Source of the DNA: Verrucomicrobiota bacterium
Lineage (GTDB): Bacteria > Verrucomicrobiota > Verrucomicrobiia > Chthoniobacterales > Xiphinematobacteraceae
DNA length: 64,000 nt
Direction of reading: 5' to 3'
Assembly: GCA_023269545.1 (NCBI GenBank)
Contig: JAHFTB010000004.1
Span: forward strand, 1 to 64,000
A program made the position numbers and the translations under genes. How positions within the stretch are numbered: position 1 is the stretch's first letter; each line of letters begins with the position of its first letter. Below are positions 1 to 64,000 of the stretch, in pieces. The notes under the pieces were generated by a model. That model saw nothing but the letters and a program-made list of their open reading frames with translations, had not been told where the DNA came from and did not search any database.

Positions 1-1
1 T

Positions 2-178
2 ATGAAGCCCTCTGAGCTGCCGCATGCCTATGGCACTCTCTTCGACCGCTACCAGCTTTTAACAGGAGGAGCCACAGTCAGAATTGAGAAGATCGAGGCC
101 GAAGATATCCATGCTCAACTTATTTTTCATTGCAGGGGAGGAATAGAAACCGCTTTTTCAAACGATGTAAATAGGTAG
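2..178 (+). CDS. Hypothetical protein, probably the C-terminal end of a gene cut by the window edge
   Basis: An open frame of 58 codons starts at the second base of the window and ends at TAG 176-178. I do not recognise the product. The frame is open to the window edge, so the ATG at position 2 may be internal and the real gene may start outside. The translated piece is mixed polar and hydrophobic without a membrane segment or recognisable motif. It lies just before a stretch rich in stop codons and decayed insertion sequences, so it may itself be a remnant. Confidence 0.3.
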   Translation: MKPSELPHAYGTLFDRYQLLTGGATVRIEKIEAEDIHAQLIFHCRGGIETAFSNDVNR

Positions 179-598
179 TTTACCGCAAATTTTAAAAATG
201 ACGTGTGAATAATCGGAACTGCATATAGAAGAAAAATTTAGAATGGAAACTACTTCGTGAGCAGCGCAGAATTTTGCGTGTGTTCCAAGGAAGCCATAGA
301 ATTCACTTCAGAAGTTTTTCACGAATGTTGAAGCGTTTCTTTTGTGCAAATTCCAGGCTATTTTTGTTGCAATAGATTGCAATTTGAAACATTCTGAGCT
401 TACTTTAAGCTATTATATAGCCCTGCCTTATTTTGCAGTCAGTTTTCTGCATAACGCAATGATGTTATTTCTGGACAGCATACTTGCGAATTTCTATCAC
501 ACAAAATTTCATGACGTCTCTGCCTGAAAAGACGGAACGAGTCGCCTCTCACGTCTTCCGGAAACAGCCGGTTTTCGCTGGTGTGCTGCGGCCTTCTT
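179..598. other. Non-coding stretch without a recognisable feature
   Basis: About 420 bases between the first partial frame and the IS5-type transposase. Only short open frames occur here and none shows a family motif. The base composition is more A+T-rich than the flanking genes. I see no RNA gene, repeat array or convincing promoter. Confidence 0.5.
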
Positions 599-1230
599 CT
601 AGAGCGTGTTATGAACTTTAGAGCTGAAAGAATGCAGCATAAGAATAAGAAAAGCGAGCCAATGGAGTCCCGAAAGAGAGGAAGGAAGGCGTTCATAGTC
701 TTTAGCCAATCTTCTAAAACGGGTAGCCCAAGCAAAGGAGCGTTCAACAACCCAACGTCTGGGCAAGAGGACAAAGCCTTTTTTAGCTTCCTGTAGTTTC
801 ATAACAACGAGTTGGATGCCATTTTTGTGTGCATCTTGAAAGGGAATTTCCCCGGTATAACCTTGATCGGAAAAAGCTAATTGAACTTTTGCTGTAGTAG
901 TCTTCTGTAAAGATTAGCAGAGATCACCTACTTGGGCTCGTTCCTGTTCATTTGCAGCGGTTACTTTTAAAGCTAATAAGTGGCCTAAAGTATCTACGGC
1001 CACATGGACTTTAGATCCTTTTTTACGCTTATGGCCATCGTATCCTGCACGGGCTCCGCTTTCCGGAGTGGATTGAAGGGTACGTCCATCGAGAATAACG
1101 GCTGAAGGCTCAAGTTTTTTTCCGGATAAAAAGCGTAATAATTTACGCAAATCATGAGCCATTGCTTCAAAGCAACCTGCTTTGATCCAACGCTGAGCTT
1201 GCTGGTATACTGCAGCATGCCATGCCGGAA
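599..1230 (-). pseudogene. IS5-family transposase, truncated and with an in-frame stop
   Basis: Read on the minus strand, one frame from 1230 to 599 encodes the catalytic and C-terminal parts of a DDE transposase of the IS5 family. Landmarks in order are a [14 protein letters not shown] segment, [39 protein letters not shown] and the C-terminal RRWVVERSFAWATRFRRLAKDYERLP block (shown here by its ends RRWVVERSF and YERLP). The frame is interrupted by one TAA at 914-916, where homologues usually have a sense codon (CAA to TAA would explain it). The N-terminal third is missing because an IS3 element begins at 1231 inside the codon before PAW. Sequence near 600-620 (agagcgtgttatgaactt) looks like the outer end of the element. 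The two parts are exactly in phase (802 and 1162 differ by a multiple of three), so this is one gene with a nonsense mutation and not two genes. Confidence 0.85.
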
Positions 1231-1267
1231 TGAAGTGGTGAGGAAAAGGTGGACACGGGAAAATAGA

Positions 1268-2162
1268 TTAATTTGGTGAGTTGTTAATAAGTTTTTGAGT
1301 GTTGATGGATTTCAGTGAATTTTCGTATTGGAGAGGGGATTGATAGTCTAAGGAGCTATGAAGACGGGAGGGGTTATAAAAAGTTTCAATATAATCAAAG
1401 AGGAGGCTATCGGCTTGAGTTCTTGTGGCCGGGATACCGGCATGAAAGCATTCCAGTTTTAAGAGTAGCCCAGAAAGATTCCATAGCAGCATTATCGTAG
1501 CAATTAGCTCTACGGCTAATACTTTGAGTGACACCATTAGAATTCAGTAAAGAGCGGAAAGATCCAGCTGAATACTGGCTACCACGGTCAGAGTGATGAA
1601 TTTTAGGAGCGCTAGCCGAGCTAAAAAGAGCACGACTAAAAGCAGCTTCCACCAGAGTGCTTTCCAAATTTGGACTGGTTTTCCAACCAACTACCCGTCG
1701 GGAATCCAGCTTTAATTCTGCAGCCAGATAATGCCAGCCTTCCCCAGTTGGCAAGTAGGTAATGTCGGCTGCCCAGATTTGCTCGACTTCCGGTAAAGGC
1801 CTATCAGCTTGTGGCAAGAGAAGGTTGGGAGAAATAGGCTGATGATGACGGCTATCAGTGGTGCGGGGCCTAAAACGGCCTTTACGCAGGGCACATAGGC
1901 CTTTTGTCTTCATGAGCCTAGAAATGCGACGTCGACTACAAAATTGCCCTTCTCGGTTCAGGACCACTTGTACTCTACGAGTGCCATAAGTCCGCCGACT
2001 CTGTCCAAATATGCTCTCGATGCGGCCAATAAGATTGGCGTCTTGAGTGCCACGCAAACCCTCTTCTTTGCTACGTTGAGCGTAATAACCGCTACGGCTC
2101 ACTTCCAAGGTCCTACAGAGTTCTTTCGTGCTAAATTCTTCTTTTCCCATTTTCTCAATCAA
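1268..2162 (-). pseudogene. IS3-family transposase orfB (DDE integrase domain), frameshifted
   Basis: The frame from 2162 to 1407 encodes an rve-type integrase core. It shows a helix-turn-helix-like HTH_21 segment (SRSGYYAQR), the first Asp in IWAADITYLP, the second Asp in HHSDRGSQY and the Glu in [12 protein letters not shown]. After ATLK the frame is lost. The conserved C-terminal part ([14 protein letters not shown], then [17 protein letters not shown]) continues in another frame from about 1450 to 1268. Removing one A from the AAAA run at 1457-1460 restores a single frame. The start shown uses TTG; in IS3 elements orfB is normally made by frameshifting from orfA, so an independent start may not be used. 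The product as read is inactive unless the run is a sequencing error. Confidence 0.85.
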
Positions 2163-2238
2163 TTTAAATCGTTCAATGGTTCCTGGCCTAATATGCTGCA
2201 GGCTTTTTTAAAAATGTCTCGCTGTCGGCTAACTGCTT

Positions 2239-2502
2239 CTAGCTCTGCCGAAGACGTGCCACTTCAATTGCCAGGTTCTCTGAGGCTCTCATTAAACTTG
2301 CACTGTTCAGGGAATCAGAATCCATAGCTGAATTCTGACTATATTTCTTCCTCCAATCCCTTATAGTACAAACGGTTACACCTAATTCTTGGAATAACTG
2401 TTTCATGTTTCGATCTCCTCTTTCTACTAGCTCTACGGCGCTTCGTTTGAAGTCTTCGTCGTATCTTCGGTTAGTTTTATTTTTTTGGCGTCCACGGTTT
2501 TT
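2239..2502 (-). pseudogene. IS3-family transposase orfA (helix-turn-helix), interrupted
   Basis: On the minus strand an open stretch without a start codon encodes NRRYDEDFKRSAVELVERG followed by LFQELGVTVCTIRDWRKKY, the helix-turn-helix of IS3 OrfA proteins. It then runs into a leucine-zipper-like tail (ENLAIEVARLRQS) that stops at TAG 2239-2241, where homologues continue into a KQL...LKKA segment. That segment is still visible after the stop. Upstream, the expected initiation region contains a TAA in place of a start codon. The gene is therefore a remnant and the whole IS3 copy is probably unable to move on its own. Confidence 0.75.
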
Positions 2503-2692
2503 TTAGACTATCTCCCGTGTCCTCTTTTTCGGTACCACTTCACAAGCTGGTAGGAAACAGAAGAGGAGTCCTTCGTCGGATTAATGTTTCAAAAGGAATC
2601 ATGTACAGCAAGGGAATCCAACTAGGTTGTATGCCGTAAAAATAGACCGTAAAAATATTTAAAAGTTCCAGAAAACCTCATAAATACAGGTA

Positions 2693-2767
2693 TGGTACGC
2701 GATACAGGGTTCGAACCTGTGACTTCTTGCGTGTGAAGCAAGCGCTCTACCCCTGAGCTAATCGCGC
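2693..2767 (-). tRNA. tRNA-Val (anticodon CAC)
   Basis: On the minus strand the sequence starts GCGCGATTAGCTCAGGGGTA and folds as a complete cloverleaf. The anticodon stem CTTGC/GCAAG encloses the loop TTCACAC, giving anticodon CAC, which reads GUG valine codons. The T arm is ACAGG-TTCGAAC-CCTGT and an encoded ACCA end is present (2693-2696). The first acceptor pair appears to be G-U; the other six pair normally. Confidence 0.93.
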
Positions 2768-2782
2768 GCGAAGGACATACGT

Positions 2783-4168
2783 TTAACAAATACGCGTGGC
2801 ATGCGCAATGTCTTCTCTTCGGATATCTCCACGAAAGGGCATGTCAGCAATCTCTTTTAAGAAAATCTGATTCAAACGAATTCCCGTATAAAAATTTTCA
2901 AGGGGAAAATTTTCGTTGGGTGAATGTGCATGACAGTCAGGCGAGGCCAACCCAAGTAGTAAGCTGTCTGCTCCCAATACCGATTTTAGACTCTGCAAAA
3001 TGGGAATGCTTCCCCCGCATCGGGATAATACCGTTTTTTGGTTAAATGTCTTTTTGAGAGTGGCTTGAGCCACCTGTCCGTAAGCGGAATGGGGATCAAA
3101 GAAATACGCCGGGCCAAAGTGTCCCTGATGGATTTCCAGTCGCACACCCTTGGGACAATGTGCCCGCAGATGGTTTTCAGCAAGTTGCAGGATTTGGGCA
3201 GGATCCTGATCCGGTACCAGGCGGAATGTAAGTTTTACGAAAGCGTTTTTAGGCAAAACAGTCTTGGATCCTTCACCTTGGTACCCTGCACCGATCCCAT
3301 TGACTTCTGCCGTAGGGCGAGCCCCAATTCGTTCCATGGCAGAATAACCTGATTCACCATCCAGCTCCGGAGCACCGGTTTCTTCAATCAGATCAGAATC
3401 TGAAACGGCAGAGAAAGCGGCATCACGTTCCCATGGTTCTGAATCTCGTACCGCATCGTAAAAACCCGGAATTGCCACCTTCCAGGAGGCATCATGCAAA
3501 GAGGCAATGAGTCTGGCTGCAACGGTAGCTGGATTGACAATTGCGCCTCCATAGCCCGAATGCAAATCATGCGAAGGCCCCTGCACCACAAATTCCAAGG
3601 CTGCGACGCCTCGTAACGCATAGGTCAGAGTAGGTACTCCATGTTTTACCATGCCCGTATCTGAAATAGCGATGATATCTGCTTTTAACTCCGCTCGATG
3701 CTGTTCCAAAAAGGAATGTAAATTGGGGCTCCCAATTTCTTCCTCTCCCTCAATGAGAAAGATGACGTTGCAAGGAAGGGTTCCTTCGGTTTGAAGGGTT
3801 TCTTGGACTCCTAAGATATGCGCGAGGATTTGTCCCTTATTATCCGTGGCTCCTCTGGCATAAATTTTTCCGTCTCGAATTTCAGGTTCAAAGGGGGGTG
3901 ACACCCATTCTTCAAAAGGCTCCGGCGGTTGAACGTCATAATGTCCGTAGATAAGAACCGTAGGTTTAGTGACTTGCAAATTTCTAGATTTTCCGATAAC
4001 CACTGGACAACCCCCAGTATTATGGATGGAAGCGTCGAGGCCAGCGTGACGCAATTTTGTTTCCAGCCATTGTGTGCATTGAGACATGTCTTTGGCGTGA
4101 CTTGACTGCGCGGAAATACTCGGGATTCGGAGAAATTCTATTAAATCGTGGAGATAAGAGTCATTCAT
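2783..4168 (-). CDS. M20-family metallo-dipeptidase
   Basis: A 461-residue zinc dipeptidase of the M20/M25/M40 family that would cleave dipeptides or small acylated peptides in the cytoplasm. The co-catalytic metal site is visible: YGHYDVQ (His76, Asp78), GATDNKGQ (Asp109), the catalytic glutamates in EGEEEIGS (about 142-144), a ligand Asp at AISDTG (170) and the C-terminal His in CHAHSPNE. A dimerisation (lid) domain lies between about 185 and 330. Length is normal for the CNDP/ArgE-like group. The start at 4168 lies 33 bp from the divergent smc start, so the two promoters must overlap or lie within the genes. The exact substrate cannot be read from sequence. Confidence 0.9.
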   Translation of the reverse strand: MNDSYLHDLIEFLRIPSISAQSSHAKDMSQCTQWLETKLRHAGLDASIHNTGGCPVVIGKSRNLQVTKPTVLIYGHYDVQPPEPFEEWVSPPFEPEIRDGKIYARGATDNKGQILAHILGVQETLQTEGTLPCNVIFLIEGEEEIGSPNLHSFLEQHRAELKADIIAISDTGMVKHGVPTLTYALRGVAALEFVVQGPSHDLHSGYGGAIVNPATVAARLIASLHDASWKVAIPGFYDAVRDSEPWERDAAFSAVSDSDLIEETGAPELDGESGYSAMERIGARPTAEVNGIGAGYQGEGSKTVLPKNAFVKLTFRLVPDQDPAQILQLAENHLRAHCPKGVRLEIHQGHFGPAYFFDPHSAYGQVAQATLKKTFNQKTVLSRCGGSIPILQSLKSVLGADSLLLGLASPDCHAHSPNENFPLENFYTGIRLNQIFLKEIADMPFRGDIRREDIAHATRIC

Positions 4169-4201
4169 ACTATATATCTTCTGCCACTATAAAACGCCGA
4201 C

Positions 4202-7200
4202 ATGTATCTGCAATCTTTAGAATTAGTCGGATTCAAATCATTTGCACAAAAGACCACTTTGGAGTTTACACGAGGAGTTACAGCCATTGTAGGGCCTAAT
4301 GGATGTGGGAAGTCGAATGTTTTAGACGCGATCCGTTGGGTCCTCGGGGAACAAAGTGCCAAAGCTTTGCGAGGTGGAGAAATGGCGGATGTGATTTTCA
4401 GTGGTACGGAAAGCCGCCCATCATTGGGTATGGCAGAAGTTTCCATGACGTTTTCCGATTGCGAAAAAGATTTGGGGGTGGAGTGGAGCGAAGTTCGCAT
4501 TACCCGCCGGGTATTTCGAGATGGGCGGAGCGAATATTTGTTAAATAAAACCGCTTGTCGCCTCAAAGATATTCACCAGTTATTTATGGATACGGGCATC
4601 GGTCGGAGCGCGTATTCTATTATGGAGCAGGGGAAGCTGGATCAGATTTTGAGTAGTCGTCCGGAGGATCGACGTGCCATCTTTGAAGAAGCCGCCGGAA
4701 TTACTAAGTACAAGGCTCAAAAAAAGGAGGCGCTGCGTAAGCTCGATCATACGGAGGGGAACTTGTTACGAGTTACGGACATTATCAAGGAGGTGAAGCG
4801 CCAAATTGGCTCGTTGCAACGGCAAGCTGCCAAAGCGCGCCGTTTTCAATCGCTTGTGAGCGATCTCCGTACATTTGATACCCATCTGAGTCATAAGAAT
4901 TACGAAGCCTTGCAAGCGGAGTGGAATGAGAGTCAATCCCGCTTGGAAAAATACGAAGATTCGAGACGACTCCATGAAAGCGAAATCGAGAATCGGGAAA
5001 CTGGGTTGACCGAATTTCGAACACGCCAGGAAGAGAGAGACGGTCAAATTTCCTTGCAGCGCGAAAAGTTGCAGACTTTGAAAAATCAGGTTTTTGCCAG
5101 TGAACAGCGCATTGAAACTCATTCTCAACGCAAAACAGAGTTCACAGAACTGATCGCCCGTAGCCAATCCGAAATTCAATCCGCCACCTCCAAGCTACAA
5201 GAACAGGAATCTCAAATTGCCGAAACGGACCAACTCATTCAGGAACTTCTGGAAAAGCTGAACAATCAGCAGCGGGAATTGAATGACAAAGAGAGAACTT
5301 CTCGAAACATGCGGGAATCGCGTGTGGCAACTGAACGAGCTCTCCACTCTACGACCTCTGAAGCAAGTCGCCTGGAAGGCGATGTTTCGCGTTTGCGCGG
5401 GGAAATTTCTTCTGCTGAAAATAAACGAAATGCTGTGGAAGTCCGCAGCGAAATGCTTGTTTCCGAAGAGAACTCACTCAATAACCGTTTGGGAGAAGCT
5501 CAACAAAAGCTAGAAGTGCTTCAAACAAAAATCGTGTCCACTCAAAGCGCTCTGGAACAGGCGAGGGGAGAATCTACGGATGCTGACCTACAAATACGCG
5601 AAGCTCAGCGGGAACGACAGCAAGTGGAAACTCGGCTCAATGCCAAAAATAAGACCCTCGCGGAACAGGACTCTCGTCTCAAAGTTCTTTCCGAACTGGA
5701 TGCTTCCGGTGAAGGCTTCGAAGAGGGAACTCAAGCAATTCTTCAAGGACTTGACCAACCAGATTTTTTTAAGCCTGCCATTCTGGGGGCTTTCGCATCG
5801 CTGATCGAGGTCGTGCCCGACCATATCCAAGCTATCGAAGCTGCCCTGGGCGCTTCTTTACAAACCATCTTGGTCAAAGATATCAGTCTCGCGGAATCTA
5901 TTTTAGCAACTCTTTCTTCGAAAGAGCTGGGACGAGCTTCATTAATCCCTCGAAATTGGGTGCTAGCTCTTCCATCCTCGCTTGAAAAACCTTCTCTTCC
6001 GGAAGGTACATTGTCCTGGGCTGTGGATTCCGTGCGTTGTTCCGAGGCATTTTATCCTCTATTAGCGCATCTCTTATCCCATGTAGTACTGGTCTCTCAT
6101 CTGGAACTCGCATTCCAACTGAAACAACAATATCCCGAATTCGGATTCGTCACACTGGGAGGGGAATTTATTTCCCAAAACGGAATTGCTACTGGCGGGC
6201 GTGCACGAAAAACGCCCTCATCCGCTCTGGTTCGCAGGGTGCAAATGGCCGAGCTCGAAAAAAATCTGGAAGTTACCCGTGCCGAATTGGAAGCAATGGC
6301 TGCCGATCATACACGTGCTAGCGAAACTTGGGAATCCGCTCAACTCTTCCTTGAAGAATGCAGAAAACGCGTCCAACAAATCCAATTGGAAAATTCTCAG
6401 CTCCAATCAGAACTTTCTCTAGAGCAAAGGGAAATACGCAGTTATTCCGATAAATTAGTAAATATATCAAAAGAAACAAAGCAACTGGCAATCCATGCAC
6501 AACATGCGGAGGAGCAGCGACTCAAGGTAGAATCGCGTCTTCAGGAAGCTTTGTTGCGTTTGGGTGAATTACGAGAATCGGAAACTACAATCCGCACCAA
6601 ATTAGATGAAGAGCGACAACGGGAGTCCAGTGTGTCTGATGATTTTCAAAATCTTCGCCTCCGTGTAGCAACGGAACGACAACGTCAGGAAACACTCGTA
6701 CAGCAGCGCCGACCTATGGCTAACCGACTTGGAGAACTTTCCGAGCTCCTGGAGAAACGAGGGGAAGACATTCGCAAGTATGAAGATCGGATTGCCACCT
6801 TGGAGAACGAGGCGACTGAACTGCGACAAGCTATTCTCCAATGGCAAGAAGAACTCCAAGTTGCTGAAACATACTTGACGGAACTGACAGCACAACGCCG
6901 TGAAATTCATGAAACCGTAGAGGCATTGGAAACTGCCCTGCGCTCTGCCCGGAAGCAGCTGAGTGATCTGCAAGATCAACAAGCACAATTAGAAGTTCGG
7001 GCGTCTCAATTAAAGATGCGCATGGAGCATTTATGCGACCACATTCAGCGACGTTATCAACTGACACTTCCAGAATTTCAACCGGACTCTTATGCTTTAA
7101 TTTGTGCGCTGAAAGAGCGTCCGGAAAAAAAAGAAAAAGAAGAAGCAGCTAAAGAGCAAGAAGAAATCGTCCCTGCTTCCACAGAGGAAGAAACTCCTCC

Positions 7201-7960
7201 GCAAGAAATTCCGTGGTTACGAGTGAAAGCCTTAGTCAATGAATTGACCGAGAAAGTGGACTCCATGGGACCCGTGAACTTGGAAGCCATTCAAGAATAC
7301 GAAGAACTGGAACAGCGGCATACCTTTTTAGAGCAGCAGAACAATGACCTCATCAATTCCAAGGCTGAATTATTGGAAGTGATTTCTAAAATCAATCAGA
7401 CCACAAAAGAGCTTTTTTCCGAAACCTTCGAAAAAGTCCGCGTGAACTTTCAGGAAATGTTTACCGAGCTCTTTGGAGGAGGACGGGCGAACTTACTTTT
7501 AGTAGATGAATCGGATCCGCTGGAAAGCGGAATCGAAATCATAGCAAAGCCACCTGGCAAACAGCTTCAAAGTATCTCCCTTCTTAGTGGTGGCGAGCGC
7601 ACGATGACAGCAGTTTCCCTTCTCTTTGCTATCTACATGGTCAAACCCAGTCCGTTTTGTGTATTGGACGAAATGGATGCTCCACTGGACGAATCGAATA
7701 TCAACCGCTTTATTAAGATTCTCGATCGGTTTATCGAACAGAGCCAGTTTGTGGTCATCACCCATAATAAAAGAACCATTTCGCGTGCTGACACTCTTTA
7801 TGGGGTCACCATGGAAGAGCATGGAATCAGCAAACTTGTGGGCGTTCAATTTCGTTCCAAGGATGAATCCATGGCTGCTATACCCAGCGTCGCTGAAACA
7901 TTCGGTAAACAGGGCAATCTCCACAGCGAGCAACAGGCGGAATTAGTGGATTCCATCTGA
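4202..7960 (+). CDS. smc: Chromosome segregation protein SMC
   Basis: A 1252-residue condensin ATPase that organises and segregates the chromosome with ScpA/ScpB (neither is in this window). The N-terminal head has Walker A GPNGCGKSN at 31-39 and KLRG-like EQSAKALRGG. Two long heptad-rich coiled coils flank a hinge at about 505-665 that ends in the conserved glycines GGEF...GIATGG. The C-terminal head has the ABC signature LLSGGER near 1126 and Walker B CVLDEMDAPLDESN near 1153. A charged Lys/Glu-rich insert at about 975-1000 lies just before the C-terminal head. The start at 4202 gives the canonical MYLQSLELVGFKSFA. It is divergent from the peptidase with only 33 bp between start codons. Confidence 0.97.
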   Translation: MYLQSLELVGFKSFAQKTTLEFTRGVTAIVGPNGCGKSNVLDAIRWVLGEQSAKALRGGEMADVIFSGTESRPSLGMAEVSMTFSDCEKDLGVEWSEVRITRRVFRDGRSEYLLNKTACRLKDIHQLFMDTGIGRSAYSIMEQGKLDQILSSRPEDRRAIFEEAAGITKYKAQKKEALRKLDHTEGNLLRVTDIIKEVKRQIGSLQRQAAKARRFQSLVSDLRTFDTHLSHKNYEALQAEWNESQSRLEKYEDSRRLHESEIENRETGLTEFRTRQEERDGQISLQREKLQTLKNQVFASEQRIETHSQRKTEFTELIARSQSEIQSATSKLQEQESQIAETDQLIQELLEKLNNQQRELNDKERTSRNMRESRVATERALHSTTSEASRLEGDVSRLRGEISSAENKRNAVEVRSEMLVSEENSLNNRLGEAQQKLEVLQTKIVSTQSALEQARGESTDADLQIREAQRERQQVETRLNAKNKTLAEQDSRLKVLSELDASGEGFEEGTQAILQGLDQPDFFKPAILGAFASLIEVVPDHIQAIEAALGASLQTILVKDISLAESILATLSSKELGRASLIPRNWVLALPSSLEKPSLPEGTLSWAVDSVRCSEAFYPLLAHLLSHVVLVSHLELAFQLKQQYPEFGFVTLGGEFISQNGIATGGRARKTPSSALVRRVQMAELEKNLEVTRAELEAMAADHTRASETWESAQLFLEECRKRVQQIQLENSQLQSELSLEQREIRSYSDKLVNISKETKQLAIHAQHAEEQRLKVESRLQEALLRLGELRESETTIRTKLDEERQRESSVSDDFQNLRLRVATERQRQETLVQQRRPMANRLGELSELLEKRGEDIRKYEDRIATLENEATELRQAILQWQEELQVAETYLTELTAQRREIHETVEALETALRSARKQLSDLQDQQAQLEVRASQLKMRMEHLCDHIQRRYQLTLPEFQPDSYALICALKERPEKKEKEEAAKEQEEIVPASTEEETPPQEIPWLRVKALVNELTEKVDSMGPVNLEAIQEYEELEQRHTFLEQQNNDLINSKAELLEVISKINQTTKELFSETFEKVRVNFQEMFTELFGGGRANLLLVDESDPLESGIEIIAKPPGKQLQSISLLSGGERTMTAVSLLFAIYMVKPSPFCVLDEMDAPLDESNINRFIKILDRFIEQSQFVVITHNKRTISRADTLYGVTMEEHGISKLVGVQFRSKDESMAAIPSVAETFGKQGNLHSEQQAELVDSI

Positions 7961-8045
7961 TAGGACGTACTTTTCAAAATAAATTTGTATCGCATACGAT
8001 ACCCCCCCTGAGTCGTTAGAAGAAGAGTTTGGAACCAGATAAATA

Positions 8046-8134
8046 CCAGAGAACTACGGCAAAGTAGAGCAGACTACCGTTGCTGCATTCCTGCCCTGGC
8101 GGGGTTGGTCAGTCTACAGTCCATAGCCCTCTGG
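8046..8134 (-). ncRNA. ffs: Signal recognition particle RNA (small bacterial type)
   Basis: On the minus strand the sequence contains the helix 8 core AACCCCGCCAGGGCAGGAAT followed by GCAGCAACGG. In it a GGAA tetraloop is closed by GCA/TGC, with the A-rich internal loop that binds the M domain of Ffh. The ends CCAGAG and CTCTGG pair to close a single long hairpin of about 90 nt, the size of 4.5S-type SRP RNA. Boundaries are estimated from that pairing and could extend a few bases. It lies alone between smc and a coiled-coil gene; ftsY, encoding the receptor, is about 9 kb downstream. Confidence 0.85.
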
Positions 8135-8306
8135 CGCTTACCAGTATACGCTTTCATCCAAAATTGCGCAATGAAAAGAACACCCAGTGGATCAAAAATC
8201 ACACTCTATCCATTTTGCAATACAGAGGAAAATTCTGTATATTTTCGACTTGAAACTAGTCTCTCAAATTCCCCTAACTGCTCAACACTCAATTTTTTCC
8301 ATCCCT

Positions 8307-9098
8307 ATGGCCAGATTTTTGCTGACCATCTCGATTCTTATTTCGATTTTTACCGCAGGCCTCGGATATTTCAATAAGCAAAAATTGGATACTGCAAGAT
8401 GGAATTTGATAAAAACCCTAGCTGATTTGCACAATAGCCAGGAAGCATTAGCACAGATTCGAAAAAGCGGAACTGCCGCGCAGAAACAACTCTCGGAAAC
8501 TACTGTCAAGTTAGAGCAGATCTCAGCTACTCTTCTAGTAACTCAGGAGGAGCTAAAAAAGGCTGCCGCGCACATCACCGATCAGGGCACTCAGTTGGCA
8601 GCCAGAGACCTTCAGATTACCGCTTTGCAAGACAAAGCTACTGTTCAGGAGAGTAAAATTAAGGAACTGACGCCTACTGCTGCGCCTCATAGCTCTCAAA
8701 CTCGCCGCGAAGCCGAATGGAATACTCAACTTGCTGAGCAAAAAGCATTGGTAACCAAGCTACAAAGCCAATTAGAAAGCGCCCAAAACAGAATTCAAGA
8801 ATATGTAAAAAAGGATATCGAACGTCAAAAACTTCAAACCCGATTAGGTCTCGAAGGAAAAATCCTCGCAGTCAATCAGGCTTGGAATTTTGTCGTGCTC
8901 AGTATTGGCAACAAAAATGGGGTGACTAATAATGCGGAAATGCTGGTCAAGCGAGGTTCTCTGTTAGTGGGGAAGGTACGTGTCACCTCCGTGGAACCTT
9001 CTAGCTCCATTGCGGATATTATTTCTTCAAGTCTGGCAAAAGGACAGTTAGTACAACCAGGCGATAGTGTCATCTATGAAATGAGTAATGAAGAATAG
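8307..9098 (+). CDS. Membrane-anchored coiled-coil protein, function unknown
   Basis: A 263-residue protein with one N-terminal hydrophobic segment (FLLTISILISIFTAGLGYF), a heptad-rich coiled coil from about residue 30 to 175, and a compact C-terminal domain with GKILAVNQAWNFVVLSIGNKNGV and a closing PGDSVIY. That C-terminal pattern resembles the beta-barrel part of MreC-like periplasmic proteins, but the similarity is weak and the assignment is inference. The ATG at 8307 is preferred because it puts the hydrophobic segment at the N terminus; an in-frame ATG at 8187 would add 40 residues of poor quality. It is convergent with the D,D-carboxypeptidase. Confidence 0.75.
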   Translation: MARFLLTISILISIFTAGLGYFNKQKLDTARWNLIKTLADLHNSQEALAQIRKSGTAAQKQLSETTVKLEQISATLLVTQEELKKAAAHITDQGTQLAARDLQITALQDKATVQESKIKELTPTAAPHSSQTRREAEWNTQLAEQKALVTKLQSQLESAQNRIQEYVKKDIERQKLQTRLGLEGKILAVNQAWNFVVLSIGNKNGVTNNAEMLVKRGSLLVGKVRVTSVEPSSSIADIISSSLAKGQLVQPGDSVIYEMSNEE

Positions 9099-9109
9099 CT
9101 TATACAATT

Positions 9110-9126
9110 CATGGCAAAAAGCCATG
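9110..9126. terminator. Small palindrome between convergent genes
   Basis: CATGGC and GCCATG flank a loop of five A in the 28-bp gap between the coiled-coil gene and the convergent carboxypeptidase. The 6-bp stem without a T-run is weak as an intrinsic terminator on either strand, so the role is uncertain. Confidence 0.3.
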
Positions 9127-10002
9127 CTACAAACTATTTCTAAAGGCCCAGGCTATGATACTTTCCGCATCTCGGAAAATATAACGCGTCTCACTTCCTA
9201 ATTGTACTAAGATAAATGCTCGTCCGTTTTGGGAGGCACTTGCAATCAGGCACCGACCGCTCGCAAGGGTATAGCCTGTTTTTAAGCCATTATAGAGGGA
9301 TGAACTTCTTACTAGGACGTTAGTAGCCTCAAGGAGCTGTGTGCGATTATTCGCGTACTGAAAAAGATAGGTGGGCTGGCAAACAATTTTTCGCAAAGTC
9401 GTGTCGTGGTAGGCCCGCCAGGCAATTCGAGCCATGTCGCGTGCCGTTGAATATTGTGCTGCAGGCAGTCCCGTAGCATTAACGAATCGTGAATCATAAG
9501 CCCCCAGCGAGCGAGCGAATCGCGTCATGGCCGGACCAATGGTTGTGTGGCTACCTGCAACATCATGTCCTAATATTTCTGCGGCATCGTTCATGCTTGC
9601 TACTAACATAGCATTGAGCAACGTTCGCCTGGTGTAGTGATCTCCGGCGTGCAAATTTAATTTCATAGGTTCGACGCGTGTATCTTCCCGGTGAATGGGA
9701 ATCGAGGCATCGAGATTTCCTTTTTCAATCACTAGCAATGCTGTGATGAGTTTTTGTGTGCTGGCAACAGGTGTATGAATGTCCGCGTTCTTTTGAAAAA
9801 GGGTTCGTCCGGATCGAGCATCAATCAAAATTGCATACCGAGCATGAATTGCTGGAGCGGAATTCGGCCAAATATTCGATGCTCCGATAGGTTGCATCGC
9901 AATGGCAGATGTGGAAACCCTTCTGTAGGAGCTCATTTCCTGGTGAGCGCACCCAGTCCAGAGAAATACTATTAATGAAAAGAAGAGAAGTCGATTAGCC
10001 AT
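9127..10002 (-). CDS. D-alanyl-D-alanine carboxypeptidase (S11 family), lipoprotein
   Basis: A 291-residue penicillin-binding protein that would remove the terminal D-Ala from peptidoglycan stem peptides in the periplasm. The signal peptide ends in a lipobox (FLWTGC, Cys18), so it is likely a lipoprotein. The three serine-transferase motifs are present: STQK at 81-84, SMN at 136-138 and KTG at 241-243. It lacks the long C-terminal beta domain and amphipathic anchor of E. coli DacA, so the lipid probably replaces that anchor. The start overlaps the end of the upstream permease gene by 8 bp, suggesting co-transcription. Confidence 0.92.
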   Translation of the reverse strand: MANRLLFFSLIVFLWTGCAHQEMSSYRRVSTSAIAMQPIGASNIWPNSAPAIHARYAILIDARSGRTLFQKNADIHTPVASTQKLITALLVIEKGNLDASIPIHREDTRVEPMKLNLHAGDHYTRRTLLNAMLVASMNDAAEILGHDVAGSHTTIGPAMTRFARSLGAYDSRFVNATGLPAAQYSTARDMARIAWRAYHDTTLRKIVCQPTYLFQYANNRTQLLEATNVLVRSSSLYNGLKTGYTLASGRCLIASASQNGRAFILVQLGSETRYIFRDAESIIAWAFRNSL

Positions 10003-11794
10003 AGATTACTAACTGAATATTATCCGGCAAATTTGCGGCAACCTGTGAGGCTAAATTTCCTTTTAACAGTTTGTTCATGGTGGAACGGTTAGAGGCGCCT
10101 AATACTAAAAAGTCTACTCCTAAAGTTGCTGCCATATCCACAATAATCTCAGCCGGTGATGCTGCGCTAGCAAAGACAGGGACGATGGGGATTCCCCGTT
10201 CTTTTCCGATTTTTAAGGCTATATTAAGGATAGCGCTGGCTTCCGGGTCTTCCTTCCAATGTATCGGTATGACCCTCATGCCAGGATAAAGTACTACTTC
10301 ACGCACATAAAGGACATAGAGCTGAGCGCCCCGTAATTGCGCTTCATCAAAAGCGAATCCGAGGACGCCGGTGACTCCGCGCAGACAAACCAAAATTCTT
10401 TGGGAAGCCACATGAGATGGGGACCATTTTGCAACCACTTCCGATTTCACGGTTTCTGTGGTTTCCTTGGACACTGTTTGCAATCCCGAAGAACGCTGGG
10501 TATATGCCCGTAAGGAGAGTCCAACAAGCAGAACACAGATCACAAAAAATAAAGCGTCGGGCTTGGTCTTGGCTAATGTAAGCTCGACAGCCGCGAGAAT
10601 CAGAAATGTAAATAATATCAAACCTCGCTCGAAGAAATTCATGGAGAGGTTCCAATTCGAACAACAAGATCCCAGATTCACACAAATAGCGCCTACTACT
10701 CCGATGGCATATAAACCGGCTAAGGCTTCGAAATTATTTGTCAAAACGAGTACCAGACATGGTAATGCTACCGCGATTGCTAATGGAGCAACGGGCACTC
10801 CGTGAGAGTTTAAACGTAAAAAGGATCGTGGCATCTCACCATCCCGCGCTGTCATAAACAGCAATCCGATTAAGGCTGCCACTGCCGTATTGACTGCGCT
10901 AAATAAAAGCAGAGCAAAAATGATCCCCACAACTAAACCGTAAATATCGGAAAATGTGGCCCCAAACGAAAGCTTTCCATAGTACTCAGCTATGAAGCGA
11001 ATCATGTCCTCCTGCCGGTGTATCATCTCGGGAGCGAGACTGGTTGGCATGGAAAGCATAGCCCATCCCAGTAAGGCGGTTCCCAGGCTCACTTCAATCG
11101 CTATTGGCAAAATAGCTTTGAAAGCGGTTTTTCCCACCTGAGGACGAGTCATTGAGGATCCCTTATCCGGTTTTAAAACTCCTGTCAGATTGGCTACAGC
11201 TTCCACACCGCTCAGAGCAAGGATCACTCCCACAAAAGAAACCCAGGTTTTTTCGAATCCCATATTGTGAGTGGGAAGATGTTGAATCGAAAGGTGAGGG
11301 ATACTCAGAAGACAAGTAATCACCACCACCACAATTGTGGGAATTGCAAAAACCACAGCGAGACTTCCACTGTGGCGAGGTCCAAAGTAATTGAGAATTC
11401 CGAGGGACAAAATCACGATGATTGTCCCTATCATAATGTATCGATCCGGCACCCCCAGGTAACTTAATCCGGCCCATCCGCTCAAAGCTGCTGTTACCGT
11501 TAAATCCGCTACCAATAAAAGTGCTCCGATAATTGCGAGCAAGGGGGACTGGGTTCGAGCGGCAGAATAGACTCCACCTCCTTCCGGAAAGCATCGGCAG
11601 ATTACCATATAATTGGCGCCGACTAATGCCGTCAGGCCACAAACTGCCAAGATGATGGGAAGTGAGGAAAAGCCCGTAGCGGCAAATGCCAATCCCAAGA
11701 CATAGGCTTTGCTTGTCCCCCAGTCGCCATAGAGAAATGCTGCGGCACGCGGCCAATCCAGATTTCTCGGCCTCTGAACTTCAATGGTATCCAC
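9995..11794 (-). CDS. APC-superfamily permease fused to a universal stress protein domain
   Basis: A 599-residue protein. Residues about 15-440 form an amino acid/polyamine/organocation permease with around twelve hydrophobic helices, including an unwound first helix pattern (GDWGTSKAYVLGLAF) and SGVEAVANLTG. Residues about 455-599 form a soluble USP domain that ends LGASNRSTMNKLLKGNLAS, fitting the ATP-binding G-x2-G-x9-G-S/T pattern of UspA-type domains. The natural inference is a transporter gated by nucleotide or stress through its cytoplasmic tail. The substrate is not identifiable. It overlaps the downstream carboxypeptidase gene by 8 bp. Confidence 0.88.
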   Translation of the reverse strand: MDTIEVQRPRNLDWPRAAAFLYGDWGTSKAYVLGLAFAATGFSSLPIILAVCGLTALVGANYMVICRCFPEGGGVYSAARTQSPLLAIIGALLLVADLTVTAALSGWAGLSYLGVPDRYIMIGTIIVILSLGILNYFGPRHSGSLAVVFAIPTIVVVVITCLLSIPHLSIQHLPTHNMGFEKTWVSFVGVILALSGVEAVANLTGVLKPDKGSSMTRPQVGKTAFKAILPIAIEVSLGTALLGWAMLSMPTSLAPEMIHRQEDMIRFIAEYYGKLSFGATFSDIYGLVVGIIFALLLFSAVNTAVAALIGLLFMTARDGEMPRSFLRLNSHGVPVAPLAIAVALPCLVLVLTNNFEALAGLYAIGVVGAICVNLGSCCSNWNLSMNFFERGLILFTFLILAAVELTLAKTKPDALFFVICVLLVGLSLRAYTQRSSGLQTVSKETTETVKSEVVAKWSPSHVASQRILVCLRGVTGVLGFAFDEAQLRGAQLYVLYVREVVLYPGMRVIPIHWKEDPEASAILNIALKIGKERGIPIVPVFASAASPAEIIVDMAATLGVDFLVLGASNRSTMNKLLKGNLASQVAANLPDNIQLVIYG

Positions 11795-11878
11795 AAATCA
11801 ATAAGTATTCTGTTTCAGGGGGATGTGACGGAGATTCCTAATCATTCCAGGATACGTCAACACCAAACCTTGGGCAAA

Positions 11879-11900
11879 AGAGCCTTCTTTCGAAGGCTCT
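11879..11900. terminator. Hairpin with T-rich flank, terminator-like, in the permease/rnpB divergent gap
   Basis: AGAGCCTTC and GAAGGCTCT form a perfect 9-bp stem around TTTC. On the minus strand it is followed by TTTTGCCC, about 85 bp upstream of the permease start, and on the plus strand by TATTTTG before rnpB. It could be a leader attenuator for the permease or insulate the two transcription units. No gene ends here, which is odd for a simple terminator. Confidence 0.4.
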
Positions 11901-11954
11901 TATTTTGAAGCATTCTGAGGTTGCCATCAAAAGGTTTTTATTTTATTTTGGTAA

Positions 11955-12391
11955 GGGATGGTGGACGACCGCTTTCACTGGCTTAGGTCAGTAAAGAGGA
12001 AAGTCCGGACACCACAAGGCAGCATGCCGCGTATAATGCGCGGGAGTGCTTAGGCGAAAGCTATGCAAGACGGAAAGTATCACAGAAAATAAACAACCAT
12101 CATTTCAGTTCTCTGGAATGGTGGAAATGGTGAAAAGGCGGGGTAAAAGCCCACCGCCCCGAGCGTAAGCGAGGGGGCAAGAGAAACCCCATGCGGTGCA
12201 AGACAAAACAGGGGGAGGGGTGGCCCGCCCGCAGATTGAGAGATCCTATCTCTCAACGAGACCCCGGGTATTAGTCGCACCTGGCTTTGCCAGGGTTCCG
12301 CTTTATGCGGGACAGAGAAATGGTCGTCGTGGGATCCCCAATGGAAATACCATTTCGGACACCATACAGAATCCGGCTTACAACCATCCAC
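11955..12391 (+). ncRNA. rnpB: RNase P RNA
   Basis: The catalytic RNA that matures tRNA 5' ends. Conserved region I is clear (GAGGAAAGTCCGGACACC near 11996). ACAGAAA and the AGAAACCCC/GGTGCAAG stretch follow in the middle, and the conserved 3' block CAGAATCCGGCTTACA lies at 12367-12382. P1 pairs GGATGGT (11956-11962) with ACCATCC (12383-12389), which sets the ends. At about 437 nt it is slightly longer than the typical type A RNA, with extra hairpin sequence around 12280-12310. A strong terminator hairpin follows immediately. Confidence 0.93.
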
Positions 12392-12395
12392 CTAC

Positions 12396-12430
12396 CGGCG
12401 ACGTCGAGAACCATCGACGTCGCCGACATT
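12396..12430 (+). terminator. Intrinsic terminator of rnpB
   Basis: CGGCGACGTCGA and TCGACGTCGCCG form a perfect 12-bp stem around GAACCA, followed by ACATTTTT. The position, five bases after the RNase P RNA P1 helix, makes it the terminator of rnpB. Confidence 0.85.
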
Positions 12431-12439
12431 TTTCAGGAT

Positions 12440-12491
12440 TTGTTCCAAAAAGTTGGCCATATCCGTAGATACGGACAGTTTTTTGGAACAA
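12440..12491. repeat. Nested inverted repeat downstream of rnpB
   Basis: Arms TTGTTCCAAAAA and TTTTTGGAACAA (12 bp, perfect) enclose a second small palindrome TCCGTA-GA-TACGGA. The A-run and T-run inside the arms could let it end transcription on either strand, but the oligopeptide permease gene begins 170 bp further on, so an operator or structured leader is also possible. I found no second copy in the window. Confidence 0.55.
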
Positions 12492-12527
12492 TGGCTTGAG
12501 GCAAAAATAACGGCAAAGTCGAACTTT

Positions 12528-12544
12528 TATAGGAATTGCGCTAT
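12528..12544. repeat. Partial copy of the dispersed palindromic repeat
   Basis: TATAGGAATTGCGCTAT differs by one base from the reverse complement of the end of the 49651-49740 copy (ATAGCGAAATTCCTATA). It lies in the rnpB to permease gap and lacks the downstream GTATAAAATGAG block of the full copies. Confidence 0.5.
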
Positions 12545-12662
12545 GCCAACGAGCATCGCAAACTACCCGCCCCCCACTACGAACTCATCAAGACCCCGCG
12601 TTCCCAGGCAGAGCTTGGATAGAATATTTACTTTTTTCAGATACATTTCATTCTAAAAAGAA

Positions 12663-13580
12663 ATGTTAATAGGCGTTCTTGCAAAAAGGTTTGTGGCACT
12701 GATTTTGGTCCTTTTCTTTGTCGTTACTTTTACATTCCTCCTGATGCGAATTTCCCCAGGAGGTCCTTTTGATTCGGAACGCGAGATTCCTCCGGCTATT
12801 GAACAAGAATTACTTGCTAAGTATCAGTTGAACGGATCACTGGGACAACAATACGGTAATTATTTGTGGAATCTGCTCCATGGGGACCTGAGGATTTCAA
12901 CTAAATATCGGGATCGCTCCGTAAATGAAATTTTAGCCCAAACTCTGCCCATTACGTTCAGTCTCGGGGCTATGGCGTTTTGTATTGCTACGGTCGGAGG
13001 GATTTGGTTGGGAACGATTGCCTCGGTGAATCACAACACGTGGAAAGATCGAGCGGCTTTATTCATCGCATTGACTGCAATTTGCATGCCCACTTTCATC
13101 ACGGGCCCTTTACTTATTTTAATATTTGGTCTGATGTTGCATTGTTTTCCTGTGGGAGGCTGGGGAGGATTTTCACATCTGGTTCTTCCTTCTCTTACCC
13201 TTGCATCACCTTTTATTGCCGCCATTGCGCGCTTAACACGTTCCAGTATGTTAGAGACGTTACAGCAAGATTTTGTAAGGACCGCACAAGCCAAAGGCCT
13301 GCCTGATCGAATCGTCATCTATAAACATGCTCTTCGAGTAGCCATTCTACCTGTAATCTCCTATCTTGGCCCTTTGGCAGCCAATCTTCTGACCGGCTCA
13401 ATCGTTGTGGAATCCATTTTTAATATTCCGGGGGCAGGTGGCTTCTTTGTAAACTCAATTCTGAATCGCGATGCCTTCTTACTCGGCGGAATTGTGATCG
13501 TTTACTGTGTTCTTTTAGTGCTTTTTAATCTGATTGTGGACCTCATTTATCCCTTACTCGATAGGCGCATCTCGCAATAA
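12663..13580 (+). CDS. Oligopeptide/dipeptide ABC transporter permease, OppB/DppB type
   Basis: A 305-residue inner-membrane permease, the first of two subunits that form the channel of a peptide importer. It has the N-terminal helix and LLMRISPGGPF signature of OppB/DppB proteins, a periplasmic loop, then five further helices. The coupling EAA loop lies around residues 195-225 (LTRSSMLETLQQDFVRTAQAKG). The second permease gene follows 12 bp later. No ATPase or substrate-binding protein gene is adjacent, so the rest of the transporter must be encoded elsewhere. The upstream ribosome-binding site is weak (AAAAAGAA). Confidence 0.92.
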   Translation: MLIGVLAKRFVALILVLFFVVTFTFLLMRISPGGPFDSEREIPPAIEQELLAKYQLNGSLGQQYGNYLWNLLHGDLRISTKYRDRSVNEILAQTLPITFSLGAMAFCIATVGGIWLGTIASVNHNTWKDRAALFIALTAICMPTFITGPLLILIFGLMLHCFPVGGWGGFSHLVLPSLTLASPFIAAIARLTRSSMLETLQQDFVRTAQAKGLPDRIVIYKHALRVAILPVISYLGPLAANLLTGSIVVESIFNIPGAGGFFVNSILNRDAFLLGGIVIVYCVLLVLFNLIVDLIYPLLDRRISQ

Positions 13581-13592
13581 TTTATCAATCGA

Positions 13593-14507
13593 ATGCGTAT
13601 GCGACCTTTCCTAAAAAGCCGGACTACCTTGATTGCTTTGGCAATTTTGGTCTTTATCAGCGCCGCTTCAATAGCAGGGCCGTGGTTTTTACCTGCTGAC
13701 TTTGCCTACCCCGGTCCCGATACACTACAACCCCCTAGCTTTCGTCATCTTTTCGGAACAGATCTCAGTGGACGGGATATTCTTTATCGTACCCTTCAAG
13801 GCGGCAGGATCTCTCTGGCGGTGGGGCTTTCGGCAGCTGGAATCAGCTTGTTTATAGGTTGCTTTGTCGGCCTTGTGGCTGGTTACGCCGGAGGCAATAT
13901 CGATTCTTTTCTCATGCGGTTTGTGGATATCCTTTATTCCGTACCCAGGCTGATTTTTATCCTCATTTTTATCAGCCTCTTTAGCGAGTATCTCAAGAGA
14001 TTCGCATTCGCTCATGGTTGGCAATGGGCAGTGGACGCTTCTCGCATTCTTATCCTGATCGGCTCATTAGGAGTTATCGAATGGTTGACTATGGCGCGTA
14101 TCGTTCGAGGACAGGTGCTTCCTCTCAAAGAACGAGAATTTGTACACGCAGCTCGAGCTTTGGGACAATCCACGCGACGTATTCTTGCCCTTCACATCTG
14201 GCCGAACTTAGTAGCAATCGTTGTCGTACATTTGACCCTCACGATCCCTGCCATTATTATTGATGAATCTTTTCTCAGCTTCCTTGGCTTGGGCATACAG
14301 CCTCCGATGACGAGCTGGGGGGCTCAGTTAGCAGAAGGTGCAGGCACCCTGAATCCGGTGCATATTCAGTGGTGGCTCATTGTCTTCCCGGGTTTCGCAC
14401 TTGCACTCACTTTGCTCGCTTTGAATTTTCTCGGCGATTCTTTGCGAGATTCGCTAGACCCGCGTTCGACCAATCACCGCCACTATAGCGAAGCCAGTAT
14501 AAAATGA
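13593..14507 (+). CDS. Oligopeptide/dipeptide ABC transporter permease, OppC/DppC type
   Basis: A 304-residue partner of the preceding permease. The N-terminal helix is followed by the LFGTDLSGRDI motif typical of OppC/DppC/YejE, and the EAA loop is ARIVRGQVLPLKEREFVHAARALG. A longer-than-usual periplasmic/cytoplasmic segment around residues 130-150 (FSEYLKRFAFAHGWQWAVD) recalls YejE-like subunits. The last eight codons and the stop lie inside a copy of a dispersed repeat (14483-14523), so the native C terminus may have been replaced. It forms an operon with the OppB-type gene. Confidence 0.92.
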   Translation: MRMRPFLKSRTTLIALAILVFISAASIAGPWFLPADFAYPGPDTLQPPSFRHLFGTDLSGRDILYRTLQGGRISLAVGLSAAGISLFIGCFVGLVAGYAGGNIDSFLMRFVDILYSVPRLIFILIFISLFSEYLKRFAFAHGWQWAVDASRILILIGSLGVIEWLTMARIVRGQVLPLKEREFVHAARALGQSTRRILALHIWPNLVAIVVVHLTLTIPAIIIDESFLSFLGLGIQPPMTSWGAQLAEGAGTLNPVHIQWWLIVFPGFALALTLLALNFLGDSLRDSLDPRSTNHRHYSEASIK

Positions 14508-14523
14508 GTGGATTTCGCTATAG
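14483..14523. repeat. Dispersed palindromic repeat, copy A
   Basis: CTATAGCGAA and TTCGCTATAG bound 41 bp that contain CCAGTATAAAATGAGTGGAT. The copy supplies codons for the last residues (YSEASIK) and the TGA of the OppC-type gene. It lies between that gene and the convergent L,D-transpeptidase and could act as a bidirectional hairpin. Confidence 0.7.
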
Positions 14524-14599
14524 GAGTCCGCTGAATAGGACCGTATTGACCATTGCTCTTTCCACGCACGAAACCGAGTTGCTACTCCAAAGAAATTCT

Positions 14600-15637
14600 T
14601 TAACGGATAATGACTGTATTGCCGACCGTTACCAACTCGCGAAACCGAGCCGCATCCCAATTGGAGAGGCGGATGCAACCGTGGCTAGCAGAACGACCAA
14701 TGGTTTCCGGATTACCTGTCCCATGAATTCCGATACCAGGTTTGTTAATACCTGCAAATAGAATCCCGACCGGACTTCGAGGACCTGGAGGAAGCATGTA
14801 AAAATTCTTAGTCCGAATTCCATGATTCAGCATGCCAGCATCGTAGCGATACCAAGGCATCGCAACAATTCCTCGAATGATCCAAGTGCCGGGTGGCGCA
14901 GGTAAGTCGCTGGATCCTGGTGTAATAGGAAAGAGTGCAATAGGTTGGTCGCCATTTAAAACCTTTAACAATCGAGCCTGTGTATCCACTTGGATGGAAC
15001 GGTTTTTCCGAAAATGGTCTGGCGGCGTCTTAGCTGCCGCAGAATAATTTTCAATTCGGAAAGGGGCGGAGACATTCGGCACGCGCACCGAATCTCCTGC
15101 ATGAAGCAGACTGAAATCCACGGCAGGATTGATTTCCCGTAAAAAAGCTCGAGACGTATGATATCGCTCGGAAATAAATGCAATCAATTCCGTATAAGGC
15201 TGATTCCGTTGAAGTGCAATCTGCTGAGGAGAACTCCCCATTTTTCCAATTCTTGCCAGGTCTTCTTCGCGGATCTTATAAGAAGTATACGGAGTAATAG
15301 ATTGAAAATCTGTGGTTAAGACTGGCCCATGCAAACTTTCATACGCCCGCAGCACTTTATTGGTGAAACTCCCTTTTCGCCCGTCAACTAACCCTGGCCC
15401 AAAATCCTTGCCCTCTAAAAAAATTTGCAACTTCAATATCTCTTCACTGAACTGCAAACGAGCTGGAGGAGGAGGAGAGGGAAGAGTGGCTCTTGCTATC
15501 GAAACGGCTGTCGGCTCCTGGCGAACAGGCGGGGATTGGCAGCCACTCATCAGCAGCATCGTATTTAGCGTCAGAAATACTGAATAGCCGAAAACACGAC
15601 TCACCACAGGTTGAGAAAAGGACATTTTGGAGAACAT
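14600..15637 (-). CDS. L,D-transpeptidase (YkuD family) lipoprotein with LysM-like domain
   Basis: A 345-residue periplasmic enzyme that would make 3-3 peptidoglycan crosslinks or attach proteins to stem peptides. A signal peptide with lipobox LMSGC (Cys33) makes it a probable lipoprotein. Residues about 50-120 resemble a peptidoglycan-binding helix set (FLEGKDFGPGLVDGRKG), a LysM-like stretch follows near 150-200, and the C-terminal YkuD domain ends with GRSASHGCIRLSNWD, giving His319 and nucleophile Cys321. A second transpeptidase of a different subfamily is encoded at 31101. The gene is convergent with the permease operon. A start at residue 5 (MSFSQP) is also possible. Confidence 0.92.
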   Translation of the reverse strand: MFSKMSFSQPVVSRVFGYSVFLTLNTMLLMSGCQSPPVRQEPTAVSIARATLPSPPPPARLQFSEEILKLQIFLEGKDFGPGLVDGRKGSFTNKVLRAYESLHGPVLTTDFQSITPYTSYKIREEDLARIGKMGSSPQQIALQRNQPYTELIAFISERYHTSRAFLREINPAVDFSLLHAGDSVRVPNVSAPFRIENYSAAAKTPPDHFRKNRSIQVDTQARLLKVLNGDQPIALFPITPGSSDLPAPPGTWIIRGIVAMPWYRYDAGMLNHGIRTKNFYMLPPGPRSPVGILFAGINKPGIGIHGTGNPETIGRSASHGCIRLSNWDAARFRELVTVGNTVIIR

Positions 15638-15723
15638 CGGAAATGTTGCGGACAGTCAATTCACAACAGGTTGTTTTTCTCCATAGAGAAAAACAATAAT
15701 GACCTGAAGAGCCTGATATTTCC

Positions 15724-16095
15724 TTATTCTCCTCGACGAGGACGGCTATTGCCGCGGCTTCCTTTGCGATCGTGAGGACGCCATGCATCTGGCCGGCGAC
15801 GGTCCCGAATAGAGGAATCTCCTTGTGAAGGCCGATTTTCACGAGGCTTTGCCTCATTGACCACCAGAGGACGTCCTTCGAGGTCTTTCCCGTTATTCAC
15901 AGAGATGGCAGTTTGAGCCTCTTCTGCAGAAGACATAGTGACAAAGGCAAAGCCACGAGAACGCCCCGTAGCCGGATCCCGAATCAGAACCACTTCGGAT
16001 ACGGTACCAGTTTGCGAAAATAGTTCCTGTATAACTGGTTCTGTGGTTTCATAAGAAAGATTTCCAACGTAAAGCTTAGTTCCCATGGTAAACAA
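15724..16095 (-). CDS. RNA-recognition-motif (RRM) RNA-binding protein
   Basis: A 123-residue protein with one RRM domain. RNP2 is KLYVGNLSY, RNP1 is SRGFAFVTM, and the usual beta-alpha-beta spacing is kept. The tail after residue 85 is Arg/Gly/Asp-rich and disordered. Such glycine/arginine-tailed single RRM proteins are found in cyanobacteria and the PVC group and are often cold-linked or general RNA chaperones. The Met at residue 4 (16086, MGTKLYVGN) is the more typical start. It is a single gene on the minus strand. Confidence 0.9.
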   Translation of the reverse strand: MFTMGTKLYVGNLSYETTEPVIQELFSQTGTVSEVVLIRDPATGRSRGFAFVTMSSAEEAQTAISVNNGKDLEGRPLVVNEAKPRENRPSQGDSSIRDRRRPDAWRPHDRKGSRGNSRPRRGE

Positions 16096-16436
16096 AAAAG
16101 ACTGATTTCAAAGACTGTGGTTTCAATACTAAATTAATCTCTCCTCCCTGAAACAAAATATGCATATTTTGATTTTCAAAGTGCTCTAGCTACTTGAGCT
16201 TCTAGCAACAGAAGTACGAGACATTTGTGAAGATGCGGAGGATTTCACATGTTTGCAAATGAATAATAGTGGGTTGAATGTGCGCCAATTTAAAGCCTGC
16301 CAATGCAGGGAAATTGCACATTTCTCCCGCCATTTTAAAAAAATGCAGCTGATTTCGGCTCTTGAGCTCGAGAGGTACAATGATGGCGGTAGGCCTATCT
16401 TTAAAAATAAATCCCTCTAAATTACCACAGATAGAA

Positions 16437-17003
16437 ATGATTTTTCACCTTCGTCTTCGATATCATCTCTGCATTGCCTTGCTGATTTTCGCTTGCGTAA
16501 GTGAGGAACTGCGAGCTCAGGCTCCTCAGGGACCTCCAACTCCGAATCAAATTAAAATACCTTGGGGATTTCAATGGGGAGAAACGCAATCCCATGTGGA
16601 ACAATCGTTGAAAGAAACTAAAACAACCATCGTGGCTCGCAAAAAAATTGGAGACCGCGACGTACTGGCTGTTTCTGGGTTTGTGCCGCACTTGTTACAG
16701 CAAGCCTTATTTTATTTCCAAAGTGACAGTTTGAACGAAATCGAATTGCAGTATGGGAACAAGGATTGGACATCTACTCAGTATAGAGATTTTTTCGATC
16801 AAACACGCAGCAATATCGAAAGCAAATATGGTCCCGGTCGGGTGATCACCCAACAGAAAACTCGGGAAAACCAAGAGGTATTAGAAACAATTATCGGATA
16901 TCAGTGGACTCAGATTTCAGCGACTCTACAGCTCTTTCTATTTACGGCAGAGACAGCCAATCAGGCGTTTCGAGTTGTAAGCCTCCATTACCGGGGATTT
17001 TAG
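16437..17003 (+). CDS. Secreted hypothetical protein
   Basis: A 188-residue protein of unknown function. The start at 16437 gives a clean signal peptide (basic MIFHLRLRYHL, hydrophobic CIALLIFACV, likely cleavage after LRAQA). An earlier in-frame ATG at 16362 would add 25 residues before it. The mature part has an IPWGFQWGETQSHVE motif reminiscent of secreted proteins that sense or bind at the start of a beta-rich fold, but no known domain can be named. It is convergent with ftsY. Confidence 0.6.
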   Translation: MIFHLRLRYHLCIALLIFACVSEELRAQAPQGPPTPNQIKIPWGFQWGETQSHVEQSLKETKTTIVARKKIGDRDVLAVSGFVPHLLQQALFYFQSDSLNEIELQYGNKDWTSTQYRDFFDQTRSNIESKYGPGRVITQQKTRENQEVLETIIGYQWTQISATLQLFLFTAETANQAFRVVSLHYRGF

Positions 17004-17083
17004 TTTATCGCAAAATCCTGTCAAATGTGCATAATAGTCTTTTGAGACAGGCTCTTATCATGGATGGGGAACGGCATTAGCCG

Positions 17084-17932
17084 CTAAATCATCTCGGCTA
17101 CAAACCGTTCCCGATTAAATCCTTCAAAATCTGTCGGCTTTTCCCCCGTTCCTAGGAATTGAGGAGTAATTCCTAATTGCTGACTAATAGCGACGGCAAT
17201 GCCACCCTTACCGCTTCCATCAAGCTTAGTGAGGATGATGCCGGTCAATCCCACAAGTTGATGGAATTCTTTAGCCTGAACCAGGCCATTGACACCGGTG
17301 GTTGCATCCACCACGAGCAGCTTTTGATGAGGAGCTTCGGGATCCTGTTTGCCCAGTAAACGGCTTACTTTGGAAAGTTCCTGCATGAGGTTTGCTTTAG
17401 TGTGCAAACGTCCTGCCGTATCACAGATCAAAAACTGAATGCCCCGGCCTTTTGCTGAGTTATAGGCATCATAACATAAAGATGCGGCATCGCTTCCGTA
17501 TTGACTATGGATTACTTCTATTCCCAAACGAGTTCCCCAAGTCTGCAATTGTTCGATTGCCGCTGCTCGAAAGGTATCAGCCGCAACAAGGAGAACGGAA
17601 TATCCCTTTTGCTTAAGAAAATAAGCAAGCTTAGCGGCAGAAGTGGTTTTTCCAGTCCCATTGACCCCCACAAGAAGGGCCACATAGGGGCGGCCGATAG
17701 GAGGTTTCCATTCCGGAGCGATGGGAGGAAAGAGATGAGCAAGATGATCGCGTGTGACGGGCATAATGTCCTCGGAGGAAGGGGGAGAAGAACGCTTTTT
17801 CAAGGATTTCACAATGTCCAAAGCCATCGTGGGACCCAAGTCCGCTTGAATCAGCATGTCTTCAATTTCCTCCCAATTTACAGAACGTCCGGAAATTTTG
17901 TGTAAAAGAGATTTTAAGAATCCAAAAGGCAC
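17084..17932 (-). CDS. ftsY: Signal recognition particle receptor FtsY
   Basis: A 282-residue SRP GTPase that docks the SRP-ribosome complex at the membrane. The N domain spans about 1-75. The G domain has G1 GVNGTGKTT (89-97), DTFRAAAIEQL, G3 DTAGRLHTK, G4 TKLDGSGKGG and the closing FLGTGEKPTDFEGFN. The long acidic A domain of E. coli FtsY is absent, as in many other phyla, so membrane binding probably uses the N-terminal amphipathic helix (FGFLKSLLHKI). It is the last gene of the minus-strand run ribBA-ribH-nusB-ftsY, but a copy of the dispersed repeat separates it from nusB. Confidence 0.95.
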   Translation of the reverse strand: MPFGFLKSLLHKISGRSVNWEEIEDMLIQADLGPTMALDIVKSLKKRSSPPSSEDIMPVTRDHLAHLFPPIAPEWKPPIGRPYVALLVGVNGTGKTTSAAKLAYFLKQKGYSVLLVAADTFRAAAIEQLQTWGTRLGIEVIHSQYGSDAASLCYDAYNSAKGRGIQFLICDTAGRLHTKANLMQELSKVSRLLGKQDPEAPHQKLLVVDATTGVNGLVQAKEFHQLVGLTGIILTKLDGSGKGGIAVAISQQLGITPQFLGTGEKPTDFEGFNRERFVAEMI

Positions 17933-17951
17933 GGTATTACTGGTAAGTAGT

Positions 17952-18013
17952 GATAGGAATTTTGCTATAGCGGAACCGGTATAAAATGAGCATGATTTTT
18001 CCTGGGATTTTTG
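17952..18013 (+). repeat. Dispersed palindromic repeat, copy B
   Basis: ATAGGAATTTTGCTATAGCG continues to GAACCGGTATAAAATGAGCA and then TGATTTTTCCTGGGATTTTT. It shares the GTATAAAATGAGCATGA block with copies C and D, and the TTTCCTGGG-TTTTTGA tail with copy C. It lies 20 bp upstream of the ftsY start (opposite orientation) and 40 bp after nusB, where it may affect expression of ftsY. Confidence 0.75.
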
Positions 18014-18052
18014 ATTCCAGCGAGGCGCAAAATAGAGGCCCTATTTGAAATA

Positions 18053-18481
18053 TTATTCCTGAGCTGTTCTTGCCGGTCGTTTTAGGCTGAGTCGAATTTT
18101 ATCCAAAATCCCATTTACAAAACGCCCGGATTCTTCGGTACTATATTTTTTGGCAATTTCGATCGCCTCGTTGATAGAAACCACAGGTGGAATCTCCGGG
18201 CAGTGTAACATCTCATAAATGGCCATGCGCAAGATATTTCTGTCGACAGAAGAAATTCGGGCTAATTCATAGTTCTGCGTACTTGAACCAATTATTTCAT
18301 CGATGGGAATCAGATGTTGCAAGACACCTCGGATGAGCCCATCACAAAATCGACGTGCACTCGGGCTAAGTCCCCGTAAAGCATAAAACTCCGGCAAGTC
18401 CGAGATATCGGAATCGTGGTTGATATCAGTCTGATATAAAAATTGAACGGCAGCCTCTCTGCCCTCTCTGCGAACGCCCAT
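18053..18481 (-). CDS. nusB: Transcription antitermination factor NusB
   Basis: A 142-residue all-helical RNA-binding protein that, with NusE (S10), binds boxA RNA and supports antitermination in rRNA operons. Family features are the N-terminal RREGREAAVQFLYQTDIN, the middle SVDRNILRMAIYEML and the C-terminal ending VSINEAIEIAKKYSTEESGRFVNGILDKI. It begins 5 bp after ribH, the common ribH-nusB arrangement, so the two are almost certainly co-transcribed. Confidence 0.95.
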   Translation of the reverse strand: MGVRREGREAAVQFLYQTDINHDSDISDLPEFYALRGLSPSARRFCDGLIRGVLQHLIPIDEIIGSSTQNYELARISSVDRNILRMAIYEMLHCPEIPPVVSINEAIEIAKKYSTEESGRFVNGILDKIRLSLKRPARTAQE

Positions 18482-18486
18482 GAGAT

Positions 18487-18963
18487 TTATTTGTAAAGAT
18501 TCTTAGTGATGTGTGCCATTTCTACAGCGACTCGTGCGGCTTCTCTTCCACGGTCGTATTCCCTTCCCACACGCTGCTTGGCTTGTTCTTCATTGTTTAC
18601 CAGAAGCACTTCATGGACAACGGGAATGGAAAATTCCAAAGAAATTTGTAACAAAGCGTTTGTAACAGCAGTGCCAATCAAATCGCCGTGTACTGTCTCC
18701 CCGCGGATAATCACTCCCAGGGCGATCAGAGCTTGGTAACGTTTAGTTTGAGCTAATAATTTCACGACCAAAGGAATCTCAAATGCTCCCGGAACAGAAA
18801 AAGAGTCGATTGGAGCGCCTGGCTGCAAACCAGACAGTTCCTTGCACGTGGAATCCGCCAAAGCGTGCGAAAATTCCAGATTATATTGACCCACGACTAC
18901 TCCAAACGGAGCAAGATTCTTTTGGGTTTCCATTTCGGGTTTCACCCCGCTCGATTTTGCCAT
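18487..18963 (-). CDS. ribH: 6,7-dimethyl-8-ribityllumazine synthase
   Basis: A 158-residue enzyme that condenses 5-amino-6-ribitylamino-uracil with dihydroxybutanone phosphate, the penultimate step of riboflavin synthesis. Typical motifs are the SVPGAFEIPLVVK turn that binds the pyrimidine, ALGVIIRGETVHGDLI with the catalytic His region, and VGREYDRGREAARVAVEMA at the C terminus. It lies between ribBA and nusB; RibBA makes its four-carbon substrate. The gap to ribBA is 78 bp. Confidence 0.96.
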   Translation of the reverse strand: MAKSSGVKPEMETQKNLAPFGVVVGQYNLEFSHALADSTCKELSGLQPGAPIDSFSVPGAFEIPLVVKLLAQTKRYQALIALGVIIRGETVHGDLIGTAVTNALLQISLEFSIPVVHEVLLVNNEEQAKQRVGREYDRGREAARVAVEMAHITKNLYK

Positions 18964-19041
18964 CCGATGATCATCTCTAAATTAGAATACGACGCAATCC
19001 CGTATCCCTATTTGAATAAAAAATATCGAATGAGTGGGTAG

Positions 19042-20349
19042 TTATAGACGATGTCCCATTTTTAGCTTTTTTGTAGCAAGGTACTTAGCGTTATGGGGGT
19101 TTTCTGAAATTTTCAAAGGAACTTGCTCGGTAATTTCTAAGTCGTAGCCTTGGAGCCCCACTACTTTTCTGGGATTATTAGTAAGTAGCCGAATACGACG
19201 CACGCCAAGGTCGCTGAGAATTTGAGCGCCCAGTCCATATTCACGTAAATCCATGGGAAAGCCCAAACGTTCATTAGCTTCCACCGTATCCAATCCCTTC
19301 TCCTGTAATCTGTAAGCAAGAATCTTTGATTCCAAGCCGATTCCTCGGCCCTCTTGGCGCATATAGACGAGAATCCCTTTTTTTTCAGCGGAGATTTTTT
19401 CGAGTGCGGCATGGAGTTGAGGGCCGCAGTCGCAGCGTTTGGAGGCAAACACGTCTCCCGTCAAACATTCACTATGGACGCGAACGAGGGTAGGTTCTTC
19501 GGGAGTGAGATTGCCCTTTACCAAGGCGAGATGGTGTTGCCCATCTACCTTTGAAGCATAGAGATAGAGTCGAAAATCTCCATAATCCGTGGGAAGGGAA
19601 ATGGTTTCGCATAATTCCACGAGCTTTTCACTCTTCCTGCGATAAGCAATGAGGTCCTGAATGGTGCAAAGTTTCAAACCATGCTTCTTACGAAAACGAA
19701 GCAGATCCGGCATTCGTGCCATAGTACCATCTTCGTTGAGAATTTCGCAGAGGACTCCGGAAGGATCAAGGCCCGCCAAGCGCGCAAGATCCACTGCTGC
19801 TTCGGTATGACCTGCTCGTTGAAGAACTCCTCCTTCCTTAGCTTGCAAAGGGAATATGTGACCAGGTTGGACAAGACTCTTATGTTTTGAACGAGGATTG
19901 GAAAGAATGCGAATGGTCTTTGCGCGGTCGTGGACACTAATGCCCGTGGCGATGCCTTCGCGAGCGTCGACGGAGACTGTAAAATCAGTTTGATGGCATT
20001 CGCGATTATTCTCCACCATTCGAGAAAGTCCAAGTTGTTGAGCACGCCGAGGTAATACGGGAACACAAATGAGGCCTCGACCAAATCGGGCCATGAAATT
20101 TACCGCCGCCGGAGTGACTTTTTCCGCGGCCATAATCAAATCCCCTTCATTTTCGCGGTCTTCATCGTCCGTCACTATTACCATGCGCCCTTCACGAATC
20201 TCTGCGATGACGTCAGAAATTGGATCGGAAATGGGGGAAAAGGCCTTGGGGGATAGCTTTGGCTTACGAGTGGATTTTTTAATGAGGACTTTTTTCTTAG
20301 ATGAGGAAATCTTGCGCTGAGTGGATGAATGAGTTGTGACTGCGCTCAT
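19042..20349 (-). CDS. ribBA: Bifunctional 3,4-dihydroxy-2-butanone-4-phosphate synthase / GTP cyclohydrolase II
   Basis: A 435-residue enzyme for both entry branches of riboflavin synthesis. The RibB domain (about 40-240) has [30 protein letters not shown] and [14 protein letters not shown]. The RibA domain (about 245-430) has the zinc cysteines in [17 protein letters not shown] and the GTP-binding [14 protein letters not shown] basic Lys/Ser-rich N-terminal extension of about 35 residues precedes the RibB domain. It heads the run to ribH and nusB. I see no FMN riboswitch upstream; the upstream gap instead holds an inverted repeat (20374-20436). Confidence 0.96.
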
Positions 20350-20373
20350 AACAGTTCGGAGTGGGTGGTTCGG

Positions 20374-20436
20374 AGTTCGTAGAAGTTGCTGGTTGATAGT
20401 TTGCGCAGCTTTTTTAGGCTGTATGGTCTACGAACT
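20374..20436. repeat. Inverted repeat in the prc-ribBA gap
   Basis: AGTTCGTAG (20374-20382) pairs with CTACGAACT (20428-20436), and just inside and outside lie GTTGCTGG and CCAGCGAC, which can pair in an overlapping alternative hairpin. The 115-bp gap is thus able to form two mutually exclusive structures between the end of prc and the start of ribBA. It may be a terminator for prc or a leader element for ribBA. Confidence 0.5.
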
Positions 20437-20464
20437 ACGAGCCAGCGACTACGCACTAATCGTG

Positions 20465-22876
20465 CTAGGGCACATTTGTTGGAGTAACTCTTGCTGTTTT
20501 CTCCTCCCGTTTTGCTGCCGCAGTGAGATCAATCAAATCTTGAGCAATGCGTAAGGCCTCATTTTTGATGGGGTCCAGGCCGGGTTTGGATGAATTTGAA
20601 AGGTCAGAGGTATCTGATGAATCTCCATTAAGATCTATGAGCCGATTTTTTTTGTCATATTTCACGGGTTCTAAGTTAGGGCGATGAACGGTATCGAGTG
20701 TCACGCTGTATTCCTTCATATCGATACTTGCGCTACGGGCGGCGCGTTCCTTTTCGAAGTGAGCTTGCCGTGCTTTTGATTCCTGCAATTCAGTTTTTCT
20801 TATTTTTTCGTTAAGTGACACGGCATTTTCATCTAAGCGCTTACGGATGCGCTGCATTTCTTCGCGAATATAGGCGAATTCAGAATCCGTAGCGACTCGA
20901 GCTGTAGAGCGCGTGCGCAGTTGATCTAGGAAAAGATTACCTACAAATCGTGTAAAGGCTACCGGAGGAACTTCATCATAAGGAAGCGCATTAGGTAGAG
21001 CACCCTCTCCAATTTGGGGATTATCATATAGGGAAGGTAAAATAATGTCCGATTCCACTCCTTTAAGTTGAGTGGAACCACCTTTAATACGATAAAATTT
21101 CTGAATCGTAAGTTTCAGACTACCAGCATCAGCGGCCGCTAAACTGAAGAAGGGCATGAATCGTCCTACATCTAATACAGTTTGAACCGTACCTTTGCAA
21201 AATGTGCGGGAGTCCCCCACAATCACAGCACGACCATAGTCCTGGAGTGCTGCGGCAAAGATTTCGCTGGCAGAGGCACTAAGATGATTGACCAGAACTA
21301 ATAGTGGTCCTTTGTACATATTTCTCGCATCGTCACAATATGATACGGAAATTCTCCCAGTATTATCTTTCACTTGAACGACAGGGCCTTTGGGAACAAA
21401 AAGTCCGGTAAGACTAATGGCTTCTTGAAGAGAACCTCCTCCATTTCTACGTAAATCCATAATAAGTCCTTCAATGTGTTCTTGTTCAAGTCGCTTAAGC
21501 AAGAGCGTCACATCTCGTGTAGTATTTGCCTGAGGGCCGGTAGCACGGGGATCGATATTGGCGTAGAAAGACGGTAAGGTAATCCATCCGAGACGGGTAG
21601 TTCCACCATTGGGACGTCGTAAGTCAATGATTTCAGCTTTTGCCTGCTGATCCTTAAGTTTTACTTCATCACGAGTCAGTTCGATAAGTTTGCGTTTGGA
21701 TCCATCTGTCGAATCTCCGGGAATGATTAGAAGTCGTACTAACGTGCCTTTTTTGCCGCGGATGCGTTCAACGACCTTCTCCAAATTCATGTTTACCACG
21801 TCTTCGAAAGGAGCCTGTCCCTGTGCCACTCCAATGATGCGGTCATTGACTTTTAACCGCCCATCCTTATCTGCCGGACCACCTGGGATGATGTCGGTCA
21901 CTCGTGTGTATCCATCAGCATCTCGCAGGACAGCACCTACACCGACGAGGGAAAGTTTCATCTGAATGGCAAAGTTTTCCATCTTGTCCGGACTCATGTA
22001 TTCGGAGTGCGGATCATAACTTTGAGAAACAGCTGATAAAAATTTGGAAACCACATCGAAATCTTTTTCGTCTTCCAATTCACGCAGAATGCCGTCGTAG
22101 CGACGTGCTACAGTTTCTTCCGGAGTTTTAGGAGGGTTTAACCGGGCAATTTCGTCTGCGGAAAGCTGATTTTTGATTTCCGAAGATTCCAAAACCAATT
22201 CTTTACTGCTCTCAGGAGTTGCTTTTTCGGAAGCCGGCGCATTTTTCTTATCTTCTTTCTTATCCCCGCTCGCTTTTGAAACAGGATTTGTCACAAAAGT
22301 GCCTCCAAGCCGCTCTTGAAGAATTTGAGCTTTGATCCAGGAATTCCAGAGTTTGTCAGCTGCCGTTTCATCAGCGGGCCATGGAACCTTATCCCGATTG
22401 AGGAGAACGGTTTCCCGGGTTGTGAAAGAAAGTGGTTGCTTTAGCAGAAGCTTATTTTTGGTGATTCGCTCCTCCACACGTTTTTTATAAACAGCATAGA
22501 TTTCTCGGGCCGGGGTAAGGTCTCCTCGCAAAATAGCATTGCTTAATGTAGTTAAGTACTGGTTTGAAAAGGAGTTGACGTCCTCTTGAGTCAAATAGAC
22601 ACGATTCGGATCGAGTAAACGCAAGTAGCTATCGAGGATCTTCTGGGAAGCTGCTTCATCCAGCTTTTGGCGCGTATAATGTCCTTGCTCTAAGAGACGA
22701 GCCACAGACACCTCCACTTGGCTGGGATCCGCCAAGGAATCCGTTCGGGCTATGGGACTTAACAGCGAAAGGCTGTGTGATTCATTTACCCGTGCTGAGG
22801 AATTTGCCTGGACAGTGGATATCTGAACAGAGAGAAAAAAGGCTACCGCCAATGCGGCAACAGAGGAAAATTTCAT
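20465..22876 (-). CDS. prc: Carboxy-terminal processing protease (Prc/Tsp family, S41)
   Basis: An 803-residue periplasmic serine protease. It has a signal peptide (about 1-24), a helical N-terminal region, a PDZ domain at about 305-385 (LSLVGVGAVLRDADGYTRVT then GPADKDGRLKVNDRI), and an S41 catalytic core with NHLSASASEIFAAALQDYGR (nucleophile Ser in SAS) and the general-base Lys in FCKGTVQTV. A Lys/Glu-rich C-terminal tail follows, as in long Prc proteins. The residue before the catalytic Lys is Cys where most homologues have Gly. An acidic/lysine-rich insert of about 35 residues lies near 205-240. Likely roles are tail-specific processing or degradation of periplasmic proteins, including peptidoglycan enzymes. 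Confidence 0.93.
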   Translation of the reverse strand: MKFSSVAALAVAFFLSVQISTVQANSSARVNESHSLSLLSPIARTDSLADPSQVEVSVARLLEQGHYTRQKLDEAASQKILDSYLRLLDPNRVYLTQEDVNSFSNQYLTTLSNAILRGDLTPAREIYAVYKKRVEERITKNKLLLKQPLSFTTRETVLLNRDKVPWPADETAADKLWNSWIKAQILQERLGGTFVTNPVSKASGDKKEDKKNAPASEKATPESSKELVLESSEIKNQLSADEIARLNPPKTPEETVARRYDGILRELEDEKDFDVVSKFLSAVSQSYDPHSEYMSPDKMENFAIQMKLSLVGVGAVLRDADGYTRVTDIIPGGPADKDGRLKVNDRIIGVAQGQAPFEDVVNMNLEKVVERIRGKKGTLVRLLIIPGDSTDGSKRKLIELTRDEVKLKDQQAKAEIIDLRRPNGGTTRLGWITLPSFYANIDPRATGPQANTTRDVTLLLKRLEQEHIEGLIMDLRRNGGGSLQEAISLTGLFVPKGPVVQVKDNTGRISVSYCDDARNMYKGPLLVLVNHLSASASEIFAAALQDYGRAVIVGDSRTFCKGTVQTVLDVGRFMPFFSLAAADAGSLKLTIQKFYRIKGGSTQLKGVESDIILPSLYDNPQIGEGALPNALPYDEVPPVAFTRFVGNLFLDQLRTRSTARVATDSEFAYIREEMQRIRKRLDENAVSLNEKIRKTELQESKARQAHFEKERAARSASIDMKEYSVTLDTVHRPNLEPVKYDKKNRLIDLNGDSSDTSDLSNSSKPGLDPIKNEALRIAQDLIDLTAAAKREEKTARVTPTNVP

Positions 22877-22987
22877 TTTAACTTACTGAGGTTATCGCAT
22901 CGTATCTATAAAAAGGCAAATGAGATTCCCAAAGGTCTATCCGATCACACTCAGCTATATATTCCTTTTTTACACTCATTTTTCTTT

Positions 22988-23593
22988 ATGATCCAGTTTA
23001 AACACTTCACCGGAGGAGTTTGGGAAACCCATGGGTATTTGGTTCAAGCCCCCCAAGGAGGCATCCTTATTGATGCTCCGGAAGGAGCGGACCAGCACTT
23101 TGCTTCCGAACGAATTGACTTGTTGCTTCTCACACATGGGCATTTTGATCACATTGTAGATGCGGCGCGTATTCACCGCCGTCACCGCTGCCGGGTAGGG
23201 ATTCATAGAGACAGTGTCCCAATGCTCAGTGAACCGGATTTCTTTAAAAAAATGGGATTTGCCTTGGAAATCGAGACTCTCCAGCCGGATTTATTGTTGG
23301 AAGAGAGCGATAGTATGGATTTCCTTGGACTTAATTTTCAAACCTTCTTAGTTCCGGGCCATTGTCCAGGCAGTCTCTGTTTTTTCACCCAACCCGATGG
23401 TCCACTTTTTGGAGGTGATGTTCTTTTTCGAGAAGGAGTCGGTCGTTGGGATCTTCCCGGTGGCAATCGTGAGATTCTTATAGAAGGCATCCACGGGAAG
23501 CTGCTTACATTGCCAGATGAAATACAGGTCTACCCGGGACATGGTCCTTCGACCACCATTGGGTATGAAAAACAAAACAATCCGTTTTTGTAA
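22988..23593 (+). CDS. Metallo-beta-lactamase-fold hydrolase (glyoxalase II-like)
   Basis: A 201-residue metal hydrolase with the dinuclear-metal signature THGHFDH (His-x-His-x-Asp-His), further ligands in VPGHCPGS and FGGDVLF, and the C-terminal PGHGPSTTIG. This arrangement is that of short glyoxalase II-like thioester hydrolases (YcbL type), so a hydroxyacylglutathione or related thioester is the likely substrate, though this cannot be settled from sequence. It is divergent from prc with a 111-bp gap. Confidence 0.9.
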   Translation: MIQFKHFTGGVWETHGYLVQAPQGGILIDAPEGADQHFASERIDLLLLTHGHFDHIVDAARIHRRHRCRVGIHRDSVPMLSEPDFFKKMGFALEIETLQPDLLLEESDSMDFLGLNFQTFLVPGHCPGSLCFFTQPDGPLFGGDVLFREGVGRWDLPGGNREILIEGIHGKLLTLPDEIQVYPGHGPSTTIGYEKQNNPFL

Positions 23594-23896
23594 AATCCAC
23601 GACATTCCCTGTCAACTCATGAAAGACTTGGAGGGGGAGCCCAGCGCATCACATTCATGCTTATTTTACCGATGTTACGCAGGCGCCCGAAAAAGCTGAA
23701 GTTCTGCGTGTAATAAAATCGAAGTTCTCCTCTAAAGCAAACCAGCCCTCCATTCGCACAAAGCGCAATTTCAAGTTGCCCATACAGGGGTTGTATCATC
23801 TGGCGCATCATTTCGTTTTATCAGTTATTTATATAGGAATTTCGTAACTACTCAGCCCCCTGGAAATTGATGGAGGAAATGCTATAATGGAAGACC
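23594..23896. other. Intergenic stretch with one partial repeat
   Basis: No credible gene. The only recognisable item is TATAGGAATTTCGTAA (23833-23848), which matches the left part of the dispersed palindromic repeat. A TATAAT-like hexamer at about 23883 lies just before the small downstream gene but without a well-spaced -35. Confidence 0.45.
23832..23848. repeat. Partial copy of the dispersed palindromic repeat
   Basis: TATAGGAATTTCG matches the left half found in copy B and, in reverse, the end of copy D. It breaks off after TTCGTAA, so it is a half copy. Confidence 0.45.
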
Positions 23897-24112
23897 ATGA
23901 AAAGAGAGCTGCCAGATCTCAGGCAACTGACCTCCGAAGAAAAAGAGGAACTGATCAGCTTGCTCAAGCACGCTCATCAAAAAGCAGAGTCCGCTAAACT
24001 GTTGGCACCCCATCAAATTGGATACATACGTTCTGTTTATGAAATGATTTTAGATCAGGACGATGCAGCCCACCCGCCTAGAATAAAGTTCATTTGCGAG
24101 TTATATTTATAG
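23897..24112 (+). CDS. Small hypothetical protein
   Basis: A 71-residue, highly charged, probably helical protein (LTSEEKEELISLLKHAHQKAE) without known motifs. It sits 15 bp upstream of the GspF/PilC-like gene and in the same direction, so it may be co-transcribed with it. Its last codons and TAG stop fall in copy C of the dispersed repeat, so the original C terminus may have been longer. It could also be a spurious frame, although the spacing and direction favour a real gene. Confidence 0.5.
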   Translation: MKRELPDLRQLTSEEKEELISLLKHAHQKAESAKLLAPHQIGYIRSVYEMILDQDDAAHPPRIKFICELYL

Positions 24113-24156
24113 CGAAATCAGTGTGAAATGAGCATGAATTTTCCTGGGCTTTTTGA
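24108..24156 (+). repeat. Dispersed palindromic repeat, copy C
   Basis: TATAGCGAAATCAGTGTGAA continues to ATGAGCATGAATTTTCCTGG and a TTTTTGAG end. It contains the TAG stop of the small upstream gene and both candidate ATG codons of the GspF-like gene, so the repeat provides the translation start (MSMNFPGLFE) of that gene. Confidence 0.75.
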
Positions 24157-25210
24157 GAGAAAGTCGGTCAAGACCAGGGTGCTGATGGTTTTTACTCGCC
24201 AGCTAGCAACTTTGATCGATGCCGGTTTTCCGTTGTTAAATGGGTTGGCGATATTAGGTCGTCAAGAAAAAGACCCTGTATTTCGCAAGGTTCTCTCAAG
24301 CATTTCGGATTCCATTCGCCGTGGGGAAACTTTTTCCGAAAGCCTTAAGAGGCATCCGGCAATTTTCAGCAATTTTTTTATTCACATGGTTCATGCGGGT
24401 GAAGTGGGCGGTATTATGGTGTTCGCGTTTCTACGATTGGCAGAATTTCAAGAAAAAGCCCATAAGCTTCGCAACAAAGTAGTAGCCGCCATAGCCTATC
24501 CTCTTCTGGTGATAGTTACCGCTGTTGCGATTTTATGTTTTCTTACTGAGGTCATTATTCCGAAATTCCAGTCCCTTCTCCCGGAGATTTTGGGCGACAA
24601 GCCCATGCCTCCATTGACAAATTTCGTTGCGAACGCCGGCGGATTATTTCGGGAAAACTCCCTAGGAATTCTCGGAGGATTTTTAGTATGTTTTATCGTT
24701 TTTCGGTGGATACCCTATGTGCCGAAAGGCAAATATTTGTTAGATGATTGGAAGCTGAAGCTTCCATTTTTAGGAGATCTCATCCGTCGGCATGCTATTT
24801 CTTCTTTCAGCCGAACTTTGGGCACGCTGATCACCAGCGGCGTACCAATTTTACAAGCATTGATGCTCACTCGGGAAACGATGGGAAATTTGAAATTTGC
24901 GGCAGCCATCGATCAGATATACAATAGTGTTCAATCAGGTGAATCTATCAGTCATCCTCTGGCGGCATCCAATGTATTTCCACCCATGGCTATTAGCATG
25001 ATTCATGTAGGGGAAGAAACCGGCCAACTTTCTCAAATGTTGCTGAAGATTGCTGATATTTATGAGGATGAAGTAGAAACCGCATTGGCAGGTTTGACGT
25101 CCCTCATCGAACCCACTATTATTATTTTTCTGGCTTTTTTAGTGGGGACAATTGTCATTGCGCTTTTTTTGCCACTAATGTCTATCGCAAATGATTTTTC
25201 CACGCCTTAA
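24128..25210 (+). CDS. Type II secretion / type IV pilus inner-membrane platform protein (GspF/PilC family)
   Basis: A 360-residue polytopic protein with two repeated GspF domains. The first (about 20-140) has FTRQLATLIDAGFPLLNGLAIL and the second (about 220-345) has FSRTLGTLITSGVPILQAL, each followed by hydrophobic helices near 115-140, 175-195 and 325-350. Such proteins form the membrane platform that couples the assembly ATPase to the pseudopilus. No ATPase (GspE/PilB) or pilin gene is adjacent; an isolated gspF-like gene is common when the system is scattered. The start codon is inside a copy of the dispersed repeat; the first ten residues are therefore repeat-encoded. Confidence 0.92.
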   Translation: MSMNFPGLFERKSVKTRVLMVFTRQLATLIDAGFPLLNGLAILGRQEKDPVFRKVLSSISDSIRRGETFSESLKRHPAIFSNFFIHMVHAGEVGGIMVFAFLRLAEFQEKAHKLRNKVVAAIAYPLLVIVTAVAILCFLTEVIIPKFQSLLPEILGDKPMPPLTNFVANAGGLFRENSLGILGGFLVCFIVFRWIPYVPKGKYLLDDWKLKLPFLGDLIRRHAISSFSRTLGTLITSGVPILQALMLTRETMGNLKFAAAIDQIYNSVQSGESISHPLAASNVFPPMAISMIHVGEETGQLSQMLLKIADIYEDEVETALAGLTSLIEPTIIIFLAFLVGTIVIALFLPLMSIANDFSTP

Positions 25211-25369
25211 TCTTCTGAAAGGCGTTTTGAGAGTGTTTACCTAGAGCCTGTACGGAAACTGCAGAACAAGTAAATATGAGGGTTTAGGAGGGAAAAAAAG
25301 AGGGCATGAGCAGTGAAAAACACTGTCATGCCAAAAATCGAGCGGTTATAATTTTTCTGTTAACAAAAA

Positions 25370-26134
25370 ATGACTGCACCGATGGAAAAAATCCTAGAGA
25401 TACAAGAGCAACTTCGTCCAGCCCTTCCTGGAGTAATAGGCTGAAAAGATTACCGAGAACAGGAAGAACTTTTAAAGCGAGTGGATCAGATATTGAAAAG
25501 AAGCGGAGTAGAGGCGAAATTTGTGAGACTCAGCTGAGAAAAGTGCCAGAGCAGAACAAAAAAAGTAGCCACCCAGAAAGATCACATTCGATGGAGCATA
25601 CGCAGCGAACAAGCGCTACGCTGCACGATACTTAAAAATCTACTCAGAGAAGACTATCGAGGAATGAGCATTAATTTAGGACAGAGCGTCTTATTTCGGT
25701 GGTTTTGTAGAATACCGGAACTTGAAATGACGAGAATTCCCGGTAAGAGCACCCTACAAGAATATGGATAATGGTTGCCGTTAGAAGAAATGGAAAAGAT
25801 ATTAAAACAACTGCGTGAAGCGCTCAGCAACCAAGAAAAAGCTCTGGAAATAGGATGAGAAAACGAACTGGAAATGGAAGCCGCATGGATAGATTCCACC
25901 TGCTTAAAGGCCAATATCCACTTTCCAATCGATTGGGTATTACTGCGAGATGCAGTGCGTACCTTAGTAAAAGCCATCCTAGTCATCCGTAAACATGGAC
26001 TAAAAATACGCATGCCCGAACAGGAAACATTCCTAGCGGCGATCAATGGACAAACCATGGCAATGAGCGCAGCCCTTCGGAGCAAAACAGAGAGTAAAAA
26101 AGCCCGGAAAAAAGCACTATCAAGCACAAAGTAG
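25370..26134 (+). pseudogene. Transposase pseudogene with four in-frame stops (ISNCY-like)
   Basis: One uninterrupted reading frame over 765 bp encodes a recognisable transposase N-terminal two-thirds: EKILEIQEQLRPALPGVIG, LLKRVDQILKRSGVEAKFV, EQALRCTILKNLLREDYRGM, a DSTCLKANIHFPIDWVLLRD block with the first catalytic Asp, and RKHGLKIRMPEQE. It is broken by TGA at 25442, TGA at 25535, TAA at 25769 and TGA at 25856, with no frameshift. All four can be explained by single substitutions, several by C to T. Genes elsewhere in the window use TGA as a normal stop, so recoding is unlikely. The C-terminal part is missing; the sequence runs straight into a BrnT-like frame at about 26119. Confidence 0.8.
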
Positions 26135-26355
26135 AATGTGGAGAGGCCGAATCAGTCTTTGTTGCTAAAGATTTGAAATTTCTCGAGGATAGCAAGCATT
26201 CAAATAATGAATGGCGATGCCACACGTATGGAACCTCTTCTTTGCAGCGACCATTGAGTATTACTTTTACAGTGTGTGACAATTTTATACGTGTCATTTC
26301 AGCGCGCCCTATGAACCAACGAGAGAGAAAACTATATGGCTATCAGAAAAAATAA
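26119..26355 (+). pseudogene. BrnT-type toxin, N-terminally truncated
   Basis: The frame ending at TAA 26353-26355 has the hallmarks of the C-terminal three-quarters of BrnT, a RelE-fold ribonuclease: IKHKVECGEAESVF, a central strand block, then FIRVISARPMNQRERKLYGY (the conserved R-I-I-S-A-R-x-x-x-x-x-E-R motif). The usual N-terminal beta-strand and D-x-x-K-x-x-x-N segment is missing, because the decayed transposase adjoins directly. No good start codon lies at the front of the frame; the first ATG is at 26173. It overlaps brnA by 20 bp, the normal toxin-antitoxin coupling. The toxin is probably inactive. Confidence 0.75.
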
Positions 26356-26635
26356 TAAACTCTATGTTCCGGATGAGCCTGATGATAGTACTGATCATCT
26401 TGATTTATCTAAGGCTGTTTCGGTACATCTCCCAAATCTAAAATTATCTACGGAAACAATTTCGCTTCGGATGCCGTTATCGTTGCTAGACCTCATTAAA
26501 ATTGAAGCAAATAAACAAGATGTCCCATATCAATCGCTCATTAAAATAGCGTTGGCTGAGAAATTTGAGCATCGTGCTGTTGGAAGAAAATCGAAGCGTC
26601 ATACGACAGCGAAAAAACAGCGCGCTCGGGCGTGA
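26336..26635 (+). CDS. brnA: BrnA-family antitoxin
   Basis: A 99-residue ribbon-helix-helix antitoxin. The C-terminal half has the RHH pattern STETISLRMPLSLLDLIKIEA followed by QDVPYQSLIKIALAEKF. The N-terminal half is polar and would wrap the BrnT partner. BrnA normally dimerises, binds its own promoter and neutralises BrnT. Here the toxin upstream has lost its N terminus, so the antitoxin appears orphaned. The C-terminal tail is very basic (KSKRHTTAKKQRARA). The gene overlaps the truncated toxin at the front and an LPD38-like frame at the back. Confidence 0.85.
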   Translation: MAIRKNNKLYVPDEPDDSTDHLDLSKAVSVHLPNLKLSTETISLRMPLSLLDLIKIEANKQDVPYQSLIKIALAEKFEHRAVGRKSKRHTTAKKQRARA

Positions 26636-27275
26636 GAGCTCGCTGGAAAATCAATCGCAACAGAGACTCTCCCTCGAATTTCGATTTACTCCCACTACCA
26701 GTGAAACTGCAAAAGTCGTTGGTTCCGTTACAGGTCTTTCTCCCATAATGATCGATAACATGATCCGAGGGCACTTTAGAACTCTAAGCCGTTATGGAAC
26801 CGCTGGCATTGATTGGATCATGATGAAGATGCAATTTGCTGACATTCCAGCACCTCCAGCTCTTCTTCCGGATCAAAAGTTTGGGCTCAGAGCCTTCATG
26901 AAAAATCCTTATGAGCCGAGCGAGTATATCAATCGCTTCCATAAGGCGATGGATCGAGCCACAAAGCGCAAAAATGATTTCAACGCATTTGGAATGCGAC
27001 TGGATAGCCAGGGCAAATGGAATTTTTGGCAGAAAAATGCCAAGCAACTTGCATTTTATGGCGAGGGACACGGCTCCAACATGCAAGCGCTCCATGCAGC
27101 ACACAAGCATTTAAGTGAGATCAATGCGACAAGTGTGAATATCCGTATGTCTCGCGATATTGATCCCGAAACAAAACGGGACAGATTGCTGTTCCTCCGT
27201 CGCCAAGCAGACGATCTGGCTAAAGGTGCTTTTCTACGACATTTTTCTCCTGAAGATCAGAGGGCGGTGTATTGA
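26565..27275 (+). CDS. Fragment of a large polyvalent protein (phage/conjugative element type)
   Basis: A 236-residue frame whose recognisable part begins around residue 38 (FRFTPTTSETAKVVG, then LSPIMIDNMIRGHFRTLSRYG). This resembles the C-terminal LPD38-like domain found at the end of very large mobile-element proteins. I place it there from memory of the pattern, not from a search. The first 25 residues overlap brnA in another frame and are unlikely to be real, so the gene is probably a C-terminal remnant whose front was lost when the region was rearranged. No promoter or ribosome-binding site is visible. It ends 46 bp before the Phd/PIN pair. Confidence 0.55.
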   Translation: MSIVLLEENRSVIRQRKNSALGRESSLENQSQQRLSLEFRFTPTTSETAKVVGSVTGLSPIMIDNMIRGHFRTLSRYGTAGIDWIMMKMQFADIPAPPALLPDQKFGLRAFMKNPYEPSEYINRFHKAMDRATKRKNDFNAFGMRLDSQGKWNFWQKNAKQLAFYGEGHGSNMQALHAAHKHLSEINATSVNIRMSRDIDPETKRDRLLFLRRQADDLAKGAFLRHFSPEDQRAVY

Positions 27276-27308
27276 GAGAGAAATCAGTTGCAAGACAGAC
27301 TAAACTAG

Positions 27309-27321
27309 ATAGACTTAGTCT
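27309..27321. promoter_or_regulatory. Candidate operator of the Phd/PIN module
   Basis: TAGACTTAGTCTA is a near-perfect palindrome ending directly before the antitoxin ATG at 27322. Phd/YefM proteins bind such palindromes in their own promoter region. Role inferred from position only. Confidence 0.5.
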
Positions 27322-27558
27322 ATGGAAACAGTGAATATCCATGAAGCCAAAACTCATCTCTCGCGTCTGATCGACCAAGCAGCAAATGGGGAACCGTTTA
27401 TAATCGCCAAAGCTGGCAAACCATTGGTGAAGGTTGTTGCACTGGATAAGCCCAAAAAAATGAAACGGATCGGATTTATGCGTAACCAGATTTCCGTGCC
27501 GGATGATTTTGATCGAATGGGAGAGGCTGAGATCGAACAACTATTTGGCGAAGCATGA
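27322..27558 (+). CDS. Phd/YefM-family antitoxin
   Basis: A 78-residue antitoxin that starts METVNIHEAKTHLSRLIDQAANGEPFIIAKAGKPLVKVV, the full Phd/YefM N-terminal DNA-binding domain (quoted by its ends METVNIHEAK and KPLVKVV). The acidic C-terminal tail (FDRMGEAEIEQLFGE) would bind the toxin. The stop overlaps the start of the PIN-domain toxin by 4 bp, so the two are translationally coupled. Such pairs repress their own promoter. A TAGACTTAGTCTA palindrome just upstream (about 27309-27321) is a good candidate operator. Confidence 0.92.
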   Translation: METVNIHEAKTHLSRLIDQAANGEPFIIAKAGKPLVKVVALDKPKKMKRIGFMRNQISVPDDFDRMGEAEIEQLFGEA

Positions 27559-27941
27559 AGCTACTACTAGATACTCACTTGTTGCTGTGGGCAGCGGGAC
27601 AACCAGAACAATTATCTGTTGCGGCTCGTAAATTAATTAATGCTCCCCAGAATGAACTCATTTTTAGTGCAGCCAGCATATGGGAGATCGTCATCAAACG
27701 CGGACTTAAGCGACAAGATTTTGAAGTGGATGTCCGTTTGCTACGACGCGGGCTGTTGGATAATGGGTATATCGAGTTGATAATTAATGGATCCCACGCT
27801 CTTGCTGTAGATAACTTACCTCCGATTCATAAAGATCCATTTGATCGAATCTTAATCGCGCAATCAATGGTGGAGGGTATGCTCTTACTCACTGCCGATC
27901 CAATGCTAGCACGTTATCCAGGCTCCATACAACTGATCTGA
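27555..27941 (+). CDS. PIN-domain ribonuclease toxin (VapC-like)
   Basis: A 128-residue toxin expected to cleave tRNA or rRNA when free of antitoxin. PIN motifs are complete: Asp6 in LLLDTHLLLW, Glu44 in SIWEIVIKRG, Asp94 and Asp97 in HKDPFDRILIAQ and Asp115 in LLTADPML. Length and the DTHLLLW start match the group paired with Phd-type antitoxins. It overlaps the antitoxin gene by 4 bp. This is the only apparently intact functional module in the island. Confidence 0.93.
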   Translation: MKLLLDTHLLLWAAGQPEQLSVAARKLINAPQNELIFSAASIWEIVIKRGLKRQDFEVDVRLLRRGLLDNGYIELIINGSHALAVDNLPPIHKDPFDRILIAQSMVEGMLLLTADPMLARYPGSIQLI

Positions 27942-28017
27942 TCTAAATCGGTATCAAAGCAGCCTGTATACTGGTAGGCAGTACCATAGGAACTGCCGAA
28001 ACCGCACAAACATTCTT

Positions 28018-28940
28018 TCAATAAGCCGCATAGTGTTTTTCGGTAGTGGAAACCGTGGCGTGTCCCAGAAATTCTTTCGCTGCATAGAGTCCATGTTCCG
28101 TGGCTACTCTCGCTCCAGCATACTTGCGCAACTCATGCAGCGATTTGGATTTGCCAGGAAGGTGTTTTCGAACAAATGCTGATGCGGTACGATAAATCGC
28201 ATTCTGACGAGCAGTTGGGGCTTTCCCGTTTGCCACAAGGTATCGTTGAGTGCCGATATCCTCGTGAAATTCTTCTACTAGCTCGTCAGACAGCTCCAGC
28301 CATCGCTGTACTCCAGCCTTTGTCGAAAAGGGCTGCTCCGGACATCGATGATGGCTATGGCCCACTTTCCTCGCCGTTCTTCCATCCAATCGCCTCGGGC
28401 ATTGACAATCTCGTTATCTCGTAGGCCAAGTCAGGCTGCCAATAAATATACACGGTAGGTGTCCTGATCTACATCGCGGATTTGCTGAGCTGCCCATTCC
28501 AGTTGTCCTGCAATCTCCGCACCAAAATCTTTGAAAGTTTGATCTGACGTCTTGCGCCTCATTTTGGCCGCTGTACGGAATTCCGTAAACTCTGGTAGTC
28601 GCCATTTGCGTTTGTAGAGTTCCAATGCCCGAGTGCTGAAAACTGCTTGTGCTTTGTTGAGTCTACTGGCAGCTGTGGTGCGATTTTCAGAGCTGGCTGC
28701 CTTCCAGTAGGCAGCGATTAAATCGGCGTTCATCAGCGTGATGGGCAGTTCTCTCGCTTTTTCTTTGTCACAGTTTTTTGCCAAACAAATGACATTCAAA
28801 AGCGCATTGACGCTGCTTGTCATGCTGATGGGTTGCAACTCCAATTCATTGACTGCTTTTCGGTATTCGTCCACAATGAGAAATAAGATATGGGGTAGTT
28901 TTAGGCGGGATAACTGGTGCCTGTTGAGTCGTAACAACAA
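28018..28940 (-). pseudogene. Tyrosine recombinase (phage-type integrase), broken by a stop and a frameshift
   Basis: The minus-strand frame from 28940 encodes the SAM-like core-binding domain (LPITLMNADLIAAYWKAA, then KMRRKTSDQTFKDFGAEI) up to a TGA at 28431-28433. Just past the stop the same frame continues LGLRDNEIVNARGDW, the box I region with the first catalytic Arg. A second break, a one-base slip in the run AAAAGGG (plus strand 28326-28332), is needed to reach the C-terminal frame, which contains the catalytic HELRKYAG and FLGHATVSTTEKHY with the nucleophile Tyr. It sits next to the 3' end of tRNA-Thr, the classic location of an island integrase. Confidence 0.85.
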
Positions 28941-29042
28941 ACTATATCAAACGATATAGGAGACAACAAATTTATGGGCACTATCCCTCTGAACCCAGCA
29001 TCTATCTTAGTTTTTGGACGTTTTAACAGAGTAAAACGAGAG

Positions 29043-29114
29043 AGCCGGCGACGGGATTTGAACCCGTGACCTATCGATTACGAATCGATTGCACTACCAC
29101 TGTGCTACACCGGC
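29043..29114 (-). tRNA. tRNA-Thr (anticodon CGU)
   Basis: On the minus strand GCCGGTG pairs with CGCCGGC. The anticodon stem ATCGA/TCGAT carries loop TTCGTAA, giving anticodon CGT, which reads ACG. The T arm is ACGGG-TTCAAAT-CCCGT. CCA is not encoded. Its 3' end faces the broken integrase about 100 bp away, so it is the likely attachment site of the accessory island at 25.2-29.0 kb. Confidence 0.95.
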
Positions 29115-29240
29115 ATTGAAGAACAATGCCCTTTTACAATTGATAAGCATCCTTTCCGAACAAGAAATTCGCAATCACAAATTTGAAGTGGCGCCGAAAA
29201 AGTGGATAGTGTGCCAAGGAAGCCTAATATCAGTTAGTCA

Positions 29241-30095
29241 TTACTGGGGGAATTGGCGAATATGCGTTTGGAGTTCAGAAGAAAAATCTCCAACCAATTC
29301 TTTTAGAAAATTTTCCGGAGAGATATGGGGTTGTTGGAGGAGCGGTAAAAGATTCATTGCCCAGGTGATTCCGGAAGAAGGATCCGGAGCATAGGGATCA
29401 GAAAAAGTGGCGTTTCCTTGTCTGCGTCCAAGTGTGCCTAGGTCATATCGCTTTCCTCCTGCGATTTGAGTACTGAATACGGTGAGCAATTGGGCAGCCA
29501 AGGCGGGTCTGACACCTGAATTTAATGTCACTCGATGGCGTTGAGGAAGCCAGTCCAGACTGCCCCAGACTTCACAACCATAGATTTGTGAGGGAATCAT
29601 ATTGGTGGAGAGATTTCGAAGGGCTTTGAGACAACGAAGGAAAACGGCAACATGTGTGTGATGTCTATCGGCTGGAGAATGGAGATAAATAGTGTGAGGC
29701 TGGGTCAAAAGGAAGATTTCTTCAAGGTCACGACATAGTGTTTCAGAATGCTCTTTTACTTCTGCACTGGAAAAGCCCAGTTGGATCATCGCACCATAGC
29801 GACCTATGATAGCGGCTTCGCGCTGCTCAGTCCGTCGCAGTGCCGAATACTCTGTAGCAGAGAGTTTCTGATGCTGAGCCTCACGAATGCTTCCTGAACC
29901 ATCAGTCACTACCACGCCGATAAACCATTCTTTTGAATGCTCATAGCAATGAGCAATGCCGGGATAAGCCAGAATTTCCACATCATCCTGATGTGCGGCA
30001 ATACATAGATGCGTACATCTGGAGAGAGCCTGGATGCTGGGTTCATTGTCCGGAACAAACCAATCTACACCGGCGCGAAGGAAGTTCATAAGCAA
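29241..30095 (-). CDS. PIG-L (LmbE) family deacetylase
   Basis: A 284-residue zinc-dependent N-deacetylase-fold protein. The metal motif AAHQDDVEILAYPGI (A-H-x-D-D-x-E), the glycine-rich VVVTDGSGS and the later HSPADRHHTHVAV (H-x-D-H-x-x-V-like) are all present. Family members deacetylate GlcNAc-containing or mycothiol/bacillithiol-type precursors. It follows the nucleotidyltransferase gene with a 10-bp overlap, so the pair likely handles one sugar pathway, such as making a nucleotide-activated sugar and deacetylating a sugar conjugate. Substrate unknown. Confidence 0.88.
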   Translation of the reverse strand: MLMNFLRAGVDWFVPDNEPSIQALSRCTHLCIAAHQDDVEILAYPGIAHCYEHSKEWFIGVVVTDGSGSIREAQHQKLSATEYSALRRTEQREAAIIGRYGAMIQLGFSSAEVKEHSETLCRDLEEIFLLTQPHTIYLHSPADRHHTHVAVFLRCLKALRNLSTNMIPSQIYGCEVWGSLDWLPQRHRVTLNSGVRPALAAQLLTVFSTQIAGGKRYDLGTLGRRQGNATFSDPYAPDPSSGITWAMNLLPLLQQPHISPENFLKELVGDFSSELQTHIRQFPQ

Positions 30096-31045
30096 GGAAG
30101 GAGGGGAGATGAGGATTCGGATGGCGTTTCCACTTTATTCCAAAGACTTGAGGGATAGTCACCGGTTTGCACGAAATTAGCAATAGATCTGGCTACGAGA
30201 GGCTTGTCCTCTCTATATGTGACTCCCAGCCATTTTCCGTTGGTAGGAAGAACTGCGACAGTAGCCTCAGACTCAGAAACAATGTCCGAGAGGGCTTGAG
30301 GAAGATAAAATTCTGCCTTCGGGTCCATTGCATTTTCGGTAAGGAAAGTATGGAAATGCTGTTCTAGCAAAGGAAATACCTTGGGGGTTAAGCCCCAAAA
30401 ATTCAGGGAAACGGTTTCATCTCCGGTAAAGCGACGCGTTTCATCTCCTTCAGGGGAGCAACTGGCAATGCCGTCCGGAAATGCCTCAATGTGCAGACAC
30501 TCTTCGACGTCTCGCAACATTCCCCGATCGTCGACGCGGCAGACCCCTCGCGAAACCGCTCCATGGTCAGAAAGAGTGTTTGCCAGTTGAAATCCGGCCA
30601 TCATGAATGCCGGTAAATCGGCAATGCCGGGACGTGAAAAAAACCAGGCCGCATTCTGGAAGGCATTTCGTCCATAAAAATCGTCTGCATTGATAGCAAC
30701 GAAAGCCTGTTTAATCACATTGCGAGCACACCAGACGGCATGTCCGGTACCCCAAGGCTTGCGCCGCCCCTCCGATAAAATAAATTCCGAAGGGAGATCA
30801 TTATGATCTTGAAACACGACTTTAGTACGAATATGTGGACTGAAGCGGGTGAGCACTTGTTCCCGAAAGGCTTCTTCGAATTCCCTCCGAAGTACGAATA
30901 CTACTTCGTTAAAGCCACACTGCAAAGCATCGTAAACGGAGTATTCCAGAACGACTTCTTTGTGGGGCCCGACCGGGTCCATCTGTTTCAATCCGCCATA
31001 TCGGCTGCCCATCCCAGCCGCGAGTACTAAGAGCGAAAGATTCAT
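30086..31045 (-). CDS. Sugar nucleotidyltransferase
   Basis: A roughly 320-residue protein of the NTP-transferase fold. The nucleotide-binding loop LVLAAGMGSRYGGLKQMDPV (G-x-G-x-R...K) is at the N terminus when MNLSLLV (31045) is used as start, and an Asp-containing metal site VAINADDFYG lies near residue 110. The overall length is close to that of glucose-1-phosphate thymidylyl/uridylyl-type enzymes, but several family-specific motifs are not recognised, so donor sugar and nucleotide are open. It is followed by the PIG-L gene with a 10-bp overlap and is divergent from an L,D-transpeptidase. Confidence 0.85.
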   Translation of the reverse strand: MNLSLLVLAAGMGSRYGGLKQMDPVGPHKEVVLEYSVYDALQCGFNEVVFVLRREFEEAFREQVLTRFSPHIRTKVVFQDHNDLPSEFILSEGRRKPWGTGHAVWCARNVIKQAFVAINADDFYGRNAFQNAAWFFSRPGIADLPAFMMAGFQLANTLSDHGAVSRGVCRVDDRGMLRDVEECLHIEAFPDGIASCSPEGDETRRFTGDETVSLNFWGLTPKVFPLLEQHFHTFLTENAMDPKAEFYLPQALSDIVSESEATVAVLPTNGKWLGVTYREDKPLVARSIANFVQTGDYPSSLWNKVETPSESSSPLLPCL

Positions 31046-31100
31046 AAACAATTGCATCAAACGGCATTGATTGGTGCAATTCCAAATTGATCATAATCCT

Positions 31101-31850
31101 ATGAAACTTACTAAAATTGTAATGGCCGTATTGTTGAGTCTGGCAGGAAATTGTCTTGCAGCTCCAAAACCCGCATCTCTTCCTTCTTCTTGCCGACAGG
31201 TTGTGATGGTAATTGCTCCGTCTTGGAATTCTTCCAAAGCCGAGTTAGAGGGATACCAACGCGTAGCTGACAATACTTGGCGCCGAGAATTTGGGCCTGT
31301 CCCGGTTCTTCTGGGGAAACGCGGTGTGGCTTGGGGAATTGGAATCCTCGGCCAGGGACAGGAAGGCCTTCAAAAACATGAACGGGACTGGCGCTCTCCG
31401 GCAGGAATTTTTAAGATCGGCAAGTTATATACTTATGACCGGATTCTTCCTTCCGGGATACAATATCCTTTTACCACCATAACGGCACGTGATGTCTGGA
31501 TCAGTAATCCTAAGTCGCCCGATTACAACCGTCATCTTACTGTGGATTTGGCAAATCCTCCCAGTTGGTATCGACAGGAACGCATGCGGTTAGGCGATCC
31601 CGCACACCGATATATGCTCGAAATACGTCATAATACAGATGCGCCTGTTCCGGGCGCGGGAAGTGCAATTTTCTTTCACATCCGCCGTGGTCCGAATATT
31701 CCCACCTCGGGATGTACCGTTTTGGCCGAGAAAGATCTTCTGGGACTATTGAGATGGCTGCGTGCTCAAGATTCCCCCTGCTATGTTCTCTTACCCTGGC
31801 AGATTTATAAAATGAAGTGGGATGAGTGGAATCTTCCTGCTCAATTGTAG
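31101..31850 (+). CDS. L,D-transpeptidase-like secreted protein (YkuD superfamily, YafK/ErfK-like)
   Basis: A 249-residue secreted protein. The start at 31101 (MKLTKIVMAVLLSLAGNCLA) provides a signal peptide and is preferred over an in-frame ATG at 31071. The catalytic region reads FFHIRRGPNIPTSGCTVLA, with the His and nucleophile Cys205 of the YkuD fold. Upstream, RSPAGIFKIGKLYTY is the usual substrate-groove motif. It would act on peptidoglycan peptides in the periplasm. It differs from the LysM-bearing enzyme at 14600 and lacks a lipobox. It diverges from the nucleotidyltransferase with about 55 bp between starts. Confidence 0.88.
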   Translation: MKLTKIVMAVLLSLAGNCLAAPKPASLPSSCRQVVMVIAPSWNSSKAELEGYQRVADNTWRREFGPVPVLLGKRGVAWGIGILGQGQEGLQKHERDWRSPAGIFKIGKLYTYDRILPSGIQYPFTTITARDVWISNPKSPDYNRHLTVDLANPPSWYRQERMRLGDPAHRYMLEIRHNTDAPVPGAGSAIFFHIRRGPNIPTSGCTVLAEKDLLGLLRWLRAQDSPCYVLLPWQIYKMKWDEWNLPAQL

Positions 31851-31880
31851 ACCCCACAGCAAAAATAAAGTTTTATTCTT

Positions 31881-32561
31881 ATGAGAGTCACTTACTATGG
31901 ACATGCTTGTTTTGAGGTTCAGACCATGGGTGTGCGCCTGTTATTTGATCCTTTCATCACTCCAAATCCTCTCGCTAATCATATCCGATTGGAAAACATG
32001 TCGGCAGATTACATTCTGCTCAGTCATGGACATGTGGATCACGTGGCTGATGCTGCTGAATTAGCCCGTCAAACAAATGCTACTCTGATTTCTAATTGGG
32101 AGATTTGTGCCTGGTTTGAACGTCAAGGCATTACTAAGACACACGGTATGAATCATGGAGGAGCCATGGCATTCCCTTTTGGAATAGTGAAGTATGTTTA
32201 CGCGCAACATAGCAGCAGTTTACCCGATGGTTCATATGGCGGGAATCCCGGTGGCTTCATTATAGATTCCAAGGAAGGCGTATTTTATTATTCGGGTGAT
32301 ACAGCTTTAATGACCGATATGAAACTGATTGGGGAAAGTTTTCAGCTGAAGTTTGCAGCTTTGCCAATTGGAAATAATTTTACCATGGGCTATGAAGATG
32401 CTGCCAAAGCTGCTGCTTTTGTAAACGTAAAAGAGGTATTGGGACTACACTATGATACTTTTCCACCGATTAAAATTGATCGCCACGCAGCGGCAACTCA
32501 TTTTCAGCAAGCCGGCTTGCATTTGCATCTTCCCGCTATCGGAGAAGCTGTGTCTCTGTAA
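31881..32561 (+). CDS. UPF0173-type metal-dependent hydrolase
   Basis: A 226-residue metallo-beta-lactamase-fold protein of the UPF0173 group. It starts with MRVTYYGHACFEV, has the metal site SHGHVDHVADA, YYSGDTALMTDM and LGLHYDTFPPI. These features match the family closely, but its reaction is not established. It follows the L,D-transpeptidase by 30 bp in the same direction. Confidence 0.92.
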   Translation: MRVTYYGHACFEVQTMGVRLLFDPFITPNPLANHIRLENMSADYILLSHGHVDHVADAAELARQTNATLISNWEICAWFERQGITKTHGMNHGGAMAFPFGIVKYVYAQHSSSLPDGSYGGNPGGFIIDSKEGVFYYSGDTALMTDMKLIGESFQLKFAALPIGNNFTMGYEDAAKAAAFVNVKEVLGLHYDTFPPIKIDRHAAATHFQQAGLHLHLPAIGEAVSL

Positions 32562-32596
32562 TTGATGAGGATCTTTATAACTTACTCCATAGCCTC

Positions 32597-33631
32597 TCAA
32601 GGAGCGACAGGATTTCGTTTGGTGACGAGGATTTTATCAGAAGAATATTTAAGCAGGTTAGGAAATTCTTTCGCTGTGATGCCCAAGGTTGGCGCAACAA
32701 TGCGCTTCGGAAATGCGGAGAATCCACCGGTAAAACCAATATCTTGCGGGGTGGAGTGGTCGAAAAATATGAGGAAGCGAGTTTCATTATTTTCGAGGTT
32801 TTCGATATGATGCGGATACGCCTTGGGGATGAAATAAAGATCGCCCGCATTCAATTTATAGGTTACGGCATCGTCTGATGGGCGGAGAAGCGTCATGCGA
32901 GCCTGCCCGGTAAGTACATAACCTAATTCAGCTGTTTTGGGGTGCCAATGTGGTTCGCGCATCCCCGTCCCACTCATCCGAAGCGAAAACATACTGAGGC
33001 CCTCAAGGATGGGCCAAACTTGTTTCACGGCCATTTTGATGGATCCATCGGAAGTATTTATAGTGGAAAATATGGATTCCAGGGGAAATTTGTAATGGTT
33101 GGGAAAAGCTGCTTCGTGAGGGATTTCCGGATCGCCGTCGGCTTTTCCAATCAGGATATTTTTGGAAGAATAACGGATGTTTCGGACTGTCTCCGTGGGG
33201 AGATCCCAGGTATTGCCCAGTACGCTTGGGCTCATGCAGCCGGCTGATCCCGATATTCCAAAGTCCTCCGGACATTCGTGATTGAAGACAATGACAAATT
33301 CCACGTCCTCAGAGCCAACGTTTTCTATGCTGTGCAAGTAACCTGAAGGCACGAAAAACATTTCTCCTTTCGAGATGGAAAACGTATCGTGAAGGTTGCC
33401 ATTACTAAAGATGGTGATCAGTGTTTTTCCCTTTGTACAATAGGCCAGTTCGTTTGCGTTTGGATGCCAATGAGGTTCACGAAAGGCACCTGGATTGAGT
33501 GTGAGAAAATAAAGCGCCATCCCTTGAAGAATGGGCAGGTTCTTTTGATCAATTATGGCACGATTACCGAAAGCATTTTTGAATTGTGGATCAAGGCTCG
33601 AAACAGAAAATACCGGTGCTGAGGGGGGCAT
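32597..33631 (-). CDS. Bicupin protein (oxalate decarboxylase-like)
   Basis: A 344-residue protein with two cupin barrels. The first has REPHWHPNANELAYCTKGK (residues about 55-75), the second REPHWHPKTAELGYVLTGQ (about 220-240); each supplies the His-x-His-(x)n-Glu metal ligands, with a further His (YLHSIENVG, YPHHIENLE) in the second motif. Arrangement and length fit bacterial oxalate decarboxylase or oxalate oxidase-like bicupins, with Mn as the probable metal. No signal peptide is visible. It is convergent with the UPF0173 gene. Confidence 0.85.
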   Translation of the reverse strand: MPPSAPVFSVSSLDPQFKNAFGNRAIIDQKNLPILQGMALYFLTLNPGAFREPHWHPNANELAYCTKGKTLITIFSNGNLHDTFSISKGEMFFVPSGYLHSIENVGSEDVEFVIVFNHECPEDFGISGSAGCMSPSVLGNTWDLPTETVRNIRYSSKNILIGKADGDPEIPHEAAFPNHYKFPLESIFSTINTSDGSIKMAVKQVWPILEGLSMFSLRMSGTGMREPHWHPKTAELGYVLTGQARMTLLRPSDDAVTYKLNAGDLYFIPKAYPHHIENLENNETRFLIFFDHSTPQDIGFTGGFSAFPKRIVAPTLGITAKEFPNLLKYSSDKILVTKRNPVAP

Positions 33632-33734
33632 AAAGTGGATTATGGAAGACTCTTACGAGCAGTGACAAGATAAATGCAAATGCCGGCGTAGGAAGAACGG
33701 CATTGACCGATGCAAATGAGAACATGAGGAAAAA

Positions 33735-33810
33735 TGGCGACCCTAACGGGATTCGAACCCGTGTTACCGCCGTGAAAGGGCGGTGTCCTAGGCCACTGGA
33801 CGATAGGGTC
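33735..33810 (-). tRNA. tRNA-Glu (anticodon UUC)
   Basis: On the minus strand GACCCTA pairs with TAGGGTC. The anticodon stem CCGCC/GGCGG carries loop CTTTCAC, giving anticodon TTC for GAA/GAG. The T arm is ACGGG-TTCGAAT-CCCGT. G73 and an encoded CCA end are present. Confidence 0.96.
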
Positions 33811-33945
33811 CATCAATCGCGAGTTGCGAAGAATGTGGGAAATTTATTTTAATTTCAAGTGGAAACAATCACTTCTTTGAGCGGAATCTGTGGAATTTAT
33901 CACAAAACCCTGATAAATAGGATTTGTTTGGCTGCTGTGACTCAC

Positions 33946-35004
33946 TCAATTTCCTTTGGATTTTAGCCATCGAATACATCCCCGAACTAACCAGGGACCA
34001 AAAAGAAGGACGGATAAGAGGCGAGCTGTCTGAATCACGAGAATAATGCTGCTGTCCGCTCCTACTTCTCCGGCCATAGCTGCAATGGAATCCAGTCCTC
34101 CCGGTGTAGCAGCGAGATATGCGCTCAGAGGGGAAATTTTCAAACTCCAAACCAGCCATGCCGCTAGGAAGAAAGAGGCTATGAGCAGTAAGAAAGTGGT
34201 ACTGAAAACGGGGACAAAGAGGCCTTTCATCGTTGCCAAGGTGGAACGTTGAAATCGCCCTCCTACTTGCAGTCCCATCAGCATATAGGCAGCCGCAAAA
34301 ATTGGTGTGGGCCAACGGCCCGGTGAAATTCCCGCCATCCCTAATGCGAATTCCAGAAGTGCCGGTATGAGAAATGGGCCAGCAGGGATGGGGGTATACA
34401 TTCCTGCAAGATACCCGGCGACCGTAAGGAGCGTGAGTATGCCCAAATGGTGCCAGGTAAGCATTGTGCTAGTAGCTTGCGGTATTACAGAGCTCATTGC
34501 CTGCGAAGCATGAGGAAGTAGATGGAGGAGGAAAGGGGCCGCCACAAAGACGGTGCCCAAAACAATTAGCAAGCGCATGTATTGCATTACGGCTACTAAA
34601 CGGCTATCGGCGTTCAGACTCTCAGCCATTGTGATCATTGCCGATGCCCCACCTGGCAGCGTTCCTAGAAAGGCAGTTGAAGTATCTAATCGTGTGGACC
34701 TTGCTAGGATCCAACCGTTGAAGAGACTGGCGGCAAAAATCAGGACAACGGCCATAGCAATCATTTCCAAATGGCCGAGAAGTAAGTGTAAAGTGTCTCG
34801 GGAAAATCCCGCTCCCAGAGCGGTCCCAATGACAGCTCTGATCAGACAAGCGGAATGTTTTGGAAGAATAATTGCCTTCCAATCCCGCATTGCAAAAAAT
34901 GCGGAAACTAATAACGGACCAAATAACCAAGCTGCAGGAAGATGAAATGTGCTAAAGAGCAGCGCCGTTAATACGGAACAAATGAGCAGGAAAAAAATAG
35001 TCAT
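33946..35004 (-). CDS. AbrB-family (duplicated) membrane protein
   Basis: A 352-residue inner-membrane protein with about ten hydrophobic helices in two similar halves. Each half has a glycine/proline motif: FLGTLPGGASAMITMAESLNAD in the first, LAATPGGLDSIAAMAGEVGAD in the second. This is the pattern of the PF05145 AbrB duplication family, named after an ammonia-monooxygenase-like or regulator annotation but in fact polytopic proteins, probably transporters. The substrate is unknown. It precedes the YecD-like gene region but is separately oriented from tRNA-Glu. Confidence 0.85.
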   Translation of the reverse strand: MTIFFLLICSVLTALLFSTFHLPAAWLFGPLLVSAFFAMRDWKAIILPKHSACLIRAVIGTALGAGFSRDTLHLLLGHLEMIAMAVVLIFAASLFNGWILARSTRLDTSTAFLGTLPGGASAMITMAESLNADSRLVAVMQYMRLLIVLGTVFVAAPFLLHLLPHASQAMSSVIPQATSTMLTWHHLGILTLLTVAGYLAGMYTPIPAGPFLIPALLEFALGMAGISPGRWPTPIFAAAYMLMGLQVGGRFQRSTLATMKGLFVPVFSTTFLLLIASFFLAAWLVWSLKISPLSAYLAATPGGLDSIAAMAGEVGADSSIILVIQTARLLSVLLFGPWLVRGCIRWLKSKGN

Positions 35005-35056
35005 TGAGACTATATACGCTTAATTCTTCCTGAGAAGAGCCACTCATTAGAAATAT

Positions 35057-35638
35057 TCATGTGCTCAGGATGCTAGTTTGTATCTGATCAACAGTACGAA
35101 CACGCCCGAGTTTTGGGAATATTGTTTCCATAGCGAAACGGTGTGCTTCTTCATTGATTGAAGTGGTGGCATCTTCCGCAAATACCACGGCAAAACCAAG
35201 TCCTGCCGCTGCTCGGGCTGTGGATTCCACCCCGAAGTTTGTGGCAATTCCAGCTAGAACAACGGTCTTAATGCCGCGTTTGTGCAGTTGTTGTTCTAAA
35301 TCGGTGCCAAAAAATGCTCCCCACTGACGTTTGGTAATAATAAGATCTCCGTTTTGTACACCGGATTCCGGTACTAATTCAGAAGCTATGGCTGGTGGAG
35401 GAGGGGCATTGGGATCTCGCAAAGAAGCATCTACAGGAAGTTTCAGCATATTAGCAAAATCTACTCGTACATAAATTACCGTGGAACCTTTCTCGCGAAA
35501 GAGTTTTGCGAGGGCGGCTCCTTTATTAACGACATCTTTCGCTGGGTGGGGAGCCGTCGAAAGTGAAACAATGCCATGCTGTAAATCTATAAGTATCAAT
35601 GCAGTGGTGGCGAGGTCAAGCTGTAGTGATTGCGGCAT
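35057..35638 (-). CDS. Isochorismatase-fold hydrolase, YecD-like
   Basis: A 193-residue protein of the cysteine-hydrolase fold. It closely follows the pattern of E. coli YecD: TTALILIDLQHGIV, VITKRQWGAFFGTDLEQQL, then LAGIATNFGVESTARAA. The Asp (DLQ) and Lys (TKRQ) of the triad are present, but the position where active cysteine hydrolases have Cys is Gly (NFGVEST). YecD has the same change, so the family is probably not a thiol hydrolase of the nicotinamidase type and may be non-enzymatic or use another mechanism. Confidence 0.85.
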   Translation of the reverse strand: MPQSLQLDLATTALILIDLQHGIVSLSTAPHPAKDVVNKGAALAKLFREKGSTVIYVRVDFANMLKLPVDASLRDPNAPPPPAIASELVPESGVQNGDLIITKRQWGAFFGTDLEQQLHKRGIKTVVLAGIATNFGVESTARAAAGLGFAVVFAEDATTSINEEAHRFAMETIFPKLGRVRTVDQIQTSILST

Positions 35639-35780
35639 AAATTTGTATCTCAGTAGAGTGGTGCTTACCGAATGGATCCATGTCTTAGAAACACTCTAAA
35701 ACCGGTGATTTGAATCGGAAAGACGACTTAAACTATCGTAATATCACGAACCATTGCACTCTTTTTATTCCTGGTTATTG

Positions 35781-35786
35781 TATAAT
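35781..35786 (+). promoter_or_regulatory. Candidate -10 box of dps
   Basis: TATAAT lies 28 bp before the chosen dps start codon, preceded by TTG. There is no well-spaced -35 (a TTGCAC is 21 bp upstream), which would fit a promoter needing an activator or an alternative sigma factor. Assignment from sequence only. Confidence 0.4.
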
Positions 35787-35814
35787 AAAGGAAATTTATG
35801 AACGAAAGGTATCT

Positions 35815-36375
35815 ATGACTACATTCAAGAGAAATCACCACGGGAAAGAGTCGCATACCATGGCGACTTCCAGAGCCAGCTCCTCCTATAAAATGTATGG
35901 GACAAAGAATGACATTCCTCTGAACCGACGAGTGGAATTGACCGCCATATTGAATCAGCGTCTCGCTTCCGCCATAGACTTACAGATACAATGTAAGCAG
36001 GCTCATTGGAATGTTAAAGGCCCGAACTTCATTGGCTTACACAAATTATTTGATAAAGTAGCCTCCTCCGTTGAGTTGTATGTGGATTTGATCGCCGAAA
36101 GAATTACTCAACTCGGAGGAATTGCCGAAGGGACGGTACGGATCTCTGCTGAGCGTTCGCGGTTGGAAGAATATCCGCTTATGATTTCGGAGGGATTGGA
36201 TCATGTAAATGCTCTGGCAACGGCTCTTTCTCTCTTTGGACACGAAGCTCGTAATACAATTGATGAAGCACAGTTTCTGGAGGATGCGGATACAGCAGAT
36301 TTATTTACCGAAGTTTCTCGAGGAATCGACAAATGGCTTTGGTTTGTGGAGGCTCATTTACAAGCACCAAAATAG
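35815..36375 (+). CDS. dps: Dps-family DNA-protecting ferritin
   Basis: A 186-residue miniferritin that stores iron as a dodecamer and protects DNA in starvation or oxidative stress. The ferroxidase site residues lie in QCKQAHWNVKGPNF (His) and LHKLFDKVASSVELYVDLIAERI (Asp and Glu). The C-terminal KWLWFVEAHLQ is typical. The start at 35815 has AAAGG six bases upstream; an upstream ATG at 35710 is without support and an internal Met at 35860 is possible. The N-terminal basic stretch (FKRNHHGKESH) could bind DNA. Confidence 0.94.
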   Translation: MTTFKRNHHGKESHTMATSRASSSYKMYGTKNDIPLNRRVELTAILNQRLASAIDLQIQCKQAHWNVKGPNFIGLHKLFDKVASSVELYVDLIAERITQLGGIAEGTVRISAERSRLEEYPLMISEGLDHVNALATALSLFGHEARNTIDEAQFLEDADTADLFTEVSRGIDKWLWFVEAHLQAPK

Positions 36376-36443
36376 TTCTGTAGTCGTTAGCTTTTATAAA
36401 TTAGTACTTGTAGTTTAGAGCCAGTCCAAAAAGCTTCCCTAAG

Positions 36444-36902
36444 CTAAAGATGAGTGGTTAATTTGGAAGGCATGCCCTGAGTTTGAGTCTCCGAAAGACC
36501 TTGTAAAATAAGGCAATCCTTCACCTGAACCTTATGTTGACATTTTTTTCGGAGCAGAGTGAGGTGTTCCTTTAAGCGTTGTAATTCCTGGAGACGTACA
36601 TCGACGTGCACAATATGCTCATCCAAAAGAGCATTTACGGAGCTACAATCCGTGGCAGGCTCGTCCATGATTTTTAATAAACCAATAATTTCCGTATGCG
36701 ACATATCGAGCATACGGCAATTTCGAATAAATATGAGTCGCCGCAAATGAGAAGTGCCATAAAGTCGATAGTTATTTCCACTCCGTTCCGACTGAGGAAG
36801 AAGGCCTCTTGCCTCATAATAGCGAATGGTTTCTACTGAGCACTGTGCCTCCTGCGCTAGTTCGCCAATTTTTAAGTTTTTTTCGGATTCTCTCTTGACC
36901 AT
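36444..36902 (-). CDS. MerR-family metal-responsive regulator (CadR/PbrR-like)
   Basis: A 152-residue regulator. The N-terminal MerR helix-turn-helix reads LKIGELAQEAQCSVETIRYYEARGLLP, followed by NYRLYGTSHLRRLIFIRNCRMLDM. The metal-sensing cysteines are in NCRMLD, DCSSVNALLDEHIVHVDVR and a C-terminal KCQHKVQVKDC, the Cys placement of Cd/Pb/Zn sensors. It diverges from the P-type ATPase gene with 36 bp between start codons and very probably controls it. The operator lies in that gap and touches its own start codon. Confidence 0.9.
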   Translation of the reverse strand: MVKRESEKNLKIGELAQEAQCSVETIRYYEARGLLPQSERSGNNYRLYGTSHLRRLIFIRNCRMLDMSHTEIIGLLKIMDEPATDCSSVNALLDEHIVHVDVRLQELQRLKEHLTLLRKKCQHKVQVKDCLILQGLSETQTQGMPSKLTTHL

Positions 36903-36930
36903 AAAGTTACTTCAGGGTGTTTCGTATATT
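36895..36930 (+). promoter_or_regulatory. MerR-type promoter/operator of the P-type ATPase gene
   Basis: TTGACC (36895-36900) acts as a -35 and is followed by an imperfect dyad ACCATAAAGTTACTTCAGGG, ending T at 36918. It resembles the ACCCTATAGTNNCTACAGGGT operator of ZntR/CadR-type regulators. A -10-like TATATT is at 36925-36930, with a spacer of about 24 bp, longer than the usual 19-20. The ATPase start at 36939 is then only about 9 bp from the -10, so its message would be leaderless or nearly so. The operator overlaps the regulator start codon. Confidence 0.65.
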
Positions 36931-36938
36931 TATAGTAT

Positions 36939-39143
36939 ATGTCTGACCATTGCAAACACTCGTGCGGGCATCGGAATGCGGATCATTTTCCACATCAGTC
37001 TGTTGGATCCATTCCTGAAGGAAAAATTCCAACAAATGCAACCGAAGAGGTCTTTCGGGTTCGAGGGATGGACTGTTCCGAGGAAATTGCTGCCGTCGAA
37101 AAAGCCTTAAAACCTATTCCTGGGATCCTGGGCATCCGAGCAAACCTCATGGCTTCGTCAGTGACGGTTTACCACGACGGATCGGTGGGGCAAGCCTTAT
37201 TAGTCCAAGCGATCCACAGGAGTGGTCTCAAAATACAGACAGGGGATGCAAAGGATGAGAAGCGAGCTTCGAAGACCCCCTGGCTCGTGGGGTCAGCAGG
37301 CGTTTTTACTGGCCTGGGGATTTTCCTCGAATGGTGTGGGCTCAAAGGGACCATATGGCCTGAGGTGGGATTTATTGTTGCCATGTTTACGGGTGGCGCG
37401 TTGGTTTTCCCCAAAGCTCTCCGTTCACTCATGGCCTTGTCGCTGGATATGAACGTGTTGATGACTGTGGCAGTTGCGGGGGCAGTTCTGATCGGTCAAC
37501 ATGCAGAGGGGGCGGCGGTGGTATTTCTCTTTTCATTATCCGAATTATTGGAAGCTTGGAGCGTGGGGCGGGCGCGCCGTGCGATTCAGGCTTTAATGCA
37601 GCTTGCACCAGATAATGCCGTGGTGAAACGGGAAGGGAATTTTATAGAAGTTCCCACTGAAGAAGTTCTGATCGGGGAAACTCTCTTCGTCAAATCGGGA
37701 CAAAAAATTCCACTGGATGGAACAGTTCTCAAAGGGATTTCAGCTGTTGATCAAGCTCCTATCACTGGGGAGTCTGTGCCGGTAGAGAAAAAGATGGGCG
37801 ATCCGGTGTATGCTGGGACTATTAACGGGGAAGGATCTCTTGAAATTCGGACGACAAAGACCGCTGGGGAAACCACTCTTTCCCATATTATTAAGCTGGT
37901 CGAAGAGGCCCAGCAACAAAAAGCCCCTGCTCAGCGGTTCGTGGATGTATTTGCCAAGTATTATACGCCTGCTGTGATGATTCTGGCGTTGTGTGTAGCG
38001 ATTATTCCGCTTCTCATACTAGGTGTAGCGGGAATGGACTGGGTGTATCGGGCTTTGGTTCTTCTTGTGATAGCTTGTCCCTGTGCACTGGTGATTTCCA
38101 CCCCAGTGAGCATTGTGTCCGGTCTTACGGCGATGGCTCGCCTGGGAGTGCTGATCAAAGGAGGAGCCGTTCTGGAAGCACTGGGACAAGTGCGTGTTCT
38201 TGCACTGGATAAAACCGGAACGATTACTGAGGGACGCCCTCAGGTGCTCGAGGTCATTCCCTTTGAAAATACTCCCACTGAGGAAATTATTCGAATTGCT
38301 GCTGCAATTGATGCGCATTCTACTCATCCACTCGCGCAGAGCGTTGTACGATACGCTACGGAAAACAATATTTCTTTTAGTGCTGCGGAGGACTATCAAG
38401 CTAAGACGGGACGTGGCGCCGAGGCTACTATTTCCGGACATTCCTATTTAGTGGGAAATCACCGTTTTGTGCACGAACTGGGAATCTGCTCTGAGAAATT
38501 AGAAGAGATGCTGGCCAAAATCGAAGCCGATGCAAAGTCAGTGGTTGTGGTAGGGCATCGTCCCCATCAAGATTGTACGGGCGAGGTGTTAGGAGTTCTT
38601 GTTGTGGGTGATACCGTCCGTTCCAATGCCGCCGAAGCCATTGCTCGTATTCGTCAGGCAGGCATTCGCAAGGTAGTAATGCTGAGTGGAGATAATATTC
38701 GTACAGTCCATGCAATAGCCCAAAAAGTGGGTGTGGATGACGCTCACGGAGATCTTCTTCCTGAAAACAAAATAGAACGGGTTAGAAATCTAGCTGCTGA
38801 ATTCGGGAGCATCGCCATGATTGGGGATGGGGTAAATGATGCCCCTGCATTGGCAGCCGCTAATGTAGGCATCGCGATGGGAACTTCAGGAACGGATACT
38901 GCGATTGAAACAGCGGACATAGCTTTGATGCGAGATGATTTGATGATGGTTTCGGAGGCTATTTACCTTGGTCGCCGTACCGTGGGGATAATTCGTTTTA
39001 ATATTGCTTTTGCTCTGGTTATCAAAGCCGTGTTTCTTATTTTGGCTCTCTTAGGTCACACGAGTCTCTGGTTGGCTGTTTTAGCGGATACTGGGACTAC
39101 ACTTTTGGTGATTGCCAATGCCCTGCGGCTCTTACGGCACTAA
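36939..39143 (+). CDS. Heavy-metal-translocating P-type ATPase (Zn/Cd/Pb exporter)
   Basis: A 734-residue P1B-type ATPase that exports divalent heavy metals. A short His/Cys-rich N terminus (DHCKHSCGHRNADHFPH) and an HMA domain with GMDCSEEI (one Cys; the usual C-x-x-C is reduced to C-x-x-E) precede six to eight transmembrane helices. Catalytic signatures are the TGES actuator loop, the metal-binding CPC in ACPCALV (about 380-382), phosphorylated Asp424 in DKTGT, STHPLAQ and GDGVNDAPAL (about 629). CPC together with the ending is typical of ZntA/CadA. Divergent from the MerR regulator. Confidence 0.94.
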   Translation: MSDHCKHSCGHRNADHFPHQSVGSIPEGKIPTNATEEVFRVRGMDCSEEIAAVEKALKPIPGILGIRANLMASSVTVYHDGSVGQALLVQAIHRSGLKIQTGDAKDEKRASKTPWLVGSAGVFTGLGIFLEWCGLKGTIWPEVGFIVAMFTGGALVFPKALRSLMALSLDMNVLMTVAVAGAVLIGQHAEGAAVVFLFSLSELLEAWSVGRARRAIQALMQLAPDNAVVKREGNFIEVPTEEVLIGETLFVKSGQKIPLDGTVLKGISAVDQAPITGESVPVEKKMGDPVYAGTINGEGSLEIRTTKTAGETTLSHIIKLVEEAQQQKAPAQRFVDVFAKYYTPAVMILALCVAIIPLLILGVAGMDWVYRALVLLVIACPCALVISTPVSIVSGLTAMARLGVLIKGGAVLEALGQVRVLALDKTGTITEGRPQVLEVIPFENTPTEEIIRIAAAIDAHSTHPLAQSVVRYATENNISFSAAEDYQAKTGRGAEATISGHSYLVGNHRFVHELGICSEKLEEMLAKIEADAKSVVVVGHRPHQDCTGEVLGVLVVGDTVRSNAAEAIARIRQAGIRKVVMLSGDNIRTVHAIAQKVGVDDAHGDLLPENKIERVRNLAAEFGSIAMIGDGVNDAPALAAANVGIAMGTSGTDTAIETADIALMRDDLMMVSEAIYLGRRTVGIIRFNIAFALVIKAVFLILALLGHTSLWLAVLADTGTTLLVIANALRLLRH

Positions 39144-39269
39144 CAAATTGGCCGAAAACAGGGCTTGCTATTGCTACAGTCTCCGGGTCACGCTCACAGC
39201 GTGTCACTCGGATCAATGGCAGGTGCGCGCTCATGTCCGATGCAGATATTAGAACGGGAAAGCAAAATA

Positions 39270-40748
39270 ATGAAACGTTATCAGATGATGATTGGAGGAA
39301 AATGGGAGGATGCAGCCTCCGGTGAATGGATGGATTCTGCAGACCCTTTTTCCGGGCAAGTCATCGCGCAAGTGCCGCGCGGTGATGTCGCTGACGCCGG
39401 GCGTGCGGTTCAGGCCGCAAATCACGCCTTCCGTGAGCCAGCCTGGATGGAGCTCACCGCAACCGAACGTGGCCACTTATTACGAAAGCTCGGCGACCTG
39501 GTCGAGCGGGATGCCGTACGCCTAGCCGACATCGAGCGAGCCTGCAACGGCAAGAACATCATCGAAGTAACGGGTCAGGTACACAATGTCGCACAGTGGT
39601 TCTACTACTATGCCGGGCTGGCTGACAAAATTCATGGCAACGTCATTCCCATCAATAAAGCGGGTGTATTCAATTACGTGAAGTACGAGCCGCTCGGCGT
39701 AGTGGTCGCAATCACCCCTTGGAATTCTCCGCTGGCACTGACCGCCTGGAAGATGGCGCCAGCGCTCGCATGCGGCAATACGATCGTCATCAAGCCGTCC
39801 GAGTTCACATCACCGCCTTTACTCGAGTTGGGTGCGCTGGCTCTCGAGGCCGGCTTTCCACCGGGTGTTGTGAATGTGGTAACCGGGTACGGCAACGAAA
39901 TCGGTGCGGCGCTCATCGAGCATCGACTGGTTGCAAAGGTTGCGTTTACCGGAGGTGATATCGGTGGCCGGAAGGTTGCGGAGGCTGCGGTGCGTCATCT
40001 CAAGAAGGTGACTCTGGAGCTAGGTGGCAAGTCCGCGAACATCGTATTTGCGGATGCTGATTTCGAGCAAGCGGTGAACGGAGCGATCGCCGGTATCTTC
40101 GGTGCATCTGGGCAAACCTGTATAGCTGGTTCGAGGCTACTTCTCGAACGGTCCATTCACGATAGATTCGTCGCGAAGCTTATCGAAGTGGTCGGTGCAG
40201 CACGCATCGGCAATCCCGCGGAGCAATCAACTCAGATTGGGCCGATCGCTACCCGTGCGCAATTCAACAAAATTCTCGATTACATCGAGATTGCCCGCAA
40301 AGACGGAGCGACCTGTGTACTGGGGGGCACGGCGCTAACGGGGGCACAATATGGGCAAGGACAGTTTATCGCGCCGACTATTTTTACAGGCGTGACCAAT
40401 AACATGCGCATCGCGCGGGAAGAAGTGTTCGGTCCCGTTCTTGCGGTCATTCCATTCGACACCGTCGAAGAGGCACTGAAAATTGCAAACGATACGGACT
40501 TCGGCCTGGCCGCAGCAGTGTGGACTACTGATCTACACAAAGCGATCCACTGCTCGGATCGCCTCGAGGCTGGCACCGTTTGGGTCAACAACTATCGTGC
40601 GACCAGCTTCACGACTCCGTTTGGTGGCTACAAGCGTAGTGGTATTGGGCGGGAAGGAGGTCTTAACGGCGCATATGAATACCTGCAAGCTAAGAGCGTG
40701 TGGGTGACGACCAAGCCACAGCGCGCCAATCCTTTCGTTATCGGCTGA
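39270..40748 (+). CDS. Aldehyde dehydrogenase (NAD(P)+-dependent, ALDH superfamily)
   Basis: A 492-residue soluble dehydrogenase that oxidises an aldehyde to a carboxylate. The start at 39270 (MKRYQMMIGGKWEDA) has a GGAA-containing site 12 bases upstream; a longer frame from 39165 is not supported. The NAD(P) site, VTLELGGKSANIVF (general-base Glu250) and GASGQTCIAGS (nucleophile Cys284) are intact, and the sequence resembles betaine-aldehyde/gamma-glutamyl-aldehyde-type members. Its G+C content and codon choice (many GCG, CGC, GGC, ATC) differ clearly from neighbouring genes, suggesting acquisition from a proteobacterium. No partner gene indicates its substrate. Confidence 0.92.
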   Translation: MKRYQMMIGGKWEDAASGEWMDSADPFSGQVIAQVPRGDVADAGRAVQAANHAFREPAWMELTATERGHLLRKLGDLVERDAVRLADIERACNGKNIIEVTGQVHNVAQWFYYYAGLADKIHGNVIPINKAGVFNYVKYEPLGVVVAITPWNSPLALTAWKMAPALACGNTIVIKPSEFTSPPLLELGALALEAGFPPGVVNVVTGYGNEIGAALIEHRLVAKVAFTGGDIGGRKVAEAAVRHLKKVTLELGGKSANIVFADADFEQAVNGAIAGIFGASGQTCIAGSRLLLERSIHDRFVAKLIEVVGAARIGNPAEQSTQIGPIATRAQFNKILDYIEIARKDGATCVLGGTALTGAQYGQGQFIAPTIFTGVTNNMRIAREEVFGPVLAVIPFDTVEEALKIANDTDFGLAAAVWTTDLHKAIHCSDRLEAGTVWVNNYRATSFTTPFGGYKRSGIGREGGLNGAYEYLQAKSVWVTTKPQRANPFVIG

Positions 40749-40817
40749 GGATTTGGCGTGAGCACGCCAAACTGAATCGCAAATCAGACTCTCCCCAATA
40801 CTGTTAATTAAATAGAG

Positions 40818-41045
40818 CTAGAGTTGCAGCTTAGCTTGCGAAACATTTCGATTCGAATTGGAAATAACCATCGCAACGATAGGAATGGTGGTTAAGACTC
40901 CTACTCCTAATAAAGCCCAGCCGATGGCGTGACGTTGAGACTCCTTAATTTTGTCACCTAATAAAAGTGCTAATCCACTGCCTGCAATTGCTCGTGTTCC
41001 ACTAATCAGTCCAATCAAGGGCAAAGTAAGAGAATATGTTTTCAT
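40818..41045 (-). CDS. Small membrane protein, unknown function
   Basis: A 75-residue protein with two hydrophobic helices (LIGLISGTRAIAGSGLALLL and GWALLGVGVLTTIPIVAMVI) separated by a polar KIKESQRHA hinge. The GTRAIAGSGL stretch resembles small membrane proteins in several phyla. No biochemical role known. Single gene, minus strand. Confidence 0.65.
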   Translation of the reverse strand: MKTYSLTLPLIGLISGTRAIAGSGLALLLGDKIKESQRHAIGWALLGVGVLTTIPIVAMVISNSNRNVSQAKLQL

Positions 41046-41311
41046 ATTATGGGTTCGATTGGTATCCAGCGGACGGATGGGAGAGATTTGGATGCTGATG
41101 AGGATTCAGAAATATGAGATTTATTGGCATGCCATACCTTCACAGACAGCCCCGCCAGTATATGTTGAAAAGCTTGCTGAGCAACAAGGTATGAATGCAA
41201 TGAAATGGGCGCCTATCGTAAAAACCTGAGAGGTTCACAGAAACTGACACACACACTTGTTCGACTTGCTTCGATCCCTTTTTGACAACAAGAATTTAAC
41301 CCCCCAATATT

Positions 41312-41458
41312 ATGCTTTGGAGCTTTTTCATAATTATTCTCATTCTCTGGGCTCTGGGTTTTGGATTTCACATCGCCGGTGGACTGGTCCATCTTTTGCT
41401 GGTAATTGCATTAATCATATTAATTGTACAATTACTCCGAGATAATAAAAATCCATAA
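41312..41458 (+). CDS. Lmo0937/DUF5670-type small membrane protein
   Basis: A 48-residue protein, too short for most gene calls. The sequence MLWSFFIIILILWALGFGFH continues IAGGLVHLLLVIALIILIVQLLR, two hydrophobic helices around the conserved G-x-x-x-H-x-A-G-G-L-I/V-H-L-L-L-V block of this widespread family. Function unknown; often found near stress or envelope genes. The ATG at 41312 follows an A/T-rich leader without a clear ribosome-binding site. Confidence 0.8.
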   Translation: MLWSFFIIILILWALGFGFHIAGGLVHLLLVIALIILIVQLLRDNKNP

Positions 41459-41529
41459 CGCAGTTGCTTCCACGACATGGATCCAATGGAATATTTTTAT
41501 GTCCGAAAAATCAAAATGCTGATCCGGGC

Positions 41530-41545
41530 GGAATTCCGCTATATT
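41530..41545. repeat. Possible partial copy of the dispersed palindromic repeat
   Basis: GGAATTCCGCTATATT resembles the GGAATTTCGCTATA half of the repeat. It lies just past the stop codon of the CDF gene. Only about 14 bases match, so it could be chance. Confidence 0.3.
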
Positions 41546-41557
41546 CGTGAACAGATC

Positions 41558-42454
41558 CTAATCCGGTTCCAAGTGAATGGTGATGTCTCGCAGTTGCAGC
41601 TCGGCTGCAAGCAAGTGTCGTATCACATCATGAGAAATTTGGTGTCCTTTACGAACGGAAAGATCACCATTCACTCGAATATGAAGATCGGCTATCAGAT
41701 TAATGCCGCTTTTACGGACGCGACATTTTTCCGCGCTTCGTACTCCGGAAACCGATTGAGCAAGTTCCAAAATATGGTTCACCACACCCTGAGAAGCTTG
41801 GGTATCCATAATTTCCTCTACGCTATGGCGGAGGACGTTTGTTCCATTGAACACAATGAGTGCGCACGAAAAAAGAGCAGCCCAATTGTCTGCCATCCGA
41901 AATTGGGGAATTCCAGTGAGACTTAAAGAAATGCCAATAAATGCGGCTAAAGATGTCATGGCATCCGCTCCATGGTGCCAGGCATCGACGCTCAGGGCTG
42001 AGCTATTTATGGTTTTATTTTTTCGGAGAGCCGTACGGGAGAGGAAACCTTTGATAAGAACTACGGCAATCAATACCAGCAGAGTAAAGGGGGCTGGTTT
42101 CGAAGGCTGTGAAAATGGAGAAGCGATTTGAGAAAGAGAAATCCATCCGATGGTGATTCCGGAAAGGATCAAAAAAAAACTTCCAAAAACTCCGGCAAGA
42201 GACTCCACCCTTCCGTGTCCATAAGGATGCTCCACATCAGGAGGTTTTTCAGCAATTTTACAGGCCAACCACATCAGCAAGGAACTGAAAATATCCAGTA
42301 AAGATTCAAAACCATCCGCTAGTAAGGCATGGGAATTCCCTACGATTCCGGAACCGATCTTTATGCCAGCAAAGGCAATATTGATCATTAATCCCCAGAG
42401 AATAATTCGCTGACTTTGCTGAGAATATGGAGTGCTGACGGAATAAGTAGACAT
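41558..42454 (-). CDS. Cation diffusion facilitator (CDF) family metal exporter
   Basis: A 298-residue membrane protein with about six helices and a soluble C-terminal domain. The cation site is seen in LLADGFESLLDIFSS (Asp and adjacent residues) and ALSVDAWHHGADAMTS (His/Asp); PYGHGRVESLAGV is the usual second motif. It would export Zn2+, Fe2+ or a related ion in exchange for protons. It belongs to a metal-handling neighbourhood with the P-type ATPase and MerR regulator but is separately transcribed. Confidence 0.92.
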   Translation of the reverse strand: MSTYSVSTPYSQQSQRIILWGLMINIAFAGIKIGSGIVGNSHALLADGFESLLDIFSSLLMWLACKIAEKPPDVEHPYGHGRVESLAGVFGSFFLILSGITIGWISLSQIASPFSQPSKPAPFTLLVLIAVVLIKGFLSRTALRKNKTINSSALSVDAWHHGADAMTSLAAFIGISLSLTGIPQFRMADNWAALFSCALIVFNGTNVLRHSVEEIMDTQASQGVVNHILELAQSVSGVRSAEKCRVRKSGINLIADLHIRVNGDLSVRKGHQISHDVIRHLLAAELQLRDITIHLEPD

Positions 42455-42485
42455 ACAGCAAAATTAATTGAGGCAAGAAAGCGTC

Positions 42486-42893
42486 CTAAAACTCATGAAA
42501 ACTCATGGCACCTGCGGCAGGGACATAGGAGTCTTGCTCCTGTTGTCTGATAAGGTACGCAACCGTATCCTCCTGGACTTTAAGAAGAGGGATTTGCCCA
42601 GGACCGCACCATACCTTGGGATGCGACGTAATGGAGTATGCAACTTGGAGCGTGTCTCCGATTTTCACGTGGGAACCGGTTCGCAGTACTTGGGTGACAA
42701 TCGCCAGAGCTCGGACATGAGTGACGTGAGCAGCGGATGAGGCGATGGTTGAGGTATTGACGTCGATGACGTGGAGGCGAAGATATTCCGGAGCTGAGCG
42801 CTGTTTGGCTTCGTATACGGAAGGCGACAGTTCGGCCCGAGTCGAAACAAGGGAAATGCAGATTAGAAAAAAGGTGAGGAATCTGGCTTTCAT
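42486..42893 (-). CDS. Secreted hypothetical protein
   Basis: A 135-residue protein with a signal peptide (MKARFLTFFLICISLVSTRA). The mature part is a small beta-rich domain (ALAIVTQVLRTGSHVKIGDTLQVAY) that ends KVQEDTVAYLIRQ. It resembles the oligosaccharide-binding-like fold of some secreted metal-handling or membrane-stress proteins, but I cannot name a family. Its stop and panB's start region nearly touch; it ends the panB-to-trpA minus-strand cluster, starting 4 bp inside the panB 3' end. Confidence 0.6.
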   Translation of the reverse strand: MKARFLTFFLICISLVSTRAELSPSVYEAKQRSAPEYLRLHVIDVNTSTIASSAAHVTHVRALAIVTQVLRTGSHVKIGDTLQVAYSITSHPKVWCGPGQIPLLKVQEDTVAYLIRQQEQDSYVPAAGAMSFHEF

Positions 42894-43696
42894 CGGGAAT
42901 CAGAAGATTGGTGAGATGGCGAGTCATCGGTCTTTTCACGAACTTCCTTAATAAAACGCTTGGCAGCACCTTGAATTTCGCCTGCAACATTTCCATAAGA
43001 AGGGGCAAATTTGGGACGAAACCAAGGTGAAAAGCCTGCCAAATCTGAGAGTACGAGGATTTGGCCATCGCAGTTCTTGCCGCTCCCGATGCCGATTGTC
43101 GGAATCCGGAGTTGTTGGGTGAGCTTCATAGCCAGAGAGGGGATGACCATTTCCAACACCGTACCGAAGACTCCGACTTCCTGTACAGCGATGGTATCTG
43201 CTGAAATATGCTGTGCTTCTTCAGGGGTCTTGCCACGTTGGCGATAGGGACCTTCTTCTTTCACTCGCTGAGGGAGAAGGCCCAAATGGGCCAAAACAGG
43301 GATGCCATGAGAACTCAAAGCATGAATCACCGAACAATAGTCACAACCTCCTTCTAATTTTACAGCTTGGGCGCCCACTGCCTGCAGAGCTGTAGCGCTG
43401 CGCAGAGCACTTTCTTCGGTTTCGTAAGAACCTTTTGGAAGATCTGCTACCAAGAAAGTGTGCCGGACGCCTCTTGCTACGGCCGCTGTGTGATGAACCA
43501 TCATTTCTAGGGTCACTTCCGTAGTATCAGGATACCCAAGGGCCACCATTCCTAAGGAGTCTCCCACTAAAATAAAATCCAACCCCATACTGTCTAGCAA
43601 TCGACCTGTGGGATAATCTGTGGCAGTGAGCGCGGCCCACCGGTGTCTTTCTTGCTTTTGCTTGACCCAGGTGTTGCGTATGAAAAGGGGGTTCAT
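42890..43696 (-). CDS. panB: 3-methyl-2-oxobutanoate hydroxymethyltransferase
   Basis: A 268-residue TIM-barrel enzyme that adds a one-carbon unit from methylenetetrahydrofolate to alpha-ketoisovalerate to make ketopantoate, for pantothenate and CoA. Motifs: ALTATDYPTGRLLDSMG, FILVGDSLGMVALGY with the Mg-binding Asp, KLEGGCDY, VLAHLGLLPQ and IPTIGIGSGKNCDGQILVL. Length is normal. The gene overlaps the next one by 4 bp. FolK upstream shares the folate link. Confidence 0.95.
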   Translation of the reverse strand: MNPLFIRNTWVKQKQERHRWAALTATDYPTGRLLDSMGLDFILVGDSLGMVALGYPDTTEVTLEMMVHHTAAVARGVRHTFLVADLPKGSYETEESALRSATALQAVGAQAVKLEGGCDYCSVIHALSSHGIPVLAHLGLLPQRVKEEGPYRQRGKTPEEAQHISADTIAVQEVGVFGTVLEMVIPSLAMKLTQQLRIPTIGIGSGKNCDGQILVLSDLAGFSPWFRPKFAPSYGNVAGEIQGAAKRFIKEVREKTDDSPSHQSSDSR

Positions 43697-43728
43697 GCAG
43701 GTTTTATAGGTTTAGGAAATTACGGAAT

Positions 43729-44256
43729 TTATGTAAAAATAGGATCTTCTATTTTTTCTATTAACGGAATAACTGACAGTTCGGCAAGGAGTTGCTGAAT
43801 GGTCGCTGTTTCGTTGGGAAGCACTCGTTCAGGGGAAAAATCTGCAAGGGGAGCTAGGACGAATCGGCGGTTTTTGAGACGTGGATGAGGAAGGCAAATG
43901 GGGCCGCCGGAAGGGATGACCTGAGAACCGACATAGAGAAGATCAAGGTCCAAAGGCCGTGGGGCATGGAACGGATGCGGACGCTGTCGCCCTGCGGCAG
44001 CTTCCAACTGCTGTAGTTCTGCCCATAAGGCTTCGACTTCCCCTTTCCATTCTATTTCCACTACAGCATTTAAGAAAGGCAGGGAACCAGGGGGACAGTC
44101 CACGGGTGAGGTGCGATAGATATGGGAACCTCGTATTAATTCCGGAGAGGTGGAGAGTTGGTGGAGCGCCTTTGCAGCGCGCCGCAGGTGAGACAAACTA
44201 TCCCCAAGATTAGATCCCAAAGCAATTCCTGCACGAAAATCATCAGAAGAGGACAT
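43729..44256 (-). CDS. folK: 2-amino-4-hydroxy-6-hydroxymethyldihydropteridine pyrophosphokinase
   Basis: A 175-residue folate biosynthesis kinase (HPPK). The N-terminal GIALGSNLGDSLSHLRRA, the middle FLNAVVEIEW, and the Asp pair in RPLDLDLLYVG with PHPRLKNRRFVLAPLADF are all family signatures. Between panB and dapB; spacing to dapB is 12 bp, so the cluster may be one operon. Confidence 0.94.
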   Translation of the reverse strand: MSSSDDFRAGIALGSNLGDSLSHLRRAAKALHQLSTSPELIRGSHIYRTSPVDCPPGSLPFLNAVVEIEWKGEVEALWAELQQLEAAAGRQRPHPFHAPRPLDLDLLYVGSQVIPSGGPICLPHPRLKNRRFVLAPLADFSPERVLPNETATIQQLLAELSVIPLIEKIEDPIFT

Positions 44257-44268
44257 GGAATAATTGGC

Positions 44269-45015
44269 TTAGCTGCGTAGGCTGAGTACGTCTTGCATAT
44301 CGTAGAATCCTGGTGGCTGCTGAAGAGCCCAGATCGCAGCGCGCAGCGACCCACGGGCGAAGGTGGAGCGACTAGAGGCTTTATGGGTCAGTTCAACACG
44401 TTCTCCCTCTCCAGCAAAGAGAACGGTATGGTCTCCGACCACATCACCGCCGCGAAGGGCATGCATTCCAATTTCGTCGGAAGGGCGGGCTCCAATCATT
44501 CCTTGCCGACCGTGACATACGTTCTTAGCCACCTGAAGAGAGCGCACTTCTGCCAAAACTTCAGCCAATCTACAGGCAGTCCCACTCGGGGCATCTTTTT
44601 TGTGGTGGTGATGCATTTCCACGATTTCCAAATCAAAGTCGGGACCAAGAATTTCTGCGGTTTTCCGTGTGAGCCAGAAAAGAGTATTCACGCCCACGCT
44701 GAAATTGGGTGCCAGGACGATGGGAATCGTTTTTGCATGGTCTATGATGGCTGTCCGCACAGCTTCGGTATGTCCGGTAGTACCGATGACGATGGGTTTA
44801 CCTGCCTGAGCGGAAGCTTCTACGAAAGAAAGAGTGGCATCTGGTTGGGTGAAATCAATTGTGACAGCACTTTGTGCCAGAGCTTCAGTAAAAGAATCCT
44901 TTGAAGCAATTTCTCCACTGATATGAAAACGAGCATCTTCTCGAGCGCAGGCAGAAACAGCCTGCCCCATGCGTCCGTGAGGACCAGTAATGAGGAGACG
45001 AATAGGGGAGCTCAT
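44269..45015 (-). CDS. dapB: 4-hydroxy-tetrahydrodipicolinate reductase
   Basis: A 248-residue enzyme of lysine and meso-diaminopimelate synthesis. Start at 45015 (MSSPIRLLITGPHGRMG) overlaps the dapA stop as ATGA; an in-frame upstream ATG (45069) would run into dapA. The Rossmann motif GPHGRMG is at 11-17 and the catalytic IVEMHHHHKKDAPSGTA gives His136 and Lys140. Coupled to dapA, the preceding step. Confidence 0.95.
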   Translation of the reverse strand: MSSPIRLLITGPHGRMGQAVSACAREDARFHISGEIASKDSFTEALAQSAVTIDFTQPDATLSFVEASAQAGKPIVIGTTGHTEAVRTAIIDHAKTIPIVLAPNFSVGVNTLFWLTRKTAEILGPDFDLEIVEMHHHHKKDAPSGTACRLAEVLAEVRSLQVAKNVCHGRQGMIGARPSDEIGMHALRGGDVVGDHTVLFAGEGERVELTHKASSRSTFARGSLRAAIWALQQPPGFYDMQDVLSLRS

Positions 45016-45908
45016 TGAGGAGGTAAAGGCGATAAAATTCCAATAGCCTCCATGGCGCTGCGCACACATGCTTGACTGGATTTGGAAAGTTCACACAGGG
45101 GCAGGCGAACTTCTGCGGAACTTATTCCGAGAAGCGAGAGGGCATATTTGACCGGGACAGGATTGGTTTCCACAAAGAGGCTTTTGAAAAAAGAATAGTA
45201 TTTGAGATGAAATTCAAGAGCGACATCCGATTTTCCGACATTCCAGGCTTTCACAAATTGAGTAATTTCCTGAGGAATCACATTCGAGGCTACGCTGATC
45301 ACACCTTGGCCGCCTACCGCTAGGAAGGGCAGTGTGAGCGAATCATCTCCGGATAAGAGAGAAAAAGAGGCCGGTAATTTGGTACGCAACTGGCTAATCC
45401 GTTCTACATTTCCACCGGCTTCTTTTAGTGCCACAATGTTGGGACAGTCGGCTGCGAGTCGGACTACGGTATCCACGTGGATTTCTGTACCGCATCGTCC
45501 TGGAATACTATAGAGGAGCAAGGGTAAGAGGGTAGAACGAGCAATTTCTCGGTAATGTTGATAAAGTCCCTCTTGAGAGGGTTTATTATAGTACGGAGCG
45601 ACTAGGAGTGCCGCATTGGCGCCAAGTTTTTCAGCTTCTTGGGTCAGGTGTATGGCTTCCGCTGTGGAGTTAGAGCCAGTACCGGCGATGACCTGGATGC
45701 TACCTTGCGCTAGTTCGACTGCAAGGCGGATGACCTCGGTATGTTCCTCTGTAGTCAGAGTGGGAGATTCCCCCGTAGTTCCGACTGGAACAATGCCATC
45801 CACTCCGCTCGCGATTTGTTTCTCGACGATTTGACGATAGGCCACGGTATCGAATGTTCCATTGCGGAAGGGGGTGATGAGAGCGGTATAGGTTCCGGCG
45901 AATTTCAT
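45012..45908 (-). CDS. dapA: 4-hydroxy-tetrahydrodipicolinate synthase
   Basis: A 298-residue TIM-barrel aldolase condensing pyruvate with aspartate semialdehyde. Active-site features: GTTGESPT (43-50), Tyr133 in LLYSIPGRCG and Schiff-base Lys162 in VALKEAGGN. The allosteric lysine site residues cannot be judged with confidence. Translationally coupled to dapB by ATGA. Confidence 0.96.
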   Translation of the reverse strand: MKFAGTYTALITPFRNGTFDTVAYRQIVEKQIASGVDGIVPVGTTGESPTLTTEEHTEVIRLAVELAQGSIQVIAGTGSNSTAEAIHLTQEAEKLGANAALLVAPYYNKPSQEGLYQHYREIARSTLLPLLLYSIPGRCGTEIHVDTVVRLAADCPNIVALKEAGGNVERISQLRTKLPASFSLLSGDDSLTLPFLAVGGQGVISVASNVIPQEITQFVKAWNVGKSDVALEFHLKYYSFFKSLFVETNPVPVKYALSLLGISSAEVRLPLCELSKSSQACVRSAMEAIGILSPLPPQ

Positions 45909-45932
45909 AAAATAGAGCAGGTAGGGTATTTT

Positions 45933-46748
45933 TTAGGCATGTATTTCAATTTCTCCATCAAAAACGAAGTCAGCTGGACCCAGCATCCGTACATTTCGAA
46001 AATGAGGAGAATTTTCGAAGGAAACTTTCAGGGTGTCTCCACCCCGTACGGTGACACGAAGCGGGGAGGGGGAGGCGCTCCGCAGATGATAGAGAAGAGC
46101 ACATGCGACAATGCCGGTGCCGCAGGCCAGGGTTTCAGCTTCCACTCCTCGTTCATAAGTCCGGACGCACAGATGATCAGCAGAGAGCACCTGTACAAAA
46201 TTGACATTTGTTCCACGCGGCGTAAATGCAGTGTGATAACGCAGTTCTGCTCCGCGGCGGTGAACATCCACTTTCTCTATTTCTTCCACAAATACCACTG
46301 TGTGAGGTACCCCTGTGTTGAGAAAATGTACTTCCTCGGGGCCTCCTTCCAATTGAAGAACTGTGGGCGGCCGATAATCCATGGGATTAATCATCTGAAT
46401 TTCGACATTTTCTCCAAGTAACGTTCCACGAATGACACCGGCTGCCGTTTCGACGGAAAGTGAGTTCTGTTTGCCGCCGGAAATGCGATGAGCATAGCGA
46501 GTGAAGCAACGCGTGCCATTTCCACACATTTCCGCTTCCTGGCCATCGTTATTATAGTACCGCATGCGGTAGTCTTCGCCTTTTGTGGCTGGTTCCACAA
46601 GGAGTAGTCCATCTGCTCCCACTCCACGATGACGGTCACAAAGCCAGGCGATTTGGGAAGCAGTCAAGCGAATCTGGCCTTCCCGATTGTCCATCATGAT
46701 AAAATCGTTGCCGGCACCACTCATTTTCGTAAAAGGTAATTTCATCAC
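45933..46748 (-). CDS. dapF: Diaminopimelate epimerase
   Basis: A 271-residue PLP-independent epimerase converting LL- to meso-diaminopimelate for peptidoglycan and lysine. Both catalytic cysteines are present: Cys75 in MCGNGTRCF and Cys209 in LACGTGIVAC, each in its half of the pseudo-symmetric fold. The N terminus KMSGAGNDFIMMDN is canonical. Presence of dapA, dapB and dapF together supports a meso-DAP cell wall. It lies 24 bp upstream of dapA. Confidence 0.96.
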   Translation of the reverse strand: MMKLPFTKMSGAGNDFIMMDNREGQIRLTASQIAWLCDRHRGVGADGLLLVEPATKGEDYRMRYYNNDGQEAEMCGNGTRCFTRYAHRISGGKQNSLSVETAAGVIRGTLLGENVEIQMINPMDYRPPTVLQLEGGPEEVHFLNTGVPHTVVFVEEIEKVDVHRRGAELRYHTAFTPRGTNVNFVQVLSADHLCVRTYERGVEAETLACGTGIVACALLYHLRSASPSPLRVTVRGGDTLKVSFENSPHFRNVRMLGPADFVFDGEIEIHA

Positions 46749-46766
46749 ATAGGTATAAGCGCCAAT

Positions 46767-47612
46767 TTATGCTTCTCGAGTAGCTTCTACAAGCGGGCGC
46801 ACAAATTCTTCAACTTTCGAAATGAGTTGAGCGGAATAAGAATGTTCGGCAATGCGTCGTACTAAGGCACTCCCCACTACCACTGCATCCGCTTTCGCTG
46901 CCACAGTTTTTACCTGATCGGGGGTGGAAATGCCAAAACCAACCGCGATAGGCAAAGAAGTAAATTCCCGAATCCTACGGACTTGGTCACCAATAGTTGC
47001 GGATAACTGAGTTTTTCTTCCAGTAACCCCCTCGTAAGAAACATAATATACAAATCCCTGTGCGGCTTCAACAATGGGAGCAATTCGAGCTTCAGTAGTT
47101 GTCGGAGTGATCAATTGAATGGTTTGCAAGGGACTCTTCATGGCGAGGTCCTCATGGAAAGGAATTTCCTGGGGTGGCAAATCTAAAATGAGTAGTCCAT
47201 CAGCTCCCGCGGAAGCAGCATCCGCGAGAAATTTCTTAAAACCGTAAGAATAAATAGGATTGAGATAAGTGAAAAGGACGACAGGAAAAGAGGATTCACG
47301 ACGTAAGCGATGCACTATTTCCAGAATTTTTTCCACATTCGCGCCAGCTGTCAGAGCGCGCTCAGAAGCTGCTTGAATAGTGGGACCGTCCGCCCCGGGG
47401 TCCGAAAAGGGAATCCCTAACTCTAGGATATCCACCCCTGTTCGCTCCAGAGTAAGAATGAGTTCCAGAGTTTTTGTAAGCGAGGGATCGCCTGCGGTGA
47501 TGTAGGTAATTAAGCCCTTTTTTTTCTGAGAACGGAGCCGAGAAAATGTGGCATCGATTCGTGAACCTGTGCGGGCTTCAGGAGAAATGGGAATAGATGG
47601 AGAATGTGCCAT
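46767..47612 (-). CDS. trpA: Tryptophan synthase alpha subunit
   Basis: A 281-residue (from Met at 47612; the frame is open to 47654) TIM-barrel subunit that cleaves indole-3-glycerol phosphate. Active-site Glu and Asp are in ILELGIPFSDPGADGPTIQ and the loop-6-like YYVSYEGVTG and VGFGISTPDQV are present. A basic N-terminal stretch before RIDATFSRL is longer than usual. No trpB nearby. It is divergent from the GH1 gene with a 64-bp gap and is the first gene of the trpA-dapF-dapA-dapB-folK-panB run. Confidence 0.94.
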   Translation of the reverse strand: MAHSPSIPISPEARTGSRIDATFSRLRSQKKKGLITYITAGDPSLTKTLELILTLERTGVDILELGIPFSDPGADGPTIQAASERALTAGANVEKILEIVHRLRRESSFPVVLFTYLNPIYSYGFKKFLADAASAGADGLLILDLPPQEIPFHEDLAMKSPLQTIQLITPTTTEARIAPIVEAAQGFVYYVSYEGVTGRKTQLSATIGDQVRRIREFTSLPIAVGFGISTPDQVKTVAAKADAVVVGSALVRRIAEHSYSAQLISKVEEFVRPLVEATREA

Positions 47613-47675
47613 GAAAAGGGCAGCGAACTGCATCAATCCATGGTTGTCAAGCACTCCACCTTCTCATAAAGCTAT

Positions 47676-49070
47676 ATGTTTATGAAGGTCATTGCCCCTC
47701 TTATTTTTGTCCTTCTTTGGAGCTTAGTGGGTTGCGTCTCTTTGCCGCCTGCGCCTCATATCACGCCAGCTCAACGTGCTCATTGGGCGAAGGTGAAAAC
47801 AGGAAAATTTGCCTGGGGGATTGCAGCCAGTAGTTATCAGTATGAGGATCCGGCCGTAGTTCCCTCGGATAAAATGTATTTTCAAACGGATTGGGATACG
47901 CTGATTCAATCGCGCAAGGCTCCTCCCAAAGGGAATGCCGATTATAGTTGGTCACTTTGGCAAAAGGATCTGAAGGTTCTGAAGGAGATCAAACCGACCC
48001 ATTATCGACTTAGTGTGGAATGGGCGCGAATTGAGCCTCAACCCGGGGTTTACAACGAAGAGGCTATTCGAAATTATGTAAAACGGGTTCGCCAACTAAA
48101 AGCCGCAGGGATTGAGCCAGTCGTATGCCTTTGGCATTTTACGTTTCCCCAATGGCTTTACAATTCTCGTCATCCGACTGAATCCAATTGGCTGCACCCA
48201 TTGGTGGATTCCCATTGGCGCGTATTTGTTACCAAGATGGTCCGTGCTTTTGGATCCGATGTGCGATTTTACATGCCACAAAATGAACCCAATGGTCAAT
48301 TAACCACTGCTTATATCGGTGGGTTATGGCCACCAGCTCGCACACTGGATTACAAGACATATTACCGTGCTTTGGATGCGAGTGTACGACAATTTCGGGA
48401 GTGTGCGGCAATCATTCGTTCCCTCCGAAAAGATGCCATTATTATTGCTGTGGAAGCCTTTCCTTGGTGGGAGCGTGGACTTTTTGATCCTGGAAATTTT
48501 TTCTATAATTCCATGCAGCGATTTAATTTGGAGCACCCGGACAGAATCTATGATGTCTGTGATGTCATGGGAATTAATTATTACTATAGTCGGGTTGTGG
48601 ATCCTATTTCTTTCACTGCATTAAAACAGAACGGCCCTTGTTACTCCTCCATGGGGTGGCGTATTAATCCGAAAGCCCTTTACAAGGATATTCAATTGAT
48701 TGCGAACCGTTATGGGAAGCCCATCATCATCACTGAAAACGGGATTGCGACAAATTGTGATGCAAAACGTATACAATATATTTGTAACCATGTTGCCATG
48801 GTGAAGCTTGCTAGAAGGAATGGCTATGATGTTCGCGGATATTACGTATGGTCATTAGCAGATAACTATGAATGGCATTATGGATATAAGGCAAAATTTG
48901 GACTCTGTGCTGTAAGCCCCTACACCATGAATCGCTTGCCACGTCCCTCCGCTTTCTATTTTAGGGATCTCGCTGCGGGATGCTCTTCAACATCTTCTCG
49001 AAAATTTTCCTCTATCCATCGTTGTCTGTCTACAAAATATACTGAGGGAAACAGTATCATATCGATGTAA
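47676..49070 (+). CDS. Glycoside hydrolase family 1 lipoprotein (beta-glucosidase-like)
   Basis: A 464-residue retaining glycosidase. A lipobox (WSLVGC, Cys20) suggests a lipid-anchored periplasmic or surface enzyme. The GH1 barrel has FAWGIAASSYQYE, YRLSVEWARIEP, the acid/base Glu204 in PQNEPNG and the nucleophile Glu354 in IITENGIA. The sequence YGKPIIITENG and NYEWHYGYKAKFGL near the end are typical of GH1 enzymes acting on beta-glycosides. Lipoprotein GH1 enzymes are uncommon. Substrate unknown. It is divergent from trpA. Confidence 0.92.
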   Translation: MFMKVIAPLIFVLLWSLVGCVSLPPAPHITPAQRAHWAKVKTGKFAWGIAASSYQYEDPAVVPSDKMYFQTDWDTLIQSRKAPPKGNADYSWSLWQKDLKVLKEIKPTHYRLSVEWARIEPQPGVYNEEAIRNYVKRVRQLKAAGIEPVVCLWHFTFPQWLYNSRHPTESNWLHPLVDSHWRVFVTKMVRAFGSDVRFYMPQNEPNGQLTTAYIGGLWPPARTLDYKTYYRALDASVRQFRECAAIIRSLRKDAIIIAVEAFPWWERGLFDPGNFFYNSMQRFNLEHPDRIYDVCDVMGINYYYSRVVDPISFTALKQNGPCYSSMGWRINPKALYKDIQLIANRYGKPIIITENGIATNCDAKRIQYICNHVAMVKLARRNGYDVRGYYVWSLADNYEWHYGYKAKFGLCAVSPYTMNRLPRPSAFYFRDLAAGCSSTSSRKFSSIHRCLSTKYTEGNSIISM

Positions 49071-49134
49071 AGAGAGTTTTTCCTCACAAGGACTCATCAG
49101 AACTCGAATCCGTAAATCACTGCAAATAGTGGGG

Positions 49135-49392
49135 CTAGTGCCAGTATTCGGGAGAAAATGATCTGCGGACCTCATTATATCCGCATAAATCTATCGAAAA
49201 ATAGGTGTTGGAAATTCCGGTGCGATTATTTTCAATCAAAATTGAAGAAGCTACTTTAGAAATAAGTCTTTGCTCTTTTAAATAGGGATAATACTCACAA
49301 TATGGAACCTTATCTGTTCCCGAGAGAGCCAGCACGGTGCTCTCTACCCCCAAATGACGCAAGCCAAGATGTAAATTGTAAATTTTTAGACG
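49135..49392 (-). pseudogene. Remnant of a family 4-type glycosyltransferase N terminus
   Basis: A frame open from 49392 to 49135 on the minus strand, without a start codon and preceded by TAG at 49393-49395, reads KIYNLHLGLRHLGVESTVLA, then CEYYPYLKEQRLI and ENNRTGISNTYFSIDLCGY. The LHxGLRxLGVxS and NRTxISNTYFS motifs are those found at the N terminus of many polysaccharide glycosyltransferases. The catalytic C-terminal domain is gone. No other polysaccharide gene is near. It lies just downstream (opposite strand) of the GH1 gene. Confidence 0.7.
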
Positions 49393-49650
49393 CTAACTGC
49401 GCACCTCTCTCTCTAATTCGGGTAGAAATGTGAACGATTTTTCACGGTTTCATGACAAATGGTGTACTAGGTTGCATTGAAATTAAAGTACCCAATATGG
49501 TAGGGCCGCTTATAAAAAGCACACATTTTATAGAGACGCTGCGATATTACTGGCAATGGCAAAAAAAGCGTAATTCCATATATTCTTGTTGAGAGCAACA
49601 CCTCTGATTTCGGTTTATGCCTTACGCTTCGTTCTCCGCTTTCTACGGAG
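49393..49650. other. Intergenic stretch with no recognisable feature
   Basis: About 260 bases between the glycosyltransferase remnant and copy D of the repeat. Short frames only. A weak A/T-rich promoter-like stretch may exist, but nothing convincing. Confidence 0.4.
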
Positions 49651-49740
49651 CGATAGCAAAACCGGTATAAAATGAGCATGAATTTGCCTCGCACGGGCTA
49701 GAAATTTTGCTCGATATATAGCGAAATTCCTATAAGATAA
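49651..49740 (+). repeat. Dispersed palindromic repeat, copy D (long form)
   Basis: Starts CGATAGCAAAACCGGTATAA, continues AATGAGCATGAATTTGCC and, after about 25 bases, ends with TATAGCGAAATTCCTATAAG. It thus holds both the GTATAAAATGAGCATGAATTT block shared with B and C and a second, inverted half like the one at 12528-12544 and 23832-23848. It is the most complete copy and suggests the element has two palindromic ends. Confidence 0.75.
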
Positions 49741-49889
49741 ATTTGAGATTGCCGTTATTGTAGCTTGCCGAAGGCTGCGCACGTAGACCTCACAACCTAA
49801 AAAAGCTGTGAATTCTCCAAAGAACTGAATGGATCACGCGCGATGCTCTCCTGAAAGAAAGCCCAGTTCCTGGGCAGACCTCACAGCCT

Positions 49890-50624
49890 ATGAATGCTAC
49901 TAATACAAAATTGCTCGTCGTAATCACAGGAGCCAGTTCCGGAATTGGACAAGCCACAGCGAAGCTGCTTGCCCAACAGGGCCATCCGCTTTTGCTCCTT
50001 GCTCGGCGGATGGAACCTATGGAGGCCCTGAAATTGCCAAACGCGCTTTGCCGTGTACTGGACATAACGGATCGAAAGGCTTTTGAAGCAGCGGTTAAGG
50101 AGGCGGAAGAAAAGTTCGGTCCCGTAGACGCCATTGTGAATAATGCCGGAATCATGCTTCTTGGTGAAATTGCGCAGCAAGACCCCACACAGTGGGACCA
50201 AATGATCGATGTGAATATCAAAGGTCTCCTTAATGGAGTTTATAGTGTCACATCTGGCATGGTTCAGCGGCAACACGGGACCATTATTAATGTGAGCTCG
50301 GTAGCCGGAAGAAAATTCTTTCCAAAACATGTAGCTTATACGGCAACAAAATTTGCCGTTCATGGTCTTTCCGAAAACCTGCGTGAGGAGCTTTCGGGAT
50401 ATGGCATACGGGTGATCACCATTGCTCCAGGCGCCACGGAAACCGCACTCCTGAGTCACACCACGGACGAGTCAATCAAGAGCGATTATCAAAATTGGAA
50501 ACAGACTATGGGGGGGGTACTTTCTTCCGAAAATGTCGCAAATGCAATCAGCTACGCCTACCATCAGCCGCAGAATGTTTGCATCCGAGAGATTGTTTTA
50601 GCTGCTACGCGCCAAGGGCCCTAA
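49890..50624 (+). CDS. Short-chain dehydrogenase/reductase (SDR)
   Basis: A 244-residue classical SDR. Cofactor loop TGASSGIGQATAK at 14-26, NNAGIM at about 87-92, catalytic Ser in INVSSVAG and YTATK (Tyr-x-x-x-Lys) at about 151-155. The C terminus resembles enzymes of the YdfG/serine-dehydrogenase-like group, with NADP preference suggested by LLARR after the second strand. Substrate unknown. It is convergent with the Fur-family gene. Confidence 0.93.
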   Translation: MNATNTKLLVVITGASSGIGQATAKLLAQQGHPLLLLARRMEPMEALKLPNALCRVLDITDRKAFEAAVKEAEEKFGPVDAIVNNAGIMLLGEIAQQDPTQWDQMIDVNIKGLLNGVYSVTSGMVQRQHGTIINVSSVAGRKFFPKHVAYTATKFAVHGLSENLREELSGYGIRVITIAPGATETALLSHTTDESIKSDYQNWKQTMGGVLSSENVANAISYAYHQPQNVCIREIVLAATRQGP

Positions 50625-50668
50625 ATTCGAATCTACCCAAGGACTGGGATCATTTTTGTCCAGTTCCG

Positions 50669-51151
50669 TTATGTTTCCTGTTCTCGTCGCCTGAGACAAT
50701 TTCCATGCAACCTTAATTCATCGCAATGTCCCTTAATTCGCAGCATTTTATTTGCTGGAGAGAATCCTAGTCGACGGGAGATGCAATTCTCCAGCAACTC
50801 TATATTCGTATCTTCAAATTCAATAATTTTTTCGCAGTCCACACAAATCATGTGGTGATGAGTCGGGTGCTCTACGAATTTCGGATCATAATATTGGATA
50901 CCATCTCCAAGGTCGAGTTCACGAAGAAGTCCGCTTTCGAGCAACAGTGGCAGATTCCGATAGACCGTTGCCCTTGAAACTGAAGGGTCAATTGCCTGTG
51001 CCATATGCAACAGACCTTCCGCGCTGAAATATTCTTGGGTCGAAAATGCCGCCGCGATAATGGCATTCCGCTGAGAAGTTTGGCGCAATCCCTTGCCTAT
51101 AAAAAAGTTGCGCGCAGCAGTGCATACTTTTTCGTAATTTTCAACGTCCAT
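50669..51151 (-). CDS. Fur-family metalloregulator
   Basis: A 160-residue winged-helix repressor. The DNA-binding helix region is SRATVYRNLPLLLESGLL, and the metal site has HPTHHHMICVDCEKI with one CxxC zinc motif and a His cluster; the second structural CxxC of E. coli Fur is not evident (only one Cys in LRLHGNC), so the structural zinc site may be incomplete. The sequence could be Fur, PerR or Zur; no diagnostic residue pattern decides. A Dps gene and metal exporters elsewhere in the window are plausible targets, though no Fur box was seen. Confidence 0.88.
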   Translation of the reverse strand: MDVENYEKVCTAARNFFIGKGLRQTSQRNAIIAAAFSTQEYFSAEGLLHMAQAIDPSVSRATVYRNLPLLLESGLLRELDLGDGIQYYDPKFVEHPTHHHMICVDCEKIIEFEDTNIELLENCISRRLGFSPANKMLRIKGHCDELRLHGNCLRRREQET

Positions 51152-51314
51152 GGAGAAAGCCTATGATGAAGCGGGTGGAAATCAAGAAAGCGAACGTCTG
51201 GGGGTTATAAAAAAGAAGATATTTTGAGAACGATGGTGTTTTATTGCTTTCCACTTTTGCTATCTCTGATTTCTCACTATTTGCTGAATTCAGCCCTAAT
51301 TCAAGGCTGCGCGT

Positions 51315-52421
51315 TTACCTAATCCATCCCCAGCGAGCACTAAAGGGCCAGAGGATAAAGGAAGCTCGGCCCACGACATTCTTTTGAGGGACGATTCCCC
51401 AGTCTCGGCTATCGCTGGAGTTGTAACTATTGTCGCCCAAAGCAAAATAAGTTTCGGATGGCACCCTAAAGGTATCTTCGGGAATGGAGAGATAGGAAAA
51501 CAAAGCCATGTTTGAATAACCACGATAACCGTTTTTACAGCTCATGACCCGCAAGAAGCCCGATTCGGTGGCCACTCGCCCATTAATAACGAGGAGAGGG
51601 GAATCAATACGAAGCTTATCTTCGGGGACTCCTGCTAAACGCTTAATATAATGTTCGGAATCTACTCCGACCGGAAGATTGGCTTGAATTTTCGGAATAT
51701 TATTTGTTTTGAAAACAAATACCTGGCCTCTCTTTGGTGGAACAAAGTTATAGCTAAATTTATCCACAAACAGTTGATCACCAGAGGTGACCGAACCCCG
51801 GACAATAGGTTCTCCCACGCTGTAGGAACGGCCTTCCCGAACCCCGAAATAAGAATAGATCGTCGCTATCGGAGCAAAGACCCAATAAGTATTCCGTGTA
51901 CAGGTAATACGCGTAAAAGTGAAAAAATTCAGATAGGGGCGTTCTTCCATGTGAAGAACTGTTTCATCCGACTTGGCCACCACGTTCAGATAAGAACGTC
52001 CCAAAGTGACAAAGTCAAATACACGCCGAATTGGATTGGGAGTGGGAGCGCTAGAGGGCTTGCCGACAATTCCAAAAAGAGTCGGTTGCATGGATCCACT
52101 GGGAATTTTAAAAGGTTGAAGAAAATAGGCTCTAATTCCTGCCGCAAGAATAATCGCAACTAAGAGGACCTCTACATTTTCCCGCCAAACTGCATGGCTT
52201 CGCTGGGGCACCACTTGAATTGCGCACGTTTCCAAAGCTTGCATGGTGGCGGCAACCCGGACCCGATTTCGCTGGTGAATGGCGTCTTGGAGATTCCGGA
52301 TACCATCTTTCAACCTATCCGATTCTTGAGTGGTAAGAACATCTTTCCGATAACGAAGAACTTTGCGAGCGCCATGTAGGAAGTATTTGGCTTCCTTAAT
52401 ATAACGAGGAGAAAAAAACAT
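51315..52421 (-). CDS. lepB: Signal peptidase I
   Basis: A 368-residue membrane protease that removes signal peptides. Start at 52421 (MFFSPRYIKEAKYF) is chosen; a longer open frame to 52571 would overlap lepA by 130 bp. One transmembrane segment (about 84-100) precedes the catalytic Ser110 in PSGSMQPTL; Lys260 lies in EHYIKRLAGVPEDKL and the C-terminal FALGDNSYNSSDSRDWG is canonical. A long insert between the Ser and Lys regions (about 120-210) and an N-terminal cytoplasmic extension of about 80 residues are larger than in E. coli. It follows lepA closely, as in many genomes. Confidence 0.93.
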   Translation of the reverse strand: MFFSPRYIKEAKYFLHGARKVLRYRKDVLTTQESDRLKDGIRNLQDAIHQRNRVRVAATMQALETCAIQVVPQRSHAVWRENVEVLLVAIILAAGIRAYFLQPFKIPSGSMQPTLFGIVGKPSSAPTPNPIRRVFDFVTLGRSYLNVVAKSDETVLHMEERPYLNFFTFTRITCTRNTYWVFAPIATIYSYFGVREGRSYSVGEPIVRGSVTSGDQLFVDKFSYNFVPPKRGQVFVFKTNNIPKIQANLPVGVDSEHYIKRLAGVPEDKLRIDSPLLVINGRVATESGFLRVMSCKNGYRGYSNMALFSYLSIPEDTFRVPSETYFALGDNSYNSSDSRDWGIVPQKNVVGRASFILWPFSARWGWIR

Positions 52422-52438
52422 AGGGCAGGCTACCGGTT

Positions 52439-54232
52439 CTAATTGGTTTTTAGAACTTGGATAAAGGCTTCTTGAGGAATGTTTACAGTACCGATGGCTT
52501 TCATTCGTTTTTTTCCTTCTTTTTGCTTTTCCAATAGCTTGCGTTTTCGGGTGATATCTCCGCCATAACATTTGGCGGTAACGTTCTTACGGAGAGCGGA
52601 GACGCTTTCCCGAGCGATAATTTTTCCGCCAATAGCTGCTTGGATTGCCACTTGATAAAGCTGTGCGGGAATTACGTCCTTGAGTTTTGCGGCTAAGGCA
52701 CGACCACGTGCTTCGGCTTTATCTCGATGAACAATACTGGAAAAGGCGTCGACCGGCTCACCATTGACTAGCATTTCTAGCTTTACCAGATTTGCGGTCC
52801 GATAGCCACCCGGTTCATAGTCCATAGAACCATAACCGCGAGTCAGCGTCTTAATTTTGTCATGGAAGTCCACTAGGATTTCGTTAAGTGGGATAGTCGC
52901 TTTGATCATGACGCGTCGATTGTCTATGGATTCAGTGTGCTCGACTTGTCCGCGCTTTTCTAACATAAGCTGCATCATGTCCCCAATGTTCTCATTGGGA
53001 ATCATGACAAAGGATTTGACCACTGGTTCACGGATTTCCTCAACTACGCTCATATCCGGTAAGTTCGCGGGATTATCGACTTCCAAGCGTTCACCATTAG
53101 TCTTGATCACTTCATAGATGACGCTGGGATAAGTGGCAATAATGTCCATATTATATTCGCGTCGCAGACGTTCTTGGATGATTTCCATATGCAGAAGTCC
53201 GAGGAAGCCGCAGCGAAATCCAAATCCCAAGGCTACGCTACTTTCTGGTTGGAAAACAAAGGCTGCATCATTTAGCTGCAGTTTGCCCATGGCCATTTTC
53301 AGGTGTTCAAAATCGGCTGTATTGATTGGGTAAATACCAGAAAACACCATAGGATGCACTTCTTGAAAGCCGGGCAGGGGTACTGGCGCCGGACGTCTTG
53401 CATCAGTCAAGGTATCGCCCACACGAATTTCCGAAGTGGTCTTAATATTGGCAATAAAGTAGCCTACATCTCCGGCATTAAGGCGAGGCTGACTCAGCAT
53501 TTTAGGGGTAAAGACTCCAACTTCCTTAATTTCGTAGTTCTTATTAGTCGCCATCATTTTTACGGGCTGACCGGGTGCCACGCTGCCAGAAAAAACGCGG
53601 ATGTAACCGACAACTCCTCGATAGCCGTCAAAAACGGAATCAAAGACAGATCCGCGTAGGATTTCATCTACTACGGTGGGTGCGGGAATGCGTTTTACGA
53701 TGGCTTCTAGAATGTCTATAATCCCTATGCCCGCTTTGGCACTTGCCTCGATAGCTTCTTGGGATGGTATTGCCAATACTTCTTCCAATTGACGCTTGAC
53801 TGCCGGCACGTCCGCATTGGGTAGATCAATTTTATTGATCACCGGAATTACCGTCAGATTTTGTTTCATAGCCAAGTGCACATTGGCCACGGTTTGAGCT
53901 TCCACTCCTTGAGCGGCATCAATGATCAGCAATGCTCCCTCACATGCTGCCAAGCTGCGTGAAACTTCATAGGCAAAATCGACATGACCCGGAGTATCCA
54001 GCAAATTTAATCGATAGTCCTGACCATCCTGTGCCCGGTAACGCATAGCGACGGGGTGGGCTTTGATAGTAATTCCTCGTTCTCGTTCCAAATCCATGGA
54101 ATCAAGAAGTTGGTCCTGTTTATCCCGTTGGGCAATGGTACCAGTGCTTTCCAAAAGGCGATCGGAAAGTGTGGTCTTGCCATGGTCGATATGTGCGATA
54201 ATACAAAAGTTACGCGTGAGGTCTTTAGACAT
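52439..54232 (-). CDS. lepA: Elongation factor 4 (LepA)
   Basis: A 597-residue translational GTPase that remodels stalled or mistranslocated ribosomes. The start at 54232 (MSKDLTRNFCIIAHIDHGKTTLSDR; the frame is open 50 codons further) matches homologues. GTPase motifs AHIDHGKTTL, DTPGHVDF and NKIDLPNA are intact, as are the EF-G-like domains and the LepA-specific C-terminal domain (FQEVHPMVFSGIYPINTADF and the final KCYGGDITRKRKLLEKQKEGKKRMK). It is followed by lepB. Confidence 0.96.
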   Translation of the reverse strand: MSKDLTRNFCIIAHIDHGKTTLSDRLLESTGTIAQRDKQDQLLDSMDLERERGITIKAHPVAMRYRAQDGQDYRLNLLDTPGHVDFAYEVSRSLAACEGALLIIDAAQGVEAQTVANVHLAMKQNLTVIPVINKIDLPNADVPAVKRQLEEVLAIPSQEAIEASAKAGIGIIDILEAIVKRIPAPTVVDEILRGSVFDSVFDGYRGVVGYIRVFSGSVAPGQPVKMMATNKNYEIKEVGVFTPKMLSQPRLNAGDVGYFIANIKTTSEIRVGDTLTDARRPAPVPLPGFQEVHPMVFSGIYPINTADFEHLKMAMGKLQLNDAAFVFQPESSVALGFGFRCGFLGLLHMEIIQERLRREYNMDIIATYPSVIYEVIKTNGERLEVDNPANLPDMSVVEEIREPVVKSFVMIPNENIGDMMQLMLEKRGQVEHTESIDNRRVMIKATIPLNEILVDFHDKIKTLTRGYGSMDYEPGGYRTANLVKLEMLVNGEPVDAFSSIVHRDKAEARGRALAAKLKDVIPAQLYQVAIQAAIGGKIIARESVSALRKNVTAKCYGGDITRKRKLLEKQKEGKKRMKAIGTVNIPQEAFIQVLKTN

Positions 54233-54595
54233 GCGGAGTCGCATAGTATCGCGATGTCTCTGGCGTTGGTCAATGCTGGGTCCGCACATCCACTCTCCCC
54301 GCTCTATAGAAATGACTGAAAAAGAGAAAAATTGCTCGTTCATATTCACTCGCAAAGGGACAGTGGTCCTGATTATTGCCATCGCCTTAATGCTTCCTCT
54401 TGCGAGGACGATTTTTTAATTCAGGAATATAACAAGAACAAAGAGAAGGAATTATCCATAGCCAAGCAAAAGCAGAATGAGAACGTAATGCACAGATCCA
54501 TTCCGGCCATCTTAGAAAAAATCGCGGAGGGGAGCCGGCCCAAACCGCTTCATGAGTGACGCCGATTCTTTCGATATCCTTATCAAGGAAATTCC
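54233..54595. other. Gap between divergent lepA and the nucleosidase-like gene
   Basis: About 360 bases. Open frames here are short and without family motifs; a plus-strand frame (54332-54559) is rich in Lys/Gln/Asn and looks like chance. Promoters for both genes must be in this region; I see no clear boxes. A short A/T-rich stretch around 54420-54450 is the most promoter-like part. Confidence 0.4.
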
Positions 54596-55237
54596 ATGAT
54601 TGCCGTGAGTTTTTCCGTTCCTTTTGAAAATCCCGGCCTGAAGGAAGAAAGGAGTCTTCGGATATGGCTTCTTGGAGTTGGGGGCTCCGCTGCAAATCCC
54701 GCCCTTGCGGCATACCTTTCTCGGGAACAGCCCCGACTCTTAATTGTTTCAGGATTTGCGGGAGCACTTCATCCTCAAATCCGGATTGGAGAAACTTTTC
54801 TTTGCAAAAATATGTCCGATCCGGATGCAATTGGGACTCTTATGGAAAAAGGTTGGATTTCTCCGCCAAGTGCGACTCTTTATACTAGCAAAGAGCTTAT
54901 TGCCACGGCATGCGGAAAAGCTGATTTATATCAATCCACTGGCAGCGATCTGGTGGATATGGAAACTCAGTCCTTATTTGAGACGGCCAGATTTCATTCT
55001 ATTCCTGTGATTACTATTCGGGCTGTCAGCGATACGGCCGCGACGGATTTTCCAGTACCTGAGCCCATTCTTTACGACAAGCACCATCAGTGCCCTCGGC
55101 CCATGGCGCTTTGCGCATATCTCGCGATGCATCCCCAACGGATTCCTCAATTTATCCGTATGCTGAGGCAGCTTTCCCAAGCTCGCACTCAACTTGGAAG
55201 ACATCTTCGAATGCTCTTGAAAGCCGCTGCCCGGTAG
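54596..55237 (+). CDS. Nucleoside phosphorylase/nucleosidase-fold protein (MTAN-like)
   Basis: A 213-residue protein of the purine nucleoside phosphorylase superfamily. The GVGGSAANPALAAYL motif and the DLVDMETQSLFETA (M-E-T with the ribose-binding Glu) and AVSDTAATDFP (catalytic Asp) fit 5'-methylthioadenosine/SAH nucleosidase and hopanoid-associated phosphorylase (HpnG) relatives. It is shorter at the N terminus than most MTANs. No hopanoid or menaquinone-futalosine genes are adjacent to help choose. Confidence 0.75.
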   Translation: MIAVSFSVPFENPGLKEERSLRIWLLGVGGSAANPALAAYLSREQPRLLIVSGFAGALHPQIRIGETFLCKNMSDPDAIGTLMEKGWISPPSATLYTSKELIATACGKADLYQSTGSDLVDMETQSLFETARFHSIPVITIRAVSDTAATDFPVPEPILYDKHHQCPRPMALCAYLAMHPQRIPQFIRMLRQLSQARTQLGRHLRMLLKAAAR

Positions 55238-55377
55238 GCCGCAGATACTAAAAAGTCTATTTTCTATAACATCATACAATATATGTAATGTATAATTTAA
55301 AGAAATAACCGCCGCAGAGTATTTTGGAAGAAATACTCTAAATTATATCTTGAGGTGGATCCGGAAACTTATGTTGG

Positions 55378-55977
55378 ATGCGCATGCAAATTATCATCAT
55401 GTCTAGCTTGAAGTTCCCGATTACTATTTCTCTCGCTGTTATTGCATTTGTTGGAAGCGCATTATGTCAGAACACGTCATTGTTTACACAGAGTGGCCGG
55501 AATATTACTCCGGATACAGCGATTGAAGTTTATTTTTCTCCGAACGGCGGTGGTGAACAAGCTATTGTGAAGGAATTAAGCCGAGCGAAAAGGTCTGTGT
55601 TAGTTTTAGCATATTCTTTTACCTCCGCCCCAATTGCCCAAGCACTGGGACAGGCAAAAGATCGGGGTGTGGATGTGCAAGTGATTCTGGATAAGAGCCA
55701 AAAGCGGGCGCGTTATTCGGTCATCAACTATTTGCAGAGCCATCGTATCACCGTATTTATCGATATTCCTCATGCGATTGCTCATAATAAAGTAATGATC
55801 GTGGATGGAGTGGATGTGATCACGGGCTCTTACAACTTTACGTCTGCTGCAGAAAAGCGAAATGCGGAAAACCTGATTATCATTCGAAATGATCCTCAAA
55901 TTGCGAGTGTCTATACACGCGAATGGCATCGTTTGAACAGTCAATCGGCACTTGCAACTCTTCAAACCATTCAGTAA
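55378..55977 (+). CDS. Secreted phospholipase D-like nuclease (single HKD motif)
   Basis: A 199-residue secreted protein with a signal peptide (ISLAVIAFVGSALC) and one PLD-superfamily domain, the size of the Nuc/PLDc_2 group that acts as a homodimer. The catalytic motif is HNKVMIVDGVDVITGSYNF (His136, Lys138, Asp143). Such proteins are endonucleases or phosphodiesterases outside the cytoplasm. Alternative start at 55399 (MSSLKFP). Not obviously linked to the neighbours. Confidence 0.88.
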   Translation: MRMQIIIMSSLKFPITISLAVIAFVGSALCQNTSLFTQSGRNITPDTAIEVYFSPNGGGEQAIVKELSRAKRSVLVLAYSFTSAPIAQALGQAKDRGVDVQVILDKSQKRARYSVINYLQSHRITVFIDIPHAIAHNKVMIVDGVDVITGSYNFTSAAEKRNAENLIIIRNDPQIASVYTREWHRLNSQSALATLQTIQ

Positions 55978-56016
55978 TGAAATAGTATTCTCCTTATTAT
56001 AAATTCTTCTCCCCCC

Positions 56017-56481
56017 ATGAAAAACCTGCTTCTTGCGGTAGTAAACACTCGCCCTTGTTGGGCTCTATTGATTGCGCGGATTACTCTTGCTATTGTCATG
56101 TTTCCGCATGGTGCACAAAAGCTATTAGGATGGTTTGGTGGTTACGGTTGGCGCCGTACCATTGAGTTTTTTACTGCTACTTTTTATATATCCCCTGCCC
56201 TTGTTTGGCTGTTGATTGCGGTGGAGTTTTTAGGCTCGATTGCTCTGGTTTTAGGCCTTCTGAGCCGAGCCGTAGCTTTGGGATTTATTGCTACTATGGC
56301 AGGGGCTATCACGATGGTGCATGCCCATAATGGTTTTTTTATGAATTGGAGTGGTCAGCAAAAGGGAGAAGGATTTGAGTTTCATATTCTCGCTTTAGGA
56401 TTAGCTTTAGTGGTCCTCCTTGCGGGAGGGGGCAAGGCATCGATAGATTCCTGGATCACTTCACACTTTCTGAAAAAATAG
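56017..56481 (+). CDS. DoxX-family membrane protein
   Basis: A 154-residue four-helix membrane protein. LIARITLAIVMFPHGAQKLLGWFGGYG is the DoxX N-terminal pattern and the later GAITMVHAHNGFFMNW and GEGFEFHILALGLALVVLLAG complete the fold. DoxX proteins are linked to redox or thiosulfate chemistry in some organisms but their role is mostly unknown. It is 39 bp after the PLD-like gene, possibly co-transcribed, and convergent with the ABC-F gene. Confidence 0.9.
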   Translation: MKNLLLAVVNTRPCWALLIARITLAIVMFPHGAQKLLGWFGGYGWRRTIEFFTATFYISPALVWLLIAVEFLGSIALVLGLLSRAVALGFIATMAGAITMVHAHNGFFMNWSGQQKGEGFEFHILALGLALVVLLAGGGKASIDSWITSHFLKK

Positions 56482-56505
56482 AGGGCAACTTCGTTGCTTT
56501 CCTGA

Positions 56506-58359
56506 TTAGGTTTTTGGAAGTTGCTCAATAGCTTCGTACCATGCTTTATTGGCTATTTCCAAAGCTTCGGTGACTCCGGTCAGTTTTCGATTGATTTCGA
56601 GAGCACGAGGAGCATCTGCCGCATAGAGGGCAGGTTCTTCGAGCTCGCTAGTCAGTTCTTTTTGAAGGGTTTCGAGTCCTAGGATCTCGGCTTCAAGTTT
56701 TGCAACCTGATTTTCTTGAGCGCGCTGAGCTCGTATTTCAGCCTGGCGAGCTTCACTATGAGTTCGACGTTGGGCTCGAATGTCTTTCAGGCTAGGAACG
56801 GGTTGCTGCTTTACTGTGCAATTTGAAGGAGCCTTAGGTTGATGGTTCCGGAGATCCGCGACGAGGGCCTCGCGTTCAGAGCGGGCCTGCGATTTTTCGA
56901 GGTAGTAGCCATAGTTGCCCGCATAAGGTGTCAAATGACCTGCTTGTACGTGCAGAACAGTGGTTGCAAGCGCACGGATGAAGTGGACATCATGAGAAAC
57001 AAAAACCACCGTACCCTTGTATTGCTGGAGAGCACCGATGAGAGCATCGATACTGGGCATATCCAGGTGAGTGGTCGGTTCATCAAGAAGTAGAAAATTT
57101 GGCGGATCGAGAAGAAGTTTTACGAGTGACAAACGGCTTTTCTCCCCGCCACTCAGCACCCCAACATTTTTAAAGACGTCTTGGCCACGGAACAGAAAAG
57201 ATCCGAGTACGGTTCGCGCTAACTCCTCTGAAATCGATCGAGGAAGCGAAGTGGCTTCTTGAAGCACTGTATTTTTAGGATTCAAAGCTTCACCACGCTG
57301 TTGGGCAAAATACCCCACTGAAACATTGTGACCAGTGATGCGTTCTCCCTTTCGAAGAGGAAGTTGGCCTGCAAGGATTTTAAGGAGCGTCGATTTGCCC
57401 GCCCCATTGGGGCCGACTAACACTGTGCGTTGATCTCGTTCAATAGTCAGGGAAAGGTTGTGATAAATCACATGCTCTCCATAAGCCTGGCAAATGTTCT
57501 CTAGCGCAATGACTTTTTGTCCGCTCCGTTGAGGCTGTGGAAAGTGAAATTTCACAGTAGCCTCCGCTTGCTCCGGGGGAGCAAGACGTTCCATTTTTGC
57601 CAGCTGTTTAATACGGGCTTGCGCTTGCGTCGCCTTGCTCGCCTTAGCACGAAATCTGTTTATAAACTCTTCCAGATGAGCGATTTCTCTTTGCTGATTT
57701 TTATAGGCAGCGAGATATTGCTCTTCGCGGGCCTGTCGCTGCAGGAGATACTGGTCGTAATTTCCGGTGTAGCGGTGTAGGCATTGGCGGGATATTTCTA
57801 TGATTCCATCGCAAAGTGCATTGAGAAATGCCCGGTCGTGAGAAATGGTTAAAATTGCCCCTTCATATCCTTGCAAATAATTCTGAAACCACTCTAGTGA
57901 TTCGAGGTCCAAGTGGTTGGTAGGCTCGTCCAAGAGGAGCAAATCCGGTTCCTGAACCAATAAGCGTGCCAGATGAGCTCGCATCACCCAACCCCCGCTC
58001 AGTGATTTGGCGGGACGTTCAAAATCGGTTTCGCGAAATGCCAATCCCGATAAAATTCGTTTTGCTTGCGCTTCCAGTGAATAGTCGTCCGTTTTTTTAT
58101 TCAGAGTGAGTTCTAAAATACTTTCGTCTCCCGACGGAGCGTTTTCCTGCGGAAGAAACCCTATGGTCGCCCCGCGTTGCAAGGATACTGTGCCCTCATC
58201 AGGCTCATTTTCTCCCAAAATTAATGAAAACAGAGTGGATTTTCCAGCGCCATTGGCACCAATTAGGCCAATACGATCACCTCGGTTAATCTGTAAATTT
58301 GCCTTTGCAAATAAGATTCGCCCGCCAAAATTTTTGGTAATTTGAGAAACGGTTAACAT
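56506..58359 (-). CDS. ABC-F family ATPase (ribosome-associated translation factor)
   Basis: A 617-residue protein with two ABC domains and no membrane part. Domain 1 (about 1-235) has GANGAGKSTLFSLILG and LSGGWVMRAHLARLL, LLLDEPTNHLDLESLEW. The inter-domain linker (about 240-310) is the basic P-site tRNA interaction motif region. Domain 2 (about 315-540) has GPNGAGKSTLLKIL, LSGGEKSRLSLVKLL and LLLDEPTTHLDMPSID. A C-terminal coiled-coil tail follows. It belongs near Uup/YheS/EttA-type proteins that rescue or regulate ribosomes. Confidence 0.93.
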   Translation of the reverse strand: MLTVSQITKNFGGRILFAKANLQINRGDRIGLIGANGAGKSTLFSLILGENEPDEGTVSLQRGATIGFLPQENAPSGDESILELTLNKKTDDYSLEAQAKRILSGLAFRETDFERPAKSLSGGWVMRAHLARLLVQEPDLLLLDEPTNHLDLESLEWFQNYLQGYEGAILTISHDRAFLNALCDGIIEISRQCLHRYTGNYDQYLLQRQAREEQYLAAYKNQQREIAHLEEFINRFRAKASKATQAQARIKQLAKMERLAPPEQAEATVKFHFPQPQRSGQKVIALENICQAYGEHVIYHNLSLTIERDQRTVLVGPNGAGKSTLLKILAGQLPLRKGERITGHNVSVGYFAQQRGEALNPKNTVLQEATSLPRSISEELARTVLGSFLFRGQDVFKNVGVLSGGEKSRLSLVKLLLDPPNFLLLDEPTTHLDMPSIDALIGALQQYKGTVVFVSHDVHFIRALATTVLHVQAGHLTPYAGNYGYYLEKSQARSEREALVADLRNHQPKAPSNCTVKQQPVPSLKDIRAQRRTHSEARQAEIRAQRAQENQVAKLEAEILGLETLQKELTSELEEPALYAADAPRALEINRKLTGVTEALEIANKAWYEAIEQLPKT

Positions 58360-58533
58360 CGATCATTATCAATAACTTACGGGATAGGATCACTCTATGA
58401 AGAGCCTAAAATGCCATTGGGCCTTGCGAAAAATCGAAAGAGCCTATGTGTTCCCCCCGGAGAGAGGAGTATCCTCTAATAGGGAACAAAAGCAATGCAC
58501 CTTTCCGGCTCCCTGATCTTGCCAGATCAGATA

Positions 58534-60267
58534 CTAGATCACTTTCAAAGCGGTTGAAATATCCCAATCGGCAGATTCTAATTTTTTTAATGCTTCAGAT
58601 TCGGAGATTTGGAGAGTTTCGCTTAAAATCCGTACAGCTCGCTGTCGTAATTTCCGGTTGCTGGGATGCAGATAAGCCATGGAATTATCTCGAACCCGGC
58701 CGAGGCGGATCATGACTCCTGTGGAGAGAATATTCAGGGCGACTTTGGTAGCGGTACCTGCCTTGAGTCGAGTAGATCCGGCGAGCAACTCCGGTCCGGT
58801 CAGCAAGCGTATTTCAATATCGGGTCCTGGAGGCATGGGCTGCTTTGTACAGGTAATCAAAAGAGAAAATGCACCGATGCGACGGGCTTCATGAATGGCT
58901 CCCCAGGCAAAGGGTGTAGTTCCACTGGCAGTAATTGCGCACACCACATCCTTCGAAGTCAGTTTTTTCTCCCGTAGAGCCTCAATCGCCAATTTTTCAT
59001 CATCCTCTTTTGCTTCGGCACTTTGAATTAAGGCATCCACCCCTCCAGCAAGAATACTTTGTATCCTATCGGGGGAAACCCCAAAGGTCGGAGGTATTTC
59101 CGCTGCATCGAGTACGCCCAATCGGCCACTGGTTCCTGCCCCCACATAAAAGAGACGACCTTTCGCAAAAATTTTTTGGGAAATCGCATCTATCGCGCAC
59201 GACAAAGAGTCCACAGCTCCTTGAAGAGCTTCTTGGACGCAGGCTTCTTCGTCCACAAAGAGTTGGACAAGCCTAGGGGTGGAGAATGCTTCCCATCCTT
59301 GGGAGCGCGGATTTTTTTCCTCCGTGGAGGCAAGTGAAGAAGAGTTCGGGGCAGCGGTGGTTGGTATCGAAGAAACGTCTTTGTTTTGCAATGCGAACCA
59401 TGCCGCACCTTCGACGCCTGGTTCGCGACTCAATTCCACTTGTGCGCCGGGCAGATGGCGAGACAAGGCTTCTCGAAATAGCTCCACATATTCAGGATGA
59501 TGGGTGAAGATTCCTCCCATGAGGCGAATGTGCGGGCGTTCTTCCTTCAATCGATTGGCAACCGCGTGACAGCAGCCGGCTAATAGGCTTGCCCCGGAAG
59601 CAAGTACCGCTTGTATTTCGGGATCGGCTTTATGAGTGAAGAGTACGGATGTCAGTTCGGCCAAATCGGATTTCTCGGCTTGTTCCGCCCATTCTGTTAA
59701 TTCTCGGACGGAGGTAATTTTTAATTTTTCCAAGATGGATTTAAGAAAAGGAGAAATGGTGCGTTCCAGATCAAACTGCCGCAGGGCTTCCCGTAAGGCT
59801 TGCACACTGAGTGCAAATCCGCTGCCAGGGTCTCCCAGCAATTTTCCCCATCCGGCGGCTATTTCGATCTGCTTTCCTTTTTTTCCGGTGACCGCCGAAC
59901 CGGTGCCTGCGATGACTAAAATTCCTTCCTTTTCTCGAAATGCCGCACGAAATCCGGAATCTCGATCACTCCCTACCACAATACGAACAGAGGGCCAAAT
60001 CTCTTGGCAGAGAGTTTTGAGCGCTGTTTGGTCTTGATCGGTAGCGCAGCCCGCCAAAAAGATTCCCACAATGCCACAATTCTTGGGCAAGCTAGAAAGT
60101 AGGGCGCGCCTACTGGCAAGGGGAAGGGCTTTCCAATTGCCACATCCCAGAATTCCTTCATTTATTATGAGTTTTCCTTCGCCTTTATGAAGCTGATACA
60201 TTCTCCAATGAGTGCGGGTTGCCCCCCCTTCCACAGCTAATAAAAGAAGTTCCTTGGAGTTGCTCAT
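58534..60267 (-). CDS. murQ: N-acetylglucosamine kinase-like domain fused to N-acetylmuramic acid 6-phosphate etherase (MurQ)
   Basis: A 577-residue fusion. Residues about 1-295 form a BadF/BcrA-type sugar kinase (VEGGATRTHWRM, GIVGIFLAGCATDQDQ, AGTGSAVTGKKG and GDPGSGFALS, the phosphate-1, connect and adenosine motifs). Residues about 320-577 form MurQ: FYVGAGTSGRLGVLDAAEIPPTFG with the catalytic Glu, AITASGTTPFA, and RLKAGTATKVALNILSTG. A C-terminal helical tail (SESEALKKLESADW) ends it. Together they would phosphorylate an amino sugar and cleave the lactyl ether of MurNAc-6-P for wall recycling. Start 60267 has AGGA seven bases upstream. Confidence 0.93.
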   Translation of the reverse strand: MSNSKELLLLAVEGGATRTHWRMYQLHKGEGKLIINEGILGCGNWKALPLASRRALLSSLPKNCGIVGIFLAGCATDQDQTALKTLCQEIWPSVRIVVGSDRDSGFRAAFREKEGILVIAGTGSAVTGKKGKQIEIAAGWGKLLGDPGSGFALSVQALREALRQFDLERTISPFLKSILEKLKITSVRELTEWAEQAEKSDLAELTSVLFTHKADPEIQAVLASGASLLAGCCHAVANRLKEERPHIRLMGGIFTHHPEYVELFREALSRHLPGAQVELSREPGVEGAAWFALQNKDVSSIPTTAAPNSSSLASTEEKNPRSQGWEAFSTPRLVQLFVDEEACVQEALQGAVDSLSCAIDAISQKIFAKGRLFYVGAGTSGRLGVLDAAEIPPTFGVSPDRIQSILAGGVDALIQSAEAKEDDEKLAIEALREKKLTSKDVVCAITASGTTPFAWGAIHEARRIGAFSLLITCTKQPMPPGPDIEIRLLTGPELLAGSTRLKAGTATKVALNILSTGVMIRLGRVRDNSMAYLHPSNRKLRQRAVRILSETLQISESEALKKLESADWDISTALKVI

Positions 60268-60333
60268 AAGATTCCTACATAATATAGCAAAGTTGACATT
60301 ACTATATCTCACTTTTTATAAAATGTAGGATAA

Positions 60334-63661
<3,328 letters not shown>

Positions 63662-63665
<4 letters not shown>

Positions 63666-64000
63666 AAAATCTGCTTTCCATTCAATCTCTTTCTCGGGAA
63701 CAGATTCTCAACCTCGTCCAGCGAACCGAGGATATGAAACGCAATCGAGGGAACTACTCTTCGCAACCACTCCTCCACCAGGTTTGGGCTCTCATTTTTT
63801 CTAAATCCTCCACTCGTACACGTGTCAGCTTTGAAACTGGTATCCGCGAATTGGGAGGAAGCGTCATGTTTTTGGCTGCTGATGACATTCAACTCGGACG
63901 TGGAGAGCCCATTTGCGATACCGCTCGTGTACTCGGACGTATGATACACGGCGCTGTGATCCGAACCTTCGAACAAAAGGACGTGACGGAATTTGCCGAA
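63662..64000 (+). CDS. argF: Ornithine carbamoyltransferase, N-terminal part (window end)
   Basis: The first 113 residues of an ornithine carbamoyltransferase, cut by the window end. The carbamoyl-phosphate motif SSTRTRVSFETGI (S-T-R-T-R) is present at about 50-62 and the LGRGEPICDTARVLGRMI block follows. It overlaps argD by 4 bp (ATGA). With argD this is an arginine biosynthesis pair, catalysing citrulline formation from ornithine and carbamoyl phosphate. Confidence 0.93.

Follow-up and report, generated by a model that had tools for sequence, protein, structure and literature searches.

The minus-strand gene described here, found in a window of 64,000 nucleotides (the whole stretch of DNA analysed), most probably encodes a bifunctional peptidoglycan-sugar salvage enzyme, in which a MurK-type kinase is joined to a MurQ etherase; both activities are predicted, and we put the probability of this reading at roughly 0.77. 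In the proposed mechanism, the N-terminal MurK-type half would use ATP to phosphorylate the 6-OH of free MurNAc, yielding MurNAc-6-P, and probably phosphorylates GlcNAc too, and the C-terminal MurQ half would convert MurNAc-6-P into GlcNAc-6-P and D-lactate. Were the kinase to act on both sugars, MurNAc and GlcNAc would converge on GlcNAc-6-P. As GlcNAc phosphorylation yields GlcNAc-6-P, which is no MurQ substrate, channelling could apply to the MurNAc branch alone. Phosphorylation of MurNAc and removal of lactate, usually the work of two separate proteins, are probably united in one. Joining the halves covalently may make for a higher local concentration, or may do no more than fix stoichiometry and co-expression. 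We infer the two activities, the acceptance of both sugars, how the fusion arose and any benefit of having the active sites close together.

The single-chain architecture appears to be new; each of the two enzymes, and their pairing in operons, was known already. Our search, which was confined to the open-licence literature, found no description of a kinase-MurQ fusion, and none appears in the accessible portions of PMC10465942, PMC13046382, PMC4432640, PMC5790795, PMC13041923 and PMC6506613. What would such a protein offer? It would give those Verrucomicrobia for which the AnmK search found nothing a way to phosphorylate MurNAc, it predicts the function of adjacent unfused kinase genes in other phyla, and it is a single protein in which to examine whether flux gains from the union of two successive salvage enzymes.

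Reading frame, conservation and distribution

The fusion ORF (Table 1) runs on the minus strand from an ATG at 60267 to a stop codon ending at 58534, 577 codons without an internal stop. An AGGA lies a few bases 5' of the ATG, and an alternative GTG start at 60312 would give 592 residues. The sequence-only reading had proposed that a BadF-type kinase precedes MurQ in one chain, and this single ORF, with its matches to Pfam BcrAD_BadFG and to NCBIfam MurQ models, upholds that claim. The gene is flanked on one side by a minus-strand double ABC ATPase gene and on the other by a divergent gene for NAD-dependent DNA ligase; neither of these direct neighbours is a gene of peptidoglycan recycling. 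Elsewhere in the window (54596-55234), a 213-aa ORF encodes a divergent phosphorylase-family protein, whose best PNP_UDP_1 stretch covers residues 110-150 (model positions 162-202 of 233).

Table 1. Features of the predicted kinase-etherase gene, in window coordinates
Feature	Coordinates	Strand	Residues, motifs and basis
Fusion gene: MurNAc/GlcNAc kinase - linker - MurNAc-6-P etherase (predicted)	58534..60267	-	577 aa; Pfam/NCBIfam matches, congener ORF
Kinase part	59380..60246	-	about residues 8-296; Pfam match, alignment; VIA-align Z 32.6 to 8zo3
Linker	59326..59379	-	about residues 297-314; length differs between relatives (alignment)
MurQ part	58537..59325	-	about residues 315-577; NCBIfam match, alignment; VIA-align Z 20.1 to 4s12
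Kinase motifs			G14-T17, catalytic Asp101, GTGS 121-124, AGWG 138-141, Asp146, GG 251-252
MurQ motifs			GAGTSG 376-381, D387/E390, E418/E421, GSTRLKAGTATK 497-508

Could the frame be an assembly artefact in which a sequencing error has merged two genes, or a pseudogene in a lineage of reduced genomes? Such a view could draw on two congeners whose genomes measure about 0.9 Mb, in which a genome search did not find the fusion gene, and on the window's copy, whose end branch in the MurQ tree (1.0) is the longest among the fused rows. We give it practically no weight: the fusion is present as one frame in 48 of 147 genomes searched in the order, the window's and a congener's included, its conserved columns show few deviations, and its dN/dS is low. 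In that congener (genome G306, locus L134, 73% complete) the single frame is 70% identical to the window's. Between the two, NG86 estimates of dN and dS are 0.22 and 2.04 for the kinase, 0.20 and 1.75 for MurQ and 1.0 and 2.1 for the linker, and the resulting dN/dS values of about 0.11, 0.12 and about 0.48, respectively, are rough, given that dS is near saturation and the linker comprises 16 codons. The linker is the fastest-evolving part, and both the kinase and the MurQ halves are under purifying selection. The congener's single ORF and the dN/dS of about 0.11 in both domains thus speak against the frameshift between two separate genes that the earlier reading had allowed for; by these comparisons the fusion is real and conserved, and the recurring single frame together with the dN/dS refutes an artefact or decay as far as sequence allows.

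The 48 genomes of the order comprise 44 in which the fusion was recovered as one alignment and four (G304, G411, G420, G424) in which it was recovered as two, with the same frame length. Seven other genomes of the order matched: in G367 the kinase and MurQ are separate frames and lie on different contigs, G326 has MurQ alone, and the remaining five gave weaker kinase-like or MurQ-like matches. Across the phylum Verrucomicrobiota, the fusion is found in 21 of 288 genomes, three of these cases (L021, L022, L026) having been recognised only once the frames were aligned, and other genomes there have a separate MurQ. The surmise that such fusions occur in related taxa is borne out by these counts. 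Frames of about 550-630 aa in G034, G022 and G070, for example, match the MurQ half twice (about 355-526 and 500-565), which suggests that other classes of the phylum have double-SIS proteins resembling GKRP.

We also scanned loci in species genomes of all phyla, using a full-length alignment of 11 fused proteins as the query and patterns derived from MurQ. The scan figures refer to the best 80 loci and are not an exhaustive count of fusions outside Verrucomicrobiota; these loci include at least 14 single-ORF fusions, all Verrucomicrobiota by title, among which we take the Spartobacteria and Puniceicoccaceae titles to belong to that phylum. One fused locus, L102, is cut by a contig end inside MurQ. 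A separate kinase frame lies directly upstream of murQ at 16 of the best 80 loci (from Bacillota, Poribacteria, Eremiobacteria, Pseudomonadota, Bacteroidota, Hydrogenedentota, Chloroflexota and Armatimonadota), and at three the kinase is nearby. At 47 of the 80 the profile detected none near murQ, and these loci count against the MurK-MurQ reading; some loci stop at the end of their contig, where an adjoining kinase may escape notice.

The two halves and their pathway setting

The kinase half matches Pfam BcrAD_BadFG over residues 72-288 (51.7 bits, cut-off 31.5), and a Pfam search of the fusion protein gave no match to the AnmK family, PF03702. All 13 fused members scanned match NCBIfam MurQ models, and the sole kinase model that they match is the GlcNAc kinase equivalog NagK_SO3507; as the window's protein falls far below the cut-off of that model (56.2 bits versus 370), annotation would probably name the fusions MurQ alone and miss the kinase half. 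A profile of nine fused kinases found its best match in Clostridium acetobutylicum MurK (8zo3, entitled MurK of C. acetobutylicum with GlcNAc; E 6e-53, nearly full length), with lower matches to Sulfolobus tokodaii hexokinase (1e-46), human NAGK (3e-22) and the Tannerella forsythia kinases (1e-12 to 3e-11). By VIA-align, 8zo3 ranks first (Z 32.6, 288 residues, 2.4 A), followed by the S. tokodaii hexokinase 2e2o (Z 30.3); by Foldseek E-value, 2e2o comes first and 8zo3 third. For this half, for which the earlier reading had considered both GlcNAc and MurNAc, domain search and kinase comparison point to C. acetobutylicum MurK as the nearest relative and leave the NagK_SO3507 cut-off unreached. 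Asp101, Gly121, Gly123 and Gly141 are invariant in 68 of 68 kinase sequences, the window's included, and Asp146 is present in 65 of 68, so that the catalytic columns are intact, contrary to the inactive kinase motifs that the earlier reading had named as a refutation. The window's kinase departs from columns conserved in at least 90% of 67 others at two places, neither of them a named catalytic residue.

Which sugar would this half accept? According to the accessible part of PMC10465942, T. forsythia MurK needs small residues at S133-P134-L135 for MurNAc, a site at which human NagK has Gly145, and requires for the same sugar that T94, not Asn, precede the catalytic Asp. The corresponding residues in the window, matched by hand from the alignment, are A138-G139-W140 and S100-D101, and A138-G139-W140 with S100 would fit the lactyl group by this rule. 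C. acetobutylicum MurK shows the limits of the rule: Asn precedes its catalytic Asp, and it nonetheless takes both MurNAc and GlcNAc, with a slight preference for GlcNAc (accessible text of PMC5790795). That preference would suit another reading, unlikely in our judgement yet deserving serious attention, in which the kinase half acts chiefly on GlcNAc, or on a broad range of hexoses, and the fusion joins enzymes that converge on GlcNAc-6-P, MurNAc-6-P being supplied from elsewhere. The rank of the S. tokodaii hexokinase, second by VIA-align Z and first by Foldseek E-value, leans the same way, as does the Arg that six fused kinases (L013-L017, L019) share with it at the position of the window's Trp140. 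The fit of S100 and A138-G139 to the lactyl group by the published T. forsythia criterion, in the part of the source available, argues instead for MurNAc, and no other source of MurNAc-6-P was found in the genome. In five of those six kinases the residue preceding the catalytic Asp is Asn, and in L015 it is Asp; the six may differ from the window's clade in the sugars they accept.

At 98.4% completeness and in 59 contigs, the assembly of the window's genome may lack a gene. AnmK (PF03702) was found in none of 41 genomes, the window's and 40 others (21 fused, 20 not), and the same search gave matches in 5 of 14 control genomes, E. coli among them. The only PTS EIIC found in the window's genome is of the fructose type. 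With no AnmK and no other EIIC, the fused kinase, the only candidate found for making MurNAc-6-P in this genome, is its likeliest source, and PTS-independent phosphorylation of MurNAc, as the sequence-only reading had suggested, would be the natural interpretation. The genome further encodes one SLT lytic-transglycosylase domain, one NagZ-like GH3 enzyme (196.8 bits, narrowly below its cut-off, 207) and one ROK kinase, which could serve GlcNAc; AmpG gave no match. NagA was not found in it, the only match being a fragment to a TRZ/ATZ-type hydrolase, nor was NagB, the sole Glucosamine_iso protein being a 6-phosphogluconolactonase, so that the known onward route from GlcNAc-6-P is missing there. 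These gaps, like the presence of the ROK kinase, count against the MurK-MurQ reading. Among 37 fused genomes, NagA scores above the curated cut-off in 13, gives strong matches below it in 17 (in four of them, G217, G265, G321 and G352, stops interrupt the match) and yields fragments or nothing in seven (the window's genome G000, G039, G048, G306, G327, G320 and G291). A more speculative proposal, on which we would not wager much, is a two-step funnel that would bring both wall sugars to GlcNAc-6-P in a lineage without AnmK, AmpG, NagA or NagB, the product being used undeacetylated, for example by a mutase feeding GlcNAc-1-P straight into UDP-GlcNAc. If true, it would be an unrecognised NagA-free route of wall-sugar salvage.

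The MurQ half matches the NCBIfam MurQ subfamily NF003915 over residues 312-575 (313.8 bits, cut-off 168) and exceeds the cut-off of the MurQ model NF009222 (278.2 bits, cut-off 255); the MurQ equivalog model TIGR00274 scores below its own (281.1 bits, cut-off 302), which counts against the MurK-MurQ reading. By VIA-align it superposes on Yersinia enterocolitica MurQ 4s12 over 245 residues (Z 20.1). GKRP, a relative of MurQ, regulates glucokinase in animals, and the SIS half could by analogy be a sugar-phosphate sensor that regulates the kinase to which it is covalently tied, rather than a working etherase. Its match to Pfam GKRP_SIS_N over residues 358-459 (55.9 bits, cut-off 27) is in keeping with that idea, which we nevertheless hold to be very improbable. 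The second-domain model of GKRP reaches 20.5 bits against a cut-off of 27, on the stretch of the first SIS model, so that the two SIS domains of GKRP are not seen; the NF003915 cut-off is passed by a wide margin; and Gly376, Asp387, Glu390, Glu418, Glu421, Ser498, Arg500 and Lys508 are invariant in 106 of 106 MurQ sequences, fused and separate, the window's included. The columns of Glu390, Glu418 and Glu421 hold the two glutamates that we take to be the catalytic residues of MurQ, and Ser498 and Lys508 are presumably residues of its sugar-phosphate site. The window's MurQ departs from columns conserved in at least 90% of 105 others at three places, none of them a named catalytic residue.

Two features of this half were considered and set aside. 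Thr in place of Arg in the ASGRTP motif was rejected as a sign of decay, being present in 22 of 106 sequences, the window's included, and kept in the congener. Relative to the median separate MurQ, the half stops about 28 residues short, and a short tail (at most 22 residues) is found in 26 of 31 other fused proteins; loss of the tail was rejected as a mark of fusion, since 20 of 74 separate frames also lack it (separate L081 is cut by a contig end) and five of the 31 keep more.

An AlphaFold model of the fusion, built with 13 sequences (mean pLDDT 79, pTM 0.52), is confident for the kinase half but not for how the domains are arranged. In this monomer model pLDDT falls below 50 in several MurQ-half loops and at residues 297-316, the disordered linker. 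As to the channelling that the sequence-only reading proposed, the sequence itself shows covalent linkage through a variable linker, which argues against a single precise interface between kinase and MurQ.

Origin of the fusion

The fusion probably came about when murK and murQ, lying side by side in an ancestor that belonged to Verrucomicrobiota, were joined. Of 20 adjacent kinase-then-murQ pairs (16 from the best 80 loci of the scan and four from the phylum search), seven share a reading frame and are separated by just one stop codon. The kinase tree gathers 30 of the 33 fused kinases into a single clade (100/99.8); L021, L022 and L026 stand apart, beside Bacillota kinases of which two adjoin murQ (support of only 80). 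A single fused clade appears in 0% of 200 bootstrap trees and is not rejected by the AU test (p 0.074; 65 rows, leaving out the long L106, L047, L062 and L081 and the duplicates L001, L033, L051 and L123). In the MurQ tree, which was tested with 90 rows after removal of 20 loci (duplicates, long rows and near copies), the fused label needs three changes (AU p 0.061); L021, L022 and L026 group with the unfused MurQ L020 (support 99), which is of the same family as two of them, and L018 also stands apart from the other fused rows. Two or more fusion events are likely, though the AU values fall short of proof. L021, L022 and L026 are kinase-MurQ fusions with a full-length MurQ tail that fall outside the main fused clade in both trees, and are possibly an independent fusion.

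Comparison with known systems

How does the predicted kinase-etherase compare with what is known? The E. coli AnmK-MurQ route likewise ends with MurQ, but starts from an anhydroMurNAc kinase of another family, one that the search found in none of 41 genomes. Residues 310-577 can be aligned with the greater part of MurQ in solved structures (4s12, 4lzj, 1nri), with invariant catalytic columns, and differ from separate MurQ proteins in sitting behind a kinase and in their shorter C-terminal end. The closest solved relative of the kinase half by profile E-value and Z, C. acetobutylicum MurK, shares its fold over the whole half, the catalytic Asp and the GWG motif. It is, however, a stand-alone chain of 306 residues, 24% identical to the window's kinase in the structural alignment, with Asn where the window has Ser before the catalytic Asp, GDEGSG where the window has GDPGSG, and G where the window has A before GWG; the last two differences weigh against the MurK-MurQ reading. 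According to PMC5790795, T. forsythia MurT together with MurK rescued an E. coli murP mutant. In T. forsythia, MurK and MurQ are separate neighbours and the MurNAc-specific kinase is only distantly related to the fused one; in the accessible parts of PMC5790795 and PMC10465942, the murTKQ operon nevertheless performs, without a PTS, the same two sequential steps that we predict for the single chain.
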